A stretch of 64,000 nt of DNA from Xestospongia bergquistia. Taxonomy: Eukaryota; Porifera; Demospongiae; Haplosclerida; Petrosiidae. The first letter of the stretch is position 1, and each line of letters opens with the position of its first letter. A program made the position numbers and the translations under genes. The stretch spans positions 15,962,446-16,026,445 of the forward strand of contig OZ014411.1 of assembly GCA_963965975.1 (NCBI GenBank), in the 5' to 3' direction. Positions 1 through 64,000 of the stretch are shown one piece after another. The notes under the pieces are model-generated. The model was given only the letters and a program-made list of their open reading frames with translations. It did no database searches and was not told where the DNA came from.

Positions 1-89
1 AGTTGTTTGCAAGTGTTATTGTAACTAAATTTGTAAATTCTTGTATTATATATTATTGTTTATATTAATAGCAATCTCATTATTATTAG

Positions 90-1134
90 GTGTTATAACT
101 TGCAGAGAAGGTTGTCATCCAGTTGGTGGCTATTGTGATCAACCTGGACAATGTCAATGTAATAGCAGTTGGTCTGGTGCTAACTGTAGTGTTTCTGATT
201 GTCCTAATGAGTGTCAAAATGGTGCTTGTAATGTACCTAATAACTGTGTCTGTAATGATGGATGGAGTGGAGTGAACTGTGCTCAACCAGTATGTCATCA
301 GAAATGTAATCCAACTGGAGGACAATGTACAGCACCTGATACATGTACATGTAATGTTAAATGGACTGGTGGACTCTGTGATGTTGAGACAGGTATAATA
401 AACATATTGAAATGTATTATTAATGTCTGTTTGGTCTGAGTTTAGCAGTTATATAGTTAATTGTACACACTATATACACATTTCTACTGTTTATATATTG
501 ACTTGTGGCTGGATGCTGGCCAAGTTGTACAAATTGTAGCTATATATATAACTAGTAGTAGCGATGTATGTTGTTATAGTTCCCTTGTGGCATGAGCATT
601 GTGCCAGATGATGTTAACTATAATTATGACATGTCTATTTCACATTATTTTATTGTATTGATGTATGCTGCTTTCTAGTGTGACAAATGAAGTTAACCCA
701 CATTAAGTAACTGCCAACCACATAGCAATTAATAAATGCCTTACAGTGAGTGCTTTGATGTGACTTGTCTTTTAATTACTTCATAGCTTTTACCAACTGT
801 ACTGTTATCAGACTTAACAAAAACTTAGTTCTTTTTAGTAACAACTGTACTATCAAAATAATCATAAGATCATTTTTTACAATAATATTATATTCTAGTT
901 ATTATTGAAGGAGGAACAGGTGGAGGATGTGTAGGTAATACATCTGCTATACTATCAGCAATTCGTGATGAGTGTAGTAAGGATAGTGACAGCTGGACAT
1001 TAATTGGAGCTATAGGAACAATTGTTAATATGTTGCTGAATGCTGTTCTTCTAATAACACTGTTGACTATCACTATTTTCTACTTTACATGCAAAACAAA
1101 GTCAGCAAAAAATAGTATTGAATTGACAAGTTAG
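90..1134 (+). CDS. Delta-family EGF-repeat membrane protein (gene A), 3' end only
   Basis: Two exons are visible, 90-392 and 899-1134; earlier exons lie outside the window. The first starts after an AG acceptor in phase 1 and encodes three EGF-like repeats with the typical spacing (REGCHPVGGYC, PNECQNGAC, HQKCNPTGGQC, each closing with a CxC-W-G-C pattern). The donor ACAG/gtataa leaves phase 1, which fits the acceptor ttctag/TT at 899. The terminal exon encodes a short juxtamembrane stretch with two cysteines, a hydrophobic segment of about 25 residues (roughly GAIGTIVNMLLNAVLLITLL onward) and a short basic tail ending IELTS. This is the architecture of the C-terminal part of a Notch ligand or other EGF-type surface protein. 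Delta kinship is inferred from gene B, which carries the same EGF exon joined to the Delta-like N-terminal exon. No DSL is visible for this gene. Confidence 0.7.
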
Positions 1135-2828
1135 TTTATATCTTTAAAAAAATTTTTATGGAGTTTGTCATGATGAAGTCAATATAATTGACCCAAACAA
1201 CTAGCTCAAATATGGCTTTGTATATTAGCATGTCACTTAGTGTGGTGGTGTGCTATCCTACCACCTGTGTGATATTATGTCTTAATATTTTTTCTGTAGT
1301 GATGTATGTCTTGCTAATAACTATTGTCAGTTCACTCATTTTTACCTTATAAAGTCAGATATACATGTACACATAGTATGTTATCTACTACAAAGCTATG
1401 ATGTTAAAGTAGTACTTTAATTTTGAATAATTCTATGTTGTATGTTTTTTGTAGAGATATGATATGAAGATTTGATAACATTACCAACAGGCATTTTGTT
1501 TTCTTTTACTTTAACTTTTTTTTATACTTCAACTCTTTAATATGTTACTTATTTTACTATAATTTATAAATTATGTTTGTAATTCTTTTTTATCGTTTTC
1601 AGTTTATATAGTATATTTTATATTGTGCTGACTATTATTTTTACATATTAGTGAATGAGTTAAAGTTACTTTAATATTTGGAAACTATTATTTACATGTC
1701 AAGGCAATTAATGGTTAATAGCCATGAACACATTTACCTCATATAATTAATGAAGTGTTTGCTTCCTTCATTAATATATGGTGTGATATTGATAATTAGC
1801 AGGAAGTCGATATGTTTTATATTACTATGCCCATATGTATTGTGATACTACCCCGGTATATCCCTAAAACTTTTAAATATTAAGTATATATGGTGTGACA
1901 AAATATTATAATTATTTTGGTAAAAAAGAACTTCATTTAGCTCCTATAAACTTTCTTTACCTGCTACAAAACTTTTTACACAACATAAGTATACAAAACA
2001 ATTGGAAAGTATGGACTTCCAATAATCATTGCAAACAATATTGTGAATGCACAGAGCATCTTTCTGGAGACAACCACGCATCTATTTACTACCTAACACA
2101 ACACTTACCACCGTCATTGAAGGATTAAAAATGTTTGAGGACATTATATAATAAGCATTAAATATAGTATATTACTACTTCTGTCAACAAATACTTTTGT
2201 TATTGATCACACTATTACAAATAACCACTTAAATGTTTTGTTTTTCACTTTGCTTCCTTACAATATTAACTGTTACATGTAGTTTTAATAAACTGTGTAG
2301 CTAATGAAGCCAGTAAAGTCTAAGCGTATTGGTTTATTTATTCCAAATATGGTAATGTCAGATACACACTAATTTGTAGTCATAGATTTCCTTTACTCTT
2401 CTGTTGATATTGGCATCGTCAATAATATATGTAATGTAGTCTTTCATTATGATTTTGGACATTTATTTAACCAAATATATATACATCAATATAATTGTAA
2501 TGTGGCATTGTCATCAATATGAATTAAAATAATTATACAGGAAGATAAAATTATGGCTCATCTAAATTCTAATATCCATAGAGGATAGACTGTGGAAATA
2601 ACAAGAGAGTTATGTCTAATATATTGCAAACTATGCTATTGAAAAATGGACATTATAATTTACTTACAATTATGTCATTACAAATCTAATGATGTATTTT
2701 AAAAACATGCTTCTATTATTACACATGCAGCATAACATATTATACTATTGTTGGGTTCCATTATTGGGTTCTATTCTATTGTTCATATAAGTTTGAATTG
2801 ATTATATGTTATGTTATTTTAATAACAG
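1135..2828. other. 3' flank of gene A; no further gene seen
   Basis: AT-rich non-coding sequence. The part from about 1,135 to 1,850 is repeated with moderate divergence at about 10,165-10,880 after the copied terminal exon of pseudogene C, so it is a duplicated 3' flank. A small open frame at 1,895-2,128 has no recognisable domain and no homologous copy elsewhere in the window; I do not support it as a gene. Confidence 0.6.
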
Positions 2829-3136
2829 GTAGAGGAAATATAGGTAATACTTCTACGATACTAACAGCAAACAGTCAAGGGATAAGTGCCAATGATAGTG
2901 ACAGATTTACTTTTATTGAGGCTATAGCAATCATTGTTAATTGTGACTGCTATTATTGTAATGATCCTGTTGATATGATCTGTAATTGCTACTTCGCCTG
3001 CAAAACAAAGTCAGCAATAAATACTTTTAAATTGACAACTTTGTTTATGTCTCTAAGTAATTTTATGATATCTGTTATGGTGAAATCAGTTATAATTGAC
3101 CTGAAATCACACAACTGTCTCAACGTGGCTTCATAA
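2829..3136 (+). pseudogene. Decayed copy of the gene A transmembrane exon
   Basis: The stretch starts after a splice-like acceptor (aataacag) and matches the terminal exon of gene A: GNTS..L.A, then NDSD, then a position-matched tail CKTKSA..T. The hydrophobic core is lost (it now reads IVNCDCYYCNDPVDM), and the normal stop after the tail is missing, so the frame runs on to 3,136. The 3' flank still resembles that of gene A. Best read as a tandem duplicate of the last exon that has lost function. It could in principle be an alternative secreted C-terminus of gene A, but the loss of hydrophobicity argues for decay. Confidence 0.6.
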
Positions 3137-4847
3137 GGTTGTAGGTTTTTGTGTAGTGGTGGCTGTTTCCTGTGTTACCTGCCACATTCATGATATTATG
3201 CCTTATTAGGTTTCTGTAGTGATATGTGTCTTTTCAATACCTATACTCGGTTCACTCTTTTACCTTATACAGCTAGATGTACTATTACCTATAGTCTGCT
3301 AGCCACTACAAAGCTACAATGTTATGTTAAATATTTGTATTTCTAGTTACTACTTTAGATAATTTTATGTTATTTTTCTGTAGAAATATGATGTGAAGAT
3401 TTAATGTTTCACGACATTACCAACAGTCTTTTTATCTTTTTCTAAATACACTTCAAGTTCTCTTTAAACCTGAACTTTTTTATTATGCTAATTATCTTGC
3501 TGTAAGCTGTACATAAAGCTTGTTATATATTAAGAGTCTCTTGGTGTTTATCATATACTAGAATATGTTTTAGACATTTTGCTCTTTTACACATTGGAGA
3601 AGGAGTTAAGCTGATATTACATACAAGACTAAAATTTAAGTCTTAGGACAATTAATGATTAATGATCATGAAATATTAATACGACCAATATATTATACAT
3701 CACAAATGTACATACTCCATATAATACATGGATCAAGATAACTATTTGTTTGTTCCATTCTTGTATACTGAGATTCAATAAATATAGATGGAAGTTTGCT
3801 ATTATCTATCAAGAAGGCTATGTATATGTAACAAAAGTATGACTTCCTGCCAAAATATGATTATTTGAGTTTTGAGCCTATGAATAATAAATATCAGTAT
3901 ATTCTACGCAATCATTACATTTGGAAATCAGTAGAGCTACAGCGACCATAGAAGGAAGTGAGACGGCAGTACACGCTTAAGAGAGAGTAAGTTCATTATA
4001 TAATAATAGTAATTACATTGTTCTTACTACATACACGTATATGTATTATTGTATTCTGAACGGCCTGTACTTTCGTTGTTAGTGAAGATGGACTCACAGA
4101 GTAGTTTATCAATAAAATAAGACATTAATCACTACTACTTATGGAAAATTTAGAACTCTTCTGCTATTATATATTATTATTATATTATATAATATTATGT
4201 ATTTAATATTATCAGTGAAGGACAGTTTTCTCTCAATGTTTTGTTTGATCTTATGTAAATTTTCATACATATTCTTATATATATATATATATAGGACTAT
4301 TATAGTAATTGCTAGATCAATAAATTTTAACCTATACTAAATATACAAGCCATATTGTCTGTTGCCTTCTTCCAGTAGCATATTCATTAGGAAACTTCAT
4401 AGATATCTTATATCCAATCCCTCCTCCCTCTCTATTATCTATGGTTATCTATATTCATTAAGAAACTTAAACCATAGATATCTTATATCCAATCCCTCCT
4501 CCCTCTCTATTATCTATGTTATAACATAGTCTGTTTTAGCCCAGCAAATGACTTAGACCACACCCACTAGTTAATTTATCATAAAAGATTGGAGGCTAAT
4601 AGGCATAAGCTAATATCACTTTCAATGAGTCCTATACATTGATATTAATAGCACAATAATTGGCCACATTCTTGCAAATTAAATATGAGATGTTAATCTA
4701 ATCTATGTTTAGCCATGTAATTAATTTTATATTACATTACAAATGGTCTATTAAAACTTGTATAAATGAATGTGTGTGAGTTTTGTTAGTGACAATGTCA
4801 ACTTGATTATTTTATAATAATTTTGTATTTTGTAGGTTTCTTTTGAG
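3137..4847. other. Intergenic region upstream of gene B
   Basis: The first about 300 bases are a diverged copy of the gene A 3' flank. The rest is AT-rich, with one short tandem duplication at 4,381-4,518. A possible 5'UTR exon junction (ttttgtattttgtag) lies at about 4,820-4,835, just before the start codon of gene B. Confidence 0.5.
4381..4518. repeat. Two-copy tandem duplication, about 71-bp period
   Basis: A unit beginning TATTCATTA and containing AGATATCTTATATCC and CCTCCTCCCTCTC occurs at 4,381 and again at 4,452, with a few differences at the start of each unit. It is pyrimidine-rich and has no coding potential. Confidence 0.85.
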
Positions 4848-7167
4848 ATGGCTCATACAAATTTTACTCTTATGTTGATATTGGCATCAGTGATGGTATG
4901 TACTGTTATTTCTATTACATCATTATAATTTGAAATTATAATCTGGTATTGTCATTAATATAAAAATGAAATGTCTTGGGTTTAATTAACAATCTTTTGA
5001 TTGTAAAGTTATAGATTAATTTGTTAAGGTTCTAATGTCTATAAGGTATAAACTATGGAAAGTAAATTGCCTAATGTCACATTTAATGTATTAGTCTACA
5101 ACATCAAAACTATACTTTTGATACATATAATACTGTAATCCTATAAAAAATGGATTTTATATACCACATTGATATAATAGAAGACATGGACATATCCATT
5201 TTGAAACATTCTTATATTGTTACCATAACAAAATAAGGCATAATTATGTTCAATTTTTAGATATCATATGCTGATTGGACGCTTTATGTTCGACTTAACT
5301 CCTATAGTAACCCTAACAGAGTATATGGTACTGATGCTGGAGGATCAAATCGATATTGTTGTTGTACATGTCCTTCCACCTGTTGTAGTTCAAATGTTAA
5401 TAGTCTTACTTGTAGCAATGGTGGATGTAATACTCGAATTCTTATATGTGCTAATCAAGGGAGTACTGCACAGTCCTGTGTGTATTCTAATGTTATTAAC
5501 AGTGATACCTTAATTTTTACAGACAAAGCGATAAAATGCAAGGAAGGTTGTCATCTAACTGGAGGATATTGTGATCAACCTGGACAATGTCAATGTAATA
5601 GTGGTTGGTCTGGTACTAACTGTAGTGTTCCTGAGTGTCCTAATGAGTGTCAAAATGGTGCTTGTAATGTACCTAATAACTGTGTCTGTAATGATGGATG
5701 GAGTGGAGTGAACTGTACTCAACCAGTATGTCATCAGAAATGTAATCCAACTGGAGGACAATGTACAGCACCTGATACATGTACATGTATTGTGCAGTGG
5801 ACTGGTGGACTGTGTGATGTTCAAACAGGTATATTTGCTTTATTTACTATAATTATTTAAGACTAATTAACAAGACTATAATTTAAAAAATCATCCTTTA
5901 TTTGTTTTGGAAAATACACAGTGAAGCACTAACTAGAGCTACAAAGATTGCATAATTAACATAGCTCTAAAATATTATAAATACAGCCTAGCAGACTAGC
6001 AAGAAGCTTTAAGCACCATCAGTCATAGCCATTGTTATACTGCTCAAGGTTACACTGTAAATTAATATGTTGTTTTAACAATTAATTTGTAGGTGGATTA
6101 CTATGGAATCTAGAATTTATGTGAATTACTCACTTTATAATATGTTGGTATGTACAAGTATAGTATACATACAAATTATACAGTGAATAATTCACCAAAA
6201 TTGTATATTCCATAGTAATTTACTGATGTAAATTACAAATTAATTGTTAAAATAACAATTTAATTTTTATAGTAGTGTTAATAAAATTCATTGATTGCTA
6301 TATACATTGGTGGTTAAAGGGTGCATTCATCATTGTATTAAAACAATGAAACAAATACACCTGTATAAATAAAATGTGGTCCAAGACAATTATAGGACCA
6401 CTTGACATACTGTGCATGCTAGACAGAAAAAGTAGCTTTTGTACATTGATGACTAATGAATCAGAAGTATTTCTTGTGTATATTATTATTATTGGTGAGT
6501 GTTGATGACCCCATATTAGTGATGTAATGATCAATAATGTTGTGTACAGTGGTATGTACATCTTGTCAGTTCAATGATTAATCTCAGGTAAGCTAATAGA
6601 AAGAGGACCCATTTAGATTTTTAAGTTGACTGTTAATTTACTTGATAAAATAAAGTACCATTAACATGAGACCTTCAAATTCAATAACATTCTACTTCTA
6701 TAACCAGAAGTTATTAAGATAAATTGAGACTAGAGAGGGTTTATATAGATAGATTTTGAAAAGTAATAGATGCATATTTGCCCAAAGATTGTTTCAAGAG
6801 CCAGTTTTAATTATTCCTTGTGGTAGGATTCTCATTTTCAGTTTTCTGAGTATTATCGCTGTATTGCCACGCCTACCAAACCAAGCCGATTATCCATCTT
6901 CTCTCTTCTGATACCTTTCCTCATAGTGCCATATTGGTATAAAGGAATTACAAGTCCATCATAAGGGATTGAGAACAGTATCTTAAAATAATAGATATGC
7001 ATGCAACAAGGCACAACTGTTGCTTATTATAGCACACTATAGCTGATAATGACAAATGTTTTAATTATCTTATTACCACAGCATCTGGTCATGGATCAGT
7101 CAACTTCATCTCATTTACAAGTGTCTGGCTGGCTGCTATTATTACTGTGATCATGGTTACTTTCTAA
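4848..7167 (+). CDS. Delta-derived EGF protein lacking DSL (gene B)
   Basis: Three exons give one open frame of about 233 residues: 4,848-4,895 (signal peptide, MAHTNFTLMLILASVM), 5,261-5,828 and 7,082-7,167. Exon 2 starts with ISYADWTLYVRLNSY and the cysteine cluster CCCTCPSTCC shared with genes D and E, then runs without a stop straight into three EGF repeats almost identical to those of gene A. The join (around residue 100, DTLIFTDKAIKCKEGC) includes what looks like an old intron end (tttttacag), so a deletion fused two exons. The DSL domain and second half of the N-terminal module are absent. The last exon fits in phase 1 and encodes ASGHGSVNF plus a hydrophobic C-terminus with no tail, suggesting a GPI signal or a tail-less TM. 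Expected at the cell surface. An alternative phase-1 terminal exon (9,929-10,164) lies downstream. Confidence 0.65.
6067..6258. repeat. Inverted repeat, MITE-like, in intron 2 of gene B
   Basis: Two arms of about 75-80 bp face each other, with good but imperfect complementarity. The outer core TTAACAATTAATTTGTA (from about 6,075) is matched in reverse at about 6,233-6,250, and the inner GGATTACTATGGAAT by ATTCCATAGTAATTT. There is a short unpaired centre. No transposase frame is present. It fits a short non-autonomous inverted-repeat element; the target duplication was not resolved. Confidence 0.6.
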
Positions 7168-8729
7168 TGCTCCATTTTATTTGACTGTACTTTTCAAGAT
7201 TTTCATTTTCCTTTTTAGACTAAAGTTTGTTATACATACCATATATTATTTTGCCGTTTATTATTTCAAATTTTTCTATAGCAATGAAAGTAAATGCTAA
7301 CTTTGCAATAAATCAACTAAAATATTATTGAATCAATATACTGTTATATAGAGTCAAATGTGCTATTACTGATCATGAATGAAGATGACTTAGTTACATT
7401 GAGAATTGTAAGCAGAAATATAGGAAATCTAATCAATGCATGCTGAACTTGAAATTGTATATATGTTAGCTGAATAGTCTATAACTGGACATACACATTT
7501 TGTCTAGTTTTAATTACCATAATTCCATAAATACAAAATGCTGCTCTATATCGAGTTATCTACAAAGTCTTATTCAATATACAAACCCATATATAAATAG
7601 TAGTCTTTGTAGTTTATTGGTCAATACTTGAAGCCACAAACAAAAGATGATATTGTTCAATGAAGCATCTGTAGCTAACCAGTAATCAAGAACTGAGGTA
7701 TATTTAGTGAAGATGCTATATTTTGTTAGACTTAACTTTCAAATTTACTTTGTCACTGTTGTTACCTGAAATTACTGTAGTACTGATGTAGTTAATATCA
7801 TAACATACTTCAGTTTAACCTGCTTACTGAGAGTCAGGTTTGGGTCAGGCAATAAATCCCATTAAAATACTGATCCCCTAATCCTAAATATTAATAAATA
7901 TATGCCTTTGAGGGTGTATCATAACATCAGAAGTAGTCTTACCTTCAGACTCAAAAAGGCCATTTTCATTCTAGCTCAAGAACAAACCATTGGTGTTGAT
8001 ATGATAACTGTAAGTTATTAAAGTCATATCATTATGTAAACATCATTAATGTTGCTACATAAGTTTTACATGCATATATAATTTTATACCAACACCATGA
8101 TGCAATCTCGAATCTTGTGTCAATTGAGCAGACTCTTTTTTGTTCAAATTGTCAAGGAATCAAAGGATGAGACTATCAGGAATGGTATTAAACTTAGCCT
8201 TTGTTATCACTTGATGTATATATATATGTAATATTTATGGATAAGAAAATTTATATCTTCTATAAGCTGATCAATAGTAATTTCACAAGGAAGGAAGTTG
8301 TTATTGAGTGCTTCGTCAACAGAAAGGATACATCATTTATGAATAATGGGGATTAGTGAAAATTGGTATGTTATCTTACGTTTCCTTTTGTTTATGGCTT
8401 TGAAAGCCTTAGCTAGATCACTAACAATTTTAGTTGTGACACTTTTTAAAATACTAAGGGAAACGTTTTGCGTACACAGAAGAACATATTTTGATACTAC
8501 CTCCACCTAATATTCATGTGTCTGCAAATTGAATTTACCTGATGAATTCTCCCCATGGCTCTATGGCCGAATAGAACAATCTGTCTTAATAAAATAGTAC
8601 ATTAGTTCTTGTTTAATAATATGCATATACATAGTGTTATTGGATAGTTAATACAAGAGTAGCAAATCTATTTACGAGTTGTTTTAAGAGATCCTTTTAA
8701 TTGTTTAGGTAAGATATATAAGATAAATT
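7168..8729. other. Intergenic; includes a segment duplicated at 15,935-16,885
   Basis: No gene seen. From about 7,696 to the next signal exon the sequence is a close copy of 15,935-16,885 upstream of gene E, so this is the duplicated 5' flank of the C/E gene pair. It may hold their shared promoter, but no element can be named from sequence alone. Confidence 0.6.
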
Positions 8730-10164
8730 ATGACTCATGGTTTCATTACTTTGCTGTTGTTATCATCAGCAATGGTAAGTTTCTGAATATATAGTCATAA
8801 TACTTTCTCCCTTTATACATCATTGCATGGAATTTCAAAAATATACACTGATTTTAATTCTAAAAACGATAGATTCATAACAGTACTTTTAAAGTCAGTG
8901 ATATGAAAATGAAGAACATTATTTTGTAATGATTTCTCTATATACTCAATCATAGGTAACATATGCTGATTGGACACTTTATGTTCGATTCTAATATTAT
9001 TAACAGTGATACTGTTAATTGTGGTCAAGGAAATGTTCCAGGTGGTCTGACTAATCCAGTTCAAGTTACTATACCAGGATCATTACTACTTAATGTGAGT
9101 TTAAAAGCACTTTGAACATTGTCAAAGTAATTTTTTTATTCTCCTAACTAGACATACAATATTATTTGTTTTTATTTTAATGAATTGGTATGATGAAAAA
9201 GGTAAATTCTAATATCATTGATTATGGAAAATTGATGTATAGTACTTATCTAAGTATACTGTAGTACTACTCTCTATTTAGATTTTATATACAATCCTTT
9301 CTTATTTATGAGCTACTATAACTCCACAACAACAAGACTGTTGTGGGTTATTTTTACATAGAAATTTATGATTTAATTTAAAGAATATATTCATCCTAAG
9401 CTTTCTGATGTATACTTGACGTTAGCATCTTCAAAGCAATTATAAGATGTTTTTTACTGCCTGATATGTGCATACATGGAGTATGCTTGTATTTAGAGCA
9501 TTTATTATATTTTGTATTCAACAATCAATATAATAAGTGAAATTAATGACACATACATCAACCAATAAATCTTATTAACCCTAACTATGATGGGTATGTT
9601 TGATCATTCTTGAACCTTTTCTCGCTAGCTTGCTTTTCTGCCTATAATTCTATAGCAATTAGTCTTCCACTGACTGAACTGGTGGACTCTGTGATATTCT
9701 GACTATTCTGACAAGTATGATAGATATATTGAAAAATATTATTAATGTCTGTTTGGTCTGAGTTTAGCAGTTATATAGTTAATTGTACACACTATATACA
9801 TAATTCAAATGTTTATATAAATATATTGACTTGTGGCTGGATGCTTGTCAAGTTGTAATAGCTATTGACAAGTAATAGCTATTACAATAAATCATAAGAT
9901 CAATTTTTACAATTATATTATATTCTAGTTATTATTGAAGGAGGAACAGATGGAGGATGTGTAGGTAATACATCTGCTATACTATCAGCAATTCATAATG
10001 AATGTAGTGACGATAGTGACAGCTGGACATTAATTGGAGCTATAGGAACAATTGTCAATGTGTTACTGAATGCTGTTCTTCTAATAGTGGTGTTGATTAT
10101 CACTATTTACTACTTTACATACAAAACTAAGTCAGCAAACAATAGTATTGAATTGACAAGTTAG
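8730..10164 (+). pseudogene. Deleted Delta-like copy (C)
   Basis: The signal exon (8,730-8,774, MTHGFITLLLLSSAM) is intact and nearly identical to that of gene E. In exon 2 (8,956-9,094) a deletion joins the codons after YADWTLYVR directly to a region 200 bases further on and shifts the frame, giving a stop at 8,992-8,994. Only the last stretch of the exon (GGLTNPVQVT in the original frame) survives after it. At about 9,675-9,765 a scrap of the last EGF repeat and following intron of gene A is recognisable. A terminal exon, 9,929-10,164, is an intact close copy of the gene A transmembrane exon (VIIEGGT..., open to its stop). The locus as a whole cannot encode the protein, but the last exon could still serve gene B by splicing, since the phase matches. 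Confidence 0.75.
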
Positions 10165-11186
10165 TTTATATCTTTAAAGTGATTTTTGTGATATTTGTCA
10201 TGATGAAGTCAACATAATTGACCTGAAATCTAACAACTAGCTCAATTATGGCTTTGTACATTAGTATATCATTTAGTGTGGTGGTGTGTTATCCTACCAC
10301 CTGTGTGATGTTATGTCTTAGTATGTCTTCTGTAGTGAAGTGTGTCTTGTTAATAACTATACTTAGTTTACTCAATTTTACCTTATAAAGTCAAATACAC
10401 ATGTATGCATACGTTATCTACTACAAAGCTAGCTTTGATGTTAAAGTAGTACTTTAATTTTGAATAATTCTATGTTGTATTTTGTAGAGATATGATATGA
10501 AGATTCAATAACATTACTAACAATCATTTTGTCTTCTTTTACAATTTCACTTTCTTTATACTTGAACTTTTTAATATGTTATTTATTTTACTATAATCTA
10601 TATATTATGTTTGTAATTCTTTTTATTATTTTCAGTTTATACAGTATTGTTCATATTGTGCTGACTATTATTTTTACATATTAGTGAATGAGTTTAATAT
10701 TGGAAACTATTATTTACACTTCAGTGCAATTAATGGTTAATAGTCATGAACACATTTACCTCATATAATTAATGAACTGTTTACTTCCTTCATTAATACA
10801 TGGTGTGATATTGATAATTAACAGGAAGTCAATATGTCTTATAATACTATGTCCCTATGTATTGTGATAGTATATCCTTGAATATTTACTTAACCAAGTA
10901 TATAAACATCAATATAATTGTAATCTAGCATTGTCATTAATACTAAAAAGAAATACCAAGGAAGATCAAATTACAGCCAGCTAATATTCTAATATCAATA
11001 TAAGATAGACTGTGGAAACAATTGTGTCATGTTCACATTTAATGAAATTGTCTTCAATGTGAGAAAGTTACGTTTAATATAATGCAAAGTATATCATTGT
11101 AAACATTTTGAAACATGCTTATATTATTACACATGCAGCATAATAATTATACTATATTATCATTGGGTTCTGTTATTAGGATCTAT

Positions 11187-11395
11187 TAACATATGCTGAT
11201 TGGACACTTTTAGGCTCTCTATGTGTAATCCTAAAAGAGTACATTGTATTGTCAAGGAAGATTATTGTTCTTGTGCATGTCATTCTACTCAATGTCTAAC
11301 AACCTCGATTGCACATCCTGCCTATATTCATCATAGGAAGTGGTCTGGAAAATGTTGGAGGCTGTGGTCTAACTAATCCAATTAAGTAATTAGTA
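11187..11395 (+). pseudogene. Relic of the Delta-like N-terminal exon
   Basis: Begins with ACATATGCTGATTGGACACTTT, the start shared by exon 2 of genes B, D and E, then continues with scattered matches (GAGTACATTGTATT, TGTTCTTGTGCATG) and ends with a recognisable GGTCTAACTAATCCAATT, the counterpart of the GGLTNPV end of the intact exons. Frames are broken throughout, so it is a dead duplicate. Confidence 0.6.
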
Positions 11396-12071
11396 AGTTT
11401 AGATGGAGTTAATAGTATTCTTAGATGCATAAAATTAAATACTGAAGTTTGGTTTTATTAGTTACCTTTTGTTAAGATTTCACAGAGATTGCGAATTTAA
11501 AGTACTAATCTACATTATAATAAATACGCTTTAGCATGTGATTCATCAATAATGGGGCTAATGTTGACTTTAATACTAAATATTAAAATTGTTATTTGTG
11601 TAAATATATTGTTCTTATTGATATGCAGTGTACCTGACTAGGTTAATATATGACTGTTCATACCAGGTAACTATAGTATCCTGTTAATGATCATATGATA
11701 TGATTATGAAATTCCAGAAACTAGTCTGACAATAAAGCTACACTTGAGTTTACTACTGGTAGAATCATGTGATTGTTCAGTACTGACTTCTGGCGGCAGC
11801 ACAGCAACGCTTGTGCCTTACCTAAAATTAATAAAATTAATAAAATAGGCGTTGCTGATTTTTATGACAGCCATCCTCTGAACAGGAAATAGAAATTTTA
11901 GCCTGCTTCTCAAATCGAAGATTGACAAGAGTAGGTACGTTTAGTCATAAACATAGAGGAATTGGAAACTGTCTTCTTAGTGTACATGCTCCACTATTAT
12001 ATTATCATGTTAATAAATAAATTTAATGTGAATCTGTTGTTATGCTTATAATTAGATCGGGCAGACAGTTG

Positions 12072-12236
<165 letters not shown>

Positions 12237-12606
12237 CCACTCCTTAAAAATGCAGTTCAGTATTATATGGAACACTATAGACACTTTGAATTCAAAAATT
12301 TATAATCCTTGTTAGTCTATAGGATAATTCACAAAGGAGTATGGCCTGCATGTTGTAATTAAGAAGTATGACCAAGGATTAAAGATAAGAAAATATTGAA
12401 AACTTACTGCTTTTAGGGTATGCTTTTTAACATGCATTGTTATATATTTGTTGTTATACTAATGAGCCCTTAACTAACACACTTCTAAATTGCTGTAGTT
12501 TGTGGTCTCTGATTGTTTATTTAACAATCTATGATTATTTTATTTCCAAATATGGTAGTGTTATCTGTCATATACTTTATACAGATTTCCATAAAGTGAT
12601 AAGAAA

Positions 12607-14409
12607 ATGGCTCATACTGTCATTCTGTTTCTTCTATTGTTATTGGTAATGGTAAGTTATAAAATGTTCTCTCTTATCACATAATTTGATTCTCAAAGAA
12701 GATATTTTGCTGATTCTTTTAGCATTTGTATAACTGATAAAATAATTTTTTGTCTATACTTCTCATTGTAGGTAACATATGCTGATTGGACACTTTATGT
12801 TCGACTTAACTCCTACCGTAATCCTAGGAAAGTATATGGTACTAGTGCAGGAGGATCAAATCGATATTGTTGTTGTACATGTCCTTCGACCTGTTGTAGT
12901 TCAAATGTTAATAGTCTTACTTGTAGCAATGGTGGATGTAATACTCGAATTCTTATATGTGCTAATCAAGGGAGTACTGCACAGTCCTGTGTGTATTCTA
13001 ATATTATTAACAGTGATACTGTTAATTTTGGTCTGGGAAATGTTGCAGGTGGTCTGACTAATCCAGTTCAAGTTACTGTACGAGGACCATTACTTAATGT
13101 GAGTTTACAAATTAGCTAGCAAATGTCAATACTCTTAATGATAGTGGCTATAACTAAAAAGCTATTGTTGACTGTAAGTTCAAGGGGAAATAAACATTGT
13201 ATACATTGCTTTTAATACTACAGACTAATGTACAAGTCAGCATTGAAGTCCTTGATTATGAAGGAGTATATTTTTGTATTCAACAATCAATATATATAAT
13301 AATTGAAATTAATGATGCATACATCAACCAATGGATCTTATTAACCCTAACTTAATAATGGGTATGATCAATAATATTTGAACCTTTTCTCAATAGCTTG
13401 CTTCTCTGCCTATATTTCTAGCATTCTATAGTTATTAGTCTTCCACTGACATTGCTACTAATTATCCAACAATAACATCAATATTTCCTAAAACATTCTT
13501 GTCAACTATTTTATTATTGTTATTAACTTTTCTCCTAATCTATATGATATAAACTATATGTGATAATATCCAGGATGAAATAATGAACTTTGTTCAGTTT
13601 GATTTTTAAATAATATTTGTATGAATAAAGCTGGGCCTATTATGTGTTAATTGTTCTTGATTACATAAATTGTGCAAATAATTTTAAATTAAATATAATA
13701 TGCAATGTACAATTCAATCAGGTATAAATGAAGATATTATATACCTAGTGATAGCAATTAACACATGGTAGGTGTGACTTCAAAATCACATAAATATTAT
13801 AAAAATTGACACTGAATTATGTTCTCTTGATATACCATAAATAAACAATTTTATAGTATATGTTATAATGTACTATAGGAGACTGTTAGAGTCAACATTG
13901 AGGTCCTTGATGACAATGGAGTAAGCTCAAGTGTTAATCAAAATCGCATTCTTAATTCTCAAGCTAACCTGCAGTCACCTCAAGTATCTAGTACTTTTAG
14001 TTCTGACACAACAGTTAATGAAGGTGGTAGCAATGTTATATCATTATCATATGCTACTAGAATAGAGTGTGCTACAAACTACTATCAGTCAAACTGTTCT
14101 GTGTACTGTATACCAACTAATGATACTACTGGATATTATACTTGTGATAATAATGGTAACAAGATCCGTTTACAAAGCTATGCCAATACAAGTACCAACT
14201 GTTCAACTTCTGGTGGAGATACTAGTACGTAAAAAACATAAATATGTCAAGGCTTGTATAATGTATACTAGTTTAGTATATAATACATTTAAAAAAATTT
14301 GGATTTTTTTCCTTTAGGATCTGGATCAGTCAACATATCCTCCAATGTCTGGGCTCTGTTTTTGGCTGTCACTATGACTCTTGTTATATTTTTTCTCATG
14401 CTGTATTAA
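12607..14409 (+). CDS. Delta-like ligand with degenerate DSL and no EGF repeats (gene D)
   Basis: Four exons in consistent phase encode about 269 aa: 12,607-12,651 (signal peptide, MAHTVILFLLLLLVM), 12,772-13,098, 13,879-14,224 and 14,318-14,409. Exons 2-3 form a Notch-ligand-type N-terminal module with the motif CCCTCPSTCC near residues 42-51 (inferred MNNL/C2-like). A DSL-like segment follows at about residues 195-240: CATNYYQSNCSVYC, then TTGYYTCDNNGNK. It keeps the opening C..NYY..C..YC and the Y.C of a DSL. The later CL-G-Y/W element has become RLQSYANTSTNC, so one cysteine is lost. Instead of EGF repeats the next exon encodes SGSVNISSN and a hydrophobic C-terminus ending in LMLY, i.e. 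a tail-less TM or GPI signal. Probably a surface protein; as a Notch ligand it would be atypical. Alternative: a decoy or adhesion protein. Confidence 0.7.
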
Positions 14410-15539
14410 TTTTAATAGAAAGTAATTTGTGATCTTTTATCAGTACTTACCAGTACAGTGTGCTTTATTTTTATAATAAATGTGAAAGTGACCATGCTCT
14501 GACGTCATCTAATGCATGCAAGTGAGTATTAGACCTCCTAGACAAGTAGAAATGACCAGTAATGGATGCGCAATGTCATTGACATCATAGTGCAAATTTG
14601 TGATCATACATGTAAGTTTTAGTTTCATAGGCCAGACCCTGTGGTAAACAAAAGATATAGTCTCATGAGACTATGACTTGTGTATGGAATACAATGTTGT
14701 ACACAGTATACAAAATTGATTCAAGATTAATTAGTCTCCTCTTGAACATCTGACCAGGCAAGACTACAAGATAAATGAGATACGATATCAGACCAATTAC
14801 ACAGCAGTGATGGCTGAAAAAGCAAGTAAGAGTGTCCTCACAAGCATAAGATCTTTAACAAATACTTGAGCCATTCTTTATATTTACTATAGGTAGTGTC
14901 TAGATCTGGCAGGACATTGTGCTTATTTTGCTGTGTATACAAAATGTTTTGGGTGTGGGAGTCAGTTTTAATGTAAGGTGAAGTATGTATGCTATGAGTA
15001 CTGTTAATACAATATATACTGTTGGATTATATTGAATTACTGATCAAGCTTACTTCATACATCATCTTTTAGCTCAAATTACTACAACACTGATATAGTT
15101 AATAATATAACATGCTTTAATTTAATCTGCTTACTGAGAGCCAGGGTTGAGTCAATTAATTAATCCATTATAATACTGGTCTTCTAAACTATAACATTAA
15201 CATTTATATTATACCACGACGATTACTACAGTACTTAATGCAAGTCTAACAGTTTGTGATATTAATGGTAACATTGATGGAAGACCAATAGGTTAGTGAA
15301 ACCGTAGTCTCTCAAGTCCCTTTTATAATAGATCTGACTCATCAGAGAACAAAACACTAAGAGTTTGTTCACTCCACAATGAAGTAGTCATTAGTTCATA
15401 GCCAAACAATTTATATGTTTGAATGAATGTTGATCACTTTTTAATAATCAGTTAAATTATCACTCCCACAATGATTATTTAATTAGTTCCAAGTTTTTGT
15501 TGCATATGCTAGCTGTTGCCACACTTATAGCCTTTCCAA

Positions 15540-15806
15540 ATTTCTTCCACCACTGATATATTTACCTGACACTACTATGAACTGTTTAACTGCTGGTAGT
15601 GGAAGTACTGTTATGCAAGCTATATAATTACACTGAGATATGTGTTATGTATATTAATACATTGTTTATAGTGCACTAGCCCATTTTAAATAAAAACATT
15701 TTTGATTTTCTTTAAGATATTAATGAGTCAACATATCCTCAAATGTCTGGGCTCTGTTTTTGGCTGTCATTACTACTTTTGTTATATTTTTTCTGTTGTT
15801 CAATTT
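15540..15806 (+). pseudogene. Relic of the last two exons of a gene D copy
   Basis: At 15,716-15,806 the sequence matches the gene D last exon closely (AATGTCTGGGCTCTGTTTTT, then GTTATATTTTTTCT), and about 150 bases before it a stretch containing CTGACACTACTATGAACTG and a serine/glycine-coding end resembles the 3' part of the DSL exon. Frame and stop are not conserved. It is the remains of a duplicated D-type gene. Confidence 0.55.
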
Positions 15807-15934
15807 CAAAAGAAAGCACTAATTTATTCCATTGTACTCTAAATGTAAATAGTGGACACACCTCAGTCACCCCCACTCATTAAATTGGAATAGGCATATA
15901 ATTGTTCCTAAACTGCCGGTAAAGAAAGGCACTC

Positions 15935-16885
15935 GAAGGACTGAGGTATATTTAGTGAAGATGCTATATTTTGTTAGACTTAACTTTCAACTTTAGTTTG
16001 TCACTTTTGTTAGCTGAAATTACTGTAGTACTGATGTAGTTAATGTCATAACATACTTCAGTTTAACCTGCTTACTGAGAGTCAGGTTTGGGTCAGGCAG
16101 TAAATCCCATTAAAGTACTGATCCTCTAATCCTAAATATTAATAAATATATATCTTTGAGGGTGTATTGTTACATCAGAAGTAGTCTTGTCCTCAGACTC
16201 TAAGAGGCCATTTTGTCCTAGCTTAAGAACAAATCATTGGTGTTGATATGATAACTGTAAATTGTTAAATTGATATCATTACTGACACTTGTAAATATCA
16301 TTAAAATTATATCTTCCATAAGCTAATCATTTGTAATTTCACAATGAAGGAAGTTGTTATTGAGTGCTTTGTCAACAGAAAGGATGCATCATTTATAAAT
16401 AATGGGGATTAATGCAAATTCGTATATTATCTTACGTTTCCTTATGTTTATGGCTTTAAAACCCTTAGCTAGATCACTAACAATTTTAGTTGTGACCCTT
16501 TTTTAAATACTAAGGTAAACACATTGTGTAGACAGAAGAACATATTTTGATATTAGCTTCATCTAATATTCGTGTGTCTGCTGATCGAATTTACCTGATG
16601 AATTCTCCCCATGGCTCTATGGCCATATAAAACAATCTGTCTTGATAAAATAGTACATTAGTTCTTTTTTATTAATATGCATATACATAGTGTTATTGGA
16701 TAGTTAATACAAGAGTAGCAAATCTATTTATGAGTTGTCTTAAGAGATCCTTTTAATTGTTTAGGTAAGATTGCTTCAACACCCAACGTTTCTAATTCTT
16801 GTGAGTTATTTTAATAATAATTATAAATTTCAGATAATATCACCAAATAGGGTAATGTTATGATATATTTTATATAGGATAAAAT
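15935..16885. repeat. Segmental duplication of 7,696-8,729
   Basis: Long near-identical stretches, for example TTAGTGAAGATGCTATATTT and GATGAATTCTCCCCATGGCT, occur in the same order in both places and lead into the nearly identical signal exons of C and E. The duplication therefore covers the 5' flank as well as the gene. Confidence 0.85.
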
Positions 16886-18787
16886 ATGGCTCATAGTTTC
16901 ATTACTTTGCTGTTGTTATCATTAGCAATGGTAAGTTTCTAAATATAGTCATAATACGTTTTCCCTTTACATATCATTGGAATTTTAAAAATATATATTA
17001 ATTTTAATTCTAATAATACTTAAGATATATTTTGGACTTATAACATTAGTTTTAAAGTCAGTGATATTAAAATGAAAAACATTATTCTGTAATGATTTCT
17101 CTTCATAATCATAGATATCATATGCTGATTGGACACTTTATGTTCGACTTAACTCCTATAGTAATGCCAGGAGAGTATATGGTACTAGTGCAGGAGGATC
17201 AAATCGATATTGTTGTTGTACATGTCCTTCCACCTGTTGTAGTTCAAATGTTAATAGTCTTACTTGTAGCAATGGTGGATGTAATACTCGAATTCTTATA
17301 TGTGCTAATCAAGGAAGTACTGCACAGTCCTGTGTGTATTCTAATATTATTAACAGTGATACTGTTAGTTTTGGACAAGGAAATGTTGCAGGTGGTCTGA
17401 CTAATCCAGTTCAAGTTACTATACCAGGACCATTACTACTTAATGTGAGTTTTAAAGCACATTGAACATTGTCAAAGTAAGTTCAAGTTATTTATTCTCC
17501 TAATTAGACATACAAATGAATAAATAATAAATATGATGAATAAAGGTAAATTCTCATATCATTGATTATAGAAAATTGATGTATAGTACTCATCTAAGGA
17601 GACTGTAGTACTCTCTATTTAGATTCACTTACAATATGATTACCTTTTCTTATGAACTATTATAACTCCACAACAACAAGACTGCTGTGGGTTATTTTAA
17701 TGTAGGAATTTATGTTTGTTTTAAAATATATATAATCATCCTAAGCATTCTGATGTATACTTAACATTAGCATCTTCAAAACAATTATAAGGTGATTTTT
17801 ACTGCGTGACACGTCCATGCATGGAATATATTTGTATTTAGAGCATTTTATTGTATTTTGTATACAACAAGCTATATAATCTACTAATTAGTGACACATA
17901 TATCAACCAATGAATCTCATTAATCCTAACTATGATGGGTATGTTTGATCATGCTTGAACCTTTTCTCACTAGCTTGCTTTTCTGCCTATAATTCTAGAA
18001 TTCTATACAATTTGTCTTCCACTGACATTGCTATATAACATCAGTATTTCCTAAAACAATCTTGTCAACTATTTTATTAACATTTCTCCTGATCTATAAT
18101 TATGATATAAACTATATATGATAATAACCATGATGAAATGATGGACTTTGTTCAGTTTAATTTTTAAATAATATTTGTATGATTACAGCTGGGCCTACTA
18201 CGTGTTAATTGTACTAACTTGATTATGCAAATAATTTGATATTAAATATAATATGCAATGTACAATTCAATCTTATGTATAAATGAAGATATTATATAAT
18301 ATGGTGAGAGCAATTGACACATGGTTGGTGTGGCATATAAATATTATAAAAATTGACACTGAGTTATGTTCTCTTGATATACCATAAATAAATAATTTTA
18401 TAGCATATGTTATAATGTATTATAGGAGACTGTTAGAGTCAACATTGAGGTCCTTGATGACAATGGAGCAAGCTCAACTGTTAATCCAACTCGCATTCTT
18501 AATTCTCAAGCTAACTTGCAGTCACCTCAAGTATCTGGTACTTTTAGTTCTAACACAACAGTCAATGAAGGTGGTAGCAATGTTATATCATTATCATATG
18601 CTACTAGAATAGAGTGTGCTACAAACTACTATCAGTCAGATTGCTCTATGTACTGTGAGTATACACATTTTTATATGTTTAACTATTGACCTTTTTTCTT
18701 TTTGTTATAGCTGCATCTGGAGCAGTTAAGACGTCAAGTGTTTTAATTATGTTGTTGGCTGCTATTGCTGCTATTAATTTTTACTGA
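16886..18787 (+). CDS. Delta-like protein with truncated DSL and GPI-like end (gene E)
   Basis: Four exons in consistent phase encode about 226 aa: 16,886-16,930 (signal peptide, MAHSFITLLLLSLAM), 17,115-17,444, 18,426-18,654 and 18,711-18,787. Exons 2-3 are close to those of gene D, including CCCTCPSTCC and ETVRVNIEVLDDNG. The DSL stops after CATNYYQSDCSMY because a donor site (TACT/gtgagt) cuts the exon where gene D reads on. The last exon adds SASGAVKTSS and a purely hydrophobic end (VLIMLLAAIAAINFY), the small-residue-then-hydrophobic pattern of a GPI-attachment signal. A GPI-anchored N-terminal module without DSL or EGF repeats is predicted. It shares a duplicated 5' flank with pseudogene C, so C and E are sisters. 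Whether it binds Notch cannot be told from sequence. Confidence 0.7.
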
Positions 18788-19190
18788 TAGCACATGAGTA
18801 GTTTGTGACTGAGCAAAATATAATACATGAAATGTCTTTTTTCATAATGTTTTTTTAATATTTTTTAGTGCTTGGTCCTATTTGATTATGTGACTAACAA
18901 AAGTAAAGTAAATTACTTCTCAATATTTTAAATAATTCTATAATAATATAATACGTTTCTGGTAGCAATAGCAACAATAGTTAAAGTATGCGCATGCGTA
19001 GAAGACTTCATTGTAATAGTATTCATAGTCTGTGCCCCCATGCCACACCCTTAGTGAAAAACTGGTTTGAACATCTTCGATCAATATCGGAGGGCTTTGC
19101 TTTGTGCTCATTTATTCCTATTGCCGTGGCTCTGGCAACGGTTTCAAAATAAATTTAAGAACTTAGTTGTGTTACTAGTGAAGTAAGAAG
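18788..19190. other. Intergenic and promoter region of the sorting nexin gene
   Basis: After the AT-rich 3' flank of gene E, base composition rises in GC from about 18,985, with several CpG dinucleotides up to the start codon at 19,191, as expected for a housekeeping promoter. No TATA box could be assigned. Confidence 0.5.
18989..19000. promoter_or_regulatory. NRF-1-like palindrome upstream of the sorting nexin gene
   Basis: TGCGCATGCGTA resembles the palindromic NRF-1 site known from animal housekeeping promoters and sits about 190 bases before the start codon, in an otherwise CpG-poor window. Function is inferred only. Confidence 0.4.
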
Positions 19191-22100
19191 ATGGCTAATC
19201 AAACGGTTAGTGATTTCTCATGTTAGAAACGTGACCTTTTAACAATACTATGATAAGATTGTGTTTGTTATTATATATAATTATATTTCACGTAGGAAAC
19301 AAGATTGTATGTTTTAGTATTAGTAGTTAAGTTCATGGATCTTATGTAGTAATATTATTGGATATCTATTTATGAATAGTGCCAAAATGACTTTGCTTCA
19401 TTCAAATAGTCAGACTATAGATATTAATAACAACCCTTAAGATTATAAACCTACTTTAAAGATTAGGATTGAACTGTACAGTCATCAGCAAACATGAATA
19501 CCTCTTTTTTAAACATCTTACATATATTTCAACATCTCAGGTTAGATATCTGAAATCATTTATATAAATCAGCCTCTAAGTGGGGGACACCTTTTTAACC
19601 AGAATCACAAATATTAGAATAGAACTTTACATATCTATGTCAAGAGACTATTGAGTGGTGTGTTCTGGTGATACCTATTTTCTACATTGTGGAAGTTCAG
19701 TAATATTTTTTTCTATACAGTACATCTATTAATGGAAAGTGACTATTATATTAATTCCATACAACATAAAATCTAATGCTTATACATTAGATATAAATAT
19801 TGGTACAGTACAAACATAATTGATATATCTCAATTAAAATATTAGGCTATTTTATGATAATAACTTTTATTTAGTTTATCTTGAAATATAAATTGGCTAT
19901 TTATTAGTTTTTTTTTCCTTTGGAGTTGAAAGGAAGATGCAATTAAGTTGTTGGTGTTATTAAATGGAAAATAATGTGTTGAGTATTATTTTAAATTCTT
20001 ACATTGTTTGTATAGTTCCTTTAAAGCTGTTTAAATTAAAATTTCTAAATTTGGTAGGATTGATCCTAGAATCCCTCGTTCCATGAACCCCTATATATAA
20101 TGTTGATTAATCAAATGATCTTTATACTTTATCCCATATTTAATACAATAACATAATCATTGTTGTAAACAACGAACAAGTCATACTCCTTTGTATATCT
20201 TCTTCTATTGTTATGTCCTTGTTATAGTCTAATTGTTTCTATGATCTACAGTCTATATGGCCTTTCAACTGACGTGTTATATTATTAGCACCTAACAGTA
20301 TTACAATAATACAATAATACACTATAATATTAGATATAGTGTATATGTATTATTCATTCCTGTTGTGTATACTAAACACACCTCTATATAATGTACACAA
20401 TTGTACTTCAAGTACTAAATTGAAGTGCTAATCAGAGGATGGTAGTTATTGACATATTTTATAAAATTAGAGGATTATCACTATTTATGTATGATCTGTT
20501 AATAGGTAGTTAATAGATAGAGTCTATATGATATAGCCTATATATTCAACTTAATAGTTAATATACTTAGAATTAATATACCTAGAATGACACCAATGTT
20601 ATTTTTTATTATAAACTGTCTTTATACAATATACTAATTAGGAAACAGTTCCAGTAATTGACAATAAATTCTAAAATATATCAGAATATAATATATGCTA
20701 TAAACAAATCTATTACTTGTTTTAATCTACTTAGTCAGAACCTTGTAAAGAAAGGACTGTGACATTATATCTATCAGCTGTAATTGTACTTGTACTGTTT
20801 GACTGATAAATATGAAAACTGATCAAACTTTAAGAGATAGCCATCTTATACATGTTGAGTTTCATATTACAAGTTAAAAGTGTATATGGTTGGTCATATA
20901 GTTGAATGGTCAGATCATGTACTTTTTGTCTTGTTTGTGAAGTTTATATTATAATGTGTTGGATTTGAAGTTTATTTTCATTTGAAATTGAAAATGTTAG
21001 TGTAAAACAACGTTATCAATCTTTTGTTGTTTTAAATATATGTAGTTGATATTTATATTATATTTAATGTCATTATACTTTAGTAGTGTGTTATTTATTG
21101 TTATGTAATAATCTTATGTTAGGTTTTGATAGCTTTTAACACTAAAGATTTTAAAGTTATTGAAAGCACTTATTAATTGTTTTGGATTTTTAAAATATCT
21201 ATAACAGTTTTCATAAACTTTTCCAAAAGTATTCTAAACATTAATTTGACTTACTGTCAAAGAAAAACAAGTTACTTTTAAAGTCCAAAATTTGAGTCTA
21301 TAAAATACTTTGAGAGTCTGTATTACCAGTCATGAAGTACCTTCATTATCACACCTCATGAATGGATCTATTCATTACATTCTATACTATTATTAATTCA
21401 CTTTTATTATTATACAGTACAATAATTGATAACACCTGTAAACAAGTCTATTCATTACATTTTGCACTTATATTAACTCTGTTAACTCTATAACACATAA
21501 CATTTATTGTTGTATAATAGTACATTAATTGATAACACCTGTACAACACATATCACTGCCCCCTAATTTCATTATAATTTGATAAGACCATTCCTAATTT
21601 GAGCTAACATCTCTATAATTAATTGAATAGTTGGAATATTTACATCATGACAAATACTTTACCATATCTATATAAATCACGTCACAAATAATATTCCAAT
21701 ATTCTTTATAAATATCCTGTGAAAAACTTTAGTAGATTTAATGTGAATTGTTAATCATGGTAGGTGTTGAATGTTAATTAGTATGTTAGAATTTAAAAAT
21801 TCTTTGTAGTATGTTTATATAGTTTTTATAGTTTATTAAACTAGTATAATTTACATAGTTACATGTGTTAAGTGTAATGTAAACCACATTGTCAAACCAA
21901 ACATATGGTATATACTCCAGTCTATGTCTACATGTGATGTTAAGCAATGCTTCATGTGGCTATTAATAGTAACACAAAGTTCTATATTTAGATTTTAGCT
22001 TTTCAATACAATATATAATGGTTACATTGCTGTGTGAGTTAACTCTTTACTGACCAGAAAGTTATTAGACTAATTTGTGTAGGCAACACATGTTGCTTGC

Positions 22101-23036
22101 TTTAGACTCAGTTTTTGGAAACATTCATTACATATATCTAAAAAGTTTAAGTTATATAATCTAAGTATTACAATATCAATCATCTCTTCTATAAGTGATA
22201 ACTGTAGTATGTCAAGTATTTGAGAGTTAGAGAGTTGATGGCTAATACACACTTTTTGTAACTGTCAAATGATACTGGAAATTTTAATGTATTTAGTTTG
22301 TGGACTGGTATAAATGTACCTGTTGTGTAGTTTCTATCTCTAATGTATTTGGAAACACTTAAAAGTTTGTAGAATTCAATCAAACATGTTAAATATATCC
22401 ATTGAGTATGGTTGTCATGATACCAAATAGCCAAACAATGTCAATGGTTTGTAAGGGAATATATTGCAGTCTTTTAATTGCATATTTTACAAAAGTGGGC
22501 TGTGGTTAAATGTTAATGGTACACAATGACTTTATCATATATTAATCTTTGATATGTATACCTTAGCTATGGTATGTATAATATAGGTCATATAAGGGAG
22601 TGTGGTATGGTACTATTAAACTACTACAGTGATATAGTACTTTAGTATGGAAATGTCTCCTTGTTAATAATATGAGGGTGGTATATGTATATCTATATGC
22701 TGGCTGTGTGGTTTGTAATGAGTGGTTTTTTGTTATGATAGTATTCATAGTAAAAATGTTGTTCCTACTGGTAATAGAACAAAGTCAACTTACTTAGTGA
22801 TGTATGTAAACATTAGTGATCATGTGATGTATCATGTGATCTCAATGCTATATTCATGTGCTGAACAATGATTTATTGACCATATATGGTCTATTGATGT
22901 TGTGTTTTTATTATTGTTTGTATGATGTAATGTACACAATGGATTAGATCACAAGTGAGTAAGTTCCAGTTTAATTGGAAACAGTTGAGTAATTGTAGCT
23001 TGTTAGTTTATGTGTAGGATAATAGGATAATGTAAT

Positions 23037-23117
<81 letters not shown>

Positions 23118-26100
23118 TCCTCCCCCTTCTCTCTCTCACTCACTCTCATAGGCTGTTTTATTATATGATTTTGAAGGTGATACAGAGTCTGGTGAACTCA
23201 GTGTTCATGAAGGAGATCGTGTTACTATACTTAATACAGTATGTCATATAATAAATTATATTTATTGTTATTATGAATTTTTGTACATTGAATTGACAAT
23301 GATTTATTTCTCTTTATTTAGAGTGTAGGAGATGGTTGGTGGGAGGTACAAGTAGGAGATCTTATTGGATTAGTACCAGAGTCTTATTGTGAGGTAAGTA
23401 TTGTTTATTATATTATCATATAATGATTATATTGTTAAACAATAGTGTATTAAATAATAGTATAATACTATATTATTATACTATACACAATGTAGTATTG
23501 TATATCAATCATTATATACAATGTACATTTATAATAAAGTGCTATTATACATGTAGATGTTGAGTGACAGAATTAGTTCATTAATAGATCTCTTCTGATA
23601 TTAAGAGTGAAAACATTTTTCTGTCTTCTGGTTATATTTTATTTTAGTAGACCACACCCTTTTTATTACACAGCCAACTTACCTAACATTCTGGAATTAA
23701 ACTATTACATTTAACGTGTTCATTTTATACTAGAGGTTCACTCTATCATACTATCAGATAATTATAGTATTATAGTATATATGATATATACATGTACATG
23801 AAGTGGTCTTTGTATATTGTACATTTAACTTTTATACAGTCTTTATACGGGCTCATTCTACAGTACATGTACATGTATTATGATATAATTAACATGTATT
23901 ATGATATAATTAACATATAATATGATGTCATTATTAGATAGAGGGTGAGGGTGGTGGAGTCAATCAAGATGGTTATGGTGATGAATGGCAGGATGAATGG
24001 GATGAAAGTGGACAAGTTGATGATGAAAGAGAAACTCAACAAACTGGAGCTGTACAAGATGGTAAGAATAAGTTATCAGAGAATAAGAATGATACAAGAA
24101 TGAGTGTTTGCAAAGGAGACCTTAAAGTAGAGCTCAGGAATGAGACTGCTCTTTTTGTTACTAGGTAATGATCAAGGATCTAGTGGGTCTCGTCCAATGT
24201 CACCAGGACAACAGAGTGGATCAATTGCTGGAAGACATGGTACAGTAAAGAAAAACATTAACAGGTTAGCTATCTTCATATCCACACCCACACACATACA
24301 AGATGTTTATTATATTTATATGTACTTGTACAAGTAAATAACAATCAAATATTGTGTACTGGAAGATGTTTGACAAATGTTTAGGGAATATATACCATTT
24401 GTAAATTGAAGTGTTTCTACCTGACATATAAATGTTGCCTCATAGTCTTATCATTGGAGCATCTGATCATGCACTAATATTTGTTTGTCAGTGTTGTTAT
24501 ATTATACAGTCAGAAGTGAAAATGAAACTAACCAAGCTGCTGATGACAATGCATGATTGACTGATTATATGTTTTTGTGTATTAACAAAATGTCTTTAAG
24601 CAACTCCATAGAATTCTTTCTTCAACATTAGCAAAACTCCATTAACAACAGTAACATTTAAACAACTTTGTTGTTGATTTATAAATCTTGTCAATAAACT
24701 TTGAAATAGATAAATAATCAAGTCTTTAAATGTCTTTTCACTTTTGACAACAAACCTTGCACACATGTACATATACATGTACATGTATTTTATATATCAC
24801 AGTTCAGATCTATATACACATTATATAAACCTGTCAACGAAGGAATTTGTAAAAGATATTAGCCGAGGGCTATAAGTATAACCTGAAGGCCATACTAGTA
24901 TATGTACTTTATAGAATCCTTTATTAAATCCCAAGTTTACAGGTTTATATATAATCCATATAGATCAATGATGAACTGTGGTATATCTGATATAACTTGA
25001 TATGAGATTCATATTGACCTGTCATTATTACTTCATAAATACCACATAACCATTGAACAAAGTTTTTAAAATCCCAAATTGACTGGTTTATAACACATGA
25101 ACCTGTCAACAATGATAGAAACAAACTAACCAAGTTAGGTTCTATATTTTATAATATCAACCTTAGAGAATCTATATAGAACTGACACTACCTTTCAAAA
25201 TGTGTAGGTCATTAATCTCATTATGATACATGTACATGACAAATTTGATAAGTCTATTTTGTGACAAGAACACTAGTAAAAAATATACATGTATTATTAT
25301 ATCTATCTATCTATCAATGGTATACAGTATGTGGATATTGTAATGTAAATAGTGTCACTATATTATAGTGTTTGTATATTGTTAGGTTTTCTCCATTTGT
25401 TAAAACTGGTACTGAAGCATTTATTTTGGGATCTGTGACAATCAAGAAAGATGTCAGACCAAATGAAATAGTTAAAGTTGTTGTAAGTGACTACATCTTT
25501 TTTAACTTGTCAGTTTGTTAGTAAATTTAATTACAAATGAATTCAGTTTTGCTATACATGTATCTTACATGTAAATCTGTCTCATGATAATAGTATACAT
25601 GTATATCTGTGTCTGTTCAAAGAAACATATTAGATTTTATATTGTGTACTGTCTATTTCTTGTAGGCCTCTCCTGAGGGTTTCCCTATGTGGGAACCAAA
25701 TCCAGATGCATATACTGTAGAAGTTCGTAATCCTAAAAAGCAAAGTAAATTCAAAGGAATAAAATCTTTCATTGCTTATCAAGTCATTCCTTCAGTAAGT
25801 AAATGACAGTCCTAATACTTACACATACACTAGTACAGATACTAGTACATACACTAGTACAGATACTAGTACATACACAGTACAGATATTAGTACATACA
25901 CAGTACAGATACTAGTATATATACTAGTACATATACTAGTACATACACAGTACATATACTAGTACATACACAGTACATATACTAGTACATATACTAGTTA
26001 GTACATACGCTAGTACATATACTTGCCTATTATAAAAGATAACTATACTCTGTCTGAGTTGAGAAAAGCTACCCAGACAAGTAAATAACTTTGTTGTTTT

Positions 26101-26153
26101 ACATGCTATCGACACGGGACTTGCACCAATCAATTCAGTTTACAAACGTGCAT

Positions 26154-26185
<32 letters not shown>

Positions 26186-29100
26186 GGTTCTCTAGTACTA
26201 CAAGAAAGTAGCAAACTATAAAACTCCATACATTTTCAATGGCATACCTTTGACATACTTCAAATTTCACATGTTTGAAGATTTAACAAATAATAATTTT
26301 CGCCTTGAGAAGTCAGCCGTCTCAATTCAAAATTACAGTTTTAATTATACGAAAAGATATTTTATTATAACGATTATTATTATTAAAATAATCGTTATAA
26401 TAAAATATCTTTTCGTATAATTAAAACTGTAATAATGACCAGGACTCTAGGTATTGTCTTCTACAATTTAAGACAGCTATTAAGCCACCAAGGTTCTGGA
26501 AAAAAAGAAGGAAGACTAAGAATGCCTAGAATTATTCGTCATCTGAACTATCAGATTGGTTTGAGTAGATTTTCCGTCTAATAGTTTAATGATCAAAATT
26601 ATTAACTAACAGGTATCAGGAAAGTCTGTATCTCTTTGTTGGAATTGAAAAGCAGCTGCCAATGTCAATTTTCCATAGCCTCTTCACAAACATGAGAGAA
26701 AATGTGGTTTGTTTGTATGATATGCACGTGAACAAATAATGAGTAAAATTAAAATGTACTTCAACACTAATTATAAATAATAAGAGAGGAAATACCTCGT
26801 GCATGCACAAAATACCTTTTTTAATGAAGGGTTCTTCTCAGAGTATAAATCAATTTAACAATACAAGTAGGTAATGTTGTTGATTAACACTTCTTTGAAA
26901 GTTACCAAAAGTGTTGTTTACAGACTAATTGTTACAGTTGATTGATACTCTACTATGTATAGGTATTAGAGTATATTCATTTATTGAATATTGTGATACC
27001 TTTAGTAATGTTATTATATTAACAGTTAATATACATATTTGTCATTATATTTAAAGTCATAATAGGCCAACCTGGACAGCCCCACTGAGTACATCAAACC
27101 TTATAAATCTTTGCATATACATGTAATATAAACTGTTTATATTATTAGTAAATATTTCTATTATGTTCTATCTTAGAGTACTAAGGAGGTTGTGTGTAGA
27201 AGATACAAACATTATGACTGGTTACACGATAGATTGGCAGAGAAGTTTACTTTCTTCAGTGTCCCTCCACTCCCTGACAAGCAATTTTATGGTAAAAGAA
27301 ATAAGTATTAATGTTCTATCACTTACAATGTAGTAATGGCATGTTCTATATAATCATAGATTGTGTAGACTAGATAACTTGGATTGATAACACCCACGGA
27401 CTTCCGGAACACTCCTTGTCTTAGAATAAACAATGTATTGTATTATTAGCTTGTTATATTGTTAATAATGAGAAAAAGGCTACTATAGTCAGAATTGCAT
27501 AATTAAATAATGAAGTTATTATAGTGAGCTATAATACTTTTATCTTTTAATACATAACTGACTTGCTAGACTGTATGCCTTATTTCAAGTACTAGACCAC
27601 CAAAAGTTTGAGTACCTCAGTGACCTTTCTATCGGATTTATCATTAAGTAAAAGACTTACTTCAAATAAGTTTGTTGCTTAAATTCATATAGTTTTATTT
27701 CTTATACTGTTTATGTTAAAATATTTCAGTATTAATTTTGCTATAAGAAGCAAGAGTCCCAATAGTGTCAATTAAGAAGTAGTAATTCAAGAAAATTTAA
27801 CTTTACTTTTACAAAACAAAATATATAGACAACATGTTGTTGATCAATAGAAATGAGTTTGATTCTATAAATATTGTATGAAATTCTGTTTTGAATGTGT
27901 TCACTTCATACTGCTAAGTAATAAAAATTATAAATATATTTAATGACAGAGTGTGTTTCTAATATGGAGGAACCTCCTCAAATTGGCAGAATACAACTTT
28001 ACTTGTTATTATTATGAGATTCATAGTTTATGAAAGACTCATTGTTTACTTACTTAATGATTGCTAACTGTGTATATAATATATCATTGTCATAACTATA
28101 TTTGACAGGTCGGTATGGTGAGGAGTTTATCGAGAAGAGATGTGAGAAGTTACAAATGTGGACAAATAGGATAGCAAGACATCCTATATTGTCACGATCT
28201 GATGTTGTTCATCATTTTTTGACTTGTCCAGATGGAGATGAAAAGGTACAATAATATAATGAAATACTATTATTGACCATGACTAGCTTAATAATACTAA
28301 TAATGGAAAATCTTGTTATAGTATTAAGTTTATGATAGTACCTACTATTAGAGTATTAGTCAGTGTTGGGGCCCATTACAATTGTAATTGTAATCAGACA
28401 AAGTAATTGCAATAATCACAAGTGATTACATCAATTACAGTAACCTTTGCAAGTAGTTCATGGAACAAGTACATGTTGCCTGTGTTAGCATTTACTGGTG
28501 CAAATTTATGAAATGAAGCATGAAAGAACGTGTGAAATTTGATTTTTGACATAAATTAATTTTCACATATTGGACACTCCACTAAACTAATCCATTGAAA
28601 TCTATTTGCATAGTATCACATGATTAGTAAGATATGGTACAGTATAATGAGGAAAAATATTTATGTAATTTGTATACCAGCAATATATATAGTGGTAAGC
28701 TACATGTATTTAGTATATTATACTGTATATAACATTGATTAGTAAGTTAACTTAATATTATGGGTGTATTAGACACATGTCAATTCGTATTGTTACCATT
28801 GTAGACTGAAGTGTACTATATTTTGTCTATAGGAATGGAAAGCAGGTAAAAGAAAGGCAGAAAAAGATGAAATTGTGGGTGGAGCTATGTATTTTACATT
28901 GGAACCTACTGCAGCAATGGATTTAAATGATGCGTAAGTAATTAATAATGTTATATCTATATCAGTGTACATTGTGGATTGTTTATTGTGTTTCAATGCA
29001 CTTCTCTCTGTCTCTGTCCGTCTCTGTCTCTCTCTGTCTCTTTGTCTCTGTCTCTCTCTTTCTCTGTCTCTCTCCATCTCTGTCTCTCTCCGTCTCTGTC

Positions 29101-31254
29101 TCTCTTTCTCTCTCTGTCTCTCTCTCTCTCTCTGTCTCTCTCTCTAGTGAGAAGACAGTTGAACACTTTGGTGTATTCTTAGATGCTATGGCTGAGAGTT
29201 GTACAAAAATGAAGGCTAAATTTGTTGATCATTGTAACAAAATGTCTGGACGTAAGTATATTGTATATAATTACATATTTGGAGTCTTAGATATCATACA
29301 AGACTTCCAAGTATATACAATACATGTTCATTAAAGCTATTATATTTTTAATAACACAATATTGTCATAGTATCAATGACGCTCTAATTTGAATGTCAGT
29401 ACTTTGTGCGATTGGCAAATGTTTTATAATTAACATACAATGAAACATTTGTTTATATATTTACATTTTATTTCAATTAATATCTCATAACAAGCTATAA
29501 TATTTTTCTTTGTCTCTGTTAGCATTTATGGCTGAGTTTCACAAGATGTCCGCTGTTATTATTGGATTAGCACATACTTTTGCAATGGAAAATAAGGAAT
29601 GTGAGTATCTAAACATTATAATCTCTTTACCTCTTAATAACTTAAATTTATTGTTCTATTGTTATACACTATGTGTACCTTCTCTAATACTTTTTCTTTC
29701 ACAGATGCTAATCCATTAACTGAAGCTATTGACTATACTGCTGAAGTATATAAAGATATTGGAACTATGCATGCACAACAAGTAAGTTGAGTACATATCA
29801 TTGTGACATTGTATATACTATAATATGTACATTGTATATACTATAATACCATTGAATGTACCTTAATATTTACATTGTATAATCTTTATTGATAGCAGTG
29901 CGAGGGAAATAAGTAAAAGAAAAAATTTGATCATAAGAAGTTTGAGCATTACATTAAACTGTTATCATTTACAGTATTATCTGATTCACACAGTCAACTT
30001 TGATCTGTTTTATATAATATCAGACTAAGAGATGTTTAGTACATGTACTAATAAGAGCTACTCTATTAAGTTTCAATATTCTCTCTTGCAGCCAAAGAGG
30101 GATATGTTGCCTACAATGGATGTTCTCAAAGAGTACCTTGGACTCATTCAAGAATTTCCAGATACAGTAGATATACACAGAGGAGCTATGAGTAAGGTCA
30201 AGGATTGTGAAAGAATGAAAGAAGAAGGAAGAATTGATGTAAGTGGAGAGAGAGAGAAAGAGAGAGTTCAGGTTATTTATCCACCTGAAATTACTAAGTT
30301 TATAAATTTAAGTGAAGTTTGAGATACAAGGTATGATCATATTATGACATGAATTTGTGTCAAAATCTATTTTGGGAAATGGCATTGTCAGTATTATATT
30401 ATACATTTATACTGTTATTAAACCCCACCCTAAAATGTAAACCCTAAATGCTTGAGCATACAATACACAGTTAGTATTGAGTTACTCCCATTATTGCATT
30501 ACCATTAAGTTAAGATACTGGGTGTAGTTATACAGTTAACAGTTAGATAATACAGTGTGATACAAACTTTTAATTCATACATTATCTTTGACATACACTA
30601 CAGTATACTAATATAGTATGATCTGTTTTGTTTTATCCTTCATAGTTTATGGAAGCTAGTGAGATCACTGCTAGATCTGAGAAGGTATCCTCTATAGTGC
30701 TATCTGAAATATATCATTTCCAACACGAGAGAGTAGTGGACTTCCGTGAGATGATGAAATTTATGCTTCAACAACAAATCAACTTTTACACTGAGGTATA
30801 TAGACTCTTCACTTTTTAATAAAAGTGACCTTTAAATGACTACATATTAGTTTGGAAAATGTTGTCTTCACTTGCCTTTGTAGTATTAATTCTGTGGAGG
30901 TAGTTAATTACTAGTTATTATTACATGTATGTTCTCCATATCGGAAGTCAAATTAGGAAGAATTGAAGAATGTACCCATACTGGTATTAATAGTCATAGA
31001 CCCCCATATAGATAATATAACAAATGTCAAGTTTAGATAATAGATTTTACCTCTGCCTCTAGGACAATGTGACAAAGTTGATGCCAAATGCTATAAATAT
31101 AACTATTTAAGTTTGCAAGTAGCCAATAAAATAAATAAAACAACGATATGTCTTTAACAACAATAATATAACATGTCATTATTTTTTGTTATAATAGATC
31201 ACTGGAAAACTGCAATCAGCTTTGGAACGCTACAATGATAGCACTGATCTCTAG
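19191..31254 (+). CDS. SNX9/18/33: Sorting nexin of the SNX9/18/33 family (SH3-PX-BAR)
   Basis: Sixteen exons splice to an open frame of 529 aa, close to the usual 570-630 aa of the family: 19191-19205, 23152-23238, 23322-23393, 23938-24061, 24165-24264, 25386-25482, 25666-25794, 27177-27291, 28109-28245, 28833-28933, 29148-29251, 29523-29600, 29705-29781, 30092-30238, 30646-30795, 31198-31254. Residues 1-58 are an SH3 domain (LLYDFEG, GDGWWE, GLVPESY). Residues 59-135 are an acidic, low-complexity linker (DEWQDEWDE), which in the family recruits clathrin/AP2. Residues about 165-290 are the PX domain ([39 protein letters not shown]), binding phosphoinositides. After the hallmark [13 protein letters not shown] (about 292-305) a BAR domain fills the rest. 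Family members couple dynamin and actin assembly to membrane curvature in endocytosis. Exon 1 has only five codons and is followed by a 3.9-kb intron. The last exon has been copied elsewhere in the window. Confidence 0.93.
19206..23151 (+). other. Large first intron of the sorting nexin gene
   Basis: About 3.9 kb of AT-rich sequence without a supported gene. It ends in a long CT run next to the acceptor. Short open frames on the minus strand at 22,070-22,748 lack domains and duplicates and are treated as chance. Confidence 0.7.
23039..23114. repeat. (CT)n microsatellite next to the exon 2 acceptor
   Basis: A nearly perfect run of about 37 CT units, followed by further pyrimidine-rich sequence, leads into the acceptor cactctcatag/GCT at 23,152. 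It acts as an extreme polypyrimidine tract. Confidence 0.97.
25820..26020. repeat. Minisatellite of ACTAGTACATA-type units
   Basis: Irregular repetition of 10-16-base units such as ACTAGTACATA and CACAGTACAGAT lies in the intron after the seventh exon of the sorting nexin gene. The Cys/Val/Tyr-rich minus-strand frame across it is a repeat artefact. Confidence 0.9.
26332..26433. repeat. Perfect 47-bp inverted repeat with 8-base loop
   Basis: The left arm 26,332-26,378 (starting ATTACAGTTTTAATTATACG) is the exact reverse complement of 26,387-26,433, with ATTATTAA between them. It lies in the intron between exons 7 and 8 of the sorting nexin gene. If transcribed with the pre-mRNA it would fold into a continuous 47-bp hairpin. 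It may be a young palindromic transposon remnant or a source of small RNA. Confidence 0.95.
29008..29147. repeat. CT/TCTG-rich simple repeat at the exon 11 acceptor
   Basis: A long run of TCTCTG and CTCT units ends in the splice acceptor tctctctag/TGAG at 29,147/29,148. Ser/Leu-rich open frames through it are not real; the exon that follows encodes BAR-domain sequence. Confidence 0.9.
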
Positions 31255-31502
31255 ATGGAACACACAGCCACAAAATAATGACCACTCTATACCAATAAGA
31301 TAACGCCTGTTACTTATTTATAAGAAATTTTGCCCTCAATAAATAATTTTTTGTCATGTCTACAAACAACTGATCATACATTGTTACTAAAAGTATACTT
31401 CTTTATTGAAATGATAGTTTATTATTTCTTAGTTTTGTATTTTTCAAGTGCTTCTTTAATACTAATGTATGTGTGTGCTCGAAAAAAAGAATGGATTAGT
31501 TA

Positions 31503-31514
31503 AAAAAAAAAAAA
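31503..31514 (-). terminator. Pol III T-run after 5S copy 1
   Basis: The 5S gene is on the minus strand, and within 10 bases after its 3' end the minus strand has about a dozen T residues, a strong RNA polymerase III termination signal. Confidence 0.7.
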
Positions 31515-31521
31515 GTTCTAA

Positions 31522-31639
31522 GTCTGCAGCACCAGCAATTCCTGGGCGGTCTCCCATCCCAGTACTACGCTGGCCCGACGTTGCTTAACTTCAGTGTTCA
31601 GATGGGAACTGGTGCTTTCAACGTGGTATGGCCGCAGAC
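31522..31639 (-). rRNA. 5S: 5S rRNA gene, copy 1
   Basis: 118 bases with the typical 5S start (GTCTGCGGCCATACCACG), the internal control elements (AGTTAAGCAACGTCGGGCC and GGGATGGGAGACCGCC type) and complementary ends that close helix I (GTCTGC with GCAGAC). One change from the local consensus is in the box after GAGACCGCC (CCAGG for CCGGG). It lies antisense just past the 3' end of the sorting nexin gene. Upstream it has the shared TTTCTTGTC motif and downstream a T-run, so it looks functional. Confidence 0.95.
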
Positions 31640-32140
31640 GACAAGACCGACAAGAAACGGGTATTTGTATCAGTATCTATTAAAGCCATTTCTTGGTGTA
31701 TAATTTATTTGTATGTTTTACTTAATATTAGAAACTTTTATATAGATACATATTACTAACTAATAATTATGTACTAATAAAACACTAGCTACTATGAGAT
31801 AGGATATTTATGAACCTGCTTCCAATGTTTTCTTTTTCAAAAGTACAGTAGTATATGTTATAGGTCTTACTGAGACATTTAAATAACAAGTGATATTGAA
31901 AAAATAAAACATGTAGATCTACTATAGAGAGAAAGAGAGTCATGCTTTCAAAGTTGCATATGTACTGTAACTAATGTTGAGTCATAGACAAGATGTATAG
32001 TGAATGAATATCCTTGGCATTAAATTGTATCAAGGGGTTCTAATATTAAGTCAAACATGCAAATAAATTATACACCAAGAAATGGCTTTAATAGATACTG
32101 ATATAAATACCCATTTCTTGTCGGTCTTGTCGGTCTTGTC

Positions 32141-32258
32141 GTCTGCGGCCATACCACGTTGAAAGCACCAGTTCCCATCTGAACACTGAAGTTAAGCAAC
32201 GTCGGGCCAGCGTAGTACTGGGATGGGAGACCGCCCGGGAATTGCTGGTGCTGCAGAC
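32141..32258 (+). rRNA. 5S: 5S rRNA gene, copy 2
   Basis: Full 118-base copy with intact internal promoter elements, matching the consensus of the window. It is preceded by three tandem TCGGTCTTGTC-type units and the TTTCTTGTC motif and followed within about 8 bases by a long T-run. It is the inverted partner of copy 1. Confidence 0.96.
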
Positions 32259-32264
32259 TTCGAA

Positions 32265-32277
32265 CTTTTTTTTTTTT
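32265..32277 (+). terminator. Pol III T-run after 5S copy 2
   Basis: A run of about twelve T residues follows the 3' end of the 5S gene after CGAAC, and a second run lies a few bases on. Confidence 0.75.
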
Positions 32278-32450
32278 ACTTTTTTTTTACTAATTTAATA
32301 TTCTTTTTTGTATGACTTTTGATATTAAGATGAGTTTAAAAAATCAAATCTAAGAGGCAAAGTCTTGATTATCATTGTTAACACATTCTTTGATATATAC
32401 CTTGACAGAATCACATACTGTGACAAATATAAATCATGTCATTTTTTGGT

Positions 32451-32560
32451 TAACTGGAAAACTGCAACCAGCTTTAATTTGGAACACTACAATGATACCA
32501 CTGTAGATGGAATACACATCCACAAAATAATGACCACTCTATGCCAATAAGATAATGCTT
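32451..32560 (+). pseudogene. Decayed copy of the last sorting nexin exon and 3'UTR
   Basis: The sequence reads AACTGGAAAACTGCAACCAG, then a small insertion, then GGAACACTACAATGATACCA, then the 3' flank CACAAAATAATGACCACTCT. It corresponds to exon 16 and the start of the 3'UTR of the sorting nexin gene, with substitutions and loss of the acceptor and stop. It follows 5S copy 2 on the same strand, unlike the other module copies, in which 5S is antisense. Confidence 0.75.
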
Positions 32561-32865
32561 GTTGCTTATTTATAAGAAATTTTGAGCAAATAGATGTAAA
32601 CATAGGCTTTTAATTTAAATCTTATTCTAGCATTGCAAGTGTTAATGTCCCGTTTGCCCTTTCTATAGACAAATATACATGTGCTAACATAATTGCATAA
32701 CTCTCAATAAATCGTCTTTAAGTAAGTATTAACAAGTAGTGAAATTATAAATAAATAGCATAGAGTTCTCTATTAACAATGAGTTTTGAAAATTATATGA
32801 GGTGGGATGAATGTATTCTACCTAAAAATCTGATGAAGTTTATTCAGCTAGTAAATTATTTTATG

Positions 32866-32906
<41 letters not shown>

Positions 32907-32961
32907 AAAACCCTGGTTCGATAGCACTGGCATAAATAACTGTTTCTTTGTCGTAGTAAAC

Positions 32962-33079
32962 GTCTGCGGCCATACCACGTTGAAAGCACCAGTTCCCATC
33001 TGAACACTGAAGTTAAGCAACGTCGGGCCATCGTAGTACTGGGATGGGAGACCGCCCGGGAATTGCTGGTGCTGCAGAC
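32962..33079 (+). rRNA. 5S: 5S rRNA gene, copy 3
   Basis: Full-length 118-base copy. It carries one change in the central region (GGGCCATCG where the other copies have GGGCCAGCG). Its upstream flank (ACTGTTTCTTTGTCG) is a variant of the shared motif, and about 35 bases of this flank also precede the 5S fragment at 60,448. A short T5 run follows at about 33,085. Confidence 0.93.
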
Positions 33080-33890
33080 ACTTCATTTTTGTTTCTTTTC
33101 TACCATTACTTTCCGTTCAATTTTTGAAAAATGAATGTAATAAAATAGTAATAAAGAGCATCTTAAAAATACCAAACTAAGAGGTAAAAGCTTAATGATA
33201 ATTTTTAATGTACTCCATGATTCTTGATGGAGTCACTCCCGATGACAAAGATGTGTGCTTTGATTTTTGAGATCAGAAATATCACTAAGATTTTCAGAAA
33301 CTGATAACATTGACTATGGCTGGAATTTTCACATTAGTAATTCTAGATCAGGATCTGCTTATACTTGTAACATTGATCAGAAATGTCCCAGAATGTCTAA
33401 TAGGTGATAATGAATTGATTGACTCCATTGATCAACAACAACATGTATATACAGGTAGAGAAAGGGTATAAAGTACATTTGTCTTATTTTTCCTTTAGTG
33501 TATTTCTCATTCTTCTTATGATAATAGTCTACAGTTTATTTCTAGTGATACCAAAAGCCATCCAGGTACTGTCTCATTATTAAAGAATGTAGTTTTATCC
33601 TCCTAAAATTTGGGTGTACCCAGATTTTAGTAAGACAGCTGGCAATACTCTATTATTGATTAGTATTACCGTAACAACTACAAATGTTAGTGTGGGTATG
33701 TTACAAGACAAGGATGTGAAACATTATGACCTTGTAGCAAAGATTGGTCGTATTTTTATCTCTCTCATTGTATAATGTAGAAACACTGGATCAGTAAATA
33801 GATTTGGTCATACAATTTTCAGATTTTTCGAATATTATTTTAGTGCTATTTTATAACACTGATAAATAGCTATTTCTTTTTGTTTCTCTT
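33080..33890. other. Spacer with relics of a Delta upstream region
   Basis: The part from 33,100 to 33,400 is alignable with 45,290-45,620 after the 5S fragment there. The stretch around 33,500-33,600 (GTGATACCAAAAGCCATCCA) recurs at about 61,780, and more distantly at 45,680 and 62,100, always upstream of Delta copies. No intact gene. Confidence 0.55.
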
Positions 33891-34008
33891 GTCTGCGGCC
33901 ATACCACGTTGAAAGCACCAGTTCCCATCTGAACACTGAAGTTAAGCAACGTCGGGCCAGCGTAGTACTGGGATGGGAGACCGCCCGGGAATTGCTGGTG
34001 CTGCAGAC
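33891..34008 (+). rRNA. 5S: 5S rRNA gene, copy 4
   Basis: Full-length 118-base copy identical to copy 2 as far as read. The 3' flank (CGAAC, T-runs, then about 170 bases to ACAAATATAAATCA) also matches that of copy 2, so copies 2 and 4 are recent tandem duplicates. The upstream flank is CTATTTCTTTTTGTTTCTC. Confidence 0.95.
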
Positions 34009-34014
34009 TTCGAA

Positions 34015-34029
34015 CTTTTCTTTTTTTTT
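34015..34029 (+). terminator. Pol III T-runs after 5S copy 4
   Basis: CGAAC is followed by TTTTC and a run of about nine T residues directly after the 5S 3' end. Confidence 0.7.
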
Positions 34030-36496
34030 ACTAATCAAAATATTTTTTGGCATGACTTTTGATATTAAGATGAGTTTAAAAATCAAATCTAAGAGGCAAA
34101 TTTTTGATTATCATTGTTAACACATTCTTTGATAGATACCTTGACAGAATCACATACTGTGACAAATATAAATCACGTTTGTTTTTAATTATAAGATCAG
34201 GAATGTCACAGGTGAGGACTCTCAGAAAGCAACAAGACGATGTTGTGACCAACATTTTCAAATTATTATTAATTCCAGAAGTTAACATGTCTGTTCCTTG
34301 TAACTTTGTCAAATGGTCAGTCTATCCACTGTATACTTATAACTTTAATGGAAATCATTCCTTATGTGACAGATAGATAGAAGAGCAGTGTAACTGTACA
34401 TATACTTTTATCTTTACAATATTTCCTATCCATATATCTGTGAACAAGTTGGAATAAAATTGAAGACAGTATTTATTAAAATGATGATAAATAATATCAA
34501 TGATTTGAATGTTGTGTTGATGGTATCTCAATGACTTATGTTAGTAATCATTGGAAACACATCTGGTATGTTCAATTTGAACTAGTTACAAATCTTCATA
34601 ACAGACATTCATTGTAACAATGTCACAGGAGCTACTCTGCCTTTATATGAAGATAATGAATATTACTGTGAATCAGTGAGGCAAAATAATGACTGGTCTA
34701 ATGAATGACATATAAATACATGTATTATGAATTAGCGTCAAGTAAATATATGGAATTTTCCATCACTCCATATTAATTATATAATTATGCTATCCAGTAG
34801 TGTTACGACAACAGTCATAAAGTGAACTAAATGAACAGCAACTTGATCCAACTTTATTCTTATAGTAACCAGGACTCATACCAAAAGAAATAATTTTTAG
34901 AAAGAAAAACAGGCATTCTCATAACCCAGTATTATAAGTGATGACCACACATCACTCAACTTCAGTGTTCTAATGAAGAACTGGCCTGGGTATGGTGGTA
35001 TTAACATGTGACATTCAACATTCATAACATATATATGTGTGCATTGTATCATTGTAATCTTCAATTCATGATCAGTCAATCACAATTTTATACTTGAATC
35101 AACACATGATTACTATAATTCATGTTTGTGGTAAATAACTATAGTCAAAATTAGAGCCTGTATTGTTTTTGCCTAACATAAATACCATTTAAAGACAGAT
35201 ACATATACACATCACACACTCACTCCTTTAGAGATCTGTTGTCTTATTATCTTGGTTAGACCTCAAGTATAATCCACTGAACTTCCTCCATCATATCCAA
35301 GCTGATGATTATACATCTCCATTGTTCTAAATAAAGTTTGATATCAAAACCTGCAACTTCAATATTGCCTTCTTTTAATGAAAGCCTCTACCAATGCCCT
35401 CATCACAAATTATAAAACAAACACAGACTCAAATGATAATTTTTACAAATATATATATAATCCATTCCAAACTGTGTACTGCTAAGAACAGGTGAATCTG
35501 GGAGCTGGGATATACCTATTAGTTGAATGATACTCTGAAGGCAATAATACTATTCTGGTACATGCTTAGTAATGATTATTCATAATTTAGAGACTCACCC
35601 GATGTTGGATAGCTGATTTACACTCTACCAGTATGGCAGGTCCAACTATTGTCACAGACTTTAATCCAAGCTCTTGTTTTACAGTAAATAAGAAGTCTTT
35701 CATAATTTGGACCTATGTCATACAGTCATCATAACGTAGTCATTTCTTAACTACACTGTTAATCCTGACATAATGATTATAATATACCTATCACTATATC
35801 TCTTATTTATATTTTTATGTGTCTATCAGTTCATCTCAATTCATCTGGCCATCTATTTATCCTTTTACATATATCCATCAGCAAATCCACTCCCTTGTCC
35901 ATTCATCCATTTGTATGTTCATCTATTTTATATGTCCATTTATCGATCAGATGGTCCATAAATCCATCTTTATATCATTCATACAATCAGGGTTTTGTTG
36001 TAATAAAACATTTTGTTTTACTTGAAGTATAGTTGACATTATCAAACCAAATTGGCCCATATTCTTGGCTAAATAAAGCACATTAGAATGGATTATAGCT
36101 GTTATAATTATAAAGAGAGCTAAATAAATAGACTCATAATGAAATTGCCTACTTGTTTTAGAGAAACCAAGTTAATAGCATATGTTGCAGTGTATTCACC
36201 TGATGAAATGAATCTATTTGTATATGTGGTATGTGAGTGCAGCAGGGTGGTCAAAGGTAATAGCGTTCATAGTATATACTATATTTAATTCAGAAGTAGA
36301 TCTATATGCAAACAAATGACACAAACATAATTAAATAATTGCAACCTCAGTGTATTAAAATAAATAATAATCCTGCTATGAAGATATAATGTAATAATAT
36401 CTGAAAAGCTCGATCAGCTTTCTATTAATTATATTTAATACATAATTAATATCTATATTTTAGTTTTAGTTAGTTATAAAGATGTCAAGTAAGTTG
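34030..36496. other. Intergenic between the 5S cluster and the SRCR gene
   Basis: The first about 170 bases duplicate the flank of 5S copy 2. Beyond that the sequence is AT-rich and without supported genes. A TCCAT/CATCTAT-rich stretch at about 35,800-35,960 gives spurious open frames. Confidence 0.6.
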
Positions 36497-42313
<5,817 letters not shown>

Positions 42314-44434
42314 TCTACAACAAACACCAGCGATTGCCAAATGTACTTATTCGATTTTGTCTTACTGACTAAACAGGGTGGGGCTGATAAACTAAACGTA
42401 TTCATAAGATTTGACAGCTCATGTGGGATCAATATCAAGTCTACTATATTCTATAACATAAGAAAAGTGCATGATTGTTTGCTTATTGTATATATATTAT
42501 GTAGTTAATAAATATAAATACACAACAAATAAAGGCATGTATGCTGCATGCATAATAAAGTAGCTGTTTCATTAGCTACTTGAAATGTTGTAACCATATT
42601 GCTAGTAGTGAGGATCATTACGTAGTTAATTCACTAACTCATCTCTGTCTGCAGTATTATAGATCTCTCCTAAAATATCTTCATCAATTGAGTTGTCCAC
42701 ACCTCCTAATCCAGACATCATGAAAAAAGCAAAGTCTAAGCCTTTTTAACTTGTTGATATTTGACAAACACAAAGAGAATTATGCTATATAAACGACAGT
42801 CAGCAATTGAACTATCAGTTCCAGTACATGCAATATTACCAAATAGTACCACTAGTACCAAACTCATTGTTTTCACAAATAATAGCTATATATAATTATA
42901 ACAATAATTCAACAAATTAATATTAATACAGGTTACATGTATATAGCTGTGTGGATTCCTTTACAATTGCAAACTACAGAAGCTGTCATTACTCATTAGA
43001 TCTAGTTCACAAAAAGTAAAAAAGATCAGTATCCATTATAAATAAATATTAAAATATTCTAGTTCACCTCAATTACTACATTGAAGTGTAATAGCACTAT
43101 TTCTGCTATATGTGATCAAGGAGTGTCATAATTAGCTGGTCTTTGAACACAAGAAGGCTCAGTAGGAACATCATATATACAGTAAACACCAGCAACATTG
43201 GTATTAGATAATTCTAATCTGGCATCATTTATTGAGGTAAGTCTTAGTACATTGTATAATGTCACTTTTGTCACCATTGCATCCAACATCTTTGAAGTGA
43301 AGTCATGTTTGGTTTGCCATATTGTGAATCAAAAACAGCAGAGGAAACTAGGAGTACAAGAATGAACCATTCAGTATATAAATGATTTATAACTTTATTT
43401 ATTGTATCAAACCCCACAGGTCATTATAACAAACTTGAACTGTGCCTTCATTATCAAACTCTCCACAATGAATCCAACATCACCATTACTGCACTCTATA
43501 ATTGATATTGAAGACGGTCAAGGTCAATCATCCTTCTTTGAAGACCACACCTACAGTTTATGCTGCTGTTAGAGTGAATTCAAAGGATAAACATTCTGGA
43601 ACATTGTGATAGGCTCTTTTCCCAACTAAAACAATTGACATGATTCTGTACATCTCCCCCACCATAGTTTGTTCCTGGTGAAAAATCATGAATAAATTGT
43701 CACATGTGACTAATTATATTATAATATAATAGACTAATTATATTATATATTCATAGGTTGATTCAATGGTACCCTAACACTATTACAGCATACTAGCTTC
43801 CACTCTTCCTTTTTGTTCATAGAACTATTTATATTACAAGTCGTAAAGACCTTCAAGATAACCAATGTTGTATGTACAATTATACTTTGTATACACTAAA
43901 ATTTTGTTGTAAACTTACTAAACTAAAGCAATGTAAACTATGGTTGATTCCACACTTGTTTGTAACAAGAACTACCTTTATGTACAGGCTTACAATGTGA
44001 GAACATTGTTAATTCTCCAACTATGACAGCTAAACTAATTGAAAGTAGCATACATTAATAGATGTAATTTTCTTGAATATTTTGGCAGTTTGAATGATAA
44101 CAGTACAAGAAACTACAATAATAACATTTGAGTATGTTAATATGGTAATAGCTACTGCTAAAATATTTAGGCTTAGTATTCTGTTCATACATTCTTATCT
44201 CAATATATATATATACACATACAAGTACTAGTGCAGTATTATATGTATTAATTGAGGAGCAAACAGGCTTTTCAAATAGTTGATTAGACTAGTATAAATA
44301 TCTAACGCTTTTCCATATAATACTATAAATTTAACTATTTAAGTTTGCAAGTAGCCAATAAAATAAATAAAACAATGATATGTCTTTAACAATAATAATA
44401 TATCATTGTTGTTGTCATTATTTTGTTATAATAG
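42314..44434 (-). pseudogene. Decayed SRCR fragments and duplicated flank
   Basis: On the minus strand, stretches at about 42,815-43,370 and 43,410-43,700 match parts of SRCR domains 5-7 of the neighbouring gene (for example AACATCATATATACAGT and CATTATCAAACTCTCC in plus orientation), but with indels and missing exons. The interval 42,380-44,434 recurs as 55,940-58,377. In this copy about 235 bases present at 56,215-56,450 are missing. No open gene remains. Confidence 0.7.
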
Positions 44435-44580
44435 ATCACTGGAAAACTACAATCAGCTTTGGAACGCTACAATGATAGCACTGATCTCTAGATGGAACAC
44501 ACATCCACAAAATAATGACCACTCTATACCAATAAGATAACGCCTGTTACTTATTTATAAGAAATTTTGCCCTCAATAAA
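44435..44580 (+). pseudogene. Copy of the last sorting nexin exon and 3' flank
   Basis: An intact copy of the 19-codon terminal exon (44,435-44,491, [18 protein letters not shown] with its stop), including the upstream acceptor ataatag and the 3' flank. The rest of the gene is absent, so it is a passenger of the duplicated module that continues into the antisense 5S gene at 44,781. Confidence 0.9.
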
Positions 44581-44780
44581 TAATTTTTTTGTCATGTCTA
44601 CAAACAACTGATCATACATTGTTATTAAAAGTACACTTCTTTATTGAAATGATAGTTTATTATTTCTTAGCTTTGTATTTTTCAAGTGCTTCTTTAACAC
44701 TAATGTATTTGTGTGCTCGGAAAAAATGGGTTTGTTAGGGAAGCAAAAAAAAATTAGTAGTAAAATAGTTATATAAAAGA

Positions 44781-44898
44781 GTCTGCAGCACCAGCAATTC
44801 CCGGGCGGTCTCCCATCCCAGTACTACGCTGGCCCGACGTTGTTTAACTTCAGTGTTCAGATGGGAACTGGTGCTTTCAACGTGGTATGGCCGCAGAC
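44781..44898 (-). rRNA. 5S: 5S rRNA gene, copy 5
   Basis: Full-length 118-base copy with one change in the A box region (TTAAACAACG for TTAAGCAACG on the RNA strand). The upstream motif TTTCTTGTC is present. A T-run on the RNA strand lies only about 30 bases downstream. Possibly active. Confidence 0.92.
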
Positions 44899-45233
44899 GG
44901 AAATAATGACAAGAAATGGATATTTATATCAGGCTCCATTATAGAGGCATTTGTTGGTGTATATAATTCACTTGCATGTTTTACTTAATATTAGAATCTC
45001 TTGATACAATTTAATACCAAGGATATTCATTCACTATACATCTTGTCTATGACTCAACAGTAGTTAAAGTACACATGCAACCTTGAAAAGCACAATTCTC
45101 TCTCTATATATACATGTTTTATTTTTGTCAATATCACTTGTTATCTAAATGTCTCAGTAAGACCTGTAACATGTGCTACTGTACATTTCAGAAAGAAAAC
45201 ATTGGAGCAGGTTCATAAATATCCTGAAGCAGT

Positions 45234-45275
45234 TTTGGGATGGGAGACCGCCTGGGAATTGCTGGTGCTGCAGAC
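45234..45275 (+). pseudogene. 5S rRNA fragment (3' third)
   Basis: GGGATGGGAGACCGCCTGGG to the 3' end GCTGCAGAC is present without the first two thirds. It abuts GGTTCATAAATATCCTGAAGCAG, which marks the end of the upstream flank of the antisense 5S module, so a rearrangement joined two 5S modules here. Confidence 0.92.
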
Positions 45276-45632
45276 TACTCTTTTTTTAAAATTATTCGTC
45301 CTAAACTTTATCCCATTCTTATTTGTTAAGGAAATAGTAATTAAGAGAAACTTAAAAATACAAACTAAAGCAAAAGGTTAAATTATAATATAAGTGTTAG
45401 CATACTAGTTGATTCTTGATGAAATCATTCGCAGTGATAAAGGTACACACATTGATTTTTGAGAACAGAAATATCACAGTATAAGAACACTAAGATTCTC
45501 AGAAACTGACAACACTAATTGCTTGTGGCCAGAATTTTCAAATTAGTAATTCAGGATCCAGAGCTTATAGTTGTAACATTGATCATCAAGAACATGTATG
45601 CACAGACATATAAAGGGTAAAGTACAGATGTT
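45276..45632. other. Flank shared with the region after 5S copy 3
   Basis: Alignable with 33,080-33,400 (AGAAATATCAC, ATTCTCAGAAACTGA) and, from about 45,545, with 61,955-62,030. No gene. Confidence 0.6.
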
Positions 45633-47987
45633 GTGGTTTTATTTCTCATTACTCTTATGATAATGGCACAGAGCCAATTTTTGGTGATACTGAAAGCCAT
45701 CCAGGTGACATCTACCACTGGTGTAAACTCTAATAAAATTCACACAAAAAAGGTCACAAATAGTCAGTATAAACACTCTCCGATTTGCTGTTGTACTTCC
45801 AAGAAACTCCACACTCATCAACTGGTAAAGTTCCCAATGAACTAATGTTTTGAAGATCATATTGTGTGTGTTGATTACTACCACTTCAATAATATTAATT
45901 TTGAACTTTTGCTTGCTAATAAAGGTCACTAGAAAATGGACTCTAGATGTCTCAATATTACAATACTTACCATGTTCATCATCCTAATATAAATTCATAC
46001 TACTATTGTCTATGGAATATGAACTACAACAATAGTCGTGGATTTTGTGCTTATTTTTGTCGTAGTTCGTATTCTAGAGTTTAACATCTCACTTTTGAAG
46101 ACAATAATACATTTGTAACTTAATGTATGTGAATTTTAAATTATTTTAATGAATAAGTAACTACATCACATCTTATTCAAAGCTCTGATTACACATGCTA
46201 ATATTTTGCATCACATAGTAAATTTGCATAATACATAGTAAATAGCATCACATAGTAAATTTGCACCACCACAATGTTCTAATGATTGTGGTGGTGTCTT
46301 AGTGATGTGTCTATATCAAAAGAATGCCTGTACAGGAAACACATCCTATTTATCACTATCAAGTGACAATGTTACTTTTAGTAATTTGTCACTACAATTT
46401 ATCAGCAAGTCATTTCAACCTGTAAGTAATGATTATATAATAACTAGAAGTCAATATGTGTCATTTGTATAGACCAAAGGCATATTCAAGATTTATGCAT
46501 ATAAAGATGAATCATGGCAGAAACAAATAGATATTATTAATATTAATTTAATAAGCCATACACCTGTTGAACAAGTGTTCCATAGTAATACTCAACTAGA
46601 TCTTGTTAAATTATCATCTCCACTGTACTACAAACTATTTTGGTGAAGACTGTATGTTTTATTGTAAACATAATAATACCATAGGCCATTACAAATGTGA
46701 TATTAATGGAACTGAGATATGTCTTGAAGGATACTCTAAAGACAGCAACTGCACTAAAGGTAAAGACTATATTAAGTAATATATTGATAGAATAGCACCA
46801 TCTTTTATATTGTAGCTTTATGTTTAAATGGTTGCAATGCAATTGGTGGTCATTGTATATCCCCAAATGTATGTGAATGTTACTCTGGATGGACTGGTCA
46901 TAATTGTAGTACACCAGTTTTGTCTTTATGGATATTGTTGTGAACTTAACTCTTGCTTGGTTGGAGAGGAGACAACTGTTCACAACCATTATGTTCACAT
47001 GTTTGTGTACATGGTCAATGTAGTAGTCCTGATAATTGTACTTGCTATGGAGGTTGGATTGGTGATAATTGCTCTCAACCTGTTTGTATGGAAGACTGTG
47101 ATTATATGAATGGACATTGTATACAACCTGGAGAGTGTTTATGTAAATCTGGTTGGGATGGTGTATATTGTAATATCTCAAGATACAACACTGAAACAGA
47201 AGGTGTTCTATACTCCTCAGCAATCAAAACAGAAACATTAGTTCTGTATCCTACTCTTTTAAGTAAGGTCACTAAATGCATAATATTAAACTATAGTAAG
47301 TAACAGCATAGAATATGAGACATGTAAATATGATGAAGCCATAATAATAATATTTACTTGACAGATATAACAACTAAGTCAAGTGGCAAATGGCAAGTAT
47401 TGACATATGTACATATGATGAAGCCATAATAATAATATTTACTTGACAGATATAACAACTAAGTCAAGTGGCAAATGGCAAGTATTGACATATGTACTAG
47501 CTACATTACTTGCCTTTGTTCTCATATTTATTGGAGTACTATTTGGATTCAAATGTAAATCTAAATATCGAAAGAAAGTGAGTGGAGATTAAAGTTGATG
47601 AATTAAGAAGTATAGAATTAACTAATAACTTTGTCCTTGTTATAGACAATTCCCACAAATATGAATGTTTGTTATGTACAGTCATGAGACAAACCAATCC
47701 AAACAGGTAAACATCAAAAACTCTTATTTAACTGCAGATACTTATTCACAGTAAAATTATGCCTACACTATATAAGTTTTATAGGTCCGCATAATAGCTT
47801 TATTCAACATTCTGACACTTTTAATGCTAGAGAGGCTATTGTTTATGAAATGGCAACACCAGTAATTCAGAAAGCAACATCAGCCCCTCCCACTGAGGGA
47901 ACACAGCACAACAACCTATTGTCATTATTTGAAGAAGAGGATATTGAAAGTTCAACAGCTGTTTTCTCTGTTATTCACTCTCAATAG
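45633..47987 (+). pseudogene. Broken Delta copy (Delta copy 1)
   Basis: Pieces of a Delta gene in order but not readable as one frame. At 45,633-45,845 lies a diverged N-terminal piece (MAQSQFLVILKAIQ, later SPICCC). At 45,917-46,030 lies a start-of-exon-2 relic with a frame-breaking deletion, and at 46,267-46,420 the end of that exon. The DSL exon follows at about 46,475-46,761 with an intact DSL core (NYFGEDCMFYC, GHYKC, ICLEGY) but extra bases before it that shift frame. The EGF exon (from 46,816) has a deletion in the second repeat; the later repeats are open. The TM exon region carries an 85-bp tandem duplication (about 47,329-47,498). The tail exon ends at 47,987. Compared with copies 2 and 3 the losses make a full product unlikely. 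Confidence 0.8.
47329..47498. repeat. 85-bp tandem duplication over a splice acceptor
   Basis: The end of the intron, the acceptor and the first about 50 bases of the TM exon (from ATGATGAAGCC to GTATTGACATATGTAC) occur twice in direct order. Splicing to the first acceptor meets a stop after ATGATGAAGCCATAA; only the second gives the normal TM exon. Confidence 0.9.
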
Positions 47988-48791
47988 TTATGCTAGAATA
48001 TGACTCAGAATTACCTTCTATATAATAATAATATTTACTTTCTCCAATCAACATTCAGTCAATAACATTATTGAAGTAGTTGTATATTATGCTCATTTAC
48101 AGACTTATATTTCATTTATTGTAAAATGTGGATGGAACATGTAAGTCACATAAACTAATGTAAAAAGATCATACCACCCGTGTATCACTAAGAGTGCTTT
48201 AGACCTCTACAGAACAAGTAACAAACCTTGAAAAAATTCATTTTATTTGATAAATCGAATATCAAGAGTCTCCTATGACAATGTCTTGTATAGTACACTA
48301 TAGTTCATGTTAACATCATTTTGTTTGAAGATATACAATCACTCTAGCTAACATTGACATCTAAAGAAATCAGAGTTTACATAAAAAGACTAATTAACAT
48401 GAATCAAAGCTGATTGTAATTTATATATACATTTTTACTAACAAATGGCATTTTTAAAACCAAATTTCAAAGTAATATATTATAATTATTATAATTATCT
48501 AATAGTGTATAGTGTGATTGTCCTGATATACTTTATATTCTCAAGTTTATTATTGTTTAGGAATTATAGAGTTTGTCATCTCACAGTTAAAGACAATAAT
48601 ACATTTGTAACTTAATGTATGTGAATTTTAAATTATTCTAATGAATAAGTAACTACACAACATGTTATTCAAAACTCTGATTATATACACATGTTAATAT
48701 TTTGCATCACATGGTAAATTTGCATAATCATGTTTTCAATATTTATTCTTGATTAATAGCACTTTCAATGTAATTCTATAGCAATAAAGAT
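47988..48791. other. Spacer between Delta copies 1 and 2
   Basis: Consists of the Delta 3' flank and 5' flank. The same sequence, with one extra segment of about 300 bases, separates copies 2 and 3 at 50,645-51,747. Promoter elements for copy 2 should lie in the last few hundred bases. Confidence 0.7.
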
Positions 48792-50644
48792 ATGCAAGGA
48801 CTGATAATATTGTTGTTCTTGTACTTCACTCCTTTGATGGTGAGTTGATTATTACCACTTCAATAATGTTGAATTTTCCTTACTAATAAAGGTCACTGGA
48901 AAATGGACACTAGATGTCTCACTAGTACAGTACACTAATACTTACCATGTCCATAATCCAAGTATAAATTCATACTGCTGTTGTCCAGATGATAGTAACT
49001 GTCAACCATTAATAGATGAGACACAATGTTCTAATGATTGTGGTGGTGTCTTATTTATGTGTCTATATCAAAAGAATGCCTGTACAGGAAACACATCCTA
49101 TTTATCACTATCAAGTGACAATGTTACTTTTAGTAATTTGTCACTACAATTTATCAGCAAGTCATTTCAACCTGTAAGTAATGATTATATAATAACTAGA
49201 AGTCAATATGTGTCATTTGTATAGACCAAAGGCATATTCAAGATTTATGCATATAAAGATGAATCATGGCAGAAACAAATAGATATTATTAATATTAATT
49301 TAATAAGCCATACACCTGTTAAACAAGTGTTCAGTAGTAATACTCAGATCTTGTTAAATTATCATCTCCACTGTACTACAAACTATTATGGTGAAGATTG
49401 TAAGGTGTATTGTAAACCTAATAATACCATAGGCCATTATAAATGTGATATTAATGGAACTGAGATATGTCTTGAAGGATACTCTAAAGACAGCAACTGC
49501 ACTAAAAGTAAAGACTATATTAATTAATATATTAGCACCATCTTTTATATTGTAGCTTTATGTTTAAATGGTTGTAATTCTACTGGTGGTCATTGTATAT
49601 CTCCAAATGTATGTGAATGTTACTCTGGATGGACTGGTCATAATTGTAGTACACCAGTTTGTTCTAATGACTGTCTTCATGGATATTGTTATGAACCTGA
49701 CTATTGCCTATGTAAAGATGGTTGGAGAGGAGACAACTGTTCACAACCATTATGTTCACACATTTGTGTATATGGTCAATGCAGTAGTCTTGATAATTGT
49801 ACTTGTTTTGGAGGTTGGTTTGGTGATAACTGTTCTCAACCTGTTTGTATGGAACACTGTGATCATATGAATGGATATTGTATACAACCTGGAGAATGTT
49901 TATGTAAATATGGTTGGAATGGTGTATATTGTAATGTCTCAAAATACAACACTGAAACAGAAAGTGTTCTATACTCCTCAGCAATCAAAACAGAAACATT
50001 ACTTCTGTGTCCTACTCTTTTAAGTAAGATCACTAAATGCATAATATTAAACTATAGTAAGTAACAGCATAGAATATGAGACATGTAAATATGATGAAGC
50101 CATAATAATAATATTTACTTGACAGATATAACAACTAAGTCAAGTGGCAAATGGCAAGTATTGACATATGTACTAGCTACATTACTTGTCTTTGCTCTCA
50201 TATTTATTGGAGTACTATTTGGATTCAAATGTAAATCTAAATATCGAAAGAAAGTGAGTGGAGATTAAAGTTGATGAATTAAGAAATATAGATTGTTATA
50301 GACAATTCCCACAAATATGAATGTTTGTTATAGTACAGTCATGAGACAAACCAATCCAAACAGGTAAACATTAAAAACTCTTATTTAACTGCAGATACTT
50401 ATTCACAATAAAGTTATGCCTACCATATATAAGTTTTATAGGTCTGCATAATAGCTTTATTCAACATTCTGACACTTTTAATGCTAGAGAGGCTATTGTT
50501 TATGAAACGGTAACACCAGTAATTCAGAAAGCAACATCAGCCCCTCCCACTGAGGGAATACAGCACAACAACCTATTGTCATTATTTGAAGAAGAGGATA
50601 TTGAAAGTTCAACAGCTGTTTTCTCTGTTATTCACTCTCAATAG
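48792..50644 (+). CDS. Delta: Delta-type Notch ligand (Delta copy 2), complete
   Basis: Seven exons join to 493 aa: 48,792-48,839, 48,892-49,173, 49,225-49,507, 49,556-50,023, 50,126-50,253, 50,302-50,363 and 50,434-50,644. The last acceptor (atataag/TTTT) was chosen because it keeps the frame. Order: signal peptide (MQGLIILLFLYFTPLM); cysteine-rich N-terminal module (VTGKWTLDVS, CCCPDDSNC), inferred MNNL/C2-like; DSL at about residues 161-204 (CTTNYYGEDCKVYCKPN, GHYKC, ICLEGYSKDSNC), which keeps all six expected cysteines; four EGF repeats (about 206-340); juxtamembrane; TM (VLATLLVFALIFIGVLFGF); tail with KSKYRKK and an acidic end (LFEEEDIESSTAVFSVIHSQ). Such proteins sit on the cell surface and activate Notch on neighbours. 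First four exons are virtually identical to copy 3, a recent duplicate or gene conversion. Confidence 0.88.
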
Positions 50645-51747
50645 TTATGCTAGAATATGACTCAGAATTACCTTCTATATAATGTTAATATTTGCTTTCT
50701 CCAATCAACATTCAGTCAATAACATTATTGAAGTAGTTGTATATTATGCTCATTTACAGACTTATATTTTATTTATTGTAAAATGTGGATGGAACACACA
50801 AACTAAGGTAAAAAGATCATACCACCAGTGTATCACTACGAGTGCTTTGACCTCTACAGAACAGGTAACAAACCTTGAAAAAATTCATTTTATTTGATAA
50901 ATCGAATATCAAGAGTCTCCTATGACAATGTCTTGTATAGTACTAGTAATATTAAAGAGAATATTGTATGTACAGGCAAATTTAATGGTAAACTTCTAAC
51001 TACTGTGATATAATATGCTACCAAAATAGATTGTAGTTTATTTGGAGTCTATGAATACCACTTCTAAATAAAAATGCTATTACCTCAGTATAAAATGATA
51101 ACAACTAAACTGACTTCTTAAAATTAATTAATTGAAACTATTGTTATAGGTATATACATAAAATAAGCATATGATACTTCATACAGCAAATCAAAATTAT
51201 ATTGTGCTTGTGTTACAGAATATTATTAAAACAATAAAATATATCAAATACACTATAGTTCATGTTAACATCATTTTGTTTGAAGATATACAATCACTCT
51301 AGCTAACATTGACATCTAAAGAAATCAGAGTTTACATAAAAAGACTAATTAACATGAATCAAAGCTGATTGTAATTTATATATACATTTTTACTAACAAA
51401 AATGGCATTTTTAAAACCAAATTTCAAAGTAATATATTATAATTATTATAATTATCTAATAGTGTATAGTGTGATTGTCCTGATATACTTTATATTCTCA
51501 AGTTTATTATTGTTTAGGAATTATAGAGTTTGCCATCTCACAGTTAAAGACAATAATACATTTGTAACTTAATGTATGTGAATTTTAAATTATTCTAATG
51601 AATAAGTAACTACACAACATGTTATTCAAAGCTCTGATTATATACACATGCTAATATTTTGCATCACACGGTAAATTTGCATAATCATGTTTCAATAGTT
51701 ATTCTTGATTAATAGCACTTTCAATGTAATTCTATAGCAATAAAGAT
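50645..51747. other. Spacer between Delta copies 2 and 3
   Basis: The 3' flank of copy 2, then a segment (about 50,941-51,250) that is absent after copy 1 but has a relative at about 61,575-61,760 after copy 4, then a near-identical copy of the 5' flank of copy 2. No gene. Confidence 0.7.
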
Positions 51748-54035
51748 ATGCAAGGACTGATAATATTGTTGTTCTTGTACTTCACTCCTTTGATGGTGAG
51801 TTGATTATTACCACTTCAATAATGTTGAATTTTCCTTACTAATAAAGGTCACTGGAAAATGGACACTAGATGTCTCACTAGTACAGTACACTAATACTTA
51901 CCATGTCCATAATCCAAGTATAAATTCATACTGCTGTTGTCCAGATGATAGTAACTGTCAACCATTAATAGATGAGACACAATGTTCTAATGATTGTGGT
52001 GGTGTCTTATTTATGTGTCTATATCAAAAGAATGCCTGTACAGGAAACACATCCTATTTATCACTATCAAGTGACAATGTTACTTTTAGTAATTTGTCAC
52101 TACAATTTATCAGCAAGTCATTTCAACCTGTAAGTAATGATTATATAATAACTAGAAGTCAATATGTGTCATTTGTATAGACCAAAGGCATATTCAAGAT
52201 TTATGCATATAAAGATGAATCATGGCAGAAACAAATAGATATTATTAATATTAATTTAATAAGCCATACACCTGTTAAACAAGTGTTCAGTAGTAATACT
52301 CAGATCTTGTTAAATTATCATCTCCACTGTACTACAAACTATTATGGTGAAGATTGTAAGGTGTATTGTAAACCTAATAATACCATAGGCCATTATAAAT
52401 GTGATATTAATGGAACTGAGATATGTCTTGAAGGATACTCTAAAGACAGCAACTGCACTAAAGGTAAAGACTGTATTAATTTATATATTAGCACCATCTT
52501 TTATATTGTAGCTTTATGTTTAAATGGTTGCAATGCAATTGGTGGTCATTGTATATCTCCAAATGTATGTGAATGTTACTCTGGATGGACTAGTCATAAT
52601 TGTAGTACACCAGTTTGTTCTAATGACTGTCTTCATGGATATTGTTATGAACCTGATTATTGCCTATGTAAAGATGGTTGGAGAGGAGACAACTGTTCAC
52701 AACCATTATGTTCACACATTTGTGTATATGGTCAATGCAGTAGTCTTGATAATTGTACTTGTTTTGGAGGTTGGTTTGGTGATAACTGTTCTCAACCTGT
52801 TTGTATGGAAGACTGTGATCATATAAATGGATATTGTATACAACCTGGAGAATGTTTATGTAAATCTGGTTGGAATGGTGTATATTGTAATGTCTCTAAA
52901 TACAACACTGAAACAAAAAGTGATCACTATCAATTAACAGTGAATTCAAAGTTTATAACACTAACACCTACTTTATTGTTTTTAAGTAAGCTATAACTTG
53001 TTAAAGATGTAACTGATAGTTTGAAATTTTAATGTTGTATACCCATGGCAAACCAAATAATATAATGTATTATTTGAAGAGGTTCAATGTGAGTAATGTA
53101 GTAACCCTAGCATGAAGAAATTAAAGTTTTATTTATAGCTAACCAATGCTAGCTAATAAGATTTTTCTTCTTGACATGCTATTTAGATAACAAAAACGAG
53201 TCAGACATTTTCAAATGGCAAGATTCTACATATGTACTAGCTACATTACTAGTATTTTGTCTAACAATGATAATAATACTTCTTGTATTGTTTACACTGT
53301 CACTTAAAAGGAAACTATCGAAGTGCAACAAAGAAAATAGTAGGTTTGCACTACTTTGTATTTGCTAATGTTTCTTTGAATGTGATTATAGGGAAAAACC
53401 AATTTGTGATACATAATCCACATGAAGCAAAATCAAGAAATGATTTAAAATTGATTGTATATGATAGTATATCACTTAATGATGGACAGGTAAAAGAAAA
53501 TGGTCATTTTCCTCCTATAGCTAAAAAAGCTGAATCACAAAAGCTTTGCTTATCAACTTACAATGTTCTAACTCATTGTGGTAGCTTTAACAAACGTTCT
53601 AACAATATAACTCCTTCAAATGCTCATAAATATGATGTAGTCCTACCTATTGATGAGGACACATCCACATCAACTATTAACACACCAGCTGATGAAGACA
53701 CTCATCAATATAATAAACTCTTTATGTTCTCTGAGGAAAGACAGAGTGAAGATACAACAAGTGCATATGCATCCAAATTGCTTACCGGCCAACAGTTGAT
53801 CATAGAAAATAGTAGTATACCAGATGACAAGGTTCATGTTCCAACATTAGTCACTGCAGTCACTACTACTTCCTATGATACTATTCAACCACTGAGTACT
53901 GGTCACTTTGTTAGTGCATCATCAACTGATGAAGTCATTCAGCACGAGTATGACATTCTAGCTGAGTCTTCAGAGAACAATATTGATGAAAACACTATTG
54001 GTGCATATTCAGTTATAAGAGCTGATTGTATGTGA
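51748..54035 (+). CDS. Delta: Delta-type Notch ligand with long tail (Delta copy 3), complete
   Basis: Six exons join to 627 aa: 51,748-51,795, 51,848-52,129, 52,181-52,463, 52,512-52,985, 53,187-53,339 and 53,392-54,035. The signal peptide, N-terminal module and DSL match copy 2 residue for residue as read, and the four EGF repeats differ at only a few positions. From the end of the EGF exon (about residue 345, KSDHYQLTV) the sequence is unrelated or strongly diverged. The TM exon encodes VLATLLVFCLTMIIILLVLF with an RKLSKCNKEN stop-transfer, and a single large exon encodes a 215-residue tail. The tail has repeated Yxx-hydrophobic motifs (YDSI, YNVL, YDVV, YNKL, YDTI, YDIL, YSVI) and Ser/Thr-rich acidic stretches. 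Its end (AYSVIRAD) recalls the end of the copy 2 tail (VFSVIHSQ). The tail should govern endocytosis and ubiquitination of the ligand. Confidence 0.87.
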
Positions 54036-54854
54036 CCTACTCATCAAAAAAAATATTTAAACAAGATTGATTTTTCTTTTTACTCAAAGATTGCTTCATA
54101 TTATAACAACATACATTTTGATATTATTATCTACATTTGTTTTGATTAATTGAATATATACAATCAAGTAGTTGCTGTTGTATCCAAATATAAGTCACAG
54201 AAGGGCCTAAACTTAGAGCAAGTAGCAGACCTGAAAGCTAATACCTTTGCTCTTTGGGAAGTAGTTATTTGGCTTGAGCTATTAGCACATTACATTACTT
54301 ATAGTTGAACAGGTGTATGAATGACTATTCACAATAGTAAAAAAACCCTTGCTTTTTAAAGATCCACAATTAAGATTTTTAGGTTTTTTTCAAAGTAATT
54401 AATTGTTTGTATAAAAGCACAATTGCTAAAGGCAATTTTCACAAAAGTAAACCAAATATTCACATAATTCTAAAATTAAAAAGTACTTTAATTCTTATGG
54501 CAACAAACTGAATATGTGCAAAATTGATGTTGAGATATTGAGTCAATTGAAACTAGTATGATAAAACATTTGGTTCAATTTACAGGACATTAAATAAGGC
54601 TACTAGTTTTTGGGAGATATTTTAGTCCTCAGTTACAATAATAACTTATAAAGTCGATTGGAGTATTCTAGTATTTAAACACAAACAAATATACCTGCAA
54701 ATAACAAGCTAACTTCCTATTTGATAATAGTTTAGGAGTAATGAATAATCCTGCACCCACAGCTCATTATAAAGGGTGGTGTTATACTTCTGTGCACAAA
54801 TTATTAAAGCAAACTTATCTATCTGAGGCTGAGCAAAGTTAGGATATTTTTACA
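54036..54854. other. Intergenic after Delta copy 3
   Basis: AT-rich sequence without recognisable genes or repeats shared with the rest of the window. Confidence 0.5.
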
Positions 54855-55116
54855 ATGGCAATCCTGCAAGAAGCAAATCTGGCTCTGTCTTTAAGTGTAT
54901 TATTAAATATTGTCATGACCACTAAAGGTAAGATATTCTATACATGTTAATATTGAACTGTGTGTCATCAGTGCAGGTTGCCCTGGAAATTACCAATATG
55001 AACAACAACCACCAACAAACTTTACTCAATGTAATCCTGTAACTTTATGGATTGAACTTCAACTACATTGTTCAGTACTAGTACCTTATGATAGTAACAC
55101 TGTGACTGTGCAATGA
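54855..55116 (+). CDS. Truncated secreted-protein gene start (two exons)
   Basis: Exon 54,855-54,927 encodes a plausible signal peptide ([20 protein letters not shown]) and ends in phase 1 at a good donor (AAAG/gtaaga). Exon 54,977-55,116 starts after gtgcag in the matching phase and encodes [20 protein letters not shown], then [20 protein letters not shown] and a stop. The stop falls within about 10 bases of the point where the duplicated SRCR block begins (about 55,108), so the exon was probably cut by the insertion and the stop is accidental. The family is not recognised; a cysteine-containing, beta-rich extracellular domain is conceivable. Likely a remnant rather than a working gene. Confidence 0.45.
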
Positions 55117-55876
55117 AATCTTCACCCGATTTAGTGTAGTAACCCAGTTGATAGCATGCAACACCAGCATCAATTGAGCTCCAGTAGTCATCACATACAG
55201 TTCCCCATTGACTGTTATAACAAACTTCAACACGACCTCGAGCTCTCAATGGAGTACCAACACTATTACTAATCTTTCTAATGCTACCAGTAGTATATGT
55301 TCCACCACCTATGATAAAATTAGGACAATCTGATATATCATCTCATTGATTTACTCTGACAGACTACACCGGCAACTTCATCCTATCTGCAGTTTGTTAC
55401 ACCAATGTCATTTAATCGAGAACAGTTCAACAACTTAGGTTCATAACCAAAACATTATACATAGTCTAAATAGATTAGAACTGAGAGGTTACCCCACCTA
55501 TAATAAGATCAAGTTCTATACACAGCACCTAAACAAATGAATAATAGACTATAAAATACACCATGGAGTATCATACCTGTAGTAGAAAATCCAAGCTGTT
55601 TTCAGACTACTTGAGCTTCATAAGTACTCCACAAATTATCACACACCCATCCCCATGTACCATTGATACATATTTGGACATTACCCTCCCAATATCCATA
55701 ACCCCAAATCAAACGAACAGCTCCATGAGTGCAAGCCTGAGAATCTACATGTTAGAACAAAGATGGAATATGATGATAGTATGATAAAACCAAAGTATGT
55801 AAATTAGATAGGATGAGTATTTACCAATTCCAAATGTAAATACTACTACAAGTACTACTACTGCAACTGCCTTCAT
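55110..55876 (-). pseudogene. Decayed copy of the 5' end of the SRCR gene
   Basis: The signal exon (55,825-55,876, MKAVAVVVLVVVFTFGIG), both halves of SRCR domain 1 and the first half of domain 2 are present in the same order as at 41,563-42,313. Domain 1 is broken. A TGC codon for cysteine is now TGA at about 55,605 (VV-stop-KQLG), and the second half has a TAG at the NCGYNE position. The first half of domain 2 is still open. The copy ends inside the following intron, where it meets unrelated sequence. Confidence 0.9.
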
Positions 55877-58377
55877 TCTACAACAAACACCAGCAATTGC
55901 CAAATATACTTATTCGATTTCTTTAACTTTGTCTTGCTGACTAAACAGGGTGGGACTGAGAACTAAACATATTCATAAGATTTGACAGCTCATGCTCTTA
56001 GGTGTACACATGTAGGATCAATATCAAGTCCTGTTGTCCACTTTGATTGCTATACCATGCTGATAACATAAGAAAAGTGGTTGTTTGCTTATTGTATATA
56101 TATTATGTAGTTAATAATATAAATACACAACAAATAAAGGCATGTATGCTGCATGCATAATAAAGTAGCTGTTTCATTAGCTACTTGAAAAGTTGCAACC
56201 ATATTGCTATAGTCTATTCGCGTTCACCTGCCAGCGGAAGTAGTTACGCAATAAAAATTATAAGTAATAAACCACAAATGAAAATATTTTTGGTTTTAAA
56301 AAATGTACAAATTAACCGCGAACCTCGTTAACGCACGTGGAACTTGATCACTATGAGCAGAAACAAACCAAAGTTAGGTAAAAAACCAGCCAAAGGCAGA
56401 AGACTATCTTCACAATCTAAATACATTGTTGAGAATGTGAGAGCATATAGTAGTGAGGATCATAATGTAGTTAATTCACTAACTCATCTCTGTCTGCAGT
56501 ATTATAGATCTCTCCTACAATATCTTCATCAATTGAATTTTCCACACCAGACATCTGAACCTTTAGCTCATAAAAAAGCAAAGTCTAGGCCTTTTAACTT
56601 GTTGATATTTGACAAATACAAAGAGAATAAAGCTATATAAATGACAGTCAGCAATTGAACTATCAGTTCCAGTACATGCAATATTATCAAATAGTATGTA
56701 TTTACTACTAGTATCAAACTCATTGTTTTCACAAATAATAGCTACTATAATTATAACAATAATTCAACAAGTTAATATTAATACAGGTTACATGTATATA
56801 GCTGTGTGGATTCCTTTTTTACAATTGCAAACTACAGAAGCTGTCATTAGATCTAGTTCACAAAAAGTAAAAAAGATCAGTATACATTATAAATAAATAT
56901 TAAAATATTCTAGTTCACCTCAATTACTATATTGAAGTGCAATAGCACTATTTTTGTTATATGTGATCAAGGAGTGTCATAATTAGCTGGTCTTTGAAAA
57001 CAAGAAGGCTCAGTAGGAACATCATATATACAGTAAACACCAACAACATTGGTATTAGATAATTCTAATCTGGCATCATTTATTGAGGAAAGTCTTAGTA
57101 CATTGTATAATGTCACTTTTGTCACCATTGCATCCAACATCCTTGAAGTGAAGTCATGTTTGGTTTGCTACATTGTGAATCAAAAACAGTAGAGGAAACT
57201 AGGAGGAAAAGAATGAACCATTCAGTATAAATGATTTATAAATAACTTCCTCCACTATATCCTAGTTGACTACATACTACTCTAGTATCATTATTATCCC
57301 AATTAGAATCAGATATCAAACCCCACATGTTATTATAACAAACTTGAACTGTGCCTTCATTATCAAACTCTCCACAATGAATCCAACATCACCATTACTG
57401 CACTCTATAATTGATATTGAAGACAGTCATAGTTGAAGGTCAATCATCCTTCTTTGAAGACCACACCTACTGTTTATGCTGCTGTTAGAGCGAATTCAAA
57501 GGATAAACATTCTCGAACATTGTGATAGGCTCTTTTCCCAACTAAAAACAATTGACATGATTCTGTACATCTCCCCCACCACAATAATTGTTCCTGGTGA
57601 AAAATCATGAATATAATTGTCACATGTGACTAATTATATTATAATATAATAGACTAATTATATTATATATTCATAGGTCGATTCAATAATGGTACCCTGA
57701 CACTATTACAGCATACTAACTTCCACTCTTCCTTTTTGTTCATAGAACTATTTATATTACAAGTCGTACTTGACCTTCAAGATAACCAATGTTGTATGTA
57801 CAATTATATACTTTGTATACACTAAAACTTTGTTGTAAACTTACTAAACTGAAGCAATGTAAACTATGGTTGATTCCACACTTGTTTGTTGGAATGTAAC
57901 AAGAACTACCTTTATGTACAGGTTTACAATGTGAGAACATTGTTAATTCTCCAACTATGACAGCTAAACTAATTGAAACTAGCATACATTACTAGATGTA
58001 ATTTTCTTGAATATTTTGGCAGCTAGAATGATAACAGCACAAGAAAAGAAACTACAATAATAGTATTCAGTTCATACATTCCTATCTCAATATATATATA
58101 TATATATATACAAGTGCAGCATATGTATATATATACAAGTACTAGTGCAGCGATTTAATAATTATATATATAACATGTTAGTCAGTATTATATGTATTAA
58201 TTGAGGAGCAAACAGGCTTTTCAAATAGTTGATTAGACTAGTATATAACGCTTTTCCATATAATACTATAAATTTAACTATTTAAGTTTGCAAGTAGCCA
58301 ATAAAATAAATAAAACAATGATATGTCTTTAACAACAATAATATAACATTGTTGTTGTCATTATTTTGTTATAATAG
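55877..58377. other. Duplicate of the 42,314-44,434 interval
   Basis: From about 55,940 the sequence parallels the region upstream of the SRCR gene. It includes SRCR relics on the minus strand at about 56,930-57,550 and carries an open frame at 56,353-56,640 that is mostly deleted in the other copy. It ends in the sorting nexin exon copy at 58,378. Confidence 0.75.
56353..56640 (+). CDS. Hypothetical basic 95-aa protein, possibly transposon-derived
   Basis: An open frame from ATG (MSRNKPKLGKKPAKGRRLSS) to TAA, with no intron needed. The N-terminus is strongly basic, followed by a segment (QSKYIVENVRAYSSED) that resembles the start of the helix-turn-helix part of some uncharacterised transposase-like proteins. 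That resemblance is from general impression and weak. The second half (about 56,447 on) is present but frame-broken at about 42,610-42,770 in the sister duplication. It is preceded by a short CpG-bearing stretch (56,215-56,345) that could be a promoter. Function unknown; may be a fragment of a longer mobile-element gene. Confidence 0.35.
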   Translation: MSRNKPKLGKKPAKGRRLSSQSKYIVENVRAYSSEDHNVVNSLTHLCLQYYRSLLQYLHQLNFPHQTSEPLAHKKAKSRPFNLLIFDKYKENKAI

Positions 58378-58520
58378 ATTACTGGAAAACTGCAATCAGC
58401 TTTGGAACACTACAATGATAGCACTGATCTCTAGATGGAACACACAGCCACAAAATAATGACCACTCTATACCAATAAGATAACGCCTGTTACTTATTTA
58501 TAAGAAATTTGCCCTCAATA
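58378..58520 (+). pseudogene. Copy of the last sorting nexin exon and 3' flank
   Basis: The 19-codon exon (58,378-58,434) is intact apart from one substitution that changes ERYND to EHYND; its acceptor and 3' flank are retained. It belongs to the block duplicated from about 44,435 and leads into the antisense 5S copy at 58,717. Confidence 0.88.
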
Positions 58521-58716
58521 AATAATTTTTTGTCATGTCTACAAACAACTGATCATACATTGTTATTAAAAGTAGACTTTTCTATTGAAATGATAGTTTA
58601 TTATTTCTTAGCTTTGTATTTTTCAAGTGTTTCTTTAACACTAATGTATTTGTGTGCTCAAAAAATGGATTTGTTAGGAAAGCAAAAAAATTAGTAGTAA
58701 AAAGTTTTATGAAAGA

Positions 58717-58834
58717 GTCTGCAGCACCAGCAATTCCCGGGTGGTCTCCCATCCCAGTACTACGCTGGCCCGACGTTGCTTAACTTCAGTGTTCAGATGG
58801 GAACTGGTGCTTTCAACGTGGTATGTCCACAGAC
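58717..58834 (-). rRNA. 5S: 5S rRNA gene, copy 6 (diverged)
   Basis: 118 bases. On the RNA strand the 5' end reads GTCTGTGGACATACC instead of GTCTGCGGCCATACC, which weakens pairing with the 3' end, and there is one change in the GAGACCACCCGGG region. The internal A box is intact and the upstream motif TTTCTTGTC is kept. May be a degenerating copy. Confidence 0.85.
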
Positions 58835-59056
58835 ACCAATAGTGACAAGAAATGGATATTTACATCAGTATCCATTAAAGCAATTTCTAGGTTTATTTGT
58901 ATGTTTTACTTAATATGTAAACGCAGGCTTTTAAATCTTCTTATTCTAGCAGCTAATCGTTTGCAAGCTTTCATGTCCTGCTTGACTTTTGTATAGACAA
59001 ATATGTATAGTCACCCGGGGCTATTCCGTTCACTGTATAAAACGAATGAGTGAATG

Positions 59057-59200
59057 TCTGGAAAATTGCAATCAGCTTTGGAACACTACAATGATAGCAC
59101 TGATCTCTAGATGGAACACACATCCACAAAATAATGACCACTCTATACCAATAAGATAGCACCTGTTACTTATTTATAAGAAATTTTGCCCTCGATAAAT
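59057..59200 (+). pseudogene. Second nearby copy of the last sorting nexin exon
   Basis: CTGGAAAATTGCAATCAGCT through the stop at 59,108-59,110 and into the usual 3' flank, but the acceptor and first codon are replaced. It starts a second [sorting nexin exon - antisense 5S] module directly after the first. Confidence 0.85.
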
Positions 59201-59353
59201 AATTTTTTTGTCATGTCTACAAACATTGTTACTAAAAGTATACTTCTTTATTAAAATGATAGTTTATTTTTCAAGTGCTTCTTTAATACTAACGTATGTA
59301 TGTGCTCGAAAAAAAAAGAATGGCTCAGTTAGAAACCTAAATTTGAGAAGGAA

Positions 59354-59471
59354 GTCTGCAGCACCAGCAATTCCCGGGCGGTCTCCCATCCCAGTACTAC
59401 GCTAGCCCGACGTTGCTTAACTGCAGTGTTCAGATGGGAACTGGTGCTTTCAACGTGGTATGGCCGCAGAC
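59354..59471 (-). rRNA. 5S: 5S rRNA gene, copy 7
   Basis: Full-length 118-base copy with two changes from consensus on the RNA strand (AACACTGCAGTTAAGC and GTCGGGCTAGCG). Ends pair normally and the upstream TTTCTTGTC motif is present. The upstream flank continues to about 59,810, matching that of copy 5. Confidence 0.9.
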
Positions 59472-60447
59472 AGTAGCTACGACAAGAAATAGAAATTTAT
59501 ATCAGGCTCCATTGTAGAGGCATTTGTTGATGTATATAATTCATTTGCATGTTTTACTTAATATTAGAATCTCTTGATACAATTTAATGCCAAGGATATT
59601 CATTCACTATACATCTTGTCTATGACTTAACAGTAGTTAAAGTACACATGCAACCTTGAAAAGCACAATTCTCTCTCTATATATATACATGTTTTATTTT
59701 TGTCAATATCACTTGTTATCTAAATGTCTCAGTAAGACCTGTAACATATGCTACTGTACATTTCAGAAAGAAAACATTGGAGCAGGTTCATAAATATCCT
59801 GAAGCAGGTTTGGAGCTGCAGGTTCATAGATATCTCATACTAGTGTATTATTAATACATAATTATGTTAATAATCATAATTATTAGTTAGTAATAATTAT
59901 GTATCTACACATAAGTTTCTTAGTTTTTCTTTAGTATATTTCTCTTTGTTCTTATGATAATAATGTTCTTATGATTGTGATGGTACATCAGTGATGTGAA
60001 GTACACATTATGATCACTTAGATATACCACTCAATTCTTTCTCCATCAATTCAGGAGCAAACAGGTGTAATATTCTGGTTTTGAAATATCTCTTGTATAA
60101 TGACACTGATATAAATATCTATTTACTTCATCTTTGTATGTATGTGGTCACACTTGTTGAAACCACCTCAGAACAATGTGACAAAGTTGATATATCAACT
60201 TTAGGCCACAAAATAATGACCACTCTAACATAATGCTTGTTACCTATTTATAAGAAATTTTGAGCAAAAGATGTAACACAGTCTTTTAAATCTTCTTATT
60301 CTAGCAGCTAATCCTTTGCAAACTTTCATGTCCTGTTTGCCCTTTGTATAGACATATGCATGTGCTAACATTATTGTATAACTCTCAACACATCAACCCT
60401 GGTTCGATTGCATTGACATAAATAACTGTTTCTTGATCTTTGTTAAC
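59472..60447. other. 5S upstream flank and further module scraps
   Basis: Up to about 59,810 the sequence is a copy of the 5S upstream flank at 44,900-45,230. At 60,205-60,275 a scrap of the sorting nexin 3' flank (CCACAAAATAATGACCACTC) recurs, and at about 60,390-60,447 the flank that also precedes 5S copy 3. No gene. Confidence 0.65.
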
Positions 60448-60472
60448 GTCTGCGGCCATACCAAGTTGAAAG
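60448..60472 (+). pseudogene. 5S rRNA fragment (first 25 bases)
   Basis: GTCTGCGGCCATACCAAGTTG and a few more bases match the 5' end of the 5S genes and then stop. About 17 bases later the sequence is Delta EGF exon. It marks a recombination junction between a 5S unit and a Delta gene. Confidence 0.88.
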
Positions 60473-60488
60473 AAGAAGTTTAAATTGA

Positions 60489-61273
60489 ATACTGTGATCA
60501 TATAAATGGATATTGTATACAACCTGGAGAATGTTTATGTAAATATGGTTGGGATGGTGTATATTGTAATGTCTCAAAATACAACAATGAAACAGAAAGT
60601 ATTCTATACTCCTCAGCAATCAAAACAGAAACATTATTACTGTATCCTACTCTTTTAAGTAAGATCACTAAATGCATAATATTAGACAATATTAAGTAAC
60701 AGTATAGAATATGAGACATGTAAATATGATGAAGCCATATAATAATAATATTTACTTGACAGATATAACAACTAAGTCAAGTGGCAAATGGCAAGTATTG
60801 ACATATGTACTAGCTACATTACTTGTCTTCGCTCTCATATTTATTGGAGTACTATTTGCATTCAAATGTAAATCTAAATATCGAAAGAAGGTGAGTAGAG
60901 ATTAAAGTTGATGAATTAAGAAGTATAGAGTTAACTAATAACTTTGTCCTTGTTATAGACAATTCCCACAAATATAAATGTTTGCTATAGTACAGTCATG
61001 AGACAAACCAATCCAAACTGCAGATATTTATTCACAGTAAAATTATGCCTATCATATATAAGTTTTATAGGTCCGCATAATAGCTTTATTCAACATTCTG
61101 ACACTTTTAATACTGGAGAGGCTATTGTTTATGAAACGATAACACCAGTAATTCAGAAAGCAACATCAGCCCCTCCCACTGAGGGAACACAGCACAACAA
61201 CTTATTGTCATTATTTGAGGAAGAGGATGCTGAAAGTTCAACAGCTGTTTTCTCTGTTATTCACTCTCAATAG
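60489..61273 (+). pseudogene. 3' fragment of a Delta gene (Delta copy 4)
   Basis: It begins inside the fourth EGF repeat (CDHINGYCIQPGECLC) without earlier exons. The EGF exon ends at 60,658, the TM exon is 60,763-60,890 (open; FAFKCKSKYRKK) and the tail exon runs 60,959-61,273 with the two tail exons of copy 2 fused by loss of most of the intron; it remains open to its stop. Sequence is closest to copy 5 in the EGF part. With no signal, DSL or first EGF repeats it cannot make a ligand unless expressed from an unseen upstream exon. Confidence 0.85.
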
Positions 61274-62666
61274 TTATGCTTGAATATAACTCAGAAATAA
61301 CTTCTATATAATAATAATATTTGCTTTTCCCGATCAACATTTAGTCAATAACATTATTGAAGTAATTGTATATTAAGCTCATTTTACAAACTTATATTTT
61401 ATTTATTGTAATGTGGATGAGTCACATAAACTAAGGTAAAAAGATCATACCATCCCTATGACACTATGAGTCCTGTAGACCTCTATAGAACAGGTAACAA
61501 GCCTTAAGAAATTGATGTCATTTTATTAATTGATAGTCAACAGTATCTAGTCTATCTTTCTCACATGAACACCTCTTGTGTAGTACTAGTAGTGATATTG
61601 AAGAGAACATTGTATGTACAGACAAATTTAGTGGTAACTTCTAACAATTGTGATATAATACGCTACAAAAAATAGATTATAGTTTATTTGGAAATCTATG
61701 AATACCACTTCTATATAAAAAGATAATAACTAACTGACTTCTTAAAATTAATTAATATATTAATAAATAGTCTATTTCTAGTGATACCAAAAACCATCCA
61801 GGTACTATCTCATTATTAAGGTTTACCCTCACTAAAATCTAGGTGTACCCAGATTTTAGTAAGACAGCTTGCAATATTCTATTATTGATCAGTATTATCT
61901 TAACAACTACAAATGTTAGTGTGGTTATGTTATAGTAATAGTTATGTTATAGTAATTCAAGATCCAGAGCTTATAGTTGTAACATCGATCATCAAGAACA
62001 TGTATGCACAGACATATAAAGGGTAAAGTACGGATGGTTTGGTTTTACTTAATTAAGTGTATTTTTCATTACTCTTATGATAATGACTCAGAGCCAATTT
62101 TTGGTGATACTGAAAGCCATCTAGGTGACATCTACCACTGGTATAAACTCTAATAAAATTCACACAAAAAAGGTCACACATAGTCAGTATAAACACTCTC
62201 CGATTTTCTGTTGTACTACCGAGCAACTCCACACTCATTAATTGGTAAAGTTCCCTATGAACTAATGTTTTGAAGATCATGTTGTGTGTGTTGATTACTA
62301 CCACTTCAATAATATTAATTTTGAATTTTTGCTTACTAATAAAGGTGACTAGAAAATGGACTCTAAATGTCTCACTATTACAGTATACTAATACTTACCA
62401 TGTTCATCATCCTAATATAAATTAATACTGCTGTTGTCTATGGAATACTAACTGCGACAACAATCGTGAATTTGGCGCCTATTTTTGTTGTAGTTCGTAT
62501 TCCAGAGTTTGTCATCTCACAGAATAAGTAACTACACCACATGTTATTCAAAGCTCTGATTACACATGCTAATATTTTGCATCACATGGAAAATTTGCAA
62601 AATCATGTTTTCAATATTTATTCTTGATTAATAGCACTTTCAATCTCATTCTATAGCAATAAAGAT
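61274..62666. other. Spacer with Delta relics upstream of Delta copy 5
   Basis: Contains the Delta 3' flank, then at 61,775-61,920 and 62,040-62,265 relics shared with 33,500-33,700 and 45,633-45,845. A dead start-of-exon-2 relic follows at about 62,345-62,460 (ACTAGAAAATGGACTCT). Stops interrupt these frames. The last 150 bases are the 5' flank of copy 5, close to that of copies 2 and 3. Confidence 0.65.
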
Positions 62667-63908
62667 ATGCAAGGACTGATAATATTGTTGTTCTTGTACT
62701 TCACTCCTTTGATGGTGAGTTGATTATTACCACTTCAATAATGTTGAATTTTCCTTACTAATAAAGGTGACTGGAATATGGAGTCTAGATATTTCACTAT
62801 TACAATATACTAATGCTTACCATATCCATCATCCAAATATAAATTCATACTGCTGTTGTCCTGATGATAGTAACTGTCATTCATTAATAAATGAGACACA
62901 ATGTTCTAATGATTGTGGTGGTGTCTTAGCGATGTGTCTACATCAAAAGTATACCTGTACAGGAGGTACATCCTATTTATCACTATCAAGTGACAATGTT
63001 ACTTTTAGTAATTTGTCACTACAATTTACCAGCAAGTCATTTCATCCTGTAAGTAATAATTATATAATAACTACAAGTCAATGTGTGTCATTTGTATAGA
63101 CCAAAGGCATATTCAAGATTCGTGCATATAAAAAAGATGAATTATATGAGAAACAAATAGATGTCATTAATATCAATTTAATAAGCCATACACCTGTTAA
63201 ACAAATGTACAGTAGTAATACCCAGATCCTGTTAAATTATCATCTCCATTGTACTACACACTATTATGGTGAACACTGTAAGGTGTATTGTAAACCTAAT
63301 AATACCATAGGCCATTATAAATGTGATAGTAATGGATCTGAGATATGTCTTGAAGGATACTCTGAAGACAGCAACTGCACTAAAGGTAAAGACTATATTA
63401 ATTAATTATTAATAGAATAGCACCATCTTTTATGTTGTAGCTTTATGCTTAAATGGTTGTAATGCTACTGGTGGTCATTGTATATCTCCAAATGTGTGTG
63501 AATGTTATTCTGGATGGACTAGTCATGATTGTAGTACACCTGTTTGTTCTAATGATTGTCTTCATGGATATTGTTATGAACCTGATTATTGCCTGTGTAA
63601 AGTTGGTTGGAGAGGAGACAACTGTTCACAACCATTATGTTCACATGTTTGTGTACATGGACAATGTAGTAGTCTTGATAATTGTACATGTTATGGAGGT
63701 TGGTTTGGTGATAACTGTTCCCAACCTGTTTGTATGGAAGACTGTGATCATTTGAATGGATATTGTATACAACCTGGAGAATGTTTATGTAAATATGGTT
63801 GGGATGGTGTATATTGTAATGTCTCAAAATACAACAATGAAACAGAAAGTATTCTATACTCCTCAGCAATCAAAACAGAAACATTATTACTGTGTCCTAC
63901 TCTTTTAA
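62667..63908 (+). CDS. Delta: Delta-type Notch ligand (Delta copy 5), 5' part
   Basis: Exons 62,667-62,714 (signal peptide identical to copy 2), 62,767-63,048, 63,100-63,385 and 63,441-63,908 are open and in phase; the TM and tail exons lie beyond the window end. The N-terminal module is related to that of copies 2 and 3 but clearly older (VTGIWSLDISLLQYTNAYHI, CCCPDDSNCHSLIN). The DSL is complete (CTTHYYGEHCKVYC, GHYKC, ICLEGYSEDSNC) and four EGF repeats follow. The intron after the EGF exon begins like that of copies 1, 2 and 4 (TTTTAA/gtaagg), so a short tail of the copy 2 type is expected. Its EGF exon is the closest match to fragment copy 4. Confidence 0.85.
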
Positions 63909-64000
63909 GTAAGGTCACTAAATGCATAATATTAGACAATATTAAGTAACAGCATAGAATATGAGACATGTAAATATGATGAAGCCATAATAATAATATT

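Follow-up and report, generated by a model that had tools for sequence, protein, structure and literature searches.

In the usual view, a Notch ligand can do without neither the DSL domain, for binding, nor a cytoplasmic tail, for pulling on the receptor. What, then, are two Delta-like genes, here called D and E, in which a leader and an N-terminal module are followed by a damaged or half DSL domain and a hydrophobic C-terminus? We addressed this question in the window, that is the whole stretch of 64,000 nucleotides of Xestospongia bergquistia DNA that was analysed, and among related genes of the same genome.

Two four-exon genes with hydrophobic ends

Both genes lie on the forward strand. 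Gene D consists of exon 1, rebuilt from sequence (12607..12651) and encoding a signal-peptide-like leader, exon 2 with the first part of an N-terminal (MNNL/C2-like) module (12772..13098), exon 3 with the second part of the module and a DSL domain without cysteine 5 (13879..14224), and exon 4 with a hydrophobic C-terminus and then a stop (14318..14409). Gene E has the same layout, with a leader exon (16886..16930), a first module exon (17115..17444), an exon 3 that carries the second part of the module and a DSL ending just before cysteine 3 (18426..18654) and a hydrophobic last exon closed by a stop (18711..18787). In both, the hydrophobic leader of exon 1 precedes ADW, as judged by eye. Once spliced from their four exons, D and E encode products of 269 and 226 amino acids, respectively, without any internal stop. 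All six introns are of the GT..AG type, with phases 0, 0 and 1 in both genes, and exon 2 is 92% identical between them. The first-pass annotation, which had claimed open frames over four exons with correct splicing phases, is thereby borne out, and its observation on D and E as a whole is confirmed from the rebuilt exons. The greater part of D's long second intron (13300..13870, forward strand) could also be compared: it begins with ~170 bases that match an interspersed repeat, among 41 matches listed when 40 of 180 candidates were scored, and for the remainder E is the sole match among those listed.

The C-termini of D and E are hydrophobic and uncharged up to the end, with mean Kyte-Doolittle values of 2.34 and 2.29 over the last 14 residues, and the stop directly follows, which leaves no transmembrane (TM)-plus-cytoplasmic-tail arrangement. 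No EGF family was matched by Pfam in either product. By using tblastn with one family EGF exon, one family TM exon and one EGF exon of a neighbouring group, a set of queries that diverged exons could escape, we found no EGF or TM exon at E <= 0.01 between 10162 and 46593 of the window. Splicing past the tails into such exons, which had been named beforehand as one of the outcomes that would speak against the annotation, therefore has no near family target there. The frames, Pfam and tblastn thus agree with the proposed switch to a hydrophobic C-terminus with neither EGF repeats nor a tail. The further suggestion of a GPI- or TM-type end also fits, since the hydrophobic ends could serve as a GPI signal or as a tailless TM helix. 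D and E pass a rule made for this analysis for a GPI C-terminal signal (an uncharged hydrophobic end preceded by small residues and a spacer), but so do chance exons, 3/196 and 5/198 in the rest of the window and 27/829 and 29/893 over the fetched regions, family exons included.

The two tail exons align with each other beyond shuffles. Their global alignment score is 57, compared with a mean of 27.3 and a maximum of 50.5 in 1000 shuffles, and 53 of 74 ungapped columns are identical (28% difference). Moreover, a relic of the D tail exon lies at 15706..15814 on the forward strand, with 83% identity and two in-frame stops immediately upstream of the hydrophobic stretch; no additional copy of the D/relic tail exon came up in DNA searches. 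By eye, D is shifted by one base relative to both E and the relic, and its last residues come from this shift. Between D and E, neither intron 3 nor the long 3' flanks could be aligned beyond shuffles (149/300 and 31/50, respectively). Two candidate sources of the tails were not clearly supported: the long TM exon of EGF-less family members, for which the score was reached by 14/500 shuffles for D, 112/500 for E and 29/500 for the relic, and the short TM exon (177/500 for D and 52/500 for E). A string search for the long TM exon at place 15366 did not find it.

DSL domain and N-terminal module in a tandem family

Pfam recognizes a DSL domain in D at residues 188-222 (32.7 bits, cut-off 24.2); in E, no match of any family was found up to E = 1. 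Five of the six DSL cysteines are present in D and only the first pair in E, so that neither gene has the full set of six expected of a Delta ligand. The motif KICLPGY, found in most aligned members, is KIRLQSY in D. The claim that D lost a cysteine and the CL-G-Y element therefore stands only in part: D lacks cysteine 5 and the G, but retains the L, the Y and the other five cysteines. Its DSL is rightly described as decayed, and to say that D lost the DSL is too strong. The claimed cut in the middle of the E domain proved correct, with the donor immediately 5' of cysteine 3. The third cysteine pair is also lost in other family members and its loss is not special to D and E. Taken together, D and E are family members by descent, yet they are not classed as Delta ligands.

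The N-terminal module appears intact in both. Pfam MNNL gave no match in D or E (the latter searched up to E = 1), and none of its 13 matches in the genome falls at any place of the cluster. The invariant cysteines of exon 2 are nevertheless common to MNNL-positive C8 paralogues in a 22-row alignment. An exon-3 profile matched residues 121-201 of fly Delta (4.8e-16), and 12 of the 13 PDB chains listed for it were Delta, Jagged, Serrate or Delta-like, the remaining one being a chance match. With exon 2, the PDB profile search returned chance-level matches only (5 listed, best E 0.16), and the fold predicted from exon 2 alone with the 22-row paralogue alignment (mean pLDDT 59.1, pTM 0.42) was too poor for a fold search.

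D and E belong to a large tandem family of Notch-ligand-like genes, with at least 34 exon-2 and at least 53 DSL matches in the genome, full-length members included. The exon that follows the DSL varies from member to member (EGF plus TM, short TM, TM with an NPAY tail, calcium-type EGF or an early stop), and its junction is in phase 1 in every member read. In the exon-2 tree, D and E cluster with five genes for which we saw no EGF exon and of which four show a TM exon; the EGF loss proposed for D and E is thus real but not special to them. Elsewhere, three tandem genes (C11) keep an E-like half DSL and a TM-like exon, with indecisive pN/pS values of 0.063/0.083, 0.021/0.050 and 0.062/0.109. 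A search for LNR repeats gave four matches at two places, and one of these loci reads by eye as a Notch receptor. The NOD search had no match anywhere and is uninformative, because its 14 controls gave none either.

Constraint and possible gene conversion

We compared D and E at coding and intron positions. Intron 2 is alignable in its second half, where 60 of 538 aligned positions differ, compared with 11 of ~129 synonymous and 17 of ~420 nonsynonymous sites. Nonsynonymous differences are rarer than intron differences (p = 4e-5), and synonymous ones do not depart from them (p = 0.43). The dN/dS ratio is below 1 (~0.40 for exon 2 and 0.57 for exon 3), but nonsynonymous against synonymous differences alone are not significant (p = 0.064). 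The earlier proposal that D and E may be selected products is hence favoured by the intron comparison and not secured by the synonymous one. Constraint is also uneven. Of the private nonsynonymous changes of D, 5 lie in the 44 codons of the DSL and 1 in the 171 codons of the module (Fisher p = 0.0015); E has none in the module. Exon 1 differs at 13 of 45 positions (29%) without any indel, compared with three indels in intron 1.

The codon tests used 24 of 34 exon-2 places and 21 of 58 exon-3 places; a place was left out if the exon concerned had a stop or frameshift, if it was a distant relative or if it had not been fetched, and most fragments were dropped too, as were the exon-3 places 15175 and 15796, which have a stop in their own exon 2. 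The exon-2 set still included the gene C fragment, 15572 and 15743 (frameshifted exon 3) and 15919 (stop in the EGF exon). In the omega runs, gene C was dropped for exon 2 and E for the DSL, and kappa stayed at 1.

For 21 genes, exon 2 and exon 3 give conflicting trees, and the divergence between D and E varies along the gene. Since both features fit gene conversion, exons 2-3 may have been overwritten from working paralogues, and the constraint seen in D and E may be that of the donors. Such conversion would cloud the selection tests on D and E. Overall, the earlier interpretation is partly supported, by the open frames, the constraint and the hydrophobic ends, with EGF loss falling away as a distinctive trait.

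Possible roles of D and E

Tentatively, we favour the reading that D and E could be non-activating surface proteins displaying the N-terminal module. Both descend from the tandem MNNL-DSL Delta-like family, and in their sequence the constant N-terminal exons join, in phase 1, a terminal exon that belongs to the D/E lineage. The spliced frames give a leader, a full module, a DSL that is damaged in D and half in E, and a hydrophobic end without charges. A GPI anchor or a TM helix without a tail may display such products at the surface. With a damaged DSL face, D and E should not activate Notch, nor should they be able to be pulled in to do so, because they have no cytoplasmic tail; a DSL-poor protein may even fail to bind Notch. 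The C2-like module alone would then be presented, as a competitor or cis-inhibitor of full ligands or as an adhesion molecule.

D and E could instead be dying copies or pseudogenes of recent origin, with frames still open thanks to gene-conversion refresh of exons 2-3, which we regard as rather unlikely. Broken copies are common in the family (stops in 5/34 exon-2 and 11/58 exon-3 matches), a relic tail exon sits between D and E, the DSL of D appears relaxed, and the uneven divergence and conflicting exon trees point the same way. However, synonymous divergence cannot be told from that of the intron while nonsynonymous divergence is about three-fold lower, and exon 1 and the tail have stayed open despite differences of 29% and 28%. 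That the gene models are wrong, with D ending by intron retention past its donor as a secreted form or with unseen exons following, seems very improbable: a stop does lie a few bases past the D exon-3 donor (ORF 13879-14232), and the structures were built from sequence alone, but the tail is common to D and the relic and aligns with that of E, both tails obey the phase-1 rule of the family, and the tblastn queries above met no family EGF or TM match nearby.

A role unconnected with Notch, as surface or secreted adhesion or lipid-binding C2-like proteins of a fast-changing recognition family, is doubtful. The module stays constant while DSL, EGF and tail vary across members, Notch-ligand C2 domains bind lipids according to PMC5538765, and DLK1, a relative without the binding domain, is described as not binding Notch in PMC12216052. 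Against this, a Notch-like receptor and full-length members are present in the same genome, and PMC2268666 describes DLK1 as able to regulate Notch in flies. Broader, and in our opinion improbable, is the idea that the conserved unit of the expanded Delta cluster would be the C2-like module and not the DSL: D, E, the C11 triplet and short forms with a stop inside the DSL would have repeatedly shed DSL parts, and interchangeable phase-1 terminal exons would pick secreted, lipid-anchored, tailless or signalling forms, in a diversified recognition system beside or against Notch.

This sponge has dozens of Delta-like genes, several of which lack parts of the DSL yet keep the module. If the display of a non-activating module is true, early-animal Notch ligands would be seen turning into non-signalling surface proteins, and D/E-type forms would be a natural separation-of-function set for testing the C2 module alone.

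Several known proteins resemble D and E in part. DLK1 has EGF repeats and is not known to carry the N-terminal module, the reverse of D and E. Contactins are GPI-linked non-canonical Notch ligands of the immunoglobulin family, alike in possible GPI surface display but not known to be related as proteins. C. elegans DSL-1 is a reduced, secreted DSL protein; the likeness lies in the reduction, and the hydrophobic tail that ends D and E is a difference. According to PMC3415683, DSL-1 keeps a DSL and one EGF, in contrast to E, which lacks most of the DSL. In Nematostella, PMC2770060 describes DSL-only genes and one gene with an MNLL and three DSL domains, for all of which its authors leave misassembly possible; like D and E, these carry Notch-ligand parts without EGF repeats, but they multiply the DSL where D and E lose it. 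Also similar, PMC3482393 describes five Delta proteins of Amphimedon queenslandica, each said to contain both a DSL and a TM domain, whereas in D and E the DSL is broken or half and the cytoplasmic part is missing; AmqDelta1 has three EGF repeats and a highly reduced intracellular domain, and AmqDelta4 is a Delta-like ligand that shares with D and E the absence of EGF repeats. An EGF-less Delta in sponges is, on that source, already known from Amphimedon.

Gene structure and family setting of D and E

By rebuilding exon by exon the two reduced Delta-like genes of the window, D (269 aa) and E (226 aa), we found GT..AG at all six introns, uninterrupted frames and intron phases of 0, 0 and 1 in both, which bears out the open four-exon frames and correct splicing phases claimed by the first-pass annotation. 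At the sequence level, D and E keep the N-terminal module (exon 2 and the first part of exon 3), lack parts of the DSL and close on a hydrophobic end. D passes the Pfam DSL cut-off of 24.2 bits (32.7), E falls below it, and neither reaches Pfam MNNL. Exon 2 aligns to paralogues with an MNNL match on contig C8, with cysteines in common, and its predicted fold was of poor quality; the exon-3 profile matches residues 121-201 of fly Delta (4.8e-16). In D intron 2 (window 13224-13285), an exon-3-start-like remnant, TNVQVSIEVLDYEG, was seen by eye after an acceptor-like site.

Searching the whole genome (146 Mb, 21 contigs) gave, as lower bounds, at least 53 DSL, at least 34 exon-2 and at least 58 exon-3 matches, with 39, 34 and 45 of them, respectively, in 14.75-16.03 Mb of the contig carrying the window (C1; the window is C1:15962446-16026445). 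Stops were present in 5/34 exon-2 and 11/58 exon-3 matches. Three other features of the window were noticed. Exon 2 of gene C (5261-5860) ends after residue 86 and is followed in frame by an EGF exon; the remainder of the module and the DSL are missing. The relic of another copy (8956-10161) consists of exon-2 pieces, a match to the D-intron-2 repeat (about 9534-9674) and then a TM exon. A row of many SRCR-like ORFs (36497-42188, minus strand; by eye) adjoins the Delta cluster.

Terminal exons and the DSL

We inspected the exons 3' of the DSL exon in 200 kb and nine short stretches, naming genes by their kb position on C1. EGF exon(s) and a TM exon follow in 15866, 15881, 15955 and gene A at the window start, and a short TM exon without EGF in 15926, 15939 and 15947. 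In the EGF-less 15581 and 15655, serine replaces DSL cysteine 5, and a long TM exon carries a cytoplasmic tail with NPFNV and NPAY motifs; 15572 and 15743 are of this long-TM/NPAY type but frameshifted, and 15366 has the same serine, with no terminal exon found. A calcium-type EGF (named by eye) follows the DSL in 14750 and 14759, while 14752 and 14761 stop ahead of DSL cysteine 6. Here (C1:14745001-14765000), a gene pair is duplicated, made of a calcium-type EGF gene and a gene stopping inside the DSL (secreted form). At every junction read (one EGF, three short TM, four long TM, two calcium-type EGF, D, E and three genes of contig C11), the terminal exon starts in phase 1, so that terminal exons could be swapped with the frame kept.

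DSL disulphides are described as pairing consecutive cysteines (PMC3415683). On such pairing, the cut in E, which does fall mid-DSL as first annotated, spares the first pair, and the third pair is gone in D, in the serine group and in both stop forms (14752 and 14761).

Probable mosaic history and selection

The exon-2 tree groups D and E with 15581, 15655, 15939, 15366 and 15926 (support 0.989); no EGF exon was found in any member of this group, and the short-TM gene 15947 falls outside it. The tree built from the first part of exon 3 pairs D with E (0.836), next to an EGF gene. D-E divergence is 29% in exon 1, 39% in intron 1, 4.6% in exon 2, 20.5% in intron 2 (alignment partly forced) and 5.2% in exon 3. 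This unevenness points to D and E being mosaics, which probably arose by gene conversion.

At the DNA level, the tail (exon 4) of D was found in D and in a relic lying between D and E (window 15706..15814, plus strand), and that of E in E only. Aligning the two tails beats 1000/1000 shuffles, with identity at 53 of 74 ungapped columns; for intron 3 and for the long 3' flanks, the D-E alignment did not exceed shuffles. The relic has two in-frame stops ahead of its hydrophobic part and continues into basic residues at the point where D and E stop, which may point to an ancestral TM protein ending in a short basic stretch.

In the suggested comparison of D with E, dN was below dS in exon 2 (0.038 and 0.096) and exon 3 (0.047 and 0.083), but nonsynonymous differences tested against synonymous ones gave p = 0.064. 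Nonsynonymous differences (17/~420 sites) were rarer than intron differences, counted over the half of intron 2 that could be aligned (60/538; p = 4e-5), and synonymous ones (11/~129 sites) were indistinguishable from the intron (p = 0.43). With kappa at 1, exon 2 had a family omega of ~0.40, the DSL one of ~0.65 and the first part of exon 3 one of ~0.70. Of changes absent from all other compared genes (private changes), D has 5 nonsynonymous but no synonymous ones in the 44-codon DSL, and 1 nonsynonymous and 2 synonymous ones in the 171-codon module. Such counts vary with the closeness of a gene's nearest sister; 19 other genes have 13 private nonsynonymous DSL changes altogether. E has no private change in the module, where such changes do occur in other members (one exon 2 has as many as 8). 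From this pattern, the module appears to have been held in D and E and the DSL let go, part of which conversion from working copies could mimic.

A parallel on C11 and possible roles

Three tandem genes at C11:7031-7037 kb (region C11:7029501-7037500), missing from the matches of the genome DSL search, have an MNNL-positive exon. A further exon ends soon after the apparent DSL cysteine 3 (alignment by eye), followed by a 44-base intron and a TM-helix-like exon with basic residues behind; two of the three run on to a tail with NPAY. The triplet is an independent parallel and indicates that a half DSL is no accident of E alone, and its intron that the 56-base intron of E is not unusually short in this genome.

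We propose that the products of D and E would be displayed at the surface, via GPI or a tailless TM, and would be non-activating; display without activation would imply competition, cis-inhibition or adhesion. The ends of D and E fit a GPI-like rule of our own, as do 3/196 and 5/198 chance exons elsewhere in the window, and 27/829 and 29/893 over the fetched regions, family exons included. EGF-less Deltas and short-tailed Deltas are reported from Amphimedon (PMC3482393, PMC2770060), whose described Deltas the genes here resemble. Among the titles and abstract openings listed on sponge Deltas and their expansion, on truncated Delta and on DSL ligands that are decoys or GPI-linked, none described D/E-like genes, so that an earlier description is possible. 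Notch contacts run from EGF12 to the C2 module and from EGF11 to the DSL (PMC5538765). A gene at C11:6757 kb has LNR matches and, by eye, looks like a Notch receptor: it shows EGF repeats, a TM stretch and the start of an ankyrin-like part.
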